From NCBI GenBank assembly GCA_029432815.1, contig JAROBA010000038.1, forward strand, positions 1 to 51,638: DNA of 51,638 bases, given 5' to 3'. Position numbers and translations under genes: made by a program. Below are positions 1 through 51,638 of the stretch, piece by piece; the first letter of the stretch is position 1, and each line of letters starts with the position of its first letter. The notes under the pieces are model-generated. The model was not told the DNA's origin. It was given only the letters and a program-made list of their open reading frames with translations, and ran no database searches. The stretch comes from Pontiellaceae bacterium B1224 (GTDB taxonomy: Bacteria; Verrucomicrobiota; Kiritimatiellia; Kiritimatiellales; Pontiellaceae).

Positions 1-79
1 CGCCCCTCGCGACCTTCGGTCACTCGGCATAAAACCAGACCAAATTATATTTTATTTTTTTAGGTCACTGGTTTGATGA

Positions 80-2476
80 TGGGGGGAGGCTCACTACGAC
101 CAGATCGTCTCAATCAATCGGAATGAGTCAGAATTCCTTCATCGATTTGTATCTCCTGAAAAAATATTTACCTTGCCCGGTTGTGCTCATTCTAGTTTTG
201 AGAAGAATGATGTTTATGAATACGATATTGCATTTTTAGGTTCTGCCTCTCCATTCAATGTTGAGGGGATTATGAAGTTTGATGCAAAGGTAATGCCGAT
301 AATCAAACGGATGTATCCTAATGTGAAGGTTGCTGTTGCCGGGGATGTTTCCACATGCAAGGCTCTCAATAAACTGAATCCGGATATCTATGATCGGTTG
401 GGCCGAATCAGTCAGCTTTCGGATTTTTATCGGCGCTCAAAACTGATCATTTCCCCGATTATCAGCGGCGCAGGCATGAAAGTAAAAAATATTGAAGCAA
501 TGTCGTACGGTAAAGCGATTGTTGCAACGGCATTTTCAATGGATGGTATTAATGTGGTGCATGAAGAGTCCGCTTTGGTTTCAACAGATTGGAAAGCGTT
601 TGCGGGTGATGTGTTGCGATTATTGGCAGATACTAGTTTGCGTGAAAAAATTGAAGGCGGTGTGCGGAAGGTATTTAAAAAGCAGTACAGTTTTGAATTC
701 AAACGTAATTTCTATGAAGCGTTGCTCAGGAATAATTTTGAAAAACTACAACAATTTGAACGGGGCTTAACCACTACGCCTCACAGCGCGGTATCTCCCT
801 TAAAAGATAATGCGGTAACCACACATCGGGTACGTCGTACTAAGGCTCTTATTTTTTCAATGGATGCTCATGAATTGATCGACTTCAATTTATATCTGGC
901 AAAAGCTCTTGCTGAGTGTGGAATTTATTCTGAATGTGTTCGAATGGAAGATTATGGCAAGTCCCAGTTTTTGGATGCTGGTTTCCTTGTTCATGGTCTC
1001 CGAAGCCGACTTTCAAGCACACGTCGAAAGGAGCTTAAGGATCAGCTTAAATCTGCCGTTGATGAGGAAGGTAATTTTACGGAGCTTTCTTATAAAGGTG
1101 TGGATATCGCCGACGACATTTTGATCTATCGTCAAATGTTCCCGGAACATTTCATGAAGAATTCCACCTTAAATATTATCGTTCATGGTTTCCTTATACT
1201 GGATGCATTGTGTGAAGTTGCGGATAAAGTTAAACCAACTTTTTTGGTCGGATGGAATGGAAACGGACCACATATGGTCTGTCTAATGAAAATTCTCTCA
1301 CGGGTATTAAATATACCGATTTTCCATGTTGAACGAGGGCTATTGCCAGGTAGTTTGGTTTTTGATGCGCAGGGAGTTAATTTTAAGAGTGTTTTCGCAG
1401 GCTCTTTTCTTCCTCCGATAAATGCGGAGCAACGAAAAAATGCGCGTGCATATATAGAGGAGTTTCGAAAGAAGAGTCAGAGCATTGTAGTAAAGGTCGA
1501 TCAGAAAATAGTGGGTCGGGAGGAATTGTTCGAGAGGTTCAGCGTGAAAAGTTCGGGATATGTTTTTTTTCCGATGCAGATCGAAGGTGACTCAAATATC
1601 ATTATTAACTCCCCTCATTATAAAACCATGAAAGATGTGATTCTGGATCTTTCAAGTGCAACATCATCTCTTGGCCTTACCTTGATTTGCAGACCCCATC
1701 CTGAAAACAAAGCCTCTGTGGATATGTTGGAAAAACTGGTTGAGGATTTGGAGCACGTGTATATCGATAACTCAATTGATCTGCATACGATGCTTAAACA
1801 CTCACTGGCAACGGTTGCAATAAACTCCACGGTTGGACTGGAAAGTCTTTTGCACGGGGTGCCAACCATCGCGCTCGGCCATTCAATGTATTCCAACAAG
1901 GGGATTACTTATGACTGCTTCTGTGAGCAGCACATCTGCAATGCATTGACTCGGATCATTGGCGGCTCCGAAGGGGCTCTATTAGATCATATTGCCAAAG
2001 ACAGATTAGAGCGTTTGGTACATGTGCTTGTTGGTGAATACCTGATATTTATGACAACGGCTGAAGGTGTTGCTCCAAATAATTATAAACTTGAACAAAT
2101 GTTACTCCGCGGAGGTGTGGTTCCCAGCAAAGACTTAGGTGTTCCAGGGATTCCAAAAGCTGTTCAAATATATCGGAAGACGCGCGATCAATTGATTTCC
2201 AGCCTGCGGCAGAGGCAGTCCGTGACGGTTAAAAATCTACTTGAACCAAATACGGTGCAATATCTTAACGGATCAAAGAAAATTCCGGTGACTGATGATC
2301 TAATCCTTAAGGAATTAAAAGGGCGGTATAATCTGGATGCTTCTATCTGTGGCAAAAAAAATAAGATTCAGGCAGACATTGTTATCATAAATGAAGGTAA
2401 ATGCTTGAAGAACTCCGACAGTAAAGCGGTCGCGATGAATGAATTCTTTGAGGTGTTGGATGTGCGGGTTGGATAA
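80..2476 (+). CDS. 5'-truncated glycosyltransferase (GT4-like) fused to a KpsS-like capsule domain
   Basis: The open frame runs back to just after a TGA at 77-79 and has no ATG or GTG. The only usable start is a TTG at 173, yet the codons before it (reading HYDQIVSINRNESEFLHRF) look like genuine glycosyltransferase sequence. The 5' end is therefore missing or frameshifted at the window edge. Counting from the TTG, residues 1-195 resemble the C-terminal Rossmann half of a GT4 glycosyltransferase (DIAFLGSASPFNVEGI, SPIISGAGMKVKNIEAMSYG). Residues about 330-620 resemble the Capsule_synth family (KpsS/LipB), with RPHPENK near 507 and NSTVGLESLLHGVPTIALG. The likely role is cytoplasmic synthesis or Kdo priming of a capsular glycan, in line with kpsC and kpsEMT downstream. 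The family is secure; the substrate is unknown. Confidence 0.75.
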   Translation, partial: WGEAHYDQIVSINRNESEFLHRFVSPEKIFTLPGCAHSSFEKNDVYEYDIAFLGSASPFNVEGIMKFDAKVMPIIKRMYPNVKVAVAGDVSTCKALNKLNPDIYDRLGRISQLSDFYRRSKLIISPIISGAGMKVKNIEAMSYGKAIVATAFSMDGINVVHEESALVSTDWKAFAGDVLRLLADTSLREKIEGGVRKVFKKQYSFEFKRNFYEALLRNNFEKLQQFERGLTTTPHSAVSPLKDNAVTTHRVRRTKALIFSMDAHELIDFNLYLAKALAECGIYSECVRMEDYGKSQFLDAGFLVHGLRSRLSSTRRKELKDQLKSAVDEEGNFTELSYKGVDIADDILIYRQMFPEHFMKNSTLNIIVHGFLILDALCEVADKVKPTFLVGWNGNGPHMVCLMKILSRVLNIPIFHVERGLLPGSLVFDAQGVNFKSVFAGSFLPPINAEQRKNARAYIEEFRKKSQSIVVKVDQKIVGREELFERFSVKSSGYVFFPMQIEGDSNIIINSPHYKTMKDVILDLSSATSSLGLTLICRPHPENKASVDMLEKLVEDLEHVYIDNSIDLHTMLKHSLATVAINSTVGLESLLHGVPTIALGHSMYSNKGITYDCFCEQHICNALTRIIGGSEGALLDHIAKDRLERLVHVLVGEYLIFMTTAEGVAPNNYKLEQMLLRGGVVPSKDLGVPGIPKAVQIYRKTRDQLISSLRQRQSVTVKNLLEPNTVQYLNGSKKIPVTDDLILKELKGRYNLDASICGKKNKIQADIVIINEGKCLKNSDSKAVAMNEFFEVLDVRVG

Positions 2477-2504
2477 TGCTGAACAAACGAGCTAAGAAAT
2501 CGGA

Positions 2505-3212
2505 ATGGTAGAAAATTACGAACAAATATTAAATACCTACAGGCAGGTTCTTAATGATGAAGAGCTTGTGTTTGTAAAAAGAGATGTTCCTAGTGATAGG
2601 TTGCTGGTTAGTCTCGCAACCCATAATAATCACGGAAAATATGCATCTTTGGTTACTTACTTTAATCAATTTGATGGGGACGTCCTTTTTTTAGCGGATC
2701 GGAAAAATTCCTACTATCTCGAAAATGATCGAGGCCGCCGTTACAAGACCATTGTCGCTAAGTTTGTGAAAAATTATTCGAGTGAAAAAATAGTTTTTAC
2801 AGGGGCTTCAATGGCGGGTTATGCAGCTTTGAATATGGCTCTTTTTTTTAACGCAAACGCGGTTGTGAATAATCCTCAGGTAAACTTGGATCTGACACTT
2901 GAAAACAGCTGGGATGAGTTACGGAATAATATAGAAAAAATAGGCATTAGGGAAAATATTGAAGAAAATACCTATGTTACACCTCACAGGAATTCTGTAA
3001 TTGCAGCTCTTTTCGGCAGGCATAAACTCGATATTGCAAATATGCAGCCTTTTTTTGAAATCTTCACAAAGATTCCAGGAGTGGGGCTGTTGTTCGGACA
3101 TTGTCATGATCAGCAGCATGGGTACTACTATCCGAATGTCGAAGAATTTTTTGCGATGGTTGATAAGGTCATTGAGCATCGTCGTTTTATGACCAAAGTG
3201 AACCAGAAATGA
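2505..3212 (+). CDS. alpha/beta-hydrolase-like protein of the capsule locus
   Basis: This 235-residue protein has no signal peptide. A nucleophile-elbow motif GASMAG lies at residues 100-105, after a hydrophobic strand (KIVFT), so Ser102 is the candidate nucleophile. A His-rich stretch near the C-terminus (FGHCHDQQHGY) could hold the catalytic His. Similar small hydrolase-like proteins occur in polysaccharide loci, and I do not recognise a specific reaction. It starts 28 bp after the glycosyltransferase stop and ends just before kpsC, so it is probably co-transcribed with both. Its AT-rich composition resembles the preceding gene and differs from kpsC, as is common in variable capsule segments. 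Confidence 0.7.
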   Translation: MVENYEQILNTYRQVLNDEELVFVKRDVPSDRLLVSLATHNNHGKYASLVTYFNQFDGDVLFLADRKNSYYLENDRGRRYKTIVAKFVKNYSSEKIVFTGASMAGYAALNMALFFNANAVVNNPQVNLDLTLENSWDELRNNIEKIGIRENIEENTYVTPHRNSVIAALFGRHKLDIANMQPFFEIFTKIPGVGLLFGHCHDQQHGYYYPNVEEFFAMVDKVIEHRRFMTKVNQK

Positions 3213-3228
3213 TGGTTTGCCTGAAACA

Positions 3229-5157
3229 ATGAATGCCTTTTCTAGACAATTTTCGCTTTTTCTAAGGAATAGTGATCCGGTTGCGATCGGCTGGGGGCGG
3301 AAGAAATCAGGTGCTGCAGCGGTAAAGGGCGCGGAAAAGCAGGGTCGTGATTTCCAATTATTGGAAGATGGATTTCTGCGTTCGGTCGGTAGGGAAGATC
3401 CGCCGCTTTCCGTCGTCTTCGATGATCGGGGGATGTATTACGACGCAATGGCTCCGAGCAGTTTCGAGCGGCTTGTTTTCCAACCATTGGAAGAAAAACA
3501 GACGGCCCGTATTTTTGGTTTGATGGCGCAGTGGCGAAAATTTCGGGTATCCAAATACAATGCCGAACGGGACTTCGCCGGAAAACTGCCTGACCGTTAT
3601 GTGCTGGTCGTCGATCAGGTGGCCGGCGATCTGTCGGTCGAATACGGGTTGGCGAATGCCGAATCGTTTCAGATCATGCTGAAGGCCGCGCTGGATGAAA
3701 ATCCGCATTCGACGGTTGTGGTGAAAATGCACCCGGATATTTATACCCGCAAGAAGGCGGGGCACTTCGATATCCAGACCTTGGAACAACATCCGCGCAT
3801 CAACGTTGTGGCCGAAAGCTGCCATCCGGTGCGTTTGATTGAACAGGCTGAAAAAGTGTATGTCGTTACATCGCAAGTAGGTTTTGAGGCCCTCATTTGG
3901 GGTAAACCCGTGCGCTGTTTTGGCATGCCGTTTTATGCAGGATGGGGACTCACAGAAGATGAATTACCTGCTCCTGATCGGCGGGGCGTTGCAAGCCTGG
4001 AACAGCTGGCTCATGCCGCGCTGGTAGACTATCCGCGATACATTGACCCAGAGCGCGGGGCGCGCTGCGAAGTGGAAACGGTGATGGAATACATTGGCCT
4101 TCAGCGCAGCATGAGGTCGCGCTTCCCAAGCACCCTTTATGCGCTCGGTTTTTCGCCCTGGAAAAAACCGTTGCTGAAATTTTTCTTCCAAGGTTCGGAA
4201 GTTCAGTTTGTCTCCGATGTTGAAAGCATCCCGGCCGAAGCAACCGTGGTGGTTTGGGGAAGTGCGCAACCGGACGGAGCTTCCAAGGATTGGAACATTT
4301 TGCGTGTTGAAGATGGCTTTCTGCGCTCCTCCGGATTAGGCAGCGATCTGGTTCGTCCGCTTTCGTGGGTGATTGACGATGCGGGGGTCTATTACGATGC
4401 CTCCTGTTCTTCCCGCCTGGAAATTATTCTGCAGGAAGAGGCGTTCGGGGAATCGCTTCTAGCGCGGGCGAGAGGATTGCGGGAGCAGATCGTTTCGCTG
4501 GGCATCGGAAAATATAATCTGATCGGTGCGCAATGGACGCGCCCGCAACACGCAACGCACGTTATTTTGGTTCCGGGGCAGGTGGAAAACGATGCCTCCA
4601 TCCGCTTTGGTGCGCCGTCCGGCTCAACCAACCTCGGCTTACTGAAGGCCGTGCGCGAAAAAAATCCGGCGGCCTACCTGGTTTACAAACCGCATCCGGA
4701 TGTGGTGGCTGGTCTCCGCTTGAAGGGTAAGGGCGAGGATGAGGTGTTGCAGTGGTGCGATGAAATCATCACGTCCGGCGATGTCGCTCCGCTGTTTGAC
4801 CAGATGGATGAGGTGCACACGCTGACTTCTCTGACGGGGTTCGAGGCGTTGCTGCGCGGGATTCCGGTGACCTGTTATGGGAATCCATTTTATGCCGGGT
4901 GGGGACTGACGACGGATATCCATCCGCTACAGCGGCGAACCCGGAAACTCAACCTCGATGAACTTGTTGCAGGTGCACTCATCCTGTATCCAACCTACGT
5001 CAGCCGCACAACCGATGCTTTCACCTCTCCCGAGCGGGCTGTTGAAGAGCTGGTTGAATGGCGGGCGGAAGGCCCGTCACGTATGCCTTTGTGGCGGCGG
5101 GTACGTCGGCAGATTGTGCGGCAATGGTCCGCTTCAGGACTGAGAAGGAATCCTTAA
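3229..5157 (+). CDS. kpsC: KpsC-type capsule beta-Kdo transferase (two tandem modules)
   Basis: Two homologous Capsule_synth modules lie in tandem. Each contains LxxEDGFLRS, a PLSxVxDDxGxYYDA motif, an HPD motif (KMHPDIY and KPHPDVV), and PFYAGWGLT near its end. Known KpsC proteins extend the poly-Kdo linker that anchors capsule to phosphatidylglycerol, with one transferase activity per module. At about 640 residues the length is normal for the family. A TTG at 3217 is an alternative start; the ATG was preferred because no ribosome-binding site favours either. Exact copies of the TTCCA-N5-TGGAA palindrome lie inside the gene at 3352, 3478 and 4281. Confidence 0.92.
   Translation: MNAFSRQFSLFLRNSDPVAIGWGRKKSGAAAVKGAEKQGRDFQLLEDGFLRSVGREDPPLSVVFDDRGMYYDAMAPSSFERLVFQPLEEKQTARIFGLMAQWRKFRVSKYNAERDFAGKLPDRYVLVVDQVAGDLSVEYGLANAESFQIMLKAALDENPHSTVVVKMHPDIYTRKKAGHFDIQTLEQHPRINVVAESCHPVRLIEQAEKVYVVTSQVGFEALIWGKPVRCFGMPFYAGWGLTEDELPAPDRRGVASLEQLAHAALVDYPRYIDPERGARCEVETVMEYIGLQRSMRSRFPSTLYALGFSPWKKPLLKFFFQGSEVQFVSDVESIPAEATVVVWGSAQPDGASKDWNILRVEDGFLRSSGLGSDLVRPLSWVIDDAGVYYDASCSSRLEIILQEEAFGESLLARARGLREQIVSLGIGKYNLIGAQWTRPQHATHVILVPGQVENDASIRFGAPSGSTNLGLLKAVREKNPAAYLVYKPHPDVVAGLRLKGKGEDEVLQWCDEIITSGDVAPLFDQMDEVHTLTSLTGFEALLRGIPVTCYGNPFYAGWGLTTDIHPLQRRTRKLNLDELVAGALILYPTYVSRTTDAFTSPERAVEELVEWRAEGPSRMPLWRRVRRQIVRQWSASGLRRNP
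3352..3366. repeat. 15-bp palindrome TTCCA-N5-TGGAA (in kpsC)
   Basis: The sequence is TTCCAATTATTGGAA, an exact match to the dispersed palindrome described in the findings. A second exact copy in the same gene is at 3478-3492 (TTCCAACCATTGGAA) and a third at 4281-4295 (TTCCAAGGATTGGAA). A one-mismatch copy is at 4186-4200. All are in coding sequence and leave the frame open. Confidence 0.75.
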
Positions 5158-5280
5158 TGCGGCTCCACAATAAAGATATTGACAGGACTATGGATAGCAG
5201 AACCATTTTCGAGAAGAGATCTTAAAAATAGTTCGTTGAGGGATGCATTTTGGATAGAAGTGAGATTTGAAGGAATTAAT

Positions 5281-6468
5281 ATGACGGAAGAAAATAAAGA
5301 AGTATGTAAACCCCAGAATGCGCCAACGTCTCCTTTGCCAATTAAAAAAGCTGCCGACGTGCGACCGCAGGCTCGTCGGCGTAGGTGGCTGATATGGTCG
5401 TTCTTTATTTTCGTATTGCTGCCGGTGGTTCTCGGAACGATTTATACAACGTTTATAGCATCGGACCGGTATGTAACGCATGCGGGCTTTTCAATTCGAA
5501 GTATGACTGAAAACAGTGGAGGTGATCTGCTGGGGGCATTTACCGGGTTGGTTGGGAAGGGGTCCACGACATCCGATGCCTATATGGTACTGAAATATCT
5601 GGAGAGCCGGGAAGTGGTTGAGCGGCTTGAGAATGATATTAGTTTCAGGGAAATCTATGGATCAGAGGAAATAGATATCTTTTCCAGACTACCTGCGAAT
5701 CGAGAAATTGAGAAAGTAACAAAGTATTGGGAGCGCCGAATCAGCGTCAGCTTTAATCCCACATCCGGCATTATTAATTTTGAGGTACAGGCGTTCTCTG
5801 CAGAGGATTCTCAGCGAGTGGCGAAACTGTTGTTGGAGTACGTGCAGGAGCTGATCAATACGCTTTCCGAGACGGCCCGAATGGATGCGGTTCATTATGC
5901 CGAAGTGGAAGTGAAACGTTATGAAACGCGTTTGTTGGATATTCTGAAGCGCGTTCAAACCTTTCGAGAAAATGAAGAGTCGATTGATCCTTCTGTGAGC
6001 GCCATGGCTCAGATTGAAATGCTTTCCGCAATGGAAAAGGAACTGATCGAGCTTCGCACCCGTATCGCTATTTTAGAGCAGTCTGTCGATGAAAATGCCC
6101 CGTCACTGCGCTCGTTGCATCGCCAGGAAAAAGCGCTGGAAGATGAAATTAAGGCTAAGGGAGGAGGACTTAATAAAGAAGGCTTCCCTGAGGGGCTTTC
6201 GGCACAACTTTCCCAATATGAAAGTCTCCAGGTGGAAAAGGATTTCGCTCAGAGGGCCTATGCTTCCGCATTGGCCTCATTGGAAACCGCGCGAATTGAG
6301 GCCGGTCGCCGCCAGCGCTTTCTAGCGGTTTATGAAAAACCGGCACTGCCGGAATATCCGCTTTACCCCCGAAAAATTCTATATCCGGTTCTCATCATTA
6401 TTATTTCTGTCGTGCTTTGGGGAGTTGGAATTCTTATGGCCTACGCGATCCGTGATCATATTTCATAA
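5281..6468 (+). CDS. kpsE: KpsE/CtrB-type capsule export inner-membrane protein
   Basis: This is a polysaccharide co-polymerase (PCP-3) type protein of 395 residues. It has a cytoplasmic N-terminus, a first membrane segment near residues 36-58 (FFIFVLLPVVLGTIY), a long periplasmic region with coiled-coil character, and a C-terminal membrane segment (YPVLIIIISVVLWGVGILM). The family links the KpsMT transporter to the outer-membrane exporter. The ATG at 5281 is preferred over an upstream in-frame TTG because an AAGGA ribosome-binding site lies about 10 bp before it and the upstream extension is not KpsE-like. kpsM follows after 9 bp. No KpsD-type outer-membrane exporter gene is visible in the window. 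Confidence 0.9.
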   Translation: MTEENKEVCKPQNAPTSPLPIKKAADVRPQARRRRWLIWSFFIFVLLPVVLGTIYTTFIASDRYVTHAGFSIRSMTENSGGDLLGAFTGLVGKGSTTSDAYMVLKYLESREVVERLENDISFREIYGSEEIDIFSRLPANREIEKVTKYWERRISVSFNPTSGIINFEVQAFSAEDSQRVAKLLLEYVQELINTLSETARMDAVHYAEVEVKRYETRLLDILKRVQTFRENEESIDPSVSAMAQIEMLSAMEKELIELRTRIAILEQSVDENAPSLRSLHRQEKALEDEIKAKGGGLNKEGFPEGLSAQLSQYESLQVEKDFAQRAYASALASLETARIEAGRRQRFLAVYEKPALPEYPLYPRKILYPVLIIIISVVLWGVGILMAYAIRDHIS

Positions 6469-6477
6469 TCCCTCTGT

Positions 6478-7251
6478 ATGAGAAGTTTATTAACATTACA
6501 GCTAAGGGTAATCGGGGCTCTTGTGTTGCGCGAAACGCGTGCAACCTTCGGCACCTCACAGTTGGGATATCTTTGGGCGATTGTTACTCCGGCTCTAGGC
6601 GTGGCGGTTTTTGTGCTCGTGTTCGGTGCCGCAGGTCGTCGCCCTCCGTTTGGTTCCAGTCTGGCTCTTTTTTTTGCAACGGGATTGCTGACGCTCGAGT
6701 TTTATAAAAAACTCTCAACGTCGTTAATGACCACCTTTAATGCCAATAAGGCTTTGCTGACGTATCCTTGCATTAAAGAAACCGACACGCTTTTTTCTCG
6801 GTCACTCCTGATCTCTGCAACCTATCTGGTCATCATGCTGGTGTTCTACGGTACGCTGGTTTTATTCCAAAAGGCCTCGCCGCCACATCATCCAGACCAG
6901 TTGATAGTGGCATTTTTTATGATTTGTTTATTGGGTACGGGCGTGGGGATTGTGAATGCGGTCATGCTTTCAATCTGGGAATCATGGTCCTATGTTGAGA
7001 GTATTCTGACTCGTCCGTTGATTATTATTTCCGGCGTCTTTTACATTCCAAGTAGCTTGCCTCCTGCGGCTCTGAATGTGCTTCAATGGAATCCGGTGTT
7101 ACATCTAATAGAATGGTTCCGAACAGGGTATTATTCGAATTACAACAGTACCGTTTTGAATAAAGAATATTTATTTTTATTCGCACTTCTTATTCTCCTT
7201 ATTGGGCTCATTGGAGAAAGGTTGACCCGAAAGAGGCGGGCCGGACAATGA
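6478..7251 (+). CDS. kpsM: ABC-2 type capsule export permease
   Basis: This 257-residue membrane protein has six hydrophobic segments and the typical N-terminus of KpsM/CtrC/Wzm permeases (VLRETRATFGTSQLGYLWA), with the conserved WNPVLHLIEWFR segment before the last helices. It forms the inner-membrane channel that moves lipid-linked capsule polysaccharide with the KpsT ATPase. Its stop overlaps the kpsT start (ATGA), indicating translational coupling. Confidence 0.93.
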   Translation: MRSLLTLQLRVIGALVLRETRATFGTSQLGYLWAIVTPALGVAVFVLVFGAAGRRPPFGSSLALFFATGLLTLEFYKKLSTSLMTTFNANKALLTYPCIKETDTLFSRSLLISATYLVIMLVFYGTLVLFQKASPPHHPDQLIVAFFMICLLGTGVGIVNAVMLSIWESWSYVESILTRPLIIISGVFYIPSSLPPAALNVLQWNPVLHLIEWFRTGYYSNYNSTVLNKEYLFLFALLILLIGLIGERLTRKRRAGQ

Positions 7252-7901
7252 TTGAACTCATTAATGTTTCTAAGGTTTATTCCCTCAAAGGGATTCGGAA
7301 GGTGATCTTCGAGAACCTTAATTTTCGGTTCGAGCAGGGGCGGAATATCGCCATCATGGGGCCGAACGGAGCGGGGAAATCAACCCTCCTTCGACTCATT
7401 GCCGGAACGGAGCAGGCGGACCGCGGGCGGATCAGTCGAAATGTGTGTGTGTCGTGGCCGCTGGGGTTTGCCGGCGGGTTCAACGGGTCGATGACCGGGT
7501 TGGAAAATGTGCGGTTTGTTTCGCGGATTTACGGGCAGGACACCGAATGGGTCATTGACTATGTGGAAGAATTTTCCGAGCTGGGGAAATCGATGCGGCT
7601 GCCGATCAAAACCTATTCCAGCGGCATGAAAGCGCGCTTGGCTTTCGGGTTGAGTATGGCGATTGATTTTGACTGCTACCTGATCGATGAAATCACGGCG
7701 GTCGGTGATGCCAATTTTCGGCGAAAAAGTAAACAGGCGCTGGAACAGAAGCTGGACCATTCCCGCATCATCATGGTTTCGCACTCGCAGGAAACCATTA
7801 AATCCTATTGCGACTGCGGCCTTCTGCTGACGCATGAAGGCCTGACCTATCATGACGATGTTGAGTCGCTGCTCAGGGCCTATAACGAGAGTTGTGCCTG
7901 A
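7248..7901 (+). CDS. kpsT: capsule export ABC transporter ATPase
   Basis: This 217-residue nucleotide-binding subunit has a Walker A (GPNGAGKST), the ABC signature YSSGMKARLAFGLSMA, a Walker B ending in LIDEITAVGD and an H-loop (VSHS). These are characteristic of the KpsT/CtrD branch, which lacks a long C-terminal carbohydrate-binding domain. It powers export through KpsM. It is the last gene of the capsule operon on this strand; kdsD follows convergently. Confidence 0.93.
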   Translation: MIELINVSKVYSLKGIRKVIFENLNFRFEQGRNIAIMGPNGAGKSTLLRLIAGTEQADRGRISRNVCVSWPLGFAGGFNGSMTGLENVRFVSRIYGQDTEWVIDYVEEFSELGKSMRLPIKTYSSGMKARLAFGLSMAIDFDCYLIDEITAVGDANFRRKSKQALEQKLDHSRIIMVSHSQETIKSYCDCGLLLTHEGLTYHDDVESLLRAYNESCA

Positions 7902-7950
7902 TTGATGGTAGAACAATCGTTCCCGCTTGTTTTTCGATTTTCATCAGGGA

Positions 7951-8001
7951 GCAGGCGGGATGCCTGCGATACGGAAGCTGTACTGCAGGCGTCCCGCCTG
8001 C
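7951..8001. repeat. intergenic inverted repeat between kpsT and kdsD
   Basis: Two 17-bp arms (7951-7967 GCAGGCGGGATGCCTGC; 7985-8001) pair with one mismatch around a 17-nt loop. The element lies between convergent genes and has no T-run, so it may be a bidirectional stem or a dispersed repeat rather than a classical terminator. Confidence 0.6.
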
Positions 8002-8033
8002 CCGGTTGCGCAGAAGCCGTTTTAGTAGTGGTG

Positions 8034-9008
8034 TTAGAGTATTTTCAGTTTGGGCATGTCCTGAATGTCCACTGCGCCGATGACCCGGTTTTGTTCGTCG
8101 ACCACAATCAGGTCGTCGATATTATATTTCTCGTAGATATTCAGGATTTCGAGCGCGAGCATATCCTTGCTCAGCGTTTTAGGATTTTTTGTCATGACTT
8201 CATCAACGGTATACTCGGTCAGGTTCGGCGTTTCGATCAGGTGTCTTCGCAGGTCGCCGTCGGTCATAATGCCAAGTAGAACATTGTCTTGATCAACAAC
8301 AGCTACGCAACCGGCTTTGGCGCCGGTCATAGAAATCAGAGCTTCGCGCACGGGATGTCCGGAGCGCACGGTGGCACAGCGGTTTCCGGTTCGCATCACG
8401 TCGGATACCCGTAACAGCAGGGTGCGTCCGATGGCTCCGCCCGGGTGCATTTTGGCATAATCTTCCAGCTTAAAGCCGCGCGCTTCCAGCAGCACCATGG
8501 CCATGGCATCACCGAGTGCGAGAGTGGCGGTGGTGCTGGCGGTCGGGGCCATATTAAAGGGGCACGCCTCTTTATCAACCTTTACGGAAACAATGATGTC
8601 GGCCGCTTCGCCCAAGGGTGAATTCGGGTCGCCGGTCAGGGCGATGATTTTAACGCCTTTGCGTTTGATGGGCTGGAGTACGGCAATCAATTCATCCGAA
8701 GCGCCGGAATAGCTCATGGCCAGCACAATATCGCGGTCCGAAAGAATGCCGAAATCGCCGTGCATCGCTTCAATCGGGTGCATTGCAACGGTTGGAGTGC
8801 CGGTGCTGGTGAAGGTGGCGGCCATTTTATTGCCGATGTGCCAGTTTTTTCCAACCCCCACCACAACCACTTTGCCGCTGCCGTTGCTGATGGTTTCTAG
8901 AATGGCATCAATCGCCTGAACAAATCCCTCGCCCAGATCGTTTCTCACCTTCTGGACGCCTGCTGTTTCAATATCGAGCACTTCGTGAGCGCGCTTTAGA
9001 TAATCCAA
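8034..9008 (-). CDS. kdsD: D-arabinose-5-phosphate isomerase (KdsD/KpsF)
   Basis: This 324-residue protein has an N-terminal SIS sugar-isomerase domain (residues about 1-200) and two CBS domains (about 205-324), the standard KdsD/KpsF/GutQ layout. It converts ribulose-5-phosphate to arabinose-5-phosphate, the first step of CMP-Kdo synthesis, which supplies Kdo for lipid A and for the KpsC/KpsS capsule linker encoded nearby. The motif GVGKNWHIGNK differs from the common GMGKSGHIGNK: Ser-Gly is replaced by Asn-Trp. The core is otherwise intact. It is convergent with the capsule operon. Confidence 0.92.
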   Translation of the reverse strand: MDYLKRAHEVLDIETAGVQKVRNDLGEGFVQAIDAILETISNGSGKVVVVGVGKNWHIGNKMAATFTSTGTPTVAMHPIEAMHGDFGILSDRDIVLAMSYSGASDELIAVLQPIKRKGVKIIALTGDPNSPLGEAADIIVSVKVDKEACPFNMAPTASTTATLALGDAMAMVLLEARGFKLEDYAKMHPGGAIGRTLLLRVSDVMRTGNRCATVRSGHPVREALISMTGAKAGCVAVVDQDNVLLGIMTDGDLRRHLIETPNLTEYTVDEVMTKNPKTLSKDMLALEILNIYEKYNIDDLIVVDEQNRVIGAVDIQDMPKLKIL

Positions 9009-9053
9009 TGTTTCTCTCCGTTGTTTCGATGGTCGGCGAAATTACCGCATTTT

Positions 9054-9120
9054 TTCCAACCATTGGAATTTATTTATTCAAATAAAGAAGATGAACCACT
9101 ATGGTTTCCGAACCTTGGAA
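9054..9120. repeat. pair of TTCCA-N5-TGGAA palindromes upstream of the S49 peptidase gene
   Basis: An exact copy (TTCCAACCATTGGAA) is at 9054-9068. A one-mismatch copy (TTCCGAACCTTGGAA) is at 9106-9120, 18 bp before the downstream start codon. They sit in the divergent spacer between kdsD and the S49 peptidase gene, so a regulatory role is possible. Confidence 0.7.
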
Positions 9121-9137
9121 AATTCTGGAGTGAATGA

Positions 9138-10130
9138 ATGGCCTCAAATGGATCAAAAATCGGATGTTGGATTGCTATCGCCATATTGGCATTGATGCTT
9201 TTTGGCAGTTTTTTAACAAATATCGGGTTGACGGCTGCGTTGTTCAGCGGATCAGCTTCCAGCGTGGGAGATGCGTATGCGCAGGATCAATTCCCATCGT
9301 TCGATGAAGTCTGGTCCTACGGCGATCGAGACGGAAGTAAAGTGGTTCGTGTTGACCTGCAAGGGGTGATTATGCGCGGTCGGCAGGAGCGTCTGTTCGG
9401 CTCGGAACCGGATATGGTGGAATCCATTCTCTCCCAGATTCACGCCGCCACTTTCGACTACGAGGTGAAAGCCATTCTGCTCGAAGTGGACTCGCCGGGC
9501 GGGGGCGTTACGCCGAGCGATGAAATATATGCTGCGCTGGAACGGTTCAAGCGGGAAGATGAAGAACGAATCATTCTGGTGTTTGTTCGCGATCTCTGTG
9601 CATCGGGCGGTTATTACGCTTCGATGGCCGGCGATTACATCATGGCCGAACCCACGGCGATTGTCGGTTCAGTCGGTGTCATTATGCAGACCCTGAACAT
9701 GCAGGGGCTCGGTGAGAAGCTGGGCCTGAGCTCAGTGACGATTGCTTCCGGAGCGAATAAAGACATGCTCAATCCGTTTGAACCCGTGAATCCTCTGCAC
9801 ATTGAAATGCTGCAGGATCTGGTCGATTCCATGCAGGACCGCTTTGCCACGATTGTTACGGAATCCCGCGGGCTCGACAGCCGCGAGCTGCTCGATGGAC
9901 GGGTGTTCAATGTTTCCCAGGCATTGGAAAATAATCTGATCGATGGCGTCGGCTACTGGCCGGACGCAGTAGATAAGCTGGCCGACCTGCTGGATGATGA
10001 CGAAGTTTATATCGTGCGCTATGCACAGCCTCTCACCTTTTTTGAAAGTATGTTCGGTGCAAAAACTCCGAAAATTCCGGACTTCCAGGCCGTGGAAGCC
10101 CCACGCTTTTTATATCTTTGGAAACCCTAG
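9138..10130 (+). CDS. sppA: signal peptide peptidase SppA-like, S49 family
   Basis: This short-form S49 serine peptidase of 330 residues has an N-terminal membrane anchor (residues about 8-36). The catalytic core carries VDSPGGGVTPSDEI, the nucleophile motif CASGGYY (Ser near 156) and a Lys in GANKDMLNP (near 207), matching the Ser-Lys dyad of SppA. It is expected to cleave leftover signal peptides in the membrane. A near-copy of the palindrome repeat (one mismatch) lies at 9915-9929. The start follows a divergent spacer; no strong ribosome-binding site is visible. Confidence 0.88.
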   Translation: MASNGSKIGCWIAIAILALMLFGSFLTNIGLTAALFSGSASSVGDAYAQDQFPSFDEVWSYGDRDGSKVVRVDLQGVIMRGRQERLFGSEPDMVESILSQIHAATFDYEVKAILLEVDSPGGGVTPSDEIYAALERFKREDEERIILVFVRDLCASGGYYASMAGDYIMAEPTAIVGSVGVIMQTLNMQGLGEKLGLSSVTIASGANKDMLNPFEPVNPLHIEMLQDLVDSMQDRFATIVTESRGLDSRELLDGRVFNVSQALENNLIDGVGYWPDAVDKLADLLDDDEVYIVRYAQPLTFFESMFGAKTPKIPDFQAVEAPRFLYLWKP

Positions 10131-10148
10131 GCGCGGCGTTGCCGCTTG

Positions 10149-10212
10149 AATGTTGAATGGCGAACACGGAGCCGCAGCGTAGAAGTGCATTGCCTTCGGA
10201 ATTCGACATTCC
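10149..10212. repeat. intergenic hairpin element
   Basis: Eleven-base arms GAATGTTGAAT and ATTCGACATTC pair (one G-T) around a loop of about 40 nt. The style matches the other intergenic elements of the window. No T-run follows. Confidence 0.5.
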
Positions 10213-10254
10213 ATGGTGGAAATTCTGCGTTTAGTCATAATTAGGAATAGAATA

Positions 10255-10785
10255 ATGAAATATAAAATTTTACTCAGCTTGTCATCTATCGCCATCCTCA
10301 CCGGATGCGAAACCCTGCAGACCCCGCAGCAACGTCAGCAGGAAGCCGCTCGCCGGCAGGCCGCTCAGCGCCAGCAGGAGGAGCAGGTCTATCGCGTGAA
10401 AGGCCAGGTCGAATCAGTCGAAATGGAAAATGCCCGCCTGATGCAGGAGATTCAGGCGCTGCGGAATGAGGTGCGCAGCATGAATTCGCAGGTCTCGCAG
10501 CTGAACGCCAAAATGAACGCGCTCGATGCCAAGCAGCAGCGGGAAATGAGTAACCTTATTAAAGAGGTGGAATCGTTGCTTAAAAAGAGCGTGGCCAGTT
10601 CAAGCCGCTCTTCTTCCGGTTCCACCGCCAACCGCGGGCCGGGCCGGGAACATGTGGTTGAAACGGGACACACGCTGTCAGCAATTGCCCAGGCCTATGG
10701 CACCACGGTCAAGGCCATCAAATCCGCCAACAACCTGAAGTCGGATCAGATCTATGTCGGACAGAAGCTTTTCATTCCTGAATAG
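10255..10785 (+). CDS. LysM-domain lipoprotein
   Basis: This 176-residue precursor starts [18 protein letters not shown], a lipoprotein signal with lipobox LTGC. A Gln/Arg-rich coiled coil (residues about 20-100) and a Ser-rich linker follow. A C-terminal LysM domain ([19 protein letters not shown] to GQKLFIPE) should bind peptidoglycan. The ATG was chosen over an upstream in-frame ATG at 10213 because it has AGGA at 9 bp and gives an immediate signal peptide. The likely role is an envelope lipoprotein tethered to the cell wall; no catalytic domain is present. Confidence 0.85.
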
Positions 10786-10794
10786 TGGGGATGA

Positions 10795-10868
10795 GAACCG
10801 CAGAATAACGAACAGGGAAGGTCGAATTTCGAAAGAAATGAACTTCTTCGTTCTGCGGTTCCCTGTTC
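10795..10868. repeat. interleaved inverted-repeat element (A-B-A'-B')
   Basis: Arm A is GAACCGCAGAA (10795-10805) and arm B is GAACAGGGA (10810-10818). Their reverse complements come in the same order, A' at 10851-10861 and B' at 10860-10868. The arms cannot nest; they form either two alternative hairpins or a pseudoknot. The element fills most of the spacer between convergent genes. Confidence 0.7.
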
Positions 10869-10881
10869 AGTCATCAATATT

Positions 10882-11838
10882 CTAGAGGGCCCATGCCAGG
10901 AGCAATGGAATTGTTACAACTGCCGCCAGATGGGTCACGAGCAGGGTTGAGGCAATAAAGTCGGAGTCGCCGCCGAAGCGTTCGCTGAATACCAGGCTGG
11001 TGACGGCGGCGGGCATCACGGCAATCACCGCGAGAATTCCACGCGCCATTTCTCCCATCGGAATCAGGTTCAGTAATAGAATAAACAGCACCGGCGTAAC
11101 AATCAGGCGCAATAGGGATAGCAGCCACACATGCCAGTCGAACGCCGCTTTGGCGTTGAGGGCGGCAATGCGACTGCCGGATACCACCATCGAAACCGCC
11201 ACCGTTGCTTTGCCTACCGTATCCGCCCCGAAATAGGTCAGGGCCAGCAGACGACGCGCGAGATCGGCAAAAAATCCAGACGCTGGAAGTTCCGGGCTCA
11301 CCAGATCCCGCACGCAAACCCAGCCGATTGAAAAGATCAGCGCAATCAGCGGCGGACCGAACATCATTTTTAGACCCTCGGTTAGATTGCTGGAGCGGTT
11401 GAACAGAAAAACGCCCAGCGTCCAGACCGTCAGCTCAAAGCCCATCGAGGCAAAAACCAGCAGGGCCACGCCTTCATTGCCCCACAGCAGCATCACAAGG
11501 GGGAGTGGCAGAAACAGATAGTTGTTAATCGTGTTCTGGAAAAGAAAGGCGCTGGCGCGCTGTTGGTCGACCCCTTTGATAAAGCGCAGCGAGATCAGCC
11601 CGAGAATCAGCCCGGTCCCGGCAATCGCCATCGCCATCACCGGCATAATCCAGTTCGACGCCAGCTCCTGGGCATTCAGCTTTGTGACCGAAGAAAAAAT
11701 CAGGCAGGGATAGATGATCGAAATCAGCACACGCACCATTTCGCTCGTCCCTACGGCGCTTACCACCCCGCGTTTCCGGGCCGCATAGCCGATGGTCATC
11801 AGCACTAAAATAAATAAAACCTGTAAAACGTAATTCAT
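10882..11838 (-). CDS. AEC-family (auxin efflux carrier-like) permease
   Basis: This is a 318-residue, very hydrophobic protein with about ten membrane segments and AEC-type features (an N-terminal FILVLMTIGYAARKRG and a C-terminal VIAVMPAAVTSLVFSERFGGD). Bacterial members export or import small carboxylates or auxin-like compounds; the substrate cannot be read from sequence. The ATG with AAGGAAC just upstream was chosen over a longer frame whose N-terminal extension is not hydrophobic in the expected way and crosses palindrome repeats. Confidence 0.88.
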   Translation of the reverse strand: MNYVLQVLFILVLMTIGYAARKRGVVSAVGTSEMVRVLISIIYPCLIFSSVTKLNAQELASNWIMPVMAMAIAGTGLILGLISLRFIKGVDQQRASAFLFQNTINNYLFLPLPLVMLLWGNEGVALLVFASMGFELTVWTLGVFLFNRSSNLTEGLKMMFGPPLIALIFSIGWVCVRDLVSPELPASGFFADLARRLLALTYFGADTVGKATVAVSMVVSGSRIAALNAKAAFDWHVWLLSLLRLIVTPVLFILLLNLIPMGEMARGILAVIAVMPAAVTSLVFSERFGGDSDFIASTLLVTHLAAVVTIPLLLAWAL

Positions 11839-11916
11839 GAGTTCCTTTCCAAAGATGGGAAATAGGAAATAGCGGATAGAGCCGATTTGGAAAGTTCCAA
11901 CTGAAACTTTTACGAG

Positions 11917-11954
11917 TTCCAGCCCTTGGAAAATGCACTTTTCAATCCTTGGAA
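11917..11954. repeat. two adjacent TTCCA-N5-TGGAA palindromes
   Basis: An exact copy (TTCCAGCCCTTGGAA, 11917-11931) and a one-mismatch copy (11940-11954) lie 8 bp apart in the divergent spacer between the AEC permease and rpsA. They end 17 bp before the likely rpsA -35 element. Confidence 0.7.
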
Positions 11955-11970
11955 AAAGACAAATTACCGC

Positions 11971-11998
11971 TTGCAAGACAGATAGATACGTCTATTAT
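11971..11998 (+). promoter_or_regulatory. likely sigma-70 promoter of rpsA
   Basis: TTGCAA and TATTAT are separated by 16 bp. They would give a leader of about 108 nt before the rpsA ATG. The leader contains short GC-rich stems, including a GGGA/TCCC stem just before the start codon and no clear Shine-Dalgarno, compatible with S1 autocontrol (inference). Confidence 0.45.
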
Positions 11999-12112
11999 GG
12001 CGCGCTTGTTCACGGGAGAGGTGTGTTCCGGCCGAGCGGCTGGCACTTTTTTTGTGAATGGAATATTAACTTAACACAAAGGTCAGGGAGCGCGTGTTCC
12101 CGCTTTAATAGT

Positions 12113-13843
12113 ATGGAATCAACAACCAACACAGACATGGATGCGGATTACGCAGCTATGGACGCAATATACGACGATACCCTTAAGAACTTTACCGAAG
12201 GCTCTATCGTTCCAGGTACCATTCTCAGTGTCATCGACGGCGACGTCCTGATTGACATTGGCTACAAATCAGAAGGTATCATCTCCGCCCAGGAATTCAA
12301 AGATCTCGCAGAAGATCCGGTCGGGCAGGAAACTGAAGTATTCCTCGAACAGCTCGAGGACAAAGACGGCATGATCGTCATCTCCAAACGCCGTGCTGAA
12401 CAGCAGCGTGCATGGGACTACGTAGTTAACGAATGCGAAGAAGGCAGCCTCGTAACAGGTACCATCAAAAATATCGTCAAAGGCGGCTTCATTGTCGACG
12501 TTGGCGTTGATGCTTTCCTTCCGGGCTCGCAGCTTGACGTTACTCCGGTTCGCAATCCCGAAGAGCACATGGGCAAGACCTATGAGTTCCGTATCCTCAA
12601 GATTAACCTTGAACGTAAAAACATCGTTGTTTCCCGTCGTGAACTCATCGAAGAGTCCCGTCGCGAATCCCGCCGTAAGATCCTGGCTGAAATCCAGACC
12701 GGCGAACTCCGTCCGGGTGTGGTCAAGAATATCACCGACTTCGGTGCATTCGTTGATCTCGATGGTATTGATGGTCTCCTCCATGTCACCGACATGACTT
12801 GGGGCCGCATCAACCATCCGTCTGAAATCCTCAAGGTGGGCGACGAGCTCAACGTGATGATTCTCGAAATCGATCTTGAAAAAGAACGTATCTCCCTCGG
12901 CCTCAAGCAGACCATGGATAATCCATGGGAAGAAATTGAAGCACGCTATCCGATCGGCGGCCGTGTACACGGTAAAGTCGTCAACCTCGCTCCGTATGGT
13001 GCGTTTGTTGAACTCGAAGAGGGTGTTGAAGGTCTGGTTCACGTTTCTGAAATGTCCTGGACTAAGCGCATCCAGCGCGCTGCTGACGTTCTGAATGTGG
13101 GCGACGAAGTGGACGCAGTTGTTCTGGCTGTTTCGACCGACGATAAGAAAATCTCGCTCGGCATGCGTCAGACCGAAGAAAACCCATGGGAAGTTGTTGC
13201 GGGTAAATATCCGATCGGCTCGCTCGTACAGGGTAAAGTTCGCAACTTCACTTCCTACGGCGCATTCGTTGAGCTCGAAGAAGGTGTTGACGGTATGATC
13301 CACGTGTCCGACATGTCCTGGACCCGTAAAGTCAACCATCCTTCCGAAGTCCTCAAGAAGGGCGAAGAAGTGCAGACGGTTGTTTTGGAAATCGATTCCA
13401 ACAACCAGCGCATCAGCCTCGGCCTCAAGCAGGCTCAGGACGATCCCTGGGCCGGTATTGTTGACCGCTACCCGATTGGCGCGAAAGTCAGCGGAATCGT
13501 TACCAAGATCTCTTCCTTCGGTGCATTTGTTGAAATCGAAGAAGGCATCGACGGTCTGGTTCACATCAGCCAGATTTCCGACGACCACATCGAGCGTGTT
13601 AAAGACGTGATGAACGTTGGCGACACCATCGAAGCCCGCGTTGTTAAGGTGGATCCGGTTGAACACCGTATCGGTCTGAGCGTCAAGGCTGCCAAGGTGG
13701 ATGACGATGAATTCGAAGTTCGCGAAGACATGCTCGAAGGCCTTCAGGCCGGTGCTGAGCTTGTTGACCTCGGATCCGCGTTTGATAGCGCCTTCGGCGA
13801 TCAGCTCGAAGAGTGGCATCCCGGCGACAAGAAAAACGACTAA
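12113..13843 (+). CDS. rpsA: 30S ribosomal protein S1
   Basis: This 576-residue acidic protein has six S1 RNA-binding repeats of about 87 residues, each with a GAFVxLxxGxxGLxHVSxMSW-like core in repeats 3-6 and more diverged repeats 1-2. That is the usual layout of full-length S1. It binds mRNA on the small ribosomal subunit. The longest open frame starts further upstream, but the ATG at 12113 gives the normal N-terminus. Codon use is strongly biased, as expected for a highly expressed gene. It is followed by a strong terminator. Confidence 0.95.
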   Translation: MESTTNTDMDADYAAMDAIYDDTLKNFTEGSIVPGTILSVIDGDVLIDIGYKSEGIISAQEFKDLAEDPVGQETEVFLEQLEDKDGMIVISKRRAEQQRAWDYVVNECEEGSLVTGTIKNIVKGGFIVDVGVDAFLPGSQLDVTPVRNPEEHMGKTYEFRILKINLERKNIVVSRRELIEESRRESRRKILAEIQTGELRPGVVKNITDFGAFVDLDGIDGLLHVTDMTWGRINHPSEILKVGDELNVMILEIDLEKERISLGLKQTMDNPWEEIEARYPIGGRVHGKVVNLAPYGAFVELEEGVEGLVHVSEMSWTKRIQRAADVLNVGDEVDAVVLAVSTDDKKISLGMRQTEENPWEVVAGKYPIGSLVQGKVRNFTSYGAFVELEEGVDGMIHVSDMSWTRKVNHPSEVLKKGEEVQTVVLEIDSNNQRISLGLKQAQDDPWAGIVDRYPIGAKVSGIVTKISSFGAFVEIEEGIDGLVHISQISDDHIERVKDVMNVGDTIEARVVKVDPVEHRIGLSVKAAKVDDDEFEVREDMLEGLQAGAELVDLGSAFDSAFGDQLEEWHPGDKKND

Positions 13844-13867
13844 GCGTCGATTTTCCTAAGCTGAAAG

Positions 13868-13894
13868 CCTGCCCGGATTCGGGCAGGTTTTTTT
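13868..13894 (+). terminator. rho-independent terminator of rpsA
   Basis: An 8-bp stem CCTGCCCG/CGGGCAGG with a GATT loop is followed by seven Ts. Confidence 0.92.
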
Positions 13895-13969
13895 GTGACT
13901 TTTTCTCGGCTTTATGGCTAAATGCGCGCTTTCTTTTCCTGCACGGAAAATAGCTATTTGGATAAACAT

Positions 13970-15175
13970 ATGAATATTGAAGAACAACTCGATTTCCTGT
14001 CGGCGCGTGCCGTTGATTTTATCAACCGCGACGACCTGAAGAAAAAACTGGAAAAGGCGGCCGCAAAAGGATGTGGACTACGCATTAAGTATGGTGCCGA
14101 TCCCTCCGCACCGGACATGCATCTCGGCCACGTGGTCGGGCTCAATAAACTGCGCGAATTTCAGGATGCCGGCCATACGGTCGTATTTATTATCGGCGAC
14201 TTTACCGGCATGATCGGCGATCCCTCCGGAAAATCGGTCACCCGTCCCGCTCTATCGAAGGAGCAGGTAGCCAAAAATGCCGAGAGCTATAAAGACCAGG
14301 TCTTCAAAATTCTCGACCCGGAAAAAACGGAAGTACGCTTTAATTCCGAGTGGTTGGGCGAAATGAAATTTGAAGACGTTATTCGTCTGACCGCACACGT
14401 CACGGTTGCACAGATGCTAGCACGCGATGATTTTTCGAAGCGCTATGCGGAGAATCGCCCGATCTCGCTGGTGGAATTTCTTTACCCACTTGTTCAGGCC
14501 TATGATTCGGTGATGATCGAAGCGGATCTTGAGCTGGGCGGAACGGATCAACTGTTCAATCTGTTGCTCGGTCGCGAGCTTCAGAAAGTGATGGGGCAGC
14601 CGCAGCAGTGCGTGATGACGCTTCCTTTGATTGAAGGTCTCGATGGCGTTCAGAAAATGTCGAAGTCGCTTAACAACTATGTCGGTGTGGATGAAGCCCC
14701 GCGCGATATGTATGGCAAGCTGATGAGTGTGCCGGACGACCTGATGTGGAAATATTTTGAATACATACTCTGCTGGCCGTCCGACAAAGTGGCTGATACC
14801 AAAGCCAAAGTCGAAAGCGGCGAGCTGCACCCGCGAGTCGTCAAGGACATGCTCGGTCAGGCGGTGGTCACCCGGTTCGTGGGTGAAGCCGAAGCTAAGC
14901 ATGCTTCAGAAGAGTTTACGCGTGTATTCGCGCAGAAGGCTCTGCCCGATGATATACCGGAAGTCAGCGTGCCTGCTGAAGAGATCGGCCTGCTGAGTCT
15001 GATGGTTCAGGCCGGGCTGTGTAAGAGCAACGGTGAAGCCCGACGGCTTGTGAAACAGGGTGCTGTAAAAATTAATGACGAGAAAGTGAGTGATGAGCGT
15101 GCTCAGATCACGCCGGAAGATGGAATGATCATCCGTTCCGGCAAGCGCGGCTTCGCACAAATTAAAATTGGATAA
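13970..15175 (+). CDS. tyrS: tyrosyl-tRNA synthetase
   Basis: This class I aminoacyl-tRNA synthetase of 401 residues has the HIGH-type motif HLGH (51-54), KMSKS near 230 and a C-terminal S4 RNA-binding domain (about 335-400, LVKQGAVKINDEKV). The layout matches the TyrZ-like bacterial TyrRS. It charges tRNA-Tyr in the cytoplasm. The ATG at 13970 gives the normal N-terminus; a longer frame exists upstream. No T-box leader is visible. Confidence 0.95.
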   Translation: MNIEEQLDFLSARAVDFINRDDLKKKLEKAAAKGCGLRIKYGADPSAPDMHLGHVVGLNKLREFQDAGHTVVFIIGDFTGMIGDPSGKSVTRPALSKEQVAKNAESYKDQVFKILDPEKTEVRFNSEWLGEMKFEDVIRLTAHVTVAQMLARDDFSKRYAENRPISLVEFLYPLVQAYDSVMIEADLELGGTDQLFNLLLGRELQKVMGQPQQCVMTLPLIEGLDGVQKMSKSLNNYVGVDEAPRDMYGKLMSVPDDLMWKYFEYILCWPSDKVADTKAKVESGELHPRVVKDMLGQAVVTRFVGEAEAKHASEEFTRVFAQKALPDDIPEVSVPAEEIGLLSLMVQAGLCKSNGEARRLVKQGAVKINDEKVSDERAQITPEDGMIIRSGKRGFAQIKIG

Positions 15176-15176
15176 A

Positions 15177-15240
15177 GGCGTGGTGAGTGATGGTTGAGCC
15201 GTGAATTAATAATCACGCCTCACGTTTCACGTCTCACGCA
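15177..15240. repeat. degenerate interleaved inverted-repeat element
   Basis: Imperfect arms occur in the order A (GGCGTGGTGAGTGAT), B (TTGAGCCGTGAA), A' (ATCACGCCTCACG), B' (TTCACGTCTCAC) between tyrS and yebC. The arm order is the same as in the elements at 10795, 41407 and 47795, but pairing is weaker. Confidence 0.4.
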
Positions 15241-15261
15241 AGCAACACGGAGAATTGGACA

Positions 15262-16020
15262 ATGGCCGGACATAGTAAATGGGCAAACATTAAGCACAGA
15301 AAAGGGAAAGCCGACGCTGCACGCGGCAAGGTTTTCAGTAAACTTGCCAAGGAAATCATGGTGGCGGCATCCGCAGGCGGTGGGAACGTGGACGATAATA
15401 TTTCGCTACGCGCACTGGTGCAGAAAGCCAAAGGGGTCTCCATGCCCAAGGATAACATCGACCGCGCCATCCAGAAAGGTACCGGCGAACTCGAAGGCGG
15501 CAAGCTCGAAGAGTGCTCCTACGAGGGCTACGCCGCCGGCGGCATTGCCGTGGTGGTGAAGGTGCTGACGGACAATACGAACCGCTCAATCGCCGAAGTG
15601 CGCCACGCGTTCACAAAAGCCAACGCCAGCATGGCCGACCAGGGCGCGGTCAGCCGCATGTTCCAGCGCAAGGGGCAGATCTATATCGACAAGGACCAGA
15701 CCGATGAGCTGACCCTGATGGATCTCGCGCTCGAAGCCGGCGCCGAAGATTTGAAGACCGAAGGCGACCAGTTTGAAGTCATTACAGATCCCAACGATTT
15801 TGACACGGTGTCCGATGTCATCACCAAAGCCGGCATCGACATGGCCGAGTCTGAAATTACCCTGATTCCGGATCTGGTGGTGGAAGTCACCGATATCAGC
15901 CAGGCCAAATCTATCATGGCGTTTGTCGAAAAACTCGAAGAGCTTGACGACGTTCAGGATGTCTACACGAACTTCGACATTTCCGATGAGATCGCCGCCC
16001 AGCTCGAAGAAGAAGACTAG
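15262..16020 (+). CDS. yebC: YebC/PmpR (TACO1) family protein
   Basis: This 252-residue member has the hallmark N-terminus MAGHSKWANIKHRKGKAD. Family members act as transcriptional regulators or, for TACO1-type proteins, help translate polyproline stretches. In many bacteria yebC lies directly upstream of ruvC; here ruvC is 23 kb away. The last 160 bp of this gene reappear at 36475-36633, suggesting that the 3' end was supplied by an inserted block. A terminator follows at once. Confidence 0.95.
   Translation: MAGHSKWANIKHRKGKADAARGKVFSKLAKEIMVAASAGGGNVDDNISLRALVQKAKGVSMPKDNIDRAIQKGTGELEGGKLEECSYEGYAAGGIAVVVKVLTDNTNRSIAEVRHAFTKANASMADQGAVSRMFQRKGQIYIDKDQTDELTLMDLALEAGAEDLKTEGDQFEVITDPNDFDTVSDVITKAGIDMAESEITLIPDLVVEVTDISQAKSIMAFVEKLEELDDVQDVYTNFDISDEIAAQLEEED
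15859..15890. repeat. left 32-bp direct repeat inside yebC
   Basis: These 32 bases (ACCCTGATTCCG to GAAGTCAC) are identical to 36475-36506. Similarity of about 91% continues from both copies to the end of the yebC frame. They are candidate boundaries of a 20.6-kb insertion. Confidence 0.7.
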
Positions 16021-16047
16021 TTAGCTGTTGCTCAACCAAATTAAGGG

Positions 16048-16079
16048 ATCCCGCCCGTTTAGAAGGCGGGATTTTTTTT
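16048..16079 (+). terminator. rho-independent terminator after yebC
   Basis: The stem ATCCCGCC/GGCGGGAT is followed by a T-run. It differs from the terminator that follows the displaced yebC 3' end at 36657. Confidence 0.9.
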
Positions 16080-16253
16080 ATGCCTAGAATGCTAAGGAGT
16101 TTATGAAAACAATCTTACTTGCGCAAAAAAATATAAAATAGTTGTCCCTGACAATGAATGCTCCTATCCTTTTACCGTACTTGGCGGGTGACGTTCCGGT
16201 GTCGGTGTGCACATCAGTTCTTCCTGCTAATTGAAGGATCAGGGAGGTTCAAT

Positions 16254-16432
16254 ATGAAAAAGCCAGTGTTGTGGTGTCTTTTCTTTTTCTGCGATTTCAG
16301 CGCTGGGAACTAATTCGCTCAGTCAAATCTCATTGCCTATTGATCCCGCCACCCTGAAAAAACGGTATTTACTGCGGGAATCGCTTGATTACGTATTCCC
16401 CGACTCAGGCGGGATATGAAATGGTCTTCTCT
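16254..16432 (+). pseudogene. decayed secreted-protein gene, family uncertain
   Basis: A good ribosome-binding site (AGGGAGG) precedes ATGAAAAAG and a signal-peptide-like start (MKKPVLWCLFFFC). The frame stops after 19 codons and continues in another frame (LGTNSLSQISLPIDPATLKKR). It is placed ahead of RND-pump remnants, so an outer-membrane or periplasmic efflux component is possible. This is a guess. Confidence 0.3.
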
Positions 16433-16552
16433 CCCCGGCATCATCGCCTGAGATAGTTGCATACCTGCTACCCATTGTGGCCAAACAGAATGCAGCTTTG
16501 CAACTTTCATGAATTAAATGAGATCAGTACTAAACCCCTATCCAGATTGTGT

Positions 16553-16640
16553 TTAGACATCCTCCACTGTGCGTTGCTGGCCGCCGATACGATCAGAAAA
16601 GCCATCGAAGCGTACGTTGAAAAACCTCCGAAGATTCCGT
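16553..16640 (+). pseudogene. fragment resembling an iron-sulfur scaffold (NifU/IscU-like) C-terminus
   Basis: The stretch reading LHCALLAADTIRKAIEAY resembles the last helix of NifU-like scaffold proteins (the Cys plus LAxxAIxxAIxDY pattern). No upstream part of the gene is recognisable. Tentative. Confidence 0.3.
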
Positions 16641-16715
16641 TTCGACAGAAGCACAAACCCTTCAGTCAGCATGGCAACGACAGGCATCCGCCTGAATCCC
16701 ATGGAGGGATGCATG

Positions 16716-17130
16716 TCTGAAGAAAATAACACCCTCGGCATGCAGATGCTGAACATCGAACTCCAGAAAGTTTCGCTCGGGGCCTTGATTCTTGCACTGG
16801 GCATGCTGGTGGATAATGCCATTGTGGTGCTGATGGAATCCTGATCCGGGTTGAACGGGGCGGAAGCCGCGAGGACGCCGCAACCGAAGTGGTCCATGAG
16901 ACCCAGTGACCCCTGCTGGGGGCCACACTGATCGCAATTCCGGCCTTCACCGCCATTGGATTCGCGCCGGGCAACGTCGACGAATTCTACCGATCGCTTT
17001 ATCATGTCATGGCCTTGTCGCGGTCAATCAGCTGGGGACTTGCAGTTACAGCGACGCCGCTCTTGTGTGTCTGGTTTCTCAAGATTCCTGAAGTCCAAGG
17101 AAAGGACCCTTGCGACAAGCGCAGGTTCCG
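16716..17130 (+). pseudogene. remnant of an RND-family efflux pump gene
   Basis: Two stretches match conserved parts of AcrB/MexB-like pumps. One is LQKVSLGALILALGMLVDNA (transmembrane segment with the conserved Asp region). The other reads ATLIAIPAFTAIGFAPGNV followed by ISWGLAVTATPLLCVWFL. A TGA and frame changes separate them, and more than 700 residues of a normal pump are missing. The rest of 16080-17220 holds nothing else I can identify. Confidence 0.65.
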
Positions 17131-17220
17131 CACGTGCCGGAAAATACTGCACACCACCATCGGTCATCGGGCAATTGATCATCGGGATGCAAATGATGCT
17201 CGACGGTGTTGCGCACTGGT

Positions 17221-18339
17221 TCATGGACCTGCCAAAATGGAGGCATGCGAATGCCTGTATGTTTTGGAATGATCCAGCAATACCCGATCCATCTGTTCCG
17301 CCATGATCTGCATCAGCGGGGTTTCATAGCACTGCCAAACGGACTGGTTTGATGTTCCAATGCTTGGAAGTTTTTCCTGAAGCCAGGGACCGAGCAGTCT
17401 GCCGGATGCGGCATAACAACCGGAGAATACGATCCGATCATAACCATCCATTGCGGCGAGTGCCATTCCGGTGCGCAGCAGGATGCGATATTCCAGCACC
17501 TGCTTAGCCAGCAACAGGTCAGCGTCATCGGAGAGAAGAACCTCCTCAATGGTTACGGGCCGTCCGGCGAGGGCCCGCATGCCGCTCTGCTCGGCCAGCA
17601 GCCGGTTAAGCTGTTCAGGGCCCCATTGTTCTTTACGGGCAAGTGTCAGCAATACCCCGGAATCAATTTCGCCGCACGAGGTCTGCCCCGGCAGTCCTTC
17701 CAGCGGGGTGGCCCCGCCGCTGACCATAACCGGCCGCCCCCCTTTCACGGCGGCAATCTCCGGATGTGGTTCAAGACAGATCGATACGATTCTCGCAGAA
17801 AGGCCCGCCTGCTTTTCCAATGACCGCTCAGCGGCCCGGCCGGCGGCTTCATGAAATAGACCATGATAGCCGAAGCGGCGAATCCCGGAGTCCGTAAACG
17901 CATCGGTATTGATGGCGTACAGATATTCACAGGCGGGCAGTTTGGTGAAAAAGGCTGTTTCAAAAAAGAGGACCACCGGCCGGCCGGGTAAATGCCAGAA
18001 GCAGCTTTCAATCAGTTCCAAAACCAGTGGCAGATGCATCGGGGCGAGCGGCACCTGCGCCTTCAGATTTTCAATCACGGCGGGCGTGGCCACCGCGTGC
18101 GACGGGAAACTGATTCCGCCCGCCACCACGTGCAGCGCCACCGACTCGACCAGCAGACGGGAGGCCGAGACATAGTCCCCGTTCTCGCCCCGCGATAGAA
18201 TCTGATCCAGCGCGCTTCCCATGCTCAGGTCCGTGCGAATCCCTTCCATGCGGCCCTCGAACGCGGGCGTCTCTTTTCCTGCCGGAAAGAAACCATAGGC
18301 CAGGATATTGGGTTCCAGTTTAAGTACCAAGCGGTTCAT
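17221..18339 (-). CDS. acetate kinase paralogue lacking catalytic residues (probable pseudoenzyme)
   Basis: This 372-residue protein is collinear with acetate kinase: RRFGYHGLFHEAA, SGGATPLEGLPG and CGEIDSG align with RKYGFHGTSHQF, GFSPLQGL and CGDIDPA of the neighbouring AckA. The active-site positions are changed. The N-terminal NCGSSSLK is replaced by LKLEPNILA. The Arg of HRVVHGG is lost (LHVVAGG). FDTAYH becomes FETAFF, and the Arg of STRCGDID becomes Ser (QTSCGEID). The frame is intact over the whole length, so it is probably expressed but not an acetate kinase. Its start overlaps the end of ackA by 20 bp behind its own AAGGAG, so the two are co-translated. A regulatory or heterodimer role is plausible (inference). 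A palindrome copy lies at 17355-17369. Confidence 0.82.
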   Translation of the reverse strand: MNRLVLKLEPNILAYGFFPAGKETPAFEGRMEGIRTDLSMGSALDQILSRGENGDYVSASRLLVESVALHVVAGGISFPSHAVATPAVIENLKAQVPLAPMHLPLVLELIESCFWHLPGRPVVLFFETAFFTKLPACEYLYAINTDAFTDSGIRRFGYHGLFHEAAGRAAERSLEKQAGLSARIVSICLEPHPEIAAVKGGRPVMVSGGATPLEGLPGQTSCGEIDSGVLLTLARKEQWGPEQLNRLLAEQSGMRALAGRPVTIEEVLLSDDADLLLAKQVLEYRILLRTGMALAAMDGYDRIVFSGCYAASGRLLGPWLQEKLPSIGTSNQSVWQCYETPLMQIMAEQMDRVLLDHSKTYRHSHASILAGP

Positions 18340-19561
18340 GGGTTAACTCCTTGCTGTTTATCGAGCCGGTTCGCTGACGCGTCAGGGTTTGATAAACCTG
18401 CCGCGCAATGGCCAGCTCTTCATTGGTTTGAACAACTAAAATCTTTATCCGGCTGTCTGCGGCGGCCACATCGGCCGGAAGTCCGCATAAGGCGCGGTTT
18501 TTTTCAGGATCAATGCGCAAGCCGAAACATTCGAATCCCTGACAGACGGCTTCGCGAACCTCGGCCACCTGTTCCCCGATCGTATCGGTGAAGATCACCG
18601 CATCGGCCTGCCCGACAACGGCCAGATAGGCCCCCAGATATTTTCGGATTCGCCAGATGTAGGCAGACGCCGTATTGCGGGTGGATTCATCCTGATCTGC
18701 ATCCTGCAGAATATCCCGGATATCGCCCGACATGCCACTGAGCCCAAGCACTCCGCTCTGCCGGTTCAGCACTTTTTCCACCGAATCCTCTTCTCCCTGC
18801 ATATACACCAGCATGCTCATCGTCAGCGCCGGATCAATATCCCCGCAACGCGTGCTCATGATCAGTCCCTGTAGCGGGGAAAAGCCCATCGTATTATCCA
18901 TGCTGTATCCGTTTTTCACGGCACACAGGCTGGCGCCGCCACTGCCGAGATGGCAGCTGACGGCTGAAAAACCGGTGAGCGGACATCCCGATATACGGGC
19001 CGCTTCTTCCACCACAAACTGATGACTGGTTCCGTGGAACCCATATTTCCGCAGGCCATGCCGCCGGCGGAATTCTGCCGGTATCGCATAGGTGTAGGCA
19101 TAGTCGGGAATCGTTGCATGATACGCGGTATCAAACACGGCCACCTGGGGCAGGTCCGGATAGAGTTCACGGCATTGGTGAATTAATTTCAGCGTGGGCG
19201 GATTATGCAACGGAGCAAGATCGTTCAGCCCTTCGAGCTGCAGAATGGACTGCTGGTCCATCAACGCCGGCTGCGTGAATAAAGATCCGCCGTGCACCAC
19301 CCGGTGGCCCAGCGCATCCGGGGTAAGGCCGTCTTCCTTCAACAGCTTCATCACTTCGTTAAAGGCCGCCGCATGATCCGGCATGTCTGCGTAATGCACC
19401 TGTTGTTTGTTGCCGGCGGTCTGATGATAGACCCGCGCCGGCTCTGCGGTTTGCGGCCCGACCCGCTGCGCCTCCCCCGAAGCCCGTTCGGCTTCGGCAG
19501 GAAACGTGATCAGGCGATATTTCAGCGATGAACTTCCGCAGTTAAAAACGAGCACATTCAT
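18320..19561 (-). CDS. ackA: acetate kinase
   Basis: This 413-residue protein has all the acetate kinase signatures: FNCGSSSLK at the N-terminus, HRVVHGG, FDTAYH, YGFHGTSH, STRCGDIDPA and a C-terminal TNEELAIAR segment. It interconverts acetyl phosphate plus ADP with acetate plus ATP. No phosphotransacetylase gene is in the window; pyruvate:ferredoxin oxidoreductase (29.3 kb) could supply acetyl-CoA. It is the second gene of the sigma-54-type operon, 12 bp after the M20 hydrolase, with AAAGGAG before the ATG. Confidence 0.93.
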   Translation of the reverse strand: MNVLVFNCGSSSLKYRLITFPAEAERASGEAQRVGPQTAEPARVYHQTAGNKQQVHYADMPDHAAAFNEVMKLLKEDGLTPDALGHRVVHGGSLFTQPALMDQQSILQLEGLNDLAPLHNPPTLKLIHQCRELYPDLPQVAVFDTAYHATIPDYAYTYAIPAEFRRRHGLRKYGFHGTSHQFVVEEAARISGCPLTGFSAVSCHLGSGGASLCAVKNGYSMDNTMGFSPLQGLIMSTRCGDIDPALTMSMLVYMQGEEDSVEKVLNRQSGVLGLSGMSGDIRDILQDADQDESTRNTASAYIWRIRKYLGAYLAVVGQADAVIFTDTIGEQVAEVREAVCQGFECFGLRIDPEKNRALCGLPADVAAADSRIKILVVQTNEELAIARQVYQTLTRQRTGSINSKELTHEPLGT

Positions 19562-19573
19562 GAATCTGCTCCT

Positions 19574-20791
19574 TTAAATTTCATCCGTAGTCCAACCGCA
19601 AACGGGCACTCCGATGAGTGCATGAACAATTGCGGCTGTGCCATAAACCGCCTGCCGGATTTTCGAACAGGAAACCTGTTCATCCCGCGAGTGTGCCTGG
19701 GCTTCGTTTCCAGGTCCGTAACCGATGGTCGGAATTCCGAACTCATTCACAAGTACGGCGCCGGCGGTTCCCATGCCGAGCTGGCCCAGTTCCCATTTCC
19801 CCGTGCGAACGTCGCAATCGGCTGCCTCAAGGGCCTGCCGTGCGCGCTCAATCAGACGGTTGAAGGGATCGGTTGACCAGGCATTGGAAACCCGCTGAAC
19901 CGTGACCATGCGGCCACTCTGAAGTTTCTGTTTCTCCTCATGAACCGCCACAGCGGCATGAATGTCGGGCAGCGGCTTAACCGCCAACTGCACATGATGA
20001 TCAATCTCTTCCAGAACCGCAGCAGCCGGTTGACCCTGGCCTACCCGATGCGCCATATGCACTGTCTGATAAGCGCGGCCCGTCCCATTCTGCTGCACCG
20101 GATCCACGTTGCGGATTTCCGTCCAGCCGGGTAGACTGCTTGTTTCCGTATAGTCATCCGTAATCGTCCTGGCGGCATCGCTCAGCGTTTCCGGTTCGGA
20201 ACCGTCGATGCAGATGTCGACTTCCATCCATCCGTCGTGACCGTAGTAAAGGCCCAGATCCGTCGGCTCACCAAGAATGGCATAATTCGGCATGAGACCG
20301 AATTCCGGCAGCGAGTCTTTCAACAAGCCACGCACGCCGAGGCTGGCTCCGTTTTCCTCGGCCACCGTTGCGGCCACAACCAGATTTCCTCTCAGAGGAA
20401 GCAGACTGTTTCGCAATAGCGCCCCGGCATAAACCTGAGCCGCAAGACCGCCTTTGCAGTCGGCCGCGCCCTCGCCGTGCAGTTGACCGTTAATCACCCG
20501 CCCATCATACGGCGAAGTGTTCCATCCTCTCCCCCGGGCAGGGTTCACGGTGTCCATATGACTGTTCAACAGAATGGTCGGAGCGGCATCGAATCCGGTC
20601 ATCACGCCGATCACGTTGCCATAGTCATCGCGATAGACCGAATCATAGCCAATGGTTTTCATTTCCTGCTCAATGCAGTCTGCCACGCCTGACTCTTTCA
20701 GGCTGACACTGGGGGTCTGAACCAAGTGTTGGGCAAAACCAATTTCGCGACGGCTAAGCCCGGTGTTTTTTCCTTTCAGTATGTTGTACAT
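19574..20791 (-). CDS. M20-family metallohydrolase (deacetylase or dipeptidase type)
   Basis: This 405-residue protein has the M20 zinc-site pattern: NSHMDTV, GEGAADCKGG, a catalytic EE in VAEENGAS, and a late metal-site His in AQAHSRDEQ. The N-terminal part resembles the ArgE/DapE/YgeY group. The substrate is unknown; release of acetate from an N-acetylated compound would fit the downstream ackA (inference). It is the first gene of the minus-strand operon, with AAAGGAG in front of the ATG and a sigma-54 promoter 47 bp upstream. Confidence 0.87.
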   Translation of the reverse strand: MYNILKGKNTGLSRREIGFAQHLVQTPSVSLKESGVADCIEQEMKTIGYDSVYRDDYGNVIGVMTGFDAAPTILLNSHMDTVNPARGRGWNTSPYDGRVINGQLHGEGAADCKGGLAAQVYAGALLRNSLLPLRGNLVVAATVAEENGASLGVRGLLKDSLPEFGLMPNYAILGEPTDLGLYYGHDGWMEVDICIDGSEPETLSDAARTITDDYTETSSLPGWTEIRNVDPVQQNGTGRAYQTVHMAHRVGQGQPAAAVLEEIDHHVQLAVKPLPDIHAAVAVHEEKQKLQSGRMVTVQRVSNAWSTDPFNRLIERARQALEAADCDVRTGKWELGQLGMGTAGAVLVNEFGIPTIGYGPGNEAQAHSRDEQVSCSKIRQAVYGTAAIVHALIGVPVCGWTTDEI

Positions 20792-20837
20792 GACTCACTC
20801 CTTTCCCTTTCGGGACCTTTTGCTTACATCAGCCCTA

Positions 20838-20854
20838 ATGCAAAAAGTGCGCCA
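20838..20854 (-). promoter_or_regulatory. sigma-54 (-24/-12) promoter of the M20-ackA operon
   Basis: On the minus strand the sequence is TGGCGCACTTTTTGCAT, against the consensus TGGCACG-N4-TTGCW. The invariant GG and GC are exactly 10 bp apart. A divergently encoded sigma-54 activator and upstream palindromes support it. Confidence 0.78.
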
Positions 20855-20920
20855 TCTGAGCGTTCCTATCTATCTATTTAGCAACAGGTTGTTTATGCAA
20901 TATTCACCTTTCTGCTTCAC

Positions 20921-20955
20921 TGAAATACTATTTCATTGTGAAATGTTGCGTTTCA
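20921..20955. promoter_or_regulatory. tandem palindromic activator sites between the activator and the operon
   Basis: TGAAATACTATTTCA (20921-20935) is a perfect 7-1-7 palindrome. TGAAATGTTGCGTTTCA (20939-20955) repeats its outer arms 18 bp further on. They lie 67-117 bp upstream of the sigma-54 promoter, the usual distance for enhancer sites, and abut the activator start codon, which suggests autoregulation. Confidence 0.7.
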
Positions 20956-20962
20956 TTTTAAT

Positions 20963-22603
20963 ATGCCATTTATGAAAGCCGAAGAACTCAAACTGGACGA
21001 ACTGATTCGTTTTTCCGACGGCCTTATCAGCCTGCAGGGAAGGCGTCTGATTCTGCACGATATCCGGGCGTTTGCCCATTTGCGTAAAGACCTGTTCGAA
21101 GGACTGGGGCCTGTGCCGGCCCGAAAGATACTGACCCGATTCGCCTACTTTCAGGGTCAGGAAGATGCCGCGGCCATGCAGCGCCTCTTTAAGTGGGACA
21201 GCCTGGAAGAATGGCTCCGCGCAGGCTCTGCCATGCAGTCGCTGCAGGGGCTGGCCAAAAGCGTGGTCACCGCCATCGATCTGGATCAGGAGCAAGGCTG
21301 CCTGCACATGGAACTTTCCTGGCACAACTCCTTCGAAGCCGCCGAACAGCTGGTCCTTGCCGGCGAGGGCGATCACGCCGTCTGCTGGACGCTCGCCGGT
21401 TATGCCAGTGGGTATGCCTCGTTCTGCCTCGGGAAAGAGGTGGTCTTCATCGAAAACCAGTGCAAGGCCACGGGCAAGCCCATCTGTACGGCAACCGGAC
21501 GCGATGTCGATTCATGGGGCCATCAGCTGGCCCCGCACAACGGCTATTTCCAGCAAGTGGAAATCGGACAGGAAGTTCATAAACTTTCCGAGGATTTAAA
21601 ACGGAGTGAACAGCTGCTGGCCCGGCAGCGACAACAAATGCAGCTGCTCGAGAAGAAAAACAGTCCGGCCTATTTCGAAGTGCACAGTCCGGCATTTGAA
21701 CAGGTGATTGATCTGGCCACCCGCGTGGCCGCCTATGATTCATCGGTGGTCATCAGCGGCGAGAGCGGCGTGGGAAAAGAGATTATGGCCCGGCACATTC
21801 ACCGCTGCTCCCACCGGGCGAAAAAGGCCTTCGTGGCAGTCAACTGCGCCGCACTTCCGGAAACCCTGCTCGACAGCGAATTGTTCGGCCACACCGCAGG
21901 CTCGTTCACCGGAGCCCTGCACGATCGGACCGGGCTGTTCGAAGAGGCCGATGGCGGAACCATCTTCCTCGATGAGATCGGCGACATCCCGATTGCCCTG
22001 CAGACCAAACTTTTGCGGGTTTTACAGGAGCGGGAAATTATTCGCATCGGAGAAAATCTGCCCCGTAAAGTCGATGTCCGCGTACTGACCTCCACGAACC
22101 GGGATCTGGCCCAATGCGTTCAGGCAGGCACCTTCCGGGAGGATTTGTATTACCGGTTGCGCGTCATTGAAATTGAAATCCCCGCCCTTCGGAATCGTGT
22201 GGAAGATGTACTCCCTCTCGCTCGATATTTTGTGGCCCGGTTTTCCAAAAAGTTTGAAAAACCCGACCTCCATCTCGATGCCAAGTGCCTGAATTTTCTT
22301 CAGGCCTACCGCTGGCCCGGTAACGTTCGCGAGTTGGAAAATGCCATGGAACGCGCGGTGGTGCTGTGTCGAAATGGAGCCATCCAGCCCGAGCATCTGC
22401 CGCCGGGTATTCTCCGTCCTACCGCCGGCACCGCTCCCGACTCCTTTTCCGCGCAGCGCTCGCTGGCCGAAATCGAGCACGAACACATTCAGCGTGTGCT
22501 CGAATGGACCAACGGAAACAAATCAAAAACTGCCAAGATCCTCGGAATCAGTACCGCTACCTTATGGAGGAAACTGAAAAAGCCGGAAGAGCGTTTAATC
22601 TAG
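20963..22603 (+). CDS. sigma-54-dependent activator with XylR_N and V4R sensor domains
   Basis: This 546-residue enhancer-binding protein has an N-terminal XylR_N-like ligand domain followed by a V4R segment (about 1-195, with a Cys in [12 protein letters not shown]) and a short coiled linker. The AAA+ domain carries Walker A GESGVGKE (near 266), the sigma-54 contact loop GSFTGA (near 312) and Walker [10 protein letters not shown] Fis-type HTH ends the protein ([18 protein letters not shown]). XylR/DmpR relatives sense aromatic effectors directly; the ligand here is unknown. It is divergent from the M20-ackA operon and is its probable activator. The GSFTGA loop (Ser for Ala) is a common functional variant. 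Confidence 0.9.
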
Positions 22604-22627
22604 TCGAGTCAGCGTCTGAAGACCGTC

Positions 22628-22897
22628 AGCAGGCCTCCAGCAACAAGCCCTACTGACGATCAGGAATGCCCGTCGGGAATGGGCCGGCATGGGCAGCATG
22701 CCATGGCCGTCCTGCACAATGGAGCTGGTCAGCAGAATACTGAACGGGATGAGGTCGACGAGACCGGCAATCCCCAGGGGTTTTGCTGAATCACATCGCC
22801 GACCTGCTATTTCCCGCGCGACAGCACGTTCAGATATTCAATCACCACCACCAGCAATTACTACGACAAAACCCGTGATCATCAGGGCGTGTTTGAG
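22628..22897 (-). pseudogene. fragments resembling a multi-pass heavy-metal/Mn exporter
   Basis: On the minus strand one frame reads SVLKHALMITGFVVV and then, after a shift, VVVIEYLNVLSRGK before a stop. Closer to 22640 another frame reads LLTSSIVQDGHGMLPMPAHS. From memory, both patterns occur in the putative 10-TM heavy-metal exporter family, at its start and its end. The middle would be deleted. This accounts for the gap between the activator and ptsI; I see no intact gene there. Confidence 0.35.
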
Positions 22898-22905
22898 GAC
22901 GGATA

Positions 22906-24579
22906 TCATTGGATGGCTTCTTCGGCACAAAGCTTGCGGAAAGAATCAGCAATTACGGGTGCGATACTGAAGGAACGATAGCCCATCTTTAACAGTCGCG
23001 GGATCATCTCCACGTTTGAGGCGATTTCCCCGCAGATGGCCACATCGTTTTCACGACCGGTTTTCCGGGCTTCAGCCAGAATGAATTCGAGCAGCCACAG
23101 GAAGGCGGGGTTGGTGGGGTCGTTGAAGTCTACAACCTGCTCGTTGTCGCGGTCTGCCGCCATGAAGTATTGGAGCAGATCGTTGGTTCCGAGGTTGATG
23201 AAGTCGACCCTTGAAAGGATGTCCCGCGTGGCAATGGCCGCCGCCGGAATTTCGATCATCACACCCAGCGGGATGGAATCCAGAAATTCGGCACCTTCCT
23301 TCCGCAGGGCTTGTTTGACTTCGGTCAGAATCTGCTTGGTTTGTTCGATTTCCTCAGGCGTCGTCACCATCGGGATCAACAACGCGGTATCGGACCGATG
23401 CGCCGCGCGCAGGATTGCCCGCAACTGGATGCGCAGCTCATCCGGATTCACCATGAGATGCCGCCGGATGCCGCGGATGCCCAGCGAGGGATTGAGCCCG
23501 GTGCATGGGCAGGAAAGTCCCATCTGTTTGTCCCCGCCGATGTCGAACGTGCGGATATTCACCCGTCGCCCGGCGGCGGTCTCCACCACGCTGCGGTAGG
23601 CGCGATACTGTTCCTCTTCGGACGGCACCTGTTTGCCGGGGGTGATCAGGAACTCGGTCCGGAAAAGACCGATCCCCTCCAGGCCGTGGGCCAGCATCAG
23701 CTGGGCCTGTTCCGGATTCTCGATGTTGGCCCGCAAGGTGATCGGTTCGCCGCTGCCGGTGGTGCAACGCTGCGGGGTGGGGGACCCGTTCATCTGCGCT
23801 GTCGCAGCGACCTTTGCCTGGTAATCCTTCAGGGTTTGGGCGGACGGGTTGGCAATAAGCACGCCGCGGTCTCCATCCAGAATGACCGGCATTCCTTCAT
23901 CCACATTTTCAATCAACGCCTTGATTTTTCCAATGGCTGGAATACCGAAGCCCTTCAACAGGATGGCCGCGTGGGAAGTCAGTGCACTGCTTTCGCTCGC
24001 GAAACCCAGGCCGTTGGCCTGGTGGGTGCGGATCACCTCGGAGGGATGCAGGTGCCGCGAGACCAGTATATCGGACGACTGTATGGGGTGATGGTGCCCC
24101 CGGGGTTTCCCTGAGAGAAAAGCCAGAAGGTTCAGGGCCAGATCGCGAATATCCTCCCGGCGGGACTGCAGGTAGGGATCGCGCATGTTATTGAACTGGG
24201 CAATCAGGGTCTGCGCGTTCTGGTTCAGGCAGAATTCGGCGCACATCCCTTGCTGTTCAATACAGCTGCGCACCAGATCGTGAAACGATTCGTCGGCCAG
24301 GATTGCCTGGTGGCTTTCGAAGATGGCCTGAGCCTCGAGGTGGGAGCCCGAGTGCATGCTCGCCACATGCTTCCGCAAATGTTGTTTTGCGGCCTCAACG
24401 GCCTGGGTGTAGCGCTTCTGCTCGGAGGCGACCTGTCCCGAATCGATACGGGTTTGCGGAATGGAAACCTCGGCATCCACCATGTGGATCCGGCCAATGG
24501 CGATGCCCGGGCAGATGGATGTGCCGTGCAATACCGTTTCGCAGTCATTGCGAGTCGGTTGTTTCGATAAAGCAGTCAT
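22906..24579 (-). CDS. ptsI: PTS enzyme I (phosphoenolpyruvate-protein phosphotransferase)
   Basis: This 557-residue protein has the EI domain order: the HPr-binding/phosphohistidine half with the active His in LTSHAAILLKG (near 201, in place of the usual GGRTSHxAI), then the PEP-binding barrel with GIGLFRTEFL, FDIGGDK and the active Cys in CGEIASNVEMIPRLLKMG (near 513). It transfers phosphate from PEP to HPr. No HPr, EIIA or sugar permease gene is nearby, so its partner is unknown. GGAGG precedes the ATG. A palindrome copy lies at 23928-23942. Confidence 0.9.
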   Translation of the reverse strand: MTALSKQPTRNDCETVLHGTSICPGIAIGRIHMVDAEVSIPQTRIDSGQVASEQKRYTQAVEAAKQHLRKHVASMHSGSHLEAQAIFESHQAILADESFHDLVRSCIEQQGMCAEFCLNQNAQTLIAQFNNMRDPYLQSRREDIRDLALNLLAFLSGKPRGHHHPIQSSDILVSRHLHPSEVIRTHQANGLGFASESSALTSHAAILLKGFGIPAIGKIKALIENVDEGMPVILDGDRGVLIANPSAQTLKDYQAKVAATAQMNGSPTPQRCTTGSGEPITLRANIENPEQAQLMLAHGLEGIGLFRTEFLITPGKQVPSEEEQYRAYRSVVETAAGRRVNIRTFDIGGDKQMGLSCPCTGLNPSLGIRGIRRHLMVNPDELRIQLRAILRAAHRSDTALLIPMVTTPEEIEQTKQILTEVKQALRKEGAEFLDSIPLGVMIEIPAAAIATRDILSRVDFINLGTNDLLQYFMAADRDNEQVVDFNDPTNPAFLWLLEFILAEARKTGRENDVAICGEIASNVEMIPRLLKMGYRSFSIAPVIADSFRKLCAEEAIQ

Positions 24580-24629
24580 TCCTGATTTCCTCCAACCTTT
24601 CTATTCGTGCGACTTGTCTTTCATAAACA

Positions 24630-24705
24630 AGTAGATGCGAAACTGCACGCTTTATACAGAGTCAGGTCGATTGCCCCGCGAGCGTCCGATGGGCACGATG
24701 GTGTC
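24630..24705 (-). pseudogene. fragment of a second radical SAM gene
   Basis: The minus strand reads RGAIDLTLYKACSFASTC, matching GRSLGVDLTPYKTCSFDCVF of the intact radical SAM protein at 27559-28530. The nucleotide sequence is also clearly similar to about 28385-28450. Only the region around the cluster-binding Cys motif survives, and its third Cys spacing is broken. Confidence 0.6.
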
Positions 24706-24805
24706 AGGTCTGAGTTTTGTGATCTTACCTCTTGTTGGCCCTGTTTAGCGATGCCGACTACTGCAGCAAGTGCAATGTAGCGGAAGATTATTCCAGCCGC
24801 ATCAA

Positions 24806-25261
24806 CTACAAGTCGCGCAGATGCCCGCAATCCCGAACCAGATTGCGCATATCCTTTTTGTTGGATTCAATAAGATTCGTGAATACCTCCTTGATCCGGG
24901 GGGTCTGGGCGCGATCAATGGCCTCCTGATATAGAACCGATAGGCACTCATCAAGACGCAAGGCCTCACGCAGAATGGTGTCTATATCCATATCAGAAGT
25001 AAGTTTTAATGGATTACAGGATAGTTCCTCCACTTTATCCGCCCCGCATTTATACCAAGTATCAATGACATCCTTAGGAGCTGACTTCTCATACTCGGCA
25101 AGGGCCTGCTCATGCCGTTTTTCACATGCGCTCAGATAGTTCAATAACATTTTCACTCTCGCCTGATCGGCAACCGCACTCATTTCGTCGTAATATTTAC
25201 TCAATTGAGAATAAAATTTTCTGGCATGATCAATAATATCCAGTACTCGTTCCTGGCTCAT
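24806..25261 (-). CDS. ferritin-like helical protein
   Basis: This 151-residue, mostly helical protein carries an ExxH-like metal motif in ACEKRHEQALAEYE, acidic helices (REALRLDECLSVLYQEA), and a late Glu (LIESNKKD) in place of a full second ExxH. The layout suggests the rubrerythrin/ferritin-like superfamily, perhaps a diiron or structural variant. An AGGAGG site lies just before the ATG. The gene stands alone between ptsI and the DUF5320 group, in a region rich in redox proteins. Confidence 0.65.
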   Translation of the reverse strand: MSQERVLDIIDHARKFYSQLSKYYDEMSAVADQARVKMLLNYLSACEKRHEQALAEYEKSAPKDVIDTWYKCGADKVEELSCNPLKLTSDMDIDTILREALRLDECLSVLYQEAIDRAQTPRIKEVFTNLIESNKKDMRNLVRDCGHLRDL

Positions 25262-25661
25262 TCCTGCCTCCTTAACACTTTATTCATTTTCCTGCTACCC
25301 GATAAGCAAGCCAGCTTCAAACACAAAGCCAACTTGTTTACGCCGGCAGATTCATAGAATGCTCAAGATGTCCCGCGAAGTCTCCTTGCCATTGTGGCGA
25401 TGCGGCCTATGCAGTCATTCATCACATTCACGCTCTACGTTTCTTTTACACCTGATGGCGAAAGACGGCAATGGGTTTGCTTGTTTATCGACGATCCATT
25501 TTATCTCACGGCTGTAACGACCCCGAGGGCTCTCTGGTCATGGCCTTTCAAAAGTATCCGGGTGTTCACCGGTTGATATTCCGGTAAAATCCTGAACCAC
25601 GAAATAGCGCATTTCGGTTTCCCGTGTTATTTGCGTATTCCGTGGTTCTGTTCTTGTTGGT
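25262..25661. other. 400-bp spacer, no gene recognised
   Basis: Both strands carry only short frames without family resemblance. The part next to the DUF5320 gene contains the inverted repeat at 25594-25648. No promoter could be assigned with confidence. Confidence 0.5.
25594..25648. repeat. inverted repeat downstream of the DUF5320 gene
   Basis: An arm starting GAACCACGAAATAGCGCA (25594) pairs imperfectly with an arm ending CCGTGGTTC (25648). The core CCACGAAAT is shared with the element at 49664-49690, so both may belong to one repeat family. Confidence 0.5.
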
Positions 25662-25973
25662 TTAGTCTTCGGATTCAAGCGTTCCGATTTGTTGCCGGAT
25701 CGTTTCCAGCTCGGATTCAAGCCCGGCGGACTGCGCCTTGAGCGCATCGAGCTGCTGCTCGCGGGTCGGCGGGGTGTACGACGCTGCCGCTCCCCAATTG
25801 CCAAAACGACCGAATCCCTGGCCGCGGCCCATGCCGCGTGCACCGTATCCGCGGCCCCGGCCGAAACCGAAACCCGGTACTGCATTGTTCATTTGTCCCG
25901 ATGCGCATGTTCCCGCACCGCGTCCTGTCATGGGCCCCATTCCCTGGGGACCTGTTCTATCTCCTGCCGGCAT
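25662..25973 (-). CDS. DUF5320 family protein
   Basis: This 103-residue protein starts MPAGDRTGPQGMGPMTGRGA, the signature of DUF5320. A Gly/Arg/Phe-rich middle (GFGRGRGYGARGMGRGQGF) follows and the C-terminus is a short coiled coil (QQLDALKAQSAGLESELETI). Members usually accompany dinitrogenase Fe-Mo cofactor-like (NifX-type) proteins in anaerobes; their function is unknown. It is last in the DUF134 operon. Confidence 0.85.
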   Translation of the reverse strand: MPAGDRTGPQGMGPMTGRGAGTCASGQMNNAVPGFGFGRGRGYGARGMGRGQGFGRFGNWGAAASYTPPTREQQLDALKAQSAGLESELETIRQQIGTLESED

Positions 25974-26001
25974 GTTATGCCTCCTTCTGTTACAGGTTTA
26001 A

Positions 26002-26205
26002 TTATTTTCCTCGTCCGCCGCCGCGACCTGCGCCGCGTCCGCCGTTTTTGGCACCGCGACCTAGGCCGAGTCCGGCTCCGCCGCCGCCGCGCGGGGCTCC
26101 TGTTCCGCGACCCATCGGGTTCCCGGCTCTCTGTCCGAGACTCCGTCCGGTTCCTGGACCTTTTCCTTCCGGTCCTTTTTTATCTCCACCTGGCATCTTG
26201 CTCAC
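26002..26205 (-). CDS. small Gly/Arg-rich DUF5320-like protein
   Basis: This 67-residue protein reads MSKMPGGDKKGPEGKGPGTG and continues as almost pure Gly/Arg/Ala. The start resembles DUF5320, but the coiled-coil tail is missing. The ribosome-binding site GGAGG and position (33 bp after the DUF134 gene, 28 bp before the full DUF5320 gene) support a real gene. It is low-complexity, basic and of unknown function. Confidence 0.7.
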   Translation of the reverse strand: MSKMPGGDKKGPEGKGPGTGRSLGQRAGNPMGRGTGAPRGGGGAGLGLGRGAKNGGRGAGRGGGRGK

Positions 26206-26238
26206 CTCCTTAGGTGTTATTTAGCCGTTGTATTAAAA

Positions 26239-26604
26239 TTATTTTTGTCCGTGCCGCCGACCATGTCGACCGCGCCGCCCCGCGTCGACGGACTGTTCCG
26301 GGGATTCCTGGAAATTGAGCGGCGCATCGCCCTGTTGCAGTTGCAACGCTTCACCATGGGCAAGGGCAAGCGCTGTTTTCTTTCGTCCCGCGGCCAGAAG
26401 CCGAGCAATCGTCGACTGTGAAATACCCATTTGTTCCGCCGCCTCAGTCTGCTTCAGCTGCTCACCGTCTACCAGGCGCATCGCCTCCAGCTCGTCCAGT
26501 TCAATCGTCGTGGTTCGCAGAATCTTCGCGGGAACTCCCGCCGGTTTGAAAAAAGTACAATCCGGACTATGCCCGATTGATCGTCCTCTATGGGGTCTTG
26601 CCAT
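26239..26604 (-). CDS. DUF134 family DNA-binding protein
   Basis: This 121-residue protein has a DUF134 core: MARPHRGR start, DELEAMRLVDGEQLKQTEAA, and a helix-turn-helix EAAEQMGISQSTIARLLAAG. It is probably a transcriptional regulator of the small operon it leads. In other anaerobes DUF134 genes accompany NifX-like and DUF5320 genes. GAGGAAGG precedes the ATG and a good sigma-70 promoter lies 34 bp upstream. Confidence 0.9.
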   Translation of the reverse strand: MARPHRGRSIGHSPDCTFFKPAGVPAKILRTTTIELDELEAMRLVDGEQLKQTEAAEQMGISQSTIARLLAAGRKKTALALAHGEALQLQQGDAPLNFQESPEQSVDAGRRGRHGRRHGQK

Positions 26605-26637
26605 GATCCAACCCTTCCTCTCTTTAGGTTCGTTATG

Positions 26638-26665
26638 AATATATACCCATAATGAAAGCTGTCAA
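26638..26665 (-). promoter_or_regulatory. sigma-70 promoter of the DUF134-DUF5320 operon
   Basis: On the minus strand TTGACA and TATATT are separated by 16 bp, giving a short leader to the DUF134 ATG. Confidence 0.7.
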
Positions 26666-26746
26666 GCGGGTTGTTCGAACTTTTCGGGAATCAATCCTGT
26701 AAACGGTGTAAGCTGCAACCAGACCGTGTGTGTTCTGAAAATCCGA

Positions 26747-27562
26747 TCAAGCTGCAGGCCCTGCAATATCTTTACCGCATGTCTTGAGTGCGTTTTTATT
26801 CATGTATTCACGAGCGTCCTGAACAAACTGCCCGACCGCCTGATTCTCGGGGAGAAGCTGTTCAAACCTCCCGATAATATTCCGCTCGGAAACAAGTTGA
26901 AACGAAACCGGATAATTCAGGTCGTAAATCCAGCAAAGCTGCATCATCAGGAAATCCGCAAGCGATCGGACCGCTTCGGTGGAACAGGAACGATGCTTCA
27001 GGATTTGGCAAAGCACATCGGGGCTGACCGGCCCTTGGAGAACAATCTGGGGCAGCATGTTGGGCAGTTCCTGGAAACCGTCCGCCTCAATTGAATCGAG
27101 TACGATGCGGTAGATGTCGAGCTTGTCGGCATCGCGGATGAGCTTGAGAAAGGGGCGGCTTACTTCGGCCAAATGGTCTGGTTCGTTTTTTGCGTTATGG
27201 TAGCGGATTCCGTCCAGTAGCACAGCTCGCTCTTCAGGCGCAAGGGTAGGGAGGATTCCGCTTTCCCGCACAATCTCCCAACCGCGCTCCCCGTGGTTGA
27301 TCGCGGCGGAATCCATAAAAGTTCCAAACTCTGTAAACTGTGAAAAACGGCCCACATCATGAAGCCAGCCCAAGGCTTCCGCCCGGTTTGCTTCCGTTGC
27401 ATTCCAGCCCATGTCCTCCGCCAGTTGTCGGGAATTATCGGCCACTCGTTGACAGTGATCCACCTTCAACTGGAGAACCGGATTCAGTTTCCTCTCGATG
27501 GCAAAGCTTTTGGTGTAGTTCGTAAACCAAAACTTAATGGTCTGTAATTGCGCGGAGTTCAT
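26747..27562 (-). CDS. HD-domain phosphohydrolase
   Basis: This 271-residue protein has the HD motif set: an early His (VDHCQRVA), HD in GWLHDVGRFSQF, and a late Asp in RDADKLDIYR. HD proteins are metal-dependent phosphohydrolases, often acting on nucleotides; the substrate is unknown. Its start overlaps the stop of the upstream radical SAM gene by 4 bp, so the two are translationally coupled. Confidence 0.85.
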   Translation of the reverse strand: MNSAQLQTIKFWFTNYTKSFAIERKLNPVLQLKVDHCQRVADNSRQLAEDMGWNATEANRAEALGWLHDVGRFSQFTEFGTFMDSAAINHGERGWEIVRESGILPTLAPEERAVLLDGIRYHNAKNEPDHLAEVSRPFLKLIRDADKLDIYRIVLDSIEADGFQELPNMLPQIVLQGPVSPDVLCQILKHRSCSTEAVRSLADFLMMQLCWIYDLNYPVSFQLVSERNIIGRFEQLLPENQAVGQFVQDAREYMNKNALKTCGKDIAGPAA

Positions 27563-28530
27563 GGTGCGGTGTAGTACGGTGTGCTCTCGCCTGCCGCGGC
27601 ATGGATTTGATTGGTGCGCTCCAGCTTTCCGACATATTTCGAGACTTCATTGATGTGGAGGCCGAGCACGTCAGAAATTTCGGTTGCGGTGCAGGGGCGC
27701 CGTTGGAGCATGGCTAGAATCGTGTCTTCGTTGGCCGTGGCTGACGGAATGGCATTTGAGCTGAACTCGGCAATAATTTCGGCATTCGGAGTAAAAACGT
27801 CCACGAACTGTTCCAGCTGTTCCTTCGGCACGGGATGAACAAAGCCCTCGGCCGGCGGGCGCACGGCGGTGTTCAGCTGAATACGATCGGGCTTGAACGT
27901 TGCCGCCAATTCGGAAATCCGCGAAAGATCTTTTGGAGTCGAATTTATGCCCCATATAACAAAAACCTCGAGCCACAGCTCACCGGCAAACTCTTTGCGG
28001 AAGTGCTGGAGTCCCTCAACGAGAATATCAAGAGCGATATTCGCAGCTGGCCGGTTAATCGTTTCAAACAATGCCTGGTTACCGGCGCTTAACGATACTT
28101 TGACGATGTTGGCTTTCGAGGCGGCAGCTCGAACGTCGGCGTATTTCAGCAAAGAACCATTGGTGAGCAACACCACCGGAATATCGGAGGTGTTGCGGAC
28201 AAATTCAATGACTTCGCCAAAGCGGGAATGCAGGGTGGGCTCTCCCGAACCGGCCAGCGAAATATAATCCGCCTCGCCGGAGCTTTCCAACCAGTCGCCG
28301 AGTTCTTCGATGACTTCATGGACAGGAATATATTCTTTCCGTTTGGTTGTTTTGACAGTGGTTCGGCCCAATTGGCAGAACACACAATCGAAGCTGCATG
28401 TTTTATACGGCGTCAGGTCGACGCCCAGCGAACGGCCGAATCGGCGCGATGGCACCGGGCCGAATAAATAGTTGTATTTTTTCACGGTATTGCCTTGGTT
28501 CGATTTAGTTAAGCTCCCTTTTAGTTTCAT
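27559..28530 (-). CDS. radical SAM protein with C-terminal winged-helix-like segment
   Basis: This 323-residue protein has a cluster motif CSFDCVFCQLG (CxxxCxxC, residues about 45-55) after FGPVPSRRFGRSLGVDL. A SAM-binding SLAGSGEPTLH and TNGSLL follow, and the C-terminal 60 residues look like a helix-turn-helix (CTATEISDVLGLHINEVSKY). The group (COG0731-like) is widespread in anaerobes with unclear substrates. It is the middle gene of an operon DsrE lipoprotein - radical SAM - HD protein. A fragment of a second copy lies at 24630. Confidence 0.88.
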   Translation of the reverse strand: MKLKGSLTKSNQGNTVKKYNYLFGPVPSRRFGRSLGVDLTPYKTCSFDCVFCQLGRTTVKTTKRKEYIPVHEVIEELGDWLESSGEADYISLAGSGEPTLHSRFGEVIEFVRNTSDIPVVLLTNGSLLKYADVRAAASKANIVKVSLSAGNQALFETINRPAANIALDILVEGLQHFRKEFAGELWLEVFVIWGINSTPKDLSRISELAATFKPDRIQLNTAVRPPAEGFVHPVPKEQLEQFVDVFTPNAEIIAEFSSNAIPSATANEDTILAMLQRRPCTATEISDVLGLHINEVSKYVGKLERTNQIHAAAGESTPYYTAP

Positions 28531-28554
28531 CGGCCGCTCTGAGAGTAAACGGTG

Positions 28555-28998
28555 TTAATAATCCAGCGTCAGAATGCGGCCTTGGGTGAAGGAAAAGAAT
28601 TTGGCTTTGTCGGCCACTTCAACTCCGTCGGCCAGATCAGCCGGGGTTTTACCTGCGGCTTTCAGACAACCGGGACACGCCATCAGCGTTACGCCCTTCT
28701 GTGGTAGCGATGCCAGTTGGGTTTTGGACGTTGGAAAATGTGAGAAGGAAATATCTTCGGCATCGTTAAGCACAACTTCAATGCCCTTGATGTCGAAATA
28801 GACCAACACATCGTGATCGGCCGACATGAGATCCGCCATTTGCAGCGCCATCAAAACCCGATGCGCATCGTCTGTTCCGTGGCTGATATGAATGAATGCC
28901 CCGTCGCGCGTTTCGCCCGTTGTTCTGCACGTGCACGCTCCCGTAAGTATTCCGAGCGATACCACCACAATCCATAGCCCACTGCGTTTTAATTTCAT
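28555..28998 (-). CDS. exported DsrE-family lipoprotein
   Basis: This 147-residue precursor has a signal sequence ending in a lipobox (GILTGAC). The mature part has a DsrE/YchN-like fold pattern: FIHISHGTDDAHRVLMAL, VLVYFDIKGIEVV, and MACPGCLKAAG with two Cys. Cytoplasmic DsrE proteins relay sulfur through such Cys; a lipid-anchored form outside the membrane is less common. It is first in the operon with the radical SAM gene, 24 bp upstream. Confidence 0.83.
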   Translation of the reverse strand: MKLKRSGLWIVVVSLGILTGACTCRTTGETRDGAFIHISHGTDDAHRVLMALQMADLMSADHDVLVYFDIKGIEVVLNDAEDISFSHFPTSKTQLASLPQKGVTLMACPGCLKAAGKTPADLADGVEVADKAKFFSFTQGRILTLDY

Positions 28999-29275
28999 CG
29001 GTGTTCTCCTTTTGAATTTTACGTTTACCGTATGTTGACGACTTGTTGCTTACATAAAACCGTACTCCTAATAGGTATATTGACAAGGTGTAATGGAAGC
29101 GGATGGTAGGTCCATAAAATGCGGATTTTGAAAATCCGTAATAAATACCCTGAATTATGCGGGGATAGTATTGCAAAACTGAATTTTAGGAATATCTTGA
29201 AGGTGTCCGCCGACAATAAAGGGAGGACAAAAATAGGGGCATACATTGGATTAAAGCTTGGTCAGGAGAACTAAA
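28999..29275. promoter_or_regulatory. divergent spacer between the DsrE lipoprotein and nifJ
   Basis: This 277-bp region must hold promoters for both directions. CCTAATAGG is a short perfect palindrome near 29067, followed by TTGACA near 29081. No convincing -10 could be paired with it. No coding sequence was seen. Confidence 0.4.
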
Positions 29276-32200
29276 ATGAGCACGACGCGAACCATCATTG
29301 ACGGAAACGAAGCCACGGCCTACATGGCGCATAAAATCAACGAGGTTTGCGCCATCTATCCAATCACCCCCTCCTCCAACATGGGGGAATGGGCCGACCA
29401 ATGGTCATCCGAAGGACGCACCAATATTTGGGGAACCATCCCCGATGTGGTGGAGCTCCAAAGCGAGGGCGGCGCCAGCGGAGCGGTTCACGGAGCGTTG
29501 CAGGCGGGTGCGCTCACGACCACCTTCACGGCCTCACAGGGCCTGTTGCTCATGATTCCGAACATGCATAAAATTGCGGGCGAACTGACGTCGACCGTTT
29601 TCCATGTGGCGGCCCGCTCCGTCGCCAGTCAGGCGCTTTCCATTTTCGGCGATCATTCGGATGTGATGGCCACGCGGACAACCGGCTTTGCGCTCTTGGC
29701 TTCCTGTTCGGTTCAGGAAGCGATGGATATGGCGCTGATTGCGCAGGCCGCGACGCTTGCCACGCGTGTGCCGTTTGTCCACTTTTTCGACGGCTTCCGC
29801 ACCTCGCACGAGGTCAGTACGGTGGAGGTGATTCCGGACGAACAGATCCGCGCAATGATGAATGACGAGCAGGTTCTGGCCCACCGCGCGCGGGGCCTCT
29901 CGCCGGAGCGGCCCGTGGTACGCGGTACGGCGCAGAATCCCGATGTGTTTTTCCAGGGCCGGGAAACCGTCAATTCGTATTATCTCAACGCGCCGGACCT
30001 CGTGCAGGGTGTTATGGATCAGTTTGCAGATGTGGTGGGGCGCAAGTATAAACTCTTCGATTATTTCGGTGCCCCCGATGCGGAACGTATCGTCATGCTG
30101 ATGGCCTCCGGTGCGGAAACGGCGCATGAAACGGTTGAGTTCCTGCAGGCGCAGGGCGAAAAGGTCGGCGTCATCAAAGTCCGTCTCTATCGCCCGTTCT
30201 CGGAAAAACATTTACTGCAGGCGATTCCGAAAACCGTCAAGGCGATCGCGGTGTTGGACCGCACGAAAGAGCCCGGCGCCAATGGCGAACCGCTCTATAA
30301 AGACGTCGTTACCGCGCTGGCGCAGGCGGCGGCCGATGGAACCTTGTCGACTGCCGGCATGCCTCGCATCATCGGTGGCCGGTTCGGGCTATCCTCCAAG
30401 GAATTTAATCCGGGCATGGTGAAAGGCGTGTTGGATGAATTGAAGAAGGAGCAACCGAAAAACCATTTTACGATCGGGATCCATGACGATGTAACGCATA
30501 CCAGTCTGGACTTTGATTCGAATTTTAATACGGAACCGGACGAGGTGGTCCGGGCGATGTTCTATGGCTTGGGCTCCGACGGCACGGTGGGCGCCAATAA
30601 AAACTCCATCAAGATTATCGGAACGGAAACCGATAACTTTGCTCAGGGCTATTTTGTGTATGATTCCAAGAAGGCGGGGGCGCAGACGATCTCGCATCTG
30701 CGGTTCGGTCCCGCTCCGATCCATTCCACCTATCTGATCCAATCGGCCAACTTCGTCGCCTGCCATCAGTTTGTTTTCCTGCTGAAAATCGATGTGTTGA
30801 AAAATGCCCGGGCAGGCGCGGTGTTCCTGCTGAACAGTCCGTACGGCACCGATGAAACCTGGGACCGGATTCCCCGGCCGGTGCAGGAAGAGATGATTGA
30901 AAAGAATCTGAAGTTCTACGTCATCGATGCTTATAAAGTGGCGAAGGAAGCGGGCATGGGCGGGCGCGTCAATACCATCATGCAGACTTGTTTCTTTGCG
31001 ATATCGGGCGTGCTGCCGCGGGACGAAGCCATTGAAAAAATTAAAGGCGCCATTCGGAAGACCTATGGCCGCAAGGGCGAAGAGATTGTGAAAATGAACT
31101 TTAATGCGGTCGAGCAATCGCTGGCCAACCTGCATGAAGTGCCGTTGCCCGACCGGGCGAGCGGAACCCTTGAGATGCCGCCCGCCGTGCCGCCGGAAGC
31201 GCCGGAGTTTGTGCAGCGCGTAACGGCGGAAATCATGGCCCGTCGCGGCGATGAGTTGCCGGTCAGTGCTTTGCCGGTAGACGGCACCTATCCCTCGGCA
31301 ACGACGCAATGGGAGCGGCGCAATATTTCGCTCTATGTCCCGGTGTGGGACGAAGACCTCTGCATTCAATGCGGCAATTGCAGTCTCGTTTGTCCGCATG
31401 CGGTGATCCGCGCGAAGAAATACGATGCCGCTGCACTCACCGATGCGCCGGCGACGTTTAAGTCGGTTCCGTACAAAGGCAAAGCAGTTTCGGAGGGAAC
31501 CCGCTACACGATCCAATGCTCGCCCGAAGACTGCACCGGATGCGGACTGTGCGTGGAGGTGTGCCCGGCCAAGAGCAAGGAGCAGGCGGGGCGAAAAGCG
31601 CTGAACATGGCGCCGAAAGAAAACCGATTTGATGCCGAATGCGAAAACTGGGCGTTCTTTAAGGAACTGCCGGACGTTGATCGGCAGAGCCTGAATCTGG
31701 CGCAAATCAAAGACGTGCAGTTCACGCGGCCGTTGTTTGAATTTTCGGGTGCGTGCGCCGGCTGCGGAGAAACACCCTACATAAAGATGCTCAGTCAGCT
31801 GTTCGGCGACCGGGCCATGGTGGCCAACGCGACGGGCTGTTCGTCGATCTATGGCGGCAATCTGCCGACGACGCCATGGAGCTGCGATGCAAACGGGCGT
31901 GGCCCGGCGTGGTCGAACTCCCTGTTCGAAGACAATGCCGAATTCGGTTTCGGCTTCCGGCTGACGGTGGACAAGCATCGGAAGTATGCCGAGGAACTCG
32001 TCGAAAAAATGAAGGACCGGATTGGGGCCGCGTTAGCCGATGAGTTGATTCATGCCGAACAGAAAACGGAAGCCGATATTGCGGCGCAGCGCGAACGCGT
32101 GGCGGAGATGAAGAAAAAAATCCAGGGATTGGAAAGTCCCGAGGCCCAACAATTGGTTTCGGTCGCCGACCAGCTGGTCAAGCGCAGCATCTGGCTGCTC

Positions 32201-32857
32201 GGCGGTGACGGCTGGGCCTACGATATCGGCTACGGCGGACTGGACCATGTGCTGGCATCGGGCCGCAATGTGAACACGCTGGTGCTGGACACCGAAGTCT
32301 ATTCCAATACCGGTGGGCAGGCCTCCAAGGCAACCCCGCGCGCGGCCGTGGCCAAATTCGCGGCGGGCGGCAAACCCACCGGTAAAAAGGATCTGGGTAT
32401 GCTGGCTATGTGTTATGGAAACATCTATGTGGCCAAAATTTCCATCGGGGCCAATCCGCGGCATGCCCTGCGGGCCTTCCTTGAGGCGGAAGCCTATGAT
32501 GGGCCGTCGCTGATCATTGCCTATTCGCACTGCATCGCGCACGGCATCAACTTGCAGAACGGTTTGGAACAACAGAAGCGCGCCGTTCAATGCGGCTACT
32601 GGCCGCTCTTTACCTACAATCCGGATTTGGCGAAGGCCGGTAAAAATCCGCTGACCCTGACCTCGAAGGATCCGTCCATCCCGCTGAAGGATTATGCGTA
32701 TAACGAAATCCGATACAAAATGCTGACCCACAGCAAACCGAAAGAGGCGGAGCATCTCATCAAACTGGCCCAGTCGGATGTCGATAGCCGCTGGGCGATG
32801 TACAAAAAATGGGCCGCCGAATCTCAACCGGAATCCCTCGACACAAAAGGAGCGTGA
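29276..32857 (+). CDS. nifJ: pyruvate:ferredoxin (flavodoxin) oxidoreductase
   Basis: This 1193-residue single-chain enzyme oxidises pyruvate and CoA to acetyl-CoA and CO2 and reduces ferredoxin. The domains appear in normal order: ThDP pyrimidine domain (YPITPSSNMGE near 33), CoA-binding and transketolase-C domains, two 4Fe-4S motifs (CIQCGNCSLVCP near 697; CTGCGLCVEVCP near 750), the proximal-cluster start CAGCGETP near 826 and the ThDP-Mg motif GGDGWAYDIGYGG near 976. The length is typical. The ATG at 29276 has CAGGAG in front and is preferred over an upstream in-frame start. The next gene starts 3 bp downstream. Confidence 0.96.
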   Translation: MSTTRTIIDGNEATAYMAHKINEVCAIYPITPSSNMGEWADQWSSEGRTNIWGTIPDVVELQSEGGASGAVHGALQAGALTTTFTASQGLLLMIPNMHKIAGELTSTVFHVAARSVASQALSIFGDHSDVMATRTTGFALLASCSVQEAMDMALIAQAATLATRVPFVHFFDGFRTSHEVSTVEVIPDEQIRAMMNDEQVLAHRARGLSPERPVVRGTAQNPDVFFQGRETVNSYYLNAPDLVQGVMDQFADVVGRKYKLFDYFGAPDAERIVMLMASGAETAHETVEFLQAQGEKVGVIKVRLYRPFSEKHLLQAIPKTVKAIAVLDRTKEPGANGEPLYKDVVTALAQAAADGTLSTAGMPRIIGGRFGLSSKEFNPGMVKGVLDELKKEQPKNHFTIGIHDDVTHTSLDFDSNFNTEPDEVVRAMFYGLGSDGTVGANKNSIKIIGTETDNFAQGYFVYDSKKAGAQTISHLRFGPAPIHSTYLIQSANFVACHQFVFLLKIDVLKNARAGAVFLLNSPYGTDETWDRIPRPVQEEMIEKNLKFYVIDAYKVAKEAGMGGRVNTIMQTCFFAISGVLPRDEAIEKIKGAIRKTYGRKGEEIVKMNFNAVEQSLANLHEVPLPDRASGTLEMPPAVPPEAPEFVQRVTAEIMARRGDELPVSALPVDGTYPSATTQWERRNISLYVPVWDEDLCIQCGNCSLVCPHAVIRAKKYDAAALTDAPATFKSVPYKGKAVSEGTRYTIQCSPEDCTGCGLCVEVCPAKSKEQAGRKALNMAPKENRFDAECENWAFFKELPDVDRQSLNLAQIKDVQFTRPLFEFSGACAGCGETPYIKMLSQLFGDRAMVANATGCSSIYGGNLPTTPWSCDANGRGPAWSNSLFEDNAEFGFGFRLTVDKHRKYAEELVEKMKDRIGAALADELIHAEQKTEADIAAQRERVAEMKKKIQGLESPEAQQLVSVADQLVKRSIWLLGGDGWAYDIGYGGLDHVLASGRNVNTLVLDTEVYSNTGGQASKATPRAAVAKFAAGGKPTGKKDLGMLAMCYGNIYVAKISIGANPRHALRAFLEAEAYDGPSLIIAYSHCIAHGINLQNGLEQQKRAVQCGYWPLFTYNPDLAKAGKNPLTLTSKDPSIPLKDYAYNEIRYKMLTHSKPKEAEHLIKLAQSDVDSRWAMYKKWAAESQPESLDTKGA

Positions 32858-32860
32858 GCC

Positions 32861-33865
32861 ATGAATCTAAAAACTGAATACATGGGATTAAGCCTGAAAA
32901 ATCCACTAGTCCCTTCCGCATCACCGCTTTCGGAAACCGTGGATGGCATCCGGCGGATGCAGGATGCCGGTGCGGCGGCGATCGTGATGTTCTCCATTTT
33001 TGAAGAGCAGATTCAGCACGATGAAAAAGCGCTGGATCATCTCCTCTCAGCGGGCTCGGAAAGCTTTCCCGAAGCGATGTCCTATTTTCCGGATCTGGGC
33101 GAATATCAGGTCGGCCCGAATCAATACATCCAGCTCATCGGTGAGGCGGTGCAGGCGGTGGATATTCCAATCATTGGAAGTCTGAACGGGGTGTCGCACG
33201 AAGGCTGGATTGATTACGCCAAACAGATCGAGCAGGCCGGCGCAAAAGGTATCGAGCTGAATGCCTACTATATTCCGACCGATCCAACGCTCAACGGGGA
33301 GCAGGTGGAAACAATGTATATCGATGTGCTGAAAGCAGTGAAAAAAGCGGTGCGGATTCCGGTGGCCATCAAGCTCAGCCCGTTTTTCTCCGCCATGGCC
33401 AACATGGCAACCAGGCTGGATGCGGCGGGCGCGGATGCGCTTGTGCTGTTCAACCGGTTCTATCAGCCGGACTTCGACCTCGACCATTTGGAGGTGGTGC
33501 CGAACCTCGACCTGAGCACCTCGGCAGAAATGCGCCTGCCCCTGCTTTGGATTGCCGTTCTTTGCGGTAAAATCAACGCGTCCATGGCCGCAACGACCGG
33601 TGTCCACACCGGTGAAGATATAGCGAAATATCTGTTGGCCGGTGCCGATGCGGTCATGACGACCTCGGCGCTGCTGCAGCATGGGGTGGGGCATATTGCC
33701 ACGCTATTGAACGAACTGATGGCCTGGATGGAATCGAAGGAATACGAATCCGTCGAACAGATGAAAGGCGCCATGAGCCAGCAGTCGGTTGCCAACCCCG
33801 CCGCGTTCGAACGCGCCAACTACATCAAAGCCCTCGAAGAATACAAAACCCAATACGACGCATAG
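32861..33865 (+). CDS. dihydroorotate dehydrogenase-like flavoprotein
   Basis: This 334-residue protein resembles PyrD-type TIM-barrel FMN enzymes (MGLSLKNPLVPSASPLSE, IELNAYYIPTDP, VAIKLSPFFSAM, GADAVMTTSALL). The PyrD catalytic Cys or Ser loop is not obvious, and family members beside nifJ are usually annotated only as dihydroorotate dehydrogenase-like. Tight coupling to nifJ suggests a role in ferredoxin-linked electron transfer rather than pyrimidine synthesis (inference). A palindrome copy lies at 33165-33179, encoding IPIIGS. Confidence 0.85.
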   Translation: MNLKTEYMGLSLKNPLVPSASPLSETVDGIRRMQDAGAAAIVMFSIFEEQIQHDEKALDHLLSAGSESFPEAMSYFPDLGEYQVGPNQYIQLIGEAVQAVDIPIIGSLNGVSHEGWIDYAKQIEQAGAKGIELNAYYIPTDPTLNGEQVETMYIDVLKAVKKAVRIPVAIKLSPFFSAMANMATRLDAAGADALVLFNRFYQPDFDLDHLEVVPNLDLSTSAEMRLPLLWIAVLCGKINASMAATTGVHTGEDIAKYLLAGADAVMTTSALLQHGVGHIATLLNELMAWMESKEYESVEQMKGAMSQQSVANPAAFERANYIKALEEYKTQYDA

Positions 33866-33914
33866 CGCGGCAGATCAAAAGACTGCCGAACTTCCAGAGC
33901 TAGGGGGCAATTAA

Positions 33915-33983
33915 ACACAAAGGCACGAAGGACACTAAGCATGGAGAGGGCCGTACTACTTGGTGTCCTTCGTGCCTTTGTGT
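33915..33983. repeat. perfect 21-bp inverted repeat
   Basis: The arms (33915-33935 and 33963-33983) are perfectly complementary; the left arm begins ACACAAAGGCACGAAGG. The loop is 27 nt and no T-run follows. It lies after the nifJ operon and could act as a transcript end or mobile repeat. Confidence 0.75.
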
Positions 33984-34002
33984 CTGGATGCATGCCGGTG
34001 TG

Positions 34003-34070
34003 GGTAGGGATGGCTCTCCGAGCCGTCCGCCGAACGAGCAGTTTGGCGTATGCGTGCGGCTGGATGGTGA
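34003..34070. repeat. REP-like element, copy 1
   Basis: GGTAGGGATGGCTC-TCC-GAGCCGTCC forms a 9-bp hairpin with a 3-nt loop. The same arrangement occurs at 49852-49921. Both copies follow a CACGAA-type inverted repeat. Confidence 0.65.
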
Positions 34071-34506
34071 TTTTGAAAGTAGAACAAGCGTCCCGTTTTT
34101 TTGCTCGGCCAAGCTCGTTGGGCGGAAGACCGGGTGGAACCGGTCGCTCCAAAAGGGGGGATCGCCATCAGTTCAACGGGTCGTGCTATTTTCTGGCAAG
34201 AACCTGGACGACGGTTGCGCGGCCGTGGAACGAGTTGTGATTTCACTGTCGTCTGAGAGGCCAGGTGGCTGGGATATTCATTTTTAAGCGGTTGCAATAC
34301 TGCTACCTGAAAAGTGCCTAGGGGTTGCATTGTTGCTGTATTGCTTCTGTCGCTATGAAGTGTCATGCAGTTCGTTATGCTTTGTGGTGCAGTTGGTTTT
34401 GTCATTTATTATGTCGGAGAAAATAGATGGCATTGTTGATGCGGGGTATGGGGTGGATGGTCTGGTTGCGAGGCAGTCAGGACAACAGATCGGAAGGAGG
34501 CCTATT

Positions 34507-34800
34507 ATGCCACACGGAGATAAAGCAGGGCCCGCAGGAGCAGGTCCCATGAAAGGAAGAAGAGCCGGATATTGCACCGGCAACGTCCGGGCTGGATGGC
34601 AAGCACCCAGCTCCGGCAGAGCGGGTAGGGCTCACAGTACAGGGTGGGGATTTCATCGTTTCCCCCGCGACTATCAAACAGTCACACCGACAGAAACGGA
34701 TGTCAGTCGCAAAGCGCTGGAGTCTGAACGTGACGTATTGCACGGCCAGCTCGAAGAAATCGAACAACAGTTGTCTGCAAATAAAGCAACGAATAAATAA
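34507..34800 (+). CDS. DUF5320 family protein
   Basis: This 97-residue protein begins MPHGDKAGPAGAGPMKGRRA, the DUF5320 start, and ends in a coiled coil (ALESERDVLHGQLEEIEQQL). The ATG follows GGAAGGAGG by 7 bp; an upstream in-frame extension lacks family similarity. It is 37 bp upstream of a ferredoxin gene, so it is likely co-expressed with it. It is the third DUF5320-type gene of the window. Confidence 0.83.
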   Translation: MPHGDKAGPAGAGPMKGRRAGYCTGNVRAGWQAPSSGRAGRAHSTGWGFHRFPRDYQTVTPTETDVSRKALESERDVLHGQLEEIEQQLSANKATNK

Positions 34801-34837
34801 TCAACGGGAAAGCCTGTAAATACGGAGGAATAGAAGA

Positions 34838-35014
34838 ATGGCAGCACAAGTGAATACAGAAGACTGCACGGGATGCGGTGCTTGCGTGGACGTTTGCCCG
34901 GAGGAAGCAATCAGAATAGGGGGCGATGGCAAAGCCGTGGTTGATCCGGCGAAATGCACGGAGTGCGGTCTTTGCGTGGATGCCTGTCCGGTTGAAGCAA
35001 TCGCGATTCCGTAA
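34838..35014 (+). CDS. 2[4Fe-4S] ferredoxin
   Basis: This 58-residue clostridial-type ferredoxin has two cluster motifs, CTGCGACVDVCP and CTECGLCVDACP. A GGAGG site precedes the ATG. It is a natural electron acceptor for the pyruvate:ferredoxin oxidoreductase encoded about 2 kb upstream. Confidence 0.93.
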   Translation: MAAQVNTEDCTGCGACVDVCPEEAIRIGGDGKAVVDPAKCTECGLCVDACPVEAIAIP

Positions 35015-35030
35015 AGGTTGGAGGATTGCA

Positions 35031-35912
35031 TTGTATGTCGGGGAAGGAAAGATCCCGCTGAAAAACGGTCATCGGGTTTGGTATCGACGGGTTGGAGATG
35101 GCGATGGGATTCCGTTGCTGGTGTTGCACGGCGGCCCCGGAGCTGGCCACGACTATCTGGAGCCGCTCGAAAATCTGGCGGAGGATCGCCCGGTGGTCTT
35201 CTACGATCAGTTGGGTTGCGGGAAGTCCGACCAGCCCAATGATCGCTCCCTCTGGCGGATGGAGCGTTTCCTCTCGGAGTTGGACGAGGTGCGCGAAGCT
35301 TTGGGCCTGAATGAGGTTCATCTGTTCGGCCACTCCTCGGGAGGCATGATGACCATCGACTACATGCTCTCCAAGCCGGGAGGCGTAGCCAGCCTGATTC
35401 TGGCGGATTCGTGTGCGAGCATGCCCCAATTGGAACAAGAGCTGAAACGGCTGAAATCCCGGTTGCCTAGAGAAATCATTGCAACGCTGGATCGCTTCGA
35501 GGCGAGAGGCGATTTTCAAAACCCCAAATACAGGGAGGCCGTTGCGTCGTTTTACAAACGGCATGTTTGCCGGTTATCCTCGATGCCGGATTGCCTTCGG
35601 CGAACGACGGAAAACCTGAAAGGCAATCCGGTCTACGAAACCATGAACGGCCCGAACGAGCTGACGATTACCGGAAACCTCAAAGACTGGGACCGTTCAG
35701 ATCAGCTTGGCCGGATTTCGGTCCCCACGCTGATTCTCGTAGGGCGTCATGATGAACTGACCCCGGCCTGTTCCGATACGATCCATCAAGGCATCGCCGG
35801 CTCGAAATTAGTGGTTTTTGAAAAGAGCTCGCATATCCCCCACATCGAGGAAGGGGCCGCCTATCTCAGCACCGTGTCCGCTTTTCTGTCTCAGGTTGAC
35901 AAGCGTTGCTAA
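35031..35912 (+). CDS. alpha/beta hydrolase, proline iminopeptidase-like
   Basis: This protein of about 293 residues has oxyanion-hole motif HGGPGAGHDY, VFYDQLGCGKSD, nucleophile motif GHSSGG (Ser near 101) and a late Asp/His pair (GRHDELT, KSSHIPHIEE). This pattern is typical of the proline iminopeptidase / tricorn-interacting factor group. The TTG start is proposed because GGAGG lies 6 bp before it and the longer frame would overlap the ferredoxin gene. The substrate is unknown. Confidence 0.82.
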   Translation: MYVGEGKIPLKNGHRVWYRRVGDGDGIPLLVLHGGPGAGHDYLEPLENLAEDRPVVFYDQLGCGKSDQPNDRSLWRMERFLSELDEVREALGLNEVHLFGHSSGGMMTIDYMLSKPGGVASLILADSCASMPQLEQELKRLKSRLPREIIATLDRFEARGDFQNPKYREAVASFYKRHVCRLSSMPDCLRRTTENLKGNPVYETMNGPNELTITGNLKDWDRSDQLGRISVPTLILVGRHDELTPACSDTIHQGIAGSKLVVFEKSSHIPHIEEGAAYLSTVSAFLSQVDKRC

Positions 35913-36241
35913 GCGTCTTTTTCAATATCTTTTTTTAAATGCTTAACCAGCGTCATTTCATGCCGGTAGCCCACCAGCCTTTCCACCTCTTTCCCATCAA
36001 AGAAAACGAGTGTGGTCGGAATACTGGTTATCCGGAACCGTTCGGCCAATTTTGTACAACGCTCAATATCGCATTTCCCGACGGAAATGTTTTCTGTGAT
36101 TTCGGCCGCCGCCTTTTCGACAACTTTTGCCTGTCGTTGGCAATCGAAATCACTCGGCTCCTCGAAACACACGACGCTTAATCCCTTGCTGGTTTCAGCA
36201 TCAAAGTTGGCATCGGTAAACTCAAATTTCTGCATGCTCAT
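35909..36241 (-). CDS. thioredoxin-fold protein with a degenerate active site
   Basis: This 110-residue protein has a thioredoxin-like layout: an N-terminal TDANFDAE, a strand SVVCFEE, and the cis-Pro loop ITSIPTTLVFFDGKEV. The WCGPC active site is replaced by DFDCQRQA, leaving a single Cys, with a second Cys pair further on (KCDIERC). It is unlikely to act as an ordinary dithiol reductase. It overlaps the end of the convergent hydrolase gene by 4 bp. Confidence 0.8.
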   Translation of the reverse strand: MSMQKFEFTDANFDAETSKGLSVVCFEEPSDFDCQRQAKVVEKAAAEITENISVGKCDIERCTKLAERFRITSIPTTLVFFDGKEVERLVGYRHEMTLVKHLKKDIEKDA

Positions 36242-36474
36242 CAGATATCACCTTCCTTCTGTAAGCATGCTAGTACTGAGATTCTCCCGGTGCAAGTTTA
36301 CGAACAGCTATTTGAAGGATTACTTTTCAAAACCAACCGGATATTTTGCTACATACTTGCGTGCATGAGCATTCGTAGCAGGGGGTTATATTTAATCAGT
36401 TCGGTTTCCCATGCCGACTGTCGAAGCTACCTGTCCAGAGCCGATCCGAATGGACAGGCACCCACCTTGACAAA
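36242..36474. other. spacer left of the yebC remnant
   Basis: No gene is recognisable. On the minus strand TTGCAC followed 17 bp later by TAGCAT (36266-36294) is a possible weak promoter for the thioredoxin-like gene. Confidence 0.35.
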
Positions 36475-36633
36475 ACCCTGATTCCGGATCTGGTGGTGGA
36501 AGTCACGGATATCAGCCAGGCCAAATCGATCATGTCGTTTGTCGAAAAACTCGAAGAGCTGGACGAGGTTCAGGATGTTTACACGAACTTCGACATTTCA
36601 GACGACGTTGCCGCTCAGCTCGACGAAGAATAA
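36475..36633 (+). pseudogene. displaced 3' end of yebC (right boundary repeat)
   Basis: It encodes the last 52 or so residues of YebC (LIPDLVVEVTDISQAKSI ... AAQLDEE, then TAA) and nothing upstream of them. It is about 91% identical in DNA to the end of the intact yebC. The first 32 bp match exactly, and most later differences are synonymous or conservative. It is followed by its own terminator. The simplest reading is the original yebC 3' end, displaced by an insertion. Confidence 0.82.
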
Positions 36634-36656
36634 CGGGTATTATTTGTTGGATGAGA

Positions 36657-36686
36657 ACGGGCGCGATACGAATCGCGCCCGTTTTT
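36657..36686 (+). terminator. rho-independent terminator after the yebC remnant
   Basis: The 11-bp perfect stem ACGGGCGCGAT/ATCGCGCCCGT with a 4-nt loop is followed by five Ts. It is probably the original yebC terminator. Confidence 0.9.
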
Positions 36687-36849
36687 GTGAAGCGGTCAAA
36701 CCGTGGCGGTGTTGAAATAATGTTCGATGCGGTCGGCACGACGATTCTGCTCGTTGGTCGTTGAACATATCTTGACGAAACCCATGCATTCTATTAAGCA
36801 TTTGCGATCTATTAAATTGCTTTATACGCGGGGGTCAAGGGGGCTGAAT

Positions 36850-39042
36850 ATGGGGATGTTGGGCGTTATAAAATTTGCGGGTTGTTTAGCCCTGTCTTTT
36901 GCGGTGGTCTTATTCTCACCTCTCACCTCCATTGCGGATCAATATGGAGACTTCGGCTATTCCTCTGATGGATCGTCGATTACCATTACAGATTATACGG
37001 GCATCTCTACGGCCGTCATCATACCTGACACTATAAATGCTCTCCCGATCACGTCCATTGGCGAAAAGGCATTCTACAAACAATCTACCATTACCAGCGT
37101 GTCGATTCCAAATGGAGTAACGAACATCGGGGCAAATGCGTTTTATCAATGCTATAAGCTGGGGTCTGCACACTTGCCGGATAGCGTGTCCAGCATAGGA
37201 AGGTACGCGTTCAAAGGCTGCAGTTTAAGCAGTCTAACGCTGCCCGCCGAGCTGACCACGATCGAGCTCGGGGGATTTTGGGAGTGCAATGATCTTACTT
37301 CGCTCACATTCCCCTCTAAGCTCACGCATATTGGTGATTCCGCTTTCCGTTACTGCCTCCGACTTGAAGATCTGGTTTTTCCCACTAACATTGTTTCTAT
37401 TGGAAACGATGCTTTTCATGGCTGTAGATCACTTGAAAGCCTGGTCATACCCACGAATATTGTTTCCATTGGAAACAGTGCATTTTCTCGCTGTTGGGCA
37501 CTGGCCAGTCTGGAGTTTCAATCTAGTGAGTTATCCATTGGGGATAGTGCATTTTTCGATTGCGGTCTGTCTGGAACACTGACCATCTCCAGCAATATAA
37601 TTCATATTGGTCAACGCGCTTTCAGCAGTTGCGGGGGATTAAGAACCGTGGAGCTGGATCGTCCGCACATTGCCGACTATATGTTTGTGGACTGCGTAAA
37701 TCTGGAAACCATCAATATGTCATCCAACGTTCAATCTATTGGAAGGAGTGCATTTTCGGGTAACGAAGGCCTTGTGAATGTAGAGCTGCCTGATTCGGTT
37801 CAGGAAATCGGAGCAGCAGCTTTTTCCGGTTGTTCAGGACTCGAGACTGTTGATCTGCGGAATGTGGTCACTATCGATTATTCCGCATTTGGTCATTGCG
37901 ATAGTTTACAGCATATTGAATTCCCCAACAGCATCACAAATCTTGGATGGTATGTCTTAAATGGATGCGTCAACTTGAAGTCGGTCAAGTTACCCGATTT
38001 TATCAATGAGATACCCATTGGTATGTTCAGTGAGTGTGAAAATTTGGTTTCGGTAAGCTATAGCGAGCATGTCAAGTCGATCGGCGCATCCGCCTTTTAT
38101 CGATGCTTTAGTCTGCCGGAATTTACCATTCAGGACGGCGTTACCAATATTGGGGATGAAGCTTTCTACGACTGTGGAGCGATCACAAATATTTCATTTG
38201 GAAGTGGCATTGTAACCATTGGTGACAGTGCATTCGCCAGGTGTATATCGCTGGCAGAGGCACCCATTAGGGATAACGTGGCAAGCATTGGAGCCTCAGC
38301 TTTTTGGTGGTGCACGAGTCTTTCCAGCTTCAGCATTCCGGATTCAGTGACGTGGATCGGCAGCTCGGCTTTGAGAGGATGCACAAACCTGACAGAAGTA
38401 ACACTACCTGCAGATATGTCGTACATCCCGTCAGGAATGTTTCAAAACTGTTTAAATCTTGAGAATATTGAGATCCCGGAGACAATAACGGGCATTGGTC
38501 AGGCCGCATTCATGCAGTGCATTCAGTTGAATGGAATCGACATTCCAGAGGGCGTTACTTCCATTGGTACTGATGCTTTCAATGGATGCATCAGCTTGGA
38601 TAGAGTTGTCCTTCCTAAGGCGGTTACCACTCTTTACACTAGTGCATTTGAAGGTTGTGTGAATTTAGAGGCGGTATATTTCAGCACAAATACACCTGGC
38701 CGATATGCAGATGTATTTTTGGGGGCCACGAACGCCACGCTTTATTATGTGTCCGGTATGGATGGGTGGCAGGAATCATTTGCGGGAAGGCCTACTGAAG
38801 TATGGCGGCCTCATATCACCTCGACGATGACTATCGATACGGGCGATGAACTCCCTCAATTTGGCTTCGATGTTTTCTGGGCGAGTGACCAATCCTTTAT
38901 TATAGAAAAAAAGGGCACGCTTATATTTGATGATTGGCACCCAATTGGTACCAACGTTATTTCCGGTAATACGTATTCATACTTTGATCCAAATTCAGAG
39001 CGGGAACCAGCCGGATACTATCGGATTCGCTCGGCAGACTGA
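36850..39042 (+). CDS. secreted BspA-type leucine-rich-repeat protein
   Basis: This protein of about 730 residues has a signal peptide (MGMLGVIKFAGCLALSFAVV). I count 24 repeats of about 23 residues of the LRR_5/BspA type (pattern IPxxVTSIGxxAFxxCxxL). The C-terminal region of about 60 residues ends AGYYRIRSAD, similar to the tails of many secreted PVC proteins. Several upstream starts are possible; this ATG has AAGGGGG before it and gives the best signal peptide. BspA-like proteins are surface or secreted binding proteins, and the ligand is unknown. The gene is AT-richer than its neighbours. Confidence 0.88.
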   Translation: MGMLGVIKFAGCLALSFAVVLFSPLTSIADQYGDFGYSSDGSSITITDYTGISTAVIIPDTINALPITSIGEKAFYKQSTITSVSIPNGVTNIGANAFYQCYKLGSAHLPDSVSSIGRYAFKGCSLSSLTLPAELTTIELGGFWECNDLTSLTFPSKLTHIGDSAFRYCLRLEDLVFPTNIVSIGNDAFHGCRSLESLVIPTNIVSIGNSAFSRCWALASLEFQSSELSIGDSAFFDCGLSGTLTISSNIIHIGQRAFSSCGGLRTVELDRPHIADYMFVDCVNLETINMSSNVQSIGRSAFSGNEGLVNVELPDSVQEIGAAAFSGCSGLETVDLRNVVTIDYSAFGHCDSLQHIEFPNSITNLGWYVLNGCVNLKSVKLPDFINEIPIGMFSECENLVSVSYSEHVKSIGASAFYRCFSLPEFTIQDGVTNIGDEAFYDCGAITNISFGSGIVTIGDSAFARCISLAEAPIRDNVASIGASAFWWCTSLSSFSIPDSVTWIGSSALRGCTNLTEVTLPADMSYIPSGMFQNCLNLENIEIPETITGIGQAAFMQCIQLNGIDIPEGVTSIGTDAFNGCISLDRVVLPKAVTTLYTSAFEGCVNLEAVYFSTNTPGRYADVFLGATNATLYYVSGMDGWQESFAGRPTEVWRPHITSTMTIDTGDELPQFGFDVFWASDQSFIIEKKGTLIFDDWHPIGTNVISGNTYSYFDPNSEREPAGYYRIRSAD

Positions 39043-39158
39043 TTCAATCGCCATACCGTTGAACGAACTAACGCAGCTTGCATCGTTTATCAGCAGGCCC
39101 CTTAACAGAGCGATGAGCGTCGCCGACAACAATCCTTATGAATATATGATCTTTTCCT

Positions 39159-39173
39159 TTCCAATGATTGGAA
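39159..39173. repeat. TTCCA-N5-TGGAA palindrome upstream of ruvC
   Basis: TTCCAATGATTGGAA lies 19 bp before the ruvC start codon in the spacer after the LRR gene. Confidence 0.75.
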
Positions 39174-39192
39174 CCCCGCTAGTCTGTATTGC

Positions 39193-39705
39193 ATGAGTAG
39201 AGAGAAGGTCAGAATTCTGGGGATCGACACTTCGTTGAGATCAACGGGGGTCGCGGTGATTGAAGCACGCGGGTCTGAAATGCGGGCGTTGGCCTATGGA
39301 AGAATCCACAACAAGCCCAAGTTGCCGCATTCCCAATGTCTGGAAAATATCTATGTAACGATTTCAGACCTGATTGAAGATCATAAGCCGGATTATGCCG
39401 CGATCGAAGGGGCGTTTTTTGCGAAGAATGCCAAAACGGCGATGACACTCGGGCAGGCCCGCGGCGCAGCCATTGCGGCCTGTGCCGTGCAGCAGTTGAC
39501 GATTTCGGAACATACACCGCGAAAGGTTAAAGCCGCAGTGGTCGGAACCGGGACTGCGGACAAGGAGCAGGTAGCCAGGATGGTGATGCGGCTGCTGAAC
39601 CTTAAAGAACAGCCGCAGGAAGATGCCGCCGATGCCTTGGCCATCGCAATCTGCCATCATCACCAGCTCGCCTTACCCGAAGAAATGCGCGCAAAAATGA
39701 TCTGA
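39193..39705 (+). CDS. ruvC: crossover junction endodeoxyribonuclease RuvC
   Basis: This 170-residue protein has the RuvC acidic residues in place: GIDTSLRSTG (Asp), AIEGAFFAKNAKTAMTLGQA (Glu) and EDAADALAIAICH (Asp pair). It resolves Holliday junctions with RuvAB. ruvC commonly follows yebC; here the yebC remnant and the LRR gene precede it, supporting disruption of an ancestral yebC-ruvC neighbourhood. No ruvA or ruvB is in the window. Confidence 0.95.
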   Translation: MSREKVRILGIDTSLRSTGVAVIEARGSEMRALAYGRIHNKPKLPHSQCLENIYVTISDLIEDHKPDYAAIEGAFFAKNAKTAMTLGQARGAAIAACAVQQLTISEHTPRKVKAAVVGTGTADKEQVARMVMRLLNLKEQPQEDAADALAIAICHHHQLALPEEMRAKMI

Positions 39706-39707
39706 GG

Positions 39708-39722
39708 TTCCAATGCCTGGAA
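39708..39722. repeat. TTCCA-N5-TGGAA palindrome containing a start codon
   Basis: TTCCAATGCCTGGAA sits 2 bp after the ruvC stop and includes the probable thioesterase ATG in its centre. Confidence 0.75.
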
Positions 39723-40471
39723 ATATAATGCCTGAATGGAACATGGAGTTTGAGATCCGCTCGTTTGATGTGGGTACGAGCTGCACGGCCCGGCTGCCGG
39801 TATTCTGCCGGTTTATGCAGGAGGCGGCCTATTTACACGCCGAGCATTTTGGGTTGGGTCATTCGCATCTTATTCCTCTCAATATGGCCTGGGTGCTGGC
39901 CCGCATGCGGATTGAGATGGAGCGCCTGCCGCAGTGGGGCGAATCCATCAAACTGCGCACCTGGCCCTCGGGGCGTGATCGGCTGTTTTACTATCGCGAT
40001 TTCGAAATCTCCGATGGCAGGGGTGACGTTTTGCTTCGAGCCAGCACGGCCTGGTTCATCATCGATATTGAAAAGCGGGAACGGACGATTCCGGACTGGT
40101 GGAATTCCAGCGAACTTCCGATCGGTCCGAAGGCATTCGATTCTAAAATCAGTCGGCTCAAAAGTTGTGGATGTACTGAGGGTGAAGTGCTGAATGTGAA
40201 TTACGGCGATCTGGATTTGAACGGCCACGTCAGTAATATTCGCTACGTAGAATGGATTCTCAACAGCCTGCCGTTGGAGTTTCATCAGCAGCACAGTATC
40301 CAAACCCTGGAAGTCAACTATCTCGCCGAAGCGGTCTATGGCCATTCCGTCGCAGTCAGTACCAGGGAAATAGATCCCTTGGTCTTTGATCACGTTATCC
40401 TGACTGAAGGCAACGATCTGTTTCGGGCGCGGTCTGTCTGGAAAGCGCGTTTATATTCGTCTGATCAGTGA
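39713..40471 (+). CDS. acyl-ACP thioesterase
   Basis: This 252-residue protein has a double hot-dog fold of the FatA/FatB/bacterial thioesterase group: an N-terminal FEIRSFDVGTSCTARLP, RTWPSGRDRLFYYRDFEI, and the active-site Asn/His segment in the second half (DLDLNGHVSNIRYVEWIL). It releases fatty acids from acyl carrier protein. The start codon chosen (GAGG 6 bp upstream) lies inside a palindrome copy (TTCCAATGCCTGGAA); ATG at 39728 is the alternative. Confidence 0.88.
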   Translation: MPGNIMPEWNMEFEIRSFDVGTSCTARLPVFCRFMQEAAYLHAEHFGLGHSHLIPLNMAWVLARMRIEMERLPQWGESIKLRTWPSGRDRLFYYRDFEISDGRGDVLLRASTAWFIIDIEKRERTIPDWWNSSELPIGPKAFDSKISRLKSCGCTEGEVLNVNYGDLDLNGHVSNIRYVEWILNSLPLEFHQQHSIQTLEVNYLAEAVYGHSVAVSTREIDPLVFDHVILTEGNDLFRARSVWKARLYSSDQ

Positions 40472-40495
40472 ACATAAAATGGAAAGGGTGAGCGC

Positions 40496-41404
40496 ATGAA
40501 TCGTAAAGGCTTTATTCAAACCGTCGCTGCGGCCTCTGCCGTTTCTTCGCTGGATGTATTCGCGGTCGGCAGACCCCGGTTCGATATTTCATTGGCGCAA
40601 TGGTCTGTCCGAAATTTGATCTGGGGGAAAGAACCCGGAGCTGAAAAACTGGATCCGCTCGACTTTGCAGCGTATGCAAAAAACACCTGCGGTATCGGTG
40701 GCCTCGAATACGTCAATTCCTTCTACTTCGGAAAAGAGGGCGATGAAGCCTATTTCAATGAACTGAAAAAGCGGGCGGACCGCGTGGGAGCCACCAGTGT
40801 TTTAATTATGTGCGACCGATGCGGAACCGTCGGCGACCCCAACGAAGCCAAGCGCAATGAAACAGTTCAAAAACACCTGCCCTGGATGCAGGCCGCCCGG
40901 CAACTCGGCTGTCATTCCATCCGTGTGAATGCGGGGAGCTCAGGTTCCTTTGAAGAGCAGCAGAAGCTGGCGGCGGATGGTCTTACTAAACTGGCAGATG
41001 CGGCAAAACCCTATGGATTAAATGTGATCGTCGAAAACCACGGTGGACTTTCCAGCAATGGTGAATGGCTGTCCGGCGTCATGAAAATGGTGAATCTTCC
41101 AACGGTTGGAACGCTTCCAGACTTTGGAAATTTTACGATCAATCGGGCGACGGGTGCATCCTACGATCGCTACAAAGGCATTGCAGAACTGATGCCGTTC
41201 GCCAAGGGCATCAGCGCCAAAAGTCACGCATTTGATGCGGAAGGGAATGAAACTCAAAAAGACTATTTCCGCATCATGAAAATCGTCGCTGACTCCGGTT
41301 ACAAAGGATATGTCGGCGTCGAATGGGAAGGCGGAACGCCCGGAACGACCGAAGGTATTCTGCTCACGAAGGCGCTGATCGAGCGCGCTGTTGCGGCTTT
41401 ATAG
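40496..41404 (+). CDS. secreted TIM-barrel protein (sugar phosphate isomerase/epimerase family)
   Basis: This 302-residue protein has a short signal-like N-terminus (MNRKGFIQTVAAASAVSSL, without a twin Arg). Xylose isomerase-like TIM-barrel features follow: IRVNAGSS, VIVENHGGLSS (metal-binding Glu), TLPDFGNF, KGISAKSHAF and YVGVEWEG (late Glu). Such exported isomerase-like proteins are numerous in PVC bacteria, with mostly unknown substrates. Two exact palindrome copies (41097, 41115) lie in tandem across the TLPDFGNF segment. Confidence 0.85.
   Translation: MNRKGFIQTVAAASAVSSLDVFAVGRPRFDISLAQWSVRNLIWGKEPGAEKLDPLDFAAYAKNTCGIGGLEYVNSFYFGKEGDEAYFNELKKRADRVGATSVLIMCDRCGTVGDPNEAKRNETVQKHLPWMQAARQLGCHSIRVNAGSSGSFEEQQKLAADGLTKLADAAKPYGLNVIVENHGGLSSNGEWLSGVMKMVNLPTVGTLPDFGNFTINRATGASYDRYKGIAELMPFAKGISAKSHAFDAEGNETQKDYFRIMKIVADSGYKGYVGVEWEGGTPGTTEGILLTKALIERAVAAL
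41097..41129. repeat. two tandem palindromes inside the TIM-barrel gene
   Basis: TTCCAACGGTTGGAA (41097-41111) and TTCCAGACTTTGGAA (41115-41129) are separated by 3 bp and encode part of the conserved LPTVGTLPDFGNF segment. Confidence 0.75.
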
Positions 41405-41406
41405 TA

Positions 41407-41484
41407 GTCGAAGGTCAATGGTCGGAACGTCGAAGATCGCCCCTCCCGCAGGAAAGGCGACCTTTGACTTTGGACGTTCAGACC
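41407..41484. repeat. interleaved inverted-repeat element (A-B-A'-B')
   Basis: A is GTCGAAGGTC (41407), B is GGTCGGAACGTC (41420), A' is GACCTTTGAC (41459) and B' is GACGTTCAGACC (41473), each pair with one mismatch. It fills the spacer between the convergent TIM-barrel and rubrerythrin genes. Confidence 0.7.
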
Positions 41485-41505
41485 TTATGACTAAGGCGAA
41501 GCCTC

Positions 41506-42081
41506 TTAGTAGTTTTCGCCCAGTAGTTCAAAGTGAGCCTGCGGGTGTGCACAGGCCGGGCACATGCCGGGAGCTTCTACTGCTTCGTGAATGTAGCCGC
41601 AGTTGCGGCATTGCCAGATGACAACGCCATCTTTCTTGAAGACTGTTCCGGCTTCGAGGTTCGCCAGCAGATCACGGTATTGTTTTTCATGCTGTTTTTC
41701 GGCGATGGAAATTTTTTCCCAGATAATGGCCGCAGCTTCAAAACCTTCTTCGCGCGCTTTGGCTGCGAAGGCCGGATAGAGCTCGGACCACTCTTCGTGT
41801 TCGCCGCCCGCAGCGGACTCGAGGTTTTCGGCGGTGGTGCCGATCACACCGGCCGGGAATTCGGCGGTGATTTCGCACATGCCGCCTTCAAGCTGTTTGA
41901 AGAAGCGCTTGGCGTGTTCTTTTTCCTGGTCGGCAGTGGTCGCGAACATGGCGGAAATCTGCACGAGGCCTTCTTTTTTTGCCGCGGATGCGAAGTAGGT
42001 GTAGCGCATGCGCGCCTGTGATTCACCTGCGAAAGATTTCATCAGGTTTTTTTCGGTTTCAGTACCTTTGAGGGTTTTCAT
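41506..42081 (-). CDS. rubrerythrin
   Basis: This 191-residue protein has an N-terminal four-helix diiron domain (ESQARMRYTYFA, DQEKEHAKRFF, ISIAEKQHEKQY) and a C-terminal rubredoxin-like iron site (WQCRNCGYIHEAVEAP, CPACAHPQAHFE). Rubrerythrin reduces hydrogen peroxide in anaerobes with electrons passed through rubredoxin sites. It is the last gene of the operon with the PerR-type regulator, 14 bp downstream of it. Confidence 0.95.
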   Translation of the reverse strand: MKTLKGTETEKNLMKSFAGESQARMRYTYFASAAKKEGLVQISAMFATTADQEKEHAKRFFKQLEGGMCEITAEFPAGVIGTTAENLESAAGGEHEEWSELYPAFAAKAREEGFEAAAIIWEKISIAEKQHEKQYRDLLANLEAGTVFKKDGVVIWQCRNCGYIHEAVEAPGMCPACAHPQAHFELLGENY

Positions 42082-42095
42082 ATTTAGCTCCTTAG

Positions 42096-42539
42096 TTAGT
42101 TGGTTTTACAGTTGAGGCAAACACCGCGAACCTGCAAATGCAGAGACTCTGTGCTGCCGAGATTTTCAAGCCCCTTCGGGAGGGGAATTTCCTGGTCTAA
42201 ATAGAGGTCGGTAATGCTCCCGCAACGGGAACAGATAAAATGGTGGTGTACGTCGCAGTTGGCATCATAGCGGGAACCGCCGGCAATCGGATCCACCCGA
42301 CTGATGAGTCCCATTTCTTCGAGCGAGGCGAGGGTGCGGTAGACCGTATCGGGCGATACGGTCGACAGGCGTTCGCGCACGCGCTGAAAGATGGTATCCG
42401 CATTCGGGTGTTCCGATGTTGAAGCCACTTCCTTGAAAATTTCCATCCGCTGGTGCGTCATCCGCATGCCGGATTTGCGGCACGCTTCAGAAAGCTGTTC
42501 CAGCCGCTGTTCAATTTCTTTTGGAGGCACGGAGTTCAT
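42096..42539 (-). CDS. Fur-family repressor, PerR-like
   Basis: This 147-residue protein has an N-terminal winged helix (MRMTHQRMEIFKEVAS, TVSPDTVYRTLASLEEMG), the HHHFICSRCG metal site and a second C-terminal CxxC (CLNC), as in PerR/Fur proteins with a structural zinc. Placement next to rubrerythrin favours peroxide sensing (inference). The start codon overlaps the stop of the upstream flavoenzyme gene. Confidence 0.9.
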   Translation of the reverse strand: MNSVPPKEIEQRLEQLSEACRKSGMRMTHQRMEIFKEVASTSEHPNADTIFQRVRERLSTVSPDTVYRTLASLEEMGLISRVDPIAGGSRYDANCDVHHHFICSRCGSITDLYLDQEIPLPKGLENLGSTESLHLQVRGVCLNCKTN

Positions 42540-43948
42540 TATGCATGCTCAATCGTGGTATGTGCCGAAATTTCGGAGTTGGTGGTAAACAGGTTGTTCA
42601 CACCAAGTTCATGAACATCGTCATGCCCCGTGATGCGCGCGAAAGATTTGAGCTCTTCGTTGCACACCGTGAAATAGTTGGCCAGTCGCTGCGCCGATTG
42701 GTCGACATCCAGCCGGGCCCGCAACTCGGGATCCTGCGAGGTGATGCCCACCGGGCATTTTCCACTGTCGCACATGCGATATTGCTGGCACCCGATCGCC
42801 ATCATCGATGCACTGGCAATCGCCACCGCATCGGCACCCATCGCCAGCGCTTTGGCCATGTCGGATGAAACCCGGAAACCGCCGGTGATGATCAGGCTGA
42901 CGTCCGCGTTCTTTTCATCGAGATATTTTCGGGCTCGCGACAGGGTATAAATCGTCGGCACCGAGGTGGAGGCCTTGATGTATTTCGGAGCCGAGCCGGT
43001 TGCTCCGGCGCGTCCGTCAATCGTGATAAAGTCGGGCTCTGCGGCCAGTGAAAATTCCAGGTCGGCTTCAATATTTCCAGCGGCAAACTTAATGCCGATC
43101 GGGCGACCGCCCGATTTCTCGCGCAGCCAATCCACCTTCGCCTTCAGATCTTCCACCGTTTTTATGTCGGGGAAGGTGGAGGGGCTGATGATGTCCTGGC
43201 CCTTTTCCCGTCCGCGGACGGCAGCAATTTCATCGGTCACTTTATTGCCCGGCAGATGGCCGCCCATGCCGGGTTTGGCCGACTGGCCGATCTTGATTTC
43301 GATGGCGTCCGCCTGCTGCAGATTTTCATCCGTCACGCTGTATTGATTCGGGACGTATTCAAAAATATATTTATGCGCCAGTGCAAGGCTCTCCGGGAGA
43401 ATGCCGCCTTCGCCCGAGCACATGCCCGCTCCCACCATGCCGCTGCCCTTGGCCAGCGCCATCTTGGCTTCTTTCGACAGCGCGCCGTACGACATATGTG
43501 AAACCATCAGCGGCGTTTCCAGCACCATCGGTTTCTTTGCCTTCTTTCCAATGATGGTTTGGGTGGAAACCTCGGCATCGTACGCCAGCGGCATCGGGTT
43601 CAGCTGCGCACCTTTAATCAGAATATCGTTCCAGGAAACCACCGGCAGTTTCGTGCGCATCGGTTCGTGAATCGAATGGCCAGTTTTCGCCATGTCATGA
43701 ATATCCTGCATACAGCCTTCCGTATCGTCGGAAGGGCGTTCCCAGGTTTTCAAATATTCGCCTTTCGGCTCCGGTTTCGGATCGTCATGCGGAATCAGCT
43801 GCGTTGAATGGCCAACCGCATCATCATCGTTCCCGCCCGTTCCTTCGAAAAGCGCCTTGCCTGCTCCGCAGACCGGGCAGGCCCAATCGTCGGACAGTTC
43901 GCCATCCTGTTCGTGTTCAAATCCGCAAACCGTACATACATATTTCAT
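42539..43948 (-). CDS. rubredoxin-glutamate synthase-like FMN protein fusion
   Basis: This 469-residue protein begins with a rubredoxin domain ([29 protein letters not shown]). A glutamate synthase-type FMN barrel follows ([42 protein letters not shown]) with a cluster motif [15 protein letters not shown], like the 3Fe-4S site of GltB. No amidotransferase domain is present. The fusion suggests that the FMN/Fe-S centre exchanges electrons with the attached rubredoxin. It is translationally coupled to the PerR-like gene. Confidence 0.9.
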
Positions 43949-44054
43949 ATAAAAATCTCGGTATTTCTATTGTGATTTAAAGCGGGTTCGACCCCGCCTG
44001 TAAAACCTTGTTCATTGTTTCGCTTACTTAGGATTTAATCCTGATAACGACGTT

Positions 44055-45926
44055 CTAAATAAGTTCCGGATCGCACATAATTTCCACCAGGGCCGGACCG
44101 TTGTGGGCTAGCGCTGTGTTAACGGCATTCGCCAGATCTTCGATCTTCTCCACTCGAATTCCTTTCGCGCCGCACACCTCGGCATACGCTGCAAAGGAAG
44201 GATTGTGCAGTCCGGTTTCCCAAACCGTCATGTCGGCCATTTTCTGTTCCGTGCTGATCTTCCCCAGCTCGTTATTGTTAATCAGAATATGGGTGATGTT
44301 CATATTGTACTTCACCGCCGTGCAAAGCTCGGCCATGTATTGCCCGAACCCGCCGTCGCCCGTCAGCGCAATGATCGGGCGGTCCGGTTCCGCGGCCCAC
44401 GCGCCCATGGCGGCGGGATAGCCGAAGCCGATCGAACCGAGATAGCCCGACATCAAAACCGGTTGTCCTTTGCTCTCAAAATAGCGCCCGAACGAATAGG
44501 TGTTGTTGCCGACGTCCACCGCAATCACTGCATCTTCCGGAAGCAGCTCGCTCAGCTGGGCGAAGATGCCTGCGGCGTTCAATCCCTTGCCATTATCTTT
44601 TGCAGCGCGGGTTTCCTTCTCCGTTTTCCATTCGGCCTTTTTCGCGGCGATCTCGTCGCGACGATCGATGCCGGCCGGATTTTCCAATCCCTGGAAAAAG
44701 AGATCGGCCGTGATGCCGATTTCTCCAACCACTGGAACATCGACCGCATGGAACTTGCCGAGGGTAATCGGATCAAGGTCGACCTGAATGGTCGGGATGT
44801 CCTTGTTAATGCCGGTGTGCTGCGAGAATGAGGCACCGAAAACGACCAGCAGATCGGCGCTGTTCATAAAGTGAGCCGAAACCAGCGTGCCGCTGCGTCC
44901 GAGTACGCCGCAACCGAGCGGGTCGTCATCGCGAATCAGACCTTTTCCTTTAAAGGTGGTAATGACCGGGCAGTTCAGTTTTTCAGCCAGCTTTTTGACC
45001 GCATCCATTTTAAAGCGCGCGCCGTGGCCGACGATGATCGCTGGGCGCTCAGCTTTATTCAAATGTTCCAATGCCTGGGAAAGCGATGCTGCCGGCGGAG
45101 AAGTTCCAAGGTCTGGAAGTCGCCCTTCCGGACTTCCAAGGGTTGGAAGCGGGGCGGGCATCGTCTGTACTTCGTTCGGGAAAATCAGGTGGCCGACATC
45201 GCGCTGGAGCAGGGCATTTTTCAGCGCCAGATTCATCAGTTCTGCATGGTGGCTGGTTTCCAGCACGGTTTGGCTCCAGCAGGCGACCGATGAAAAGGCG
45301 GCCGCGAGATCCACTTCCTGAAACGCGCCCGGACCGAGCACCTGCGTATCGATCTGGCCGGTCAGCGCCAGAATCGGCACGCGATCCATCCGCGCATCCC
45401 AGAGTCCGGTCAGCAGATTGGTGGCACCGGGGCCGGCGATGGAGAGGCACGCCGCCGGTTTGCCGGTCAGCTTGCCGAAAGCCGAGGCCGCGAACGACGC
45501 CGCGCCTTCGTGGCGAATGCCGATATATTTCAGCTTGCCCGCTTCACACTGTTTGCGGATCGCATCGGCCAGCCCGAGGTTGGAATGGCCCACCATGCCG
45601 AACACCGTCGTCACGCCCCAGTTGATCATGGTTTGAACCATGACGTCAGAGACGGTTAATTCTTCAGCAACGGTTTCGGCAGGCGTTTCCGCCGCGCCAT
45701 CTTCAGCGAATTCGGAAGCGGGGACGCCGCAGACCGGGCAGGTTTCGGGCGGTTCATCGCCTTCGTGCACATAACCACAAACCTTACATTTCCAACGTTT
45801 GGAAACGGCCGTCTCTTCGGTGGCTTCTTTTTCAAACACCGAAGCGGGGGCGCTGCAAACCGGACAGGTTTCCGGCGGTTCATCGCCTTCGTGTATGTAT
45901 CCGCAAACTGTGCACTTCCAAGCCAT
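44055..45926 (-). CDS. ThDP-dependent enzyme with two N-terminal rubredoxin-like domains
   Basis: This 623-residue protein starts with two near-identical Cys4 domains (CTVCGYIHEGDEPPETCPVC and CKVCGYVHEGDEPPETCPVC; residues about 4-33 and 45-75). A pyruvate oxidase/acetolactate synthase-type enzyme follows: IRHEGAASFAASAFGKLTG with the catalytic Glu, SIAGPGATNLLTG, a central domain and the ThDP-Mg motif GDGGFGQY ... NNNELG. Acceptable reactions are pyruvate oxidation or decarboxylation; specificity cannot be read. Palindromes interrupt residues about 260-287 (45066-45148) and the rubredoxin linker (45790). It is the first gene of the operon, 106 bp before the flavoenzyme gene. Confidence 0.88.
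   Translation of the reverse strand: MAWKCTVCGYIHEGDEPPETCPVCSAPASVFEKEATEETAVSKRWKCKVCGYVHEGDEPPETCPVCGVPASEFAEDGAAETPAETVAEELTVSDVMVQTMINWGVTTVFGMVGHSNLGLADAIRKQCEAGKLKYIGIRHEGAASFAASAFGKLTGKPAACLSIAGPGATNLLTGLWDARMDRVPILALTGQIDTQVLGPGAFQEVDLAAAFSSVACWSQTVLETSHHAELMNLALKNALLQRDVGHLIFPNEVQTMPAPLPTLGSPEGRLPDLGTSPPAASLSQALEHLNKAERPAIIVGHGARFKMDAVKKLAEKLNCPVITTFKGKGLIRDDDPLGCGVLGRSGTLVSAHFMNSADLLVVFGASFSQHTGINKDIPTIQVDLDPITLGKFHAVDVPVVGEIGITADLFFQGLENPAGIDRRDEIAAKKAEWKTEKETRAAKDNGKGLNAAGIFAQLSELLPEDAVIAVDVGNNTYSFGRYFESKGQPVLMSGYLGSIGFGYPAAMGAWAAEPDRPIIALTGDGGFGQYMAELCTAVKYNMNITHILINNNELGKISTEQKMADMTVWETGLHNPSFAAYAEVCGAKGIRVEKIEDLANAVNTALAHNGPALVEIMCDPELI
44682..44737. repeat. palindrome pair inside the ThDP-enzyme gene
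   Basis: An exact copy TTCCAATCCCTGGAA is at 44682-44696 and a one-mismatch copy (CTCCAACCACTGGAA) at 44723-44737. Confidence 0.7.
45066..45148. repeat. cluster of three palindromes inside the ThDP-enzyme gene
   Basis: A one-mismatch copy (45066-45080) and two exact copies (TTCCAAGGTCTGGAA at 45104, TTCCAAGGGTTGGAA at 45134) lie within 83 bp. On the coding strand they encode the Pro/Gly-rich linker PTLGSPEGRLPDLGTSPP between two domains. Confidence 0.78.
45790..45804. repeat. palindrome at the start of the second rubredoxin domain
   Basis: TTCCAACGTTTGGAA encodes the SKRWK segment joining the first rubredoxin-like domain to the second. Confidence 0.72.
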
Positions 45927-45955
45927 TATCGTTCTCCATTCAAAATAAGAACAAA

Positions 45956-45967
45956 TCCTATATAGGA
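45956..45967. promoter_or_regulatory. perfect palindrome, candidate repressor operator of the redox operon
   Basis: TCCTATATAGGA overlaps a plausible -10 element for the minus-strand operon that encodes the PerR-like regulator. It does not closely match the classical PerR or Fur box, so the protein that binds is uncertain. Confidence 0.4.
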
Positions 45968-46176
45968 AAGGTTGCTGGTATGACGAGGAATAAAACCCGT
46001 ACTAATCTATACGTATTTAGATTAATTATTAATAGGTCGTTGGCGACGCTCGGAGAGTGCCTCGGTCTCGGTCCGATTCTGTCAGTCTCTATGCAGTGAT
46101 TGACGGTCGTATTCCGTCGTACTGCGCGTGGAACTTCTATGTCTTCGGTAAAAGGATTTGTGCAAAACCAGACCAG

Positions 46177-46209
46177 CTTAAGTCCGACTTAAGGTTGGCT
46201 TAAGGTTGG
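46177..46209 (+). promoter_or_regulatory. three tandem 11-bp repeats, OmpR/PhoB-type site
   Basis: CTTAAGTCCGA, CTTAAGGTTGG and CTTAAGGTTGG follow each other without a gap. Direct repeats with 11-bp period are the hallmark of PhoB/OmpR-type response regulators. The downstream operon has a VTC polyphosphate polymerase-like gene, so control by phosphate is an attractive inference. Confidence 0.65.
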
Positions 46210-46370
46210 GTGTGTTAATGATCTCTTCCATATGTTGGGAACAGGGTGATTCAAGCCTTGTTGAAAAAATTAACGTTAAGGAACGCCGCACGTTCGCTCA
46301 TGCAACAACGGAATGAAATGTGTCCCTTTTGCAGTAAGCGCGGTGTCCGGATAAATAAAAAGGAAACCCT

Positions 46371-47051
46371 ATGGATCTTAAACAAACACTGACTGACTCA
46401 TTCTGGAATCCCACTGCGCTTGCTTCTTTGCCAGAGGTCATTCTGGGCCTGCTGGCTGCGGCCCTTTTGTCTTTGCTACTGGCCCGCGCCTACATTCGGT
46501 TCGGTTCGTCGATGTCCAACCGCCGGGAGTTTGCGCATAATTTTCTTCCGTTGGCCGTCACCACCACGCTGATTATCAGTATCGTCAAGTCGTCGCTGGC
46601 TTTGTCGCTGGGGTTGGTGGGGGCGCTATCGATTGTGCGGTTCCGGGCAGCGATCAAAGAGCCCGAAGAACTGGCCTTCCTGTTTTTGGCGATTGCCATT
46701 GGTTTGGGAATGGGGGCCGGACAGGGGCTGATCACCACCTCGGCTGTGGTTGTGATTCTGGCTATGATGGCAATCCGCGATTTCCAGCGTAAACCCATCG
46801 TTGATGCCAATCTGTTTCTGACCGTGTCGCACACCTCGCCACGGGATCTTTCCGCCGTTCAAATTCTGGAGGAGCTGACCAAGACCGGCATGAAGGCGTC
46901 GGTCCGCCGGTTCGACGAAGGGCCAACCCTGCTTAGCGCGTCGTATCAGGTGAAGATGGACCGCCCCGAACAACTTCAGGAAGCCGCCGCCAGCCTGCGG
47001 AAGCGGTGCACCGAGATTGAAATCTCCTGCCTGGATGAAAAAAATGCATAA
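46371..47051 (+). CDS. DUF4956 membrane protein
   Basis: This 226-residue protein has about four N-terminal membrane segments, including LGLVGALSIVRFRAAIKEPEELAFLFLAIAIGLG, the DUF4956 core (quoted as two adjoining parts: LGLVGALSIVRFRAAI and KEPEELAFLFLAIAIGLG). A soluble C-terminal domain of about 80 residues follows. The function is unknown. The family is repeatedly found beside VTC-domain and CotH genes, as here. GGAAACCC precedes the ATG. It overlaps the start of the VTC gene. Confidence 0.9.
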   Translation: MDLKQTLTDSFWNPTALASLPEVILGLLAAALLSLLLARAYIRFGSSMSNRREFAHNFLPLAVTTTLIISIVKSSLALSLGLVGALSIVRFRAAIKEPEELAFLFLAIAIGLGMGAGQGLITTSAVVVILAMMAIRDFQRKPIVDANLFLTVSHTSPRDLSAVQILEELTKTGMKASVRRFDEGPTLLSASYQVKMDRPEQLQEAAASLRKRCTEIEISCLDEKNA

Positions 47052-47745
47052 GAACGTTCCAGAACCGAACTGGAGGTACGAGCGGAAGATGCTTCCGGTC
47101 GGTGTCGATTCCGCCTGGGTTGAACACCACGTTCGTCTGCATCCGGCCGGGTTCCGGGAAGTCTATCCGCCGCGCGAAGTGAATAACCTTTATCTCGATA
47201 CGCTGGACCGAACGGATTTTCGGCAACACGAACAGGGCGTTTCGCAGCGGAGCAAGACGCGGATTCGCTGGTATGGTTCGCTGGACGGGCCGATCGACCG
47301 CGCCACGCTCGAACTGAAAATCAAGCGAGGCGGGGTGGGGCGCAAGGAAAGTGGTCCGGTTCCGGAATTCTCGTTGAGCCATGCCTCGGATGCCCAAGGC
47401 CTCCGTGCGCTGATCAGCGGGCTGCCGCTGCCGGCCGCAACGCGGGCCGCGGTGGAGCTGCGGCGTCCGAGCTTGGTGAACCGCTATGCCCGCCGCTACT
47501 ATCTCAGCGCGGACGGTTTGGTGCGGCTGACGCTCGACACAAACCTTCAATATTTCGACCCGAGCCAGGCCACGCGTCCACTGAACCATCCGATTCGCGA
47601 TGCCAAGACGTTAGTTGTGGAGCTGAAATATGCTCCGGCTCATGCCGTGGAGGCTGCTTCGATTGTCAGCCGGTTTCCGTTCCGGATTGCCCGCTGCTCG
47701 AAATATGTCGAGGGCGTCCGCCGGTTGCACCCGGGCTTACGATAA
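47035..47745 (+). CDS. VTC-domain protein (polyphosphate polymerase-like)
   Basis: This 236-residue protein has the VTC tunnel-fold pattern: YERKMLP at the N-terminus, VNNLYLDTLD, KTRIRWYG, LELKIKRG, RYARRYYLS, RLTLDTNLQY and VVELKYAP. These alternating basic and acidic strands bind ATP and polyphosphate in the yeast Vtc4 domain. Bacterial VTC proteins beside DUF4956 are presumed polyphosphate or related polymerases. The exact start is uncertain: ATG at 47035 or 47044, both overlapping the upstream stop. Confidence 0.87.
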   Translation: MKKMHKNVPEPNWRYERKMLPVGVDSAWVEHHVRLHPAGFREVYPPREVNNLYLDTLDRTDFRQHEQGVSQRSKTRIRWYGSLDGPIDRATLELKIKRGGVGRKESGPVPEFSLSHASDAQGLRALISGLPLPAATRAAVELRRPSLVNRYARRYYLSADGLVRLTLDTNLQYFDPSQATRPLNHPIRDAKTLVVELKYAPAHAVEAASIVSRFPFRIARCSKYVEGVRRLHPGLR

Positions 47746-47794
47746 TTTAGGCCCTCTCTATTCAAATCCCATCATGTTTACGAAGGATTTTTTA

Positions 47795-47868
47795 ACAGAA
47801 TAATTATGACAGAATGATTCATGGCATACATATCTGGAATTATTCTGTCCCAATGGTTCTGTAATAAT
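47795..47868. repeat. interleaved inverted-repeat element (A-B-A'-B')
   Basis: A is ACAGAATAATT (47795), B is ATTATGACAGAA (47803), A' is AATTATTCTGT (47838, perfect) and B' is TTCTGTAATAAT (47857, one mismatch). It fills the spacer between the VTC and CotH genes and therefore would be in the operon mRNA if transcription continues. Confidence 0.7.
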
Positions 47869-47902
47869 TTTTAGTTCCGGATCTGCCGGGTTAGGAATAA
47901 GT

Positions 47903-49645
47903 ATGAAAACAAAAACTAGCGCTAAGATCTCTCAAATTCGCATTGCGGCCAACCGATACTTAAGCATCGCGGTGTTGGCGGCGGTCGCGCTTGCATTGGA
48001 TGCACGTGGACAGCGATTCGAGGCGGCGGAAAATCAGAGTGTCACGAATAACCCGGGAGACGGGTTTTCTTTTCAGGACCGGAGGCCGCCCGGGGGTGAC
48101 CGCGGCGGACCGGGGTCGACGCCGGATCAGGAGATTGTCGCTTCCTATGACGTGAATCGGGATGGGTGGCTGAACCGCGCCGAACGCGCCGAGGCACGGG
48201 CCGCGTTGAAGGCAGATGCCAGCGCAGGCGGGAACCAGCGCCGCATGGGACCGCCGGGCCGAGGCGGGCTCGAAAGTTCTACGGAAACGCCGGAGGCCGG
48301 ACTGGCGCTGACGCCGGACGATGTTGAATCCTATCCGGATGCCCCGCTTTACGACACCGAAATTCTACGCACCTTTTTTCTGACATTTGAAAACGACGAT
48401 TGGGAAGAGGAACTGGAAGATTTTAAGAAGACCGACGTCGAGGTACCCGCAACGCTCGTCGTGGACGGTCGAACCTATCCGAATGTCGGCGTGAAATTCC
48501 GTGGCAACTCGTCGTACGATATGGTGCAGCGCGGTAAAAAACGCTCGTTCGCGCTGACAATGGATCTGGTCGATTCAGAACAGAATCTGGGCGGATACCG
48601 GAACATAAATCTGCTCAATTCGAACGGCGATGCCAGTATGATGCGGCTGGTGCTGACCCGCGAGATCAGCCGGCACTATCTGCCCATGCCCAAGTCCAAC
48701 TGGGTGCGGGTGGTGGTCAACGGCGAAAGCTGGGGCATTTATGTGAATCAGCAACAGCAGGATAAAATTTTTCTTAAAGAGCAGTTCGGTACTAAGAAGG
48801 GAAGCCGCTGGAAGGTGCCGGGCAGCCCGAATGCCCGCGGATCGCTGAATGATATGGGCGAGGACCTTGATGTGTATCGGGAAATCTTCGAGTTGAAGTC
48901 GAAGGAGGACCTGCGCGCGTGGGTCAGCCTGATCCTGCTCTGCCAGACGCTGGATGGCGCCCAGCCGGACGACGTGGAAGGCGAGCTCGGCACGATGCTG
49001 AATATCGACGGAGTGCTTCGGTTTCTCGCGCTGGAAAACGTGCTGGTCAACAGCGATGGCTACTGGACCCGGGCGAGCGACTATATGCTTTATCTTCATC
49101 CCGATGGCCAATTCCACATCCTGCCCTACGACTATAACGAAACCCTCCTGGAAGAGAGCGGTGGGCCGGGCGGCGGCAGAGGCAGCCGCAGAGGGCCGCC
49201 TCCCTTGCCAAACATGCAACTTGCGGGCAACGGGAACGTCCCGGCGAACGGGTCAGTGTCGTTCGGTGGCTCCGGCGGACGCACCGGCGGCGGAGGCGCT
49301 CATGAGGCAGGCGGCATTACACTGGACCCGCTGGTTTCGGCCGAGCGGGAAGACCGGCCGCTCGCTTCGCGTCTGCTCGCGAATCCCGAACTCCGCACCC
49401 GCTACCTCGAGTATGTGTATGAAATCGCGGATCAATGGCTCGATCCCGAAGTGCTTGGCCCCATCATTAAAAAGTACGATACACTCATCGATGCCGACGT
49501 TTGGGAGGACACGCGCAAGCTCGAGAGTTATGAAGCCTATTTCGAACAGGTGGACCTTGATCCGGAAGGCGATGGCATCCTCGGCTTTGCCACGAAGCGT
49601 CGCGCCTTTCTGCTGGAGCATCCCGCGATAAAAGCCCTGCGTTAG
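47903..49645 (+). CDS. secreted CotH-kinase family protein with an EF-hand-like motif
   Basis: This 580-residue protein has a signal peptide (ISIAVLAAVALALDARG region, residues about 20-37) and an EF-hand/dockerin-like DVNRDGWLNRAE near 83. The CotH domain carries VGVKFRGNSSY, KRSFALTMD, YRNINLLNSNGD, WGIYVNQQQQD and the late Asp motif HILPYDYNETL. CotH proteins are secreted atypical protein kinases. A Gly/Arg-rich loop (GGPGGGRGSRRGPPP) interrupts the domain. It clusters with DUF4956 and VTC genes, an association seen in many bacteria. Confidence 0.9.
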   Translation: MKTKTSAKISQIRIAANRYLSIAVLAAVALALDARGQRFEAAENQSVTNNPGDGFSFQDRRPPGGDRGGPGSTPDQEIVASYDVNRDGWLNRAERAEARAALKADASAGGNQRRMGPPGRGGLESSTETPEAGLALTPDDVESYPDAPLYDTEILRTFFLTFENDDWEEELEDFKKTDVEVPATLVVDGRTYPNVGVKFRGNSSYDMVQRGKKRSFALTMDLVDSEQNLGGYRNINLLNSNGDASMMRLVLTREISRHYLPMPKSNWVRVVVNGESWGIYVNQQQQDKIFLKEQFGTKKGSRWKVPGSPNARGSLNDMGEDLDVYREIFELKSKEDLRAWVSLILLCQTLDGAQPDDVEGELGTMLNIDGVLRFLALENVLVNSDGYWTRASDYMLYLHPDGQFHILPYDYNETLLEESGGPGGGRGSRRGPPPLPNMQLAGNGNVPANGSVSFGGSGGRTGGGGAHEAGGITLDPLVSAEREDRPLASRLLANPELRTRYLEYVYEIADQWLDPEVLGPIIKKYDTLIDADVWEDTRKLESYEAYFEQVDLDPEGDGILGFATKRRAFLLEHPAIKALR

Positions 49646-49663
49646 TTTCGCGGGAATGGGAGC

Positions 49664-49812
49664 ACCACGAAATACACCAAATACACGAAAATATAGGCCA
49701 CGCGGAAATTTGCTCATTCATCCAAAAGTGATTCAGAATAGGACCTTTTCGAACAGTATAGCGTATTCAGGCCGAGATTTTTAAGTTTCGTGTATTTTGT
49801 GAGTTTCGTGGT
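49664..49812. repeat. 27-bp inverted repeat with long loop
   Basis: The arms at 49664-49690 (start ACCACGAAATACACC) and 49786-49812 pair at 24 of 27 positions around a loop of about 95 nt. The CACGAA core resembles the elements at 25594 and 33915. Confidence 0.72.
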
Positions 49813-49822
49813 TTATCTCGGT

Positions 49823-49837
49823 TTCCAAGGCCTGGAA
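49823..49837. repeat. TTCCA-N5-TGGAA palindrome
   Basis: TTCCAAGGCCTGGAA lies between the long inverted repeat and the REP-like element. Confidence 0.75.
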
Positions 49838-49851
49838 ATTGGGGCGTTGCA

Positions 49852-49921
49852 GGTAGGGACGACTCTCCGAGCCGTCCACCGATGGAGCGGCCTGACGTGC
49901 GGGTGCGGCGCGATGGGGACA
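49852..49921. repeat. REP-like element, copy 2
   Basis: GGTAGGGACGACTC-TCC-GAGCCGTCC matches copy 1 at 34003; CTCTCCGAGCCGTCC is identical in both. Confidence 0.65.
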
Positions 49922-50226
49922 TCGCGGCCCTACCGGCGGCGATATCTGGAGGGGCGCGGGCCTTTTACACACGCAAGTCGTCGAGGCCGCCGACCCTCCA
50001 AAGCGCGGGAAGCAAGCGGGACGCTTCCCCAACTTTGCTCGCAATCTCATGGCCCAAAGGTTATTTCGCTCTTTGTGGTTTAATCTGTTTACTTGACGCA
50101 GTTAATGCTATCCCTGATAACCTCATTAAGAATTTTAAGCAATGAAATGTGCGAGTCGAACCCGCCGAGCCCGAAATGTGTTAGACGGAACGATTCAATA
50201 GAATAAACTGTTCTAATAGGAAAATT

Positions 50227-50745
50227 ATGAAAATCATAAGTCTACTTTCAATAATTCTACTAATCTCTGGTTGTCAGACAGCACAACACACCTGCCCCAG
50301 CACCCCTCAAACAGAAAAGATCACCGCCCAAGTAAAACTGGTCCATTCAAATACTAAAGATGTATCTGAATGGGGTGAGAAAGTTTTCGCACAGGTTAGA
50401 TTGAATATTTATAAAGAAGGAAAAATCGTAGCTCGTCCTATCCAGAACCTAAAACCAAATGAATGGAAATCAGCTGATATCGCAATTGATATCAAACATC
50501 TTAATCAAACGATAAAAATTCAAATTGAGGATGAGGTTATCGAAATGAATTCTGAACCGGGACTTCACCTCATGTTGAAAGTTGTTCCAATGGATGGAAA
50601 CATGGTTCATTTAAAAGGTGCGTATATATTATCTGAACGTACTGAAACAAACCTGATGAAACTCAAAGAAGTTTATTCGTTTAGTGCACACTGTAAACTT
50701 AATGAAGAAATAACTCTCTACGAGGTAACCACACAAATTGATTAG
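50227..50745 (+). CDS. AT-rich orphan lipoprotein
   Basis: This 172-residue precursor has a lipoprotein signal (MKIISLLSIILLISGC). The mature part is predicted to be beta-rich (KITAQVKLVHSNTK, FAQVRLNIYKEGKIV, HLMLKVVPMDG) and I recognise no family. The gene and the next one are clearly more AT-rich than the rest of the window, which suggests recent acquisition. AGGAAAATT before the ATG is a weak ribosome-binding site. Confidence 0.75.
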   Translation: MKIISLLSIILLISGCQTAQHTCPSTPQTEKITAQVKLVHSNTKDVSEWGEKVFAQVRLNIYKEGKIVARPIQNLKPNEWKSADIAIDIKHLNQTIKIQIEDEVIEMNSEPGLHLMLKVVPMDGNMVHLKGAYILSERTETNLMKLKEVYSFSAHCKLNEEITLYEVTTQID

Positions 50746-50834
50746 AACCAGATCCTAGACCCTACTTGGACAACGCCCTTTTTGAAGGCAAAGTCTGATT
50801 CCCAAGCGGGTCAGGATTAACGTTCGCTAATAAT

Positions 50835-51530
50835 ATGAAAAAAAATATCAGCTCAATTATAACAGTGCTTGCGATGTCGGTGAATGCCTTCGCATTTTAT
50901 CAAGAAACCGACATTGCTGTGTATTCAAATGAAGACAAAGGTAATGAACAGAATGTTCATGATCTTCTTGCACAACTCGAGAGCGGATGGTTTGTGATGA
51001 CTGATATACGGCCAGTAAGTAATAGGTGTTACTACGTAACCTCCCCCGTGAATTATGAGAGCGGAGTGAACTTCTTCAGTCTCTACTGGGCGGGAAAACA
51101 GTCAGAAGATTATCTTCCGCAAATAGAATGGGATAAGCCCACGTTGCATATGTTTAAGGCGGATAAGAAAATCAAAAAGCCAGACGATAAATTCACACGG
51201 GTGCATGACATCTCTACAGAGGATTTCTCCATAATCATAAATGCGTGGGAGAATTTATTGTCCCCGACAAACCACTCCACACTACTAAACTCAAAGTTCA
51301 CCTCTGAGAGAGCAAAACAATCTTTAGAGAAAGCATTAAAAAAAGATTACACGAATTTTGAGGTCGAATCAATTCAGCCTCAACGAAACCGGATTTTTAG
51401 AAGGCCAGTCTATCAAATGGAAGTTTGCTACTTCATGGCCCCTGGCCAAGGCCCCGGAGGCTTATCAATCTCGTTTGTTATAAAAAAGAATGGTATAAAA
51501 ATTCTCCGCATCGGAGAAATACTTTACTAG
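50835..51530 (+). CDS. AT-rich orphan secreted protein
   Basis: This 231-residue protein has a signal peptide (MKKNISSIITVLAMSVNAFA). The body contains SGWFVMTDIRPVSNRCYYVT and a C-terminal YQMEVCYFMAPGQGPGG. No family is recognised. It shares the AT-rich composition and orientation of the gene 90 bp upstream; both lie between two GTGTTAGAC sequences. Confidence 0.72.
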   Translation: MKKNISSIITVLAMSVNAFAFYQETDIAVYSNEDKGNEQNVHDLLAQLESGWFVMTDIRPVSNRCYYVTSPVNYESGVNFFSLYWAGKQSEDYLPQIEWDKPTLHMFKADKKIKKPDDKFTRVHDISTEDFSIIINAWENLLSPTNHSTLLNSKFTSERAKQSLEKALKKDYTNFEVESIQPQRNRIFRRPVYQMEVCYFMAPGQGPGGLSISFVIKKNGIKILRIGEILY

Positions 51531-51570
51531 ACTAGGCATGAATAGCGAACCAGTCAATTGAGCAACGGTG

Positions 51571-51638
51571 TTAGACAGCAAGCTCGAAGTCGGGATTTTT
51601 AACAGCTGAATTGGCTGCGATGACTAGTTTGCGCATGA
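51571..51638 (-). CDS. C-terminal end of a transposase-like gene cut by the window edge
   Basis: The minus strand reads MRKLVIAANSAVKNPDFELAV and then TAA. MRKLxxxAN close to the C-terminus is typical of IS110-family transposases, in which the gene would run beyond the window. Only 22 codons are visible, so the call is tentative. Confidence 0.4.
   Translation of the reverse strand, partial: MRKLVIAANSAVKNPDFELAV

Follow-up and report, generated by a model that had tools for sequence, protein, structure and literature searches.

Why would an anaerobic bacterium keep, directly behind an acetate kinase gene and overlapping it, a second acetate kinase-like gene that has lost the residues of catalysis? 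This question is raised by a stretch of 51,638 nucleotides (here called the window), which comes from the 5.4-Mb genome of a relative of Pontiella in the Kiritimatiellota. On its minus strand, the 3' end of an acetate kinase gene (AckA) lies inside the start of the second gene (pseudo-AckA) with a 20-nt overlap. Both frames are open and both products matched PF00871 above the cut-off in a profile search (396 bits for AckA, 141 bits for pseudo-AckA), confirming the initial annotation of an intact second AckA-like frame that overlaps ackA; against TIGR00016, pseudo-AckA stayed below the cut-off (131 versus 293 bits). The gene order is M20 hydrolase, AckA and pseudo-AckA, with a sigma54 activator gene divergent from them (Table 1), and the metal-site motifs of the M20 hydrolase appear intact. 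A third, housekeeping acetate kinase adjoins pta elsewhere in the same genome (G000:C142); the AckA at 18320-19561 is not the housekeeping enzyme. Between yebC and the pair, window positions 16569-16841 also carry a short stretch left over from an RND efflux pump (PF00873, E 7.6e-6, ~32 residues), probably an eroded gene.

Table 1. Features of the acetate kinase locus and of the type B pairs; positions refer to the window unless another locus is named.
Feature	Position	Strand	Description
Pseudo-AckA	17221..18339	-	degenerate acetate kinase paralog, 372 aa; PF00871 141 bits
AckA partner, Entamoeba PPi-ACK type	18320..19561	-	413 aa; TIGR00016 384 bits
M20-family metallo-hydrolase	19574..20791	-	operon gene 1; PF01546 85 bits; nearest NCBIfam model YgeY-like
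Sigma54 -24/-12 promoter-like site	20839..20854	-	TGGCGCACTTTTTGCA; 63 nt ahead of M20 start
Palindromic upstream activator-like sequence	20918..20945	.	ATTTCACAATGAAATA + second half
Divergent sigma54 activator	20963..22603	+	XylR_N + V4R + AAA + Fis-type HTH, 546 aa
Type B pairs	L041 2202-5268; L080 8857-11952		

Orthologues were sought in relatives of the window genome and in a sample of 388 genomes of the phylum. Pseudo-AckA of the window's kind (type A) was found at the equivalent place in 13 genomes, which belong to four families (12 beyond the window genome), with identities of 35-73% where the protein is complete. The copy in G172 is cut near a contig end; similarity of its frame (L078 52-780) ends after about residue 200, which may reflect truncation, an assembly error or a real break. 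Across the 13 genomes, the four-gene locus of M20 hydrolase, AckA, pseudo-AckA and activator is constant where the contig reaches: the hydrolase sits at the same place in every orthologous locus with a contig long enough, the activator adjoins the operon wherever it can be seen, and the outer flanks vary. The complete type A pseudo-AckAs formed one clade (support 100/99) and so did their partner AckAs (support 100/100). Pairwise GY94 fits gave an omega of 0.075-0.25 for pseudo-AckA in seven pairs, each of which rejected omega = 1 (likelihood ratio statistic 70-172), and an omega of 0.04-0.20 for the partner AckA. The suggestion that the degenerate form is a conserved clade next to ackA and is held by purifying selection was thus borne out. 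Furthermore, 13 of the 388 genomes encode an AckA that scores at least 598 bits against the partner profile, the next AckA in any genome reaching 450 bits; all 13 adjoin a degenerate copy, and no type A pseudo-AckA without its partner was found in the 388-genome sample. Taken together, these results display two properties of a pseudoenzyme partner, namely obligate pairing in both directions (13/13 in 388 genomes) and purifying selection on the inactive copy.

A comparison of residues showed catalytic loss in pseudo-AckA. In the window protein PHOSPHATE1 is gone, the Arg of HRVVHGG is His, the Asp of FDTAYH is Glu and the Arg of STRCGDID is Ser. All four losses had been named in the initial annotation, but those of Arg91 and Asp148 are not constant across the 13 orthologues: at position 91 the six Pontiellaceae have His and the remaining seven orthologues have Arg, and at position 148 ten have Glu and three have Asp. 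Because they vary, we do not count these two among the defining losses. PHOSPHATE1 residues N7, S10, S12 and K14 are absent in 13/13 type A pseudo-AckAs, as are H208 and the PHOSPHATE2 loop, which is now CLExxPE-like. In the 12 proteins that reach that far, Ser or Thr invariably takes the place of R241, and none retains the GIGEN adenosine motif or E384/E385. H123 and H180 are retained in 12 and 11 of the 13, respectively. Pseudo-AckA therefore does not carry the set of residues required of an active kinase (N7, S10, S12, K14, R91, D148, H180, N211, R241, GIGEN and E384).

The second gene had also been described as a full-length copy. This is nearly right: pseudo-AckA lacks ~40 aa relative to AckA, the gaps falling near residues 41-60 and 341-375 of AckA, yet its predicted fold is complete. 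An AlphaFold2 model built from a 46-row alignment reached a pLDDT of 91 and a pTM of 0.90; it matched the acetate kinase 2iir over its whole length (Z 40, 2.1 Å over 352 residues) and butyrate kinases with a Z of about 28. The model thus predicts a complete AckA fold. Within the pseudo-AckA family, conservation is strongest in domain II, the part that builds the AckA dimer, which speaks for a dimer with AckA; against it, the AckA interface pocket residues D227, M230, K312 and Y313 are mostly altered.

Two of the 13 carriers of a partner-type AckA, G043 and G400, belong to another family and have a second kind of pair (type B), in which AckA is followed by a differently degenerate AckA and then by a divergent FolE2-like GTP cyclohydrolase (PF02649, 79-87 bits). 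The best tree joined the type A and type B pseudo-AckAs (support 100/98) and also the two kinds of partner (93/88), which favours a single ancient pair. AU tests for separate origins gave P-values of 0.13 and 0.18, leaving separate origins unrejected, and long branches are involved; on these trees a common origin of both types is favoured but not proven. Since the type A pseudo-AckA clade spans several families, a recent duplication within Pontiella is ruled out. A third tandem AckA pair was seen in G200 (L079 7418-8668 and 8701-9927). Its first copy has lost PHOSPHATE1 (NSGVSFVEFE) and carries Lys in place of N211 but is canonical in other respects, and it clusters with the copy beside it; this first copy is a younger, partly degenerate duplicate.

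A serine-recombinase-like frame lies ~1.5 kb from the pair in G008 (L039 5162-6739). Together with the differing outer flanks, it hints that the AckA/pseudo-AckA cassette moves between genomes. In a plasmid collection, 381 records matched the partner AckA, all of them below 60% identity.

To our knowledge, PPi-dependent acetate kinase activity has been established only in Entamoeba, and it is the Entamoeba enzyme (EhACK) that the partner recalls at its nucleotide pocket. The initial annotation missed that the upstream gene, with its EhACK-type signature, is not an ordinary acetate kinase; it also missed the housekeeping pta-ackA elsewhere and the sigma54 operon with the M20 hydrolase. An extra Gly in PHOSPHATE2 (HLG[S/T]GG), G239S, A330D and G331T/D were found in 15/15 partners and in 0/47 canonical AckAs of the phylum; N211 is Ser or Thr in all 15 partners and varies in three of the 47. 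These changes give the motifs HLGSGG, MSTRCGD and FTDTIGE, and the signature is also present in the cultured species Pontiella sulfatireligans. Among solved structures, EhACK (4h0o) comes nearest to the partner in the segment from PHOSPHATE2 to ADENOSINE; over its full length the partner is nearer the ATP-dependent MtACK than EhACK. The type A partner retains the catalytic residues N7, S10, S12, K14, R91, H123, D148, H180, R241 and E384.

Part of this signature has been used before. In their 2017 report, Dang and Ingram-Smith list putative bacterial PPi-type acetate kinases, from Anaerolineaceae (WP_075061087, WP_075074878, WP_062279690 and WP_062422928) and digester metagenomes, by the extra Gly and the Asp, and leave the use of PPi by these bacterial enzymes undecided (PMC5517563). 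The type is described there by a PHOSPHATE2 loop with a second Gly and an Asp in ADENOSINE, and all 15 partners carry both features. EhACK and the Anaerolineaceae enzymes share with our partners the extra PHOSPHATE2 Gly, Thr or Ser for N211, Ser for G239, the ADENOSINE Asp and a residue other than Gly at 331. EhACK differs at positions 331-332, where it has Gln-Met, which occludes its adenosine pocket, whereas the partners have Thr-Ile/Val (type A) or Asp-Ile (type B). Because the partner shares positions that distinguish EhACK (PMC5517563, PMC4390882), it resembles the PPi type of acetate kinases and, judged from these residues, may belong to it. Sugar fermentation by Pontiella strains has been reported to yield acetate, ethanol and H2 (PMC7356697), and a membrane pyrophosphatase (H+-PPase) was found in 31 of 32 genomes, whether or not they carry the pair. 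With such a fermentation and a nearly universal membrane PPase, any PPi formed from acetyl phosphate could find a use. As the PPase is present irrespective of the pair, the PPi economy fails to single out carriers and is ruled out as the cause of the distribution of the pair.

The locus has the elements of a sigma54 operon, that is, a -24/-12 promoter, a palindrome upstream of it and a divergent V4R/XylR_N activator. Of 11 orthologous intergenic regions, ten have a sigma54 box between -53 and -63 (equalled in 0.05-0.7% of shuffles), and the eleventh, from G161, has an equivalent box (4% of shuffles). ATTTCA/TGAAAT palindromes lie further upstream of the box in the orthologous regions. In the whole window genome, the palindrome occurs at this locus, and a single further near match falls within a coding frame unrelated to it, so that we rejected a second target for the activator. 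No other protein of the window genome has a XylR_N domain. From the conserved -24/-12 box, the palindrome and the sole XylR_N activator, the operon looks like a dedicated, inducible one.

What, then, could the two proteins do together? AckA is a stable dimer that buries ~3,000 Å2 per subunit through domain II (PMC3475010). We modelled AckA and pseudo-AckA as one fused chain (AlphaFold), and obtained a pTM of 0.78 and a mean pLDDT of 72, with low confidence at the expected-interface segments 225-279 and 615-649 and without a homodimer control. The modelled pTM appears to exceed the expectation for independently placed halves, lending weak support to a heterodimer. In this fusion (P0001, lacking the first five pseudo-AckA residues) the change of frame served as a modelling device only, as did the reading through of a stop in two rows of its alignment; neither frameshifting nor read-through is claimed.

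We consider it fairly probable that the products of the two genes are the catalytic and non-catalytic subunits of one inducible, heterodimeric acetate kinase, probably of the non-ATP (PPi) type. The catalytic subunit would be a second, inducible acetate kinase with an EhACK-like nucleotide pocket. Given the EhACK-type changes in that pocket, it would most likely interconvert acetyl phosphate + Pi and acetate + PPi, or use another small phosphoryl donor, rather than ATP. Pseudo-AckA would retain the AckA fold including its dimerisation domain, would have lost nucleotide binding, and would most likely take the place of one protomer of the AckA homodimer and tune or complete the other, perhaps via a ligand, anionic or acyl, bound in the cleft with H123, D/E148 and H180. 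The resulting enzyme would have one active site and one signal site. The divergent V4R/XylR_N activator and a small-molecule inducer would switch on the sigma54 promoter, and the M20 hydrolase, expressed along with the pair, may release the acid or the inducer. The sequence analyses show the catalytic loss, the conservation and selection, the strict pairing, the signature residues and the anatomy of operon and promoter, with the fold as a prediction, and we regard the pseudoenzyme reading as well supported. The heterodimer, already suggested in the initial annotation, PPi as donor, regulation by a ligand and the link to the hydrolase are the parts of this model that we infer.

Other explanations of the pair differ in what they make of the same residues. 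That pseudo-AckA is a recent duplicate heading for decay fits the loss of catalytic residues as seen in the window protein alone; we give this practically no credence, as omega is well below 1 in seven pairs and orthologues down to 35% identity keep intact frames at the same locus, so that the selection test and the conservation rule out a decaying duplicate. A heterodimer whose AckA uses ATP as ordinary acetate kinases do, its pocket having drifted, is a more serious alternative, if still rather unlikely. All catalytic residues are kept in the type A partner, and its highest full-length similarity is to the ATP-dependent MtACK. Against this, five linked changes fall at EhACK-specific positions in 15/15 partners, and single changes at G331, N211 and G239 are known to lower MtACK activity 6- to 200-fold (PMC4390882).

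Pseudo-AckA might instead act by itself, as a separate homodimeric sensor that binds a ligand (acetate, acetyl phosphate or the inducer) and is merely co-transcribed with AckA, comparable to the ROK kinases that turned into regulators. Of the AckA-like cleft, H123, D/E148 and H180 survive in most orthologues, the ASKHA fold is common to ROK repressors, and a ligand-responsive activator adjoins the pair. Pseudo-AckA, however, has no DNA-binding domain, and its strict pairing with one type of AckA and the gene overlap favour a subunit; we hold such a sensor to be unlikely. Still less credible to us is an enzyme with a changed activity, whose new active site would be formed by the rebuilt S-x-C-L-E-x-x-P-E and T-S/T-C-G-E/D-I-D loops. 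The replaced motifs are strongly conserved across the 13 genomes, but nothing points to a substrate, and neither the phosphate-binding N-terminus nor the two C-terminal acidic residues remain.

A literature search found no description of an acetate kinase pseudoenzyme pair, in agreement with the initial annotation, and the known systems nearest to a heterodimeric acetate kinase differ from it in several ways. Canonical AckA (MtACK 1tuy, StAckA 3slc) has the same fold, the catalytic residues of our partner and belongs to a dimer-forming family, but is a homodimer from one gene, whereas pseudo-AckA has no nucleotide site. The parts of PMC5517563 consulted make no mention of a degenerate paralog for its PPi-type enzymes; the partners described here are encoded beside one. 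Lactococcus lactis also has adjacent ackA genes, but AckA1 and AckA2 are both active homodimers with separate promoters, and thus isozymes rather than subunits (PMC3956926). TsaD-TsaB of the t6A machinery likewise combines an ASKHA enzyme with a paralog that has no catalytic site; the two co-occur in bacteria and form a heterodimer (PMC9654439), which for AckA and pseudo-AckA is our interpretation, and they belong to another ASKHA family and act in tRNA modification.

The PPi-type signature is hereby extended to another bacterial phylum, where an inactive, conserved paralog accompanies it every time. Should the pair form a single enzyme, it would offer a clue to the control of this branch of acetate kinases and would be the second ASKHA enzyme with a dead paralogous subunit after TsaD-TsaB; genome annotation would then be miscounting such genes as two acetate kinases. 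A broader proposal, which we advance only tentatively, is a two-subunit, non-nucleotide (PPi-type) bacterial acetate kinase with a dead AckA as obligate partner, the pairing being ancient across the PPi-type branch and not confined to one genus.

Elsewhere in the window, we observed a gene for a thiamine-diphosphate enzyme that carries two rubredoxin-like domains at its N-terminus (44055-45926). It adjoins a gene for a glutamate-synthase-domain protein that has a rubredoxin-like domain at its start (42539-43948).
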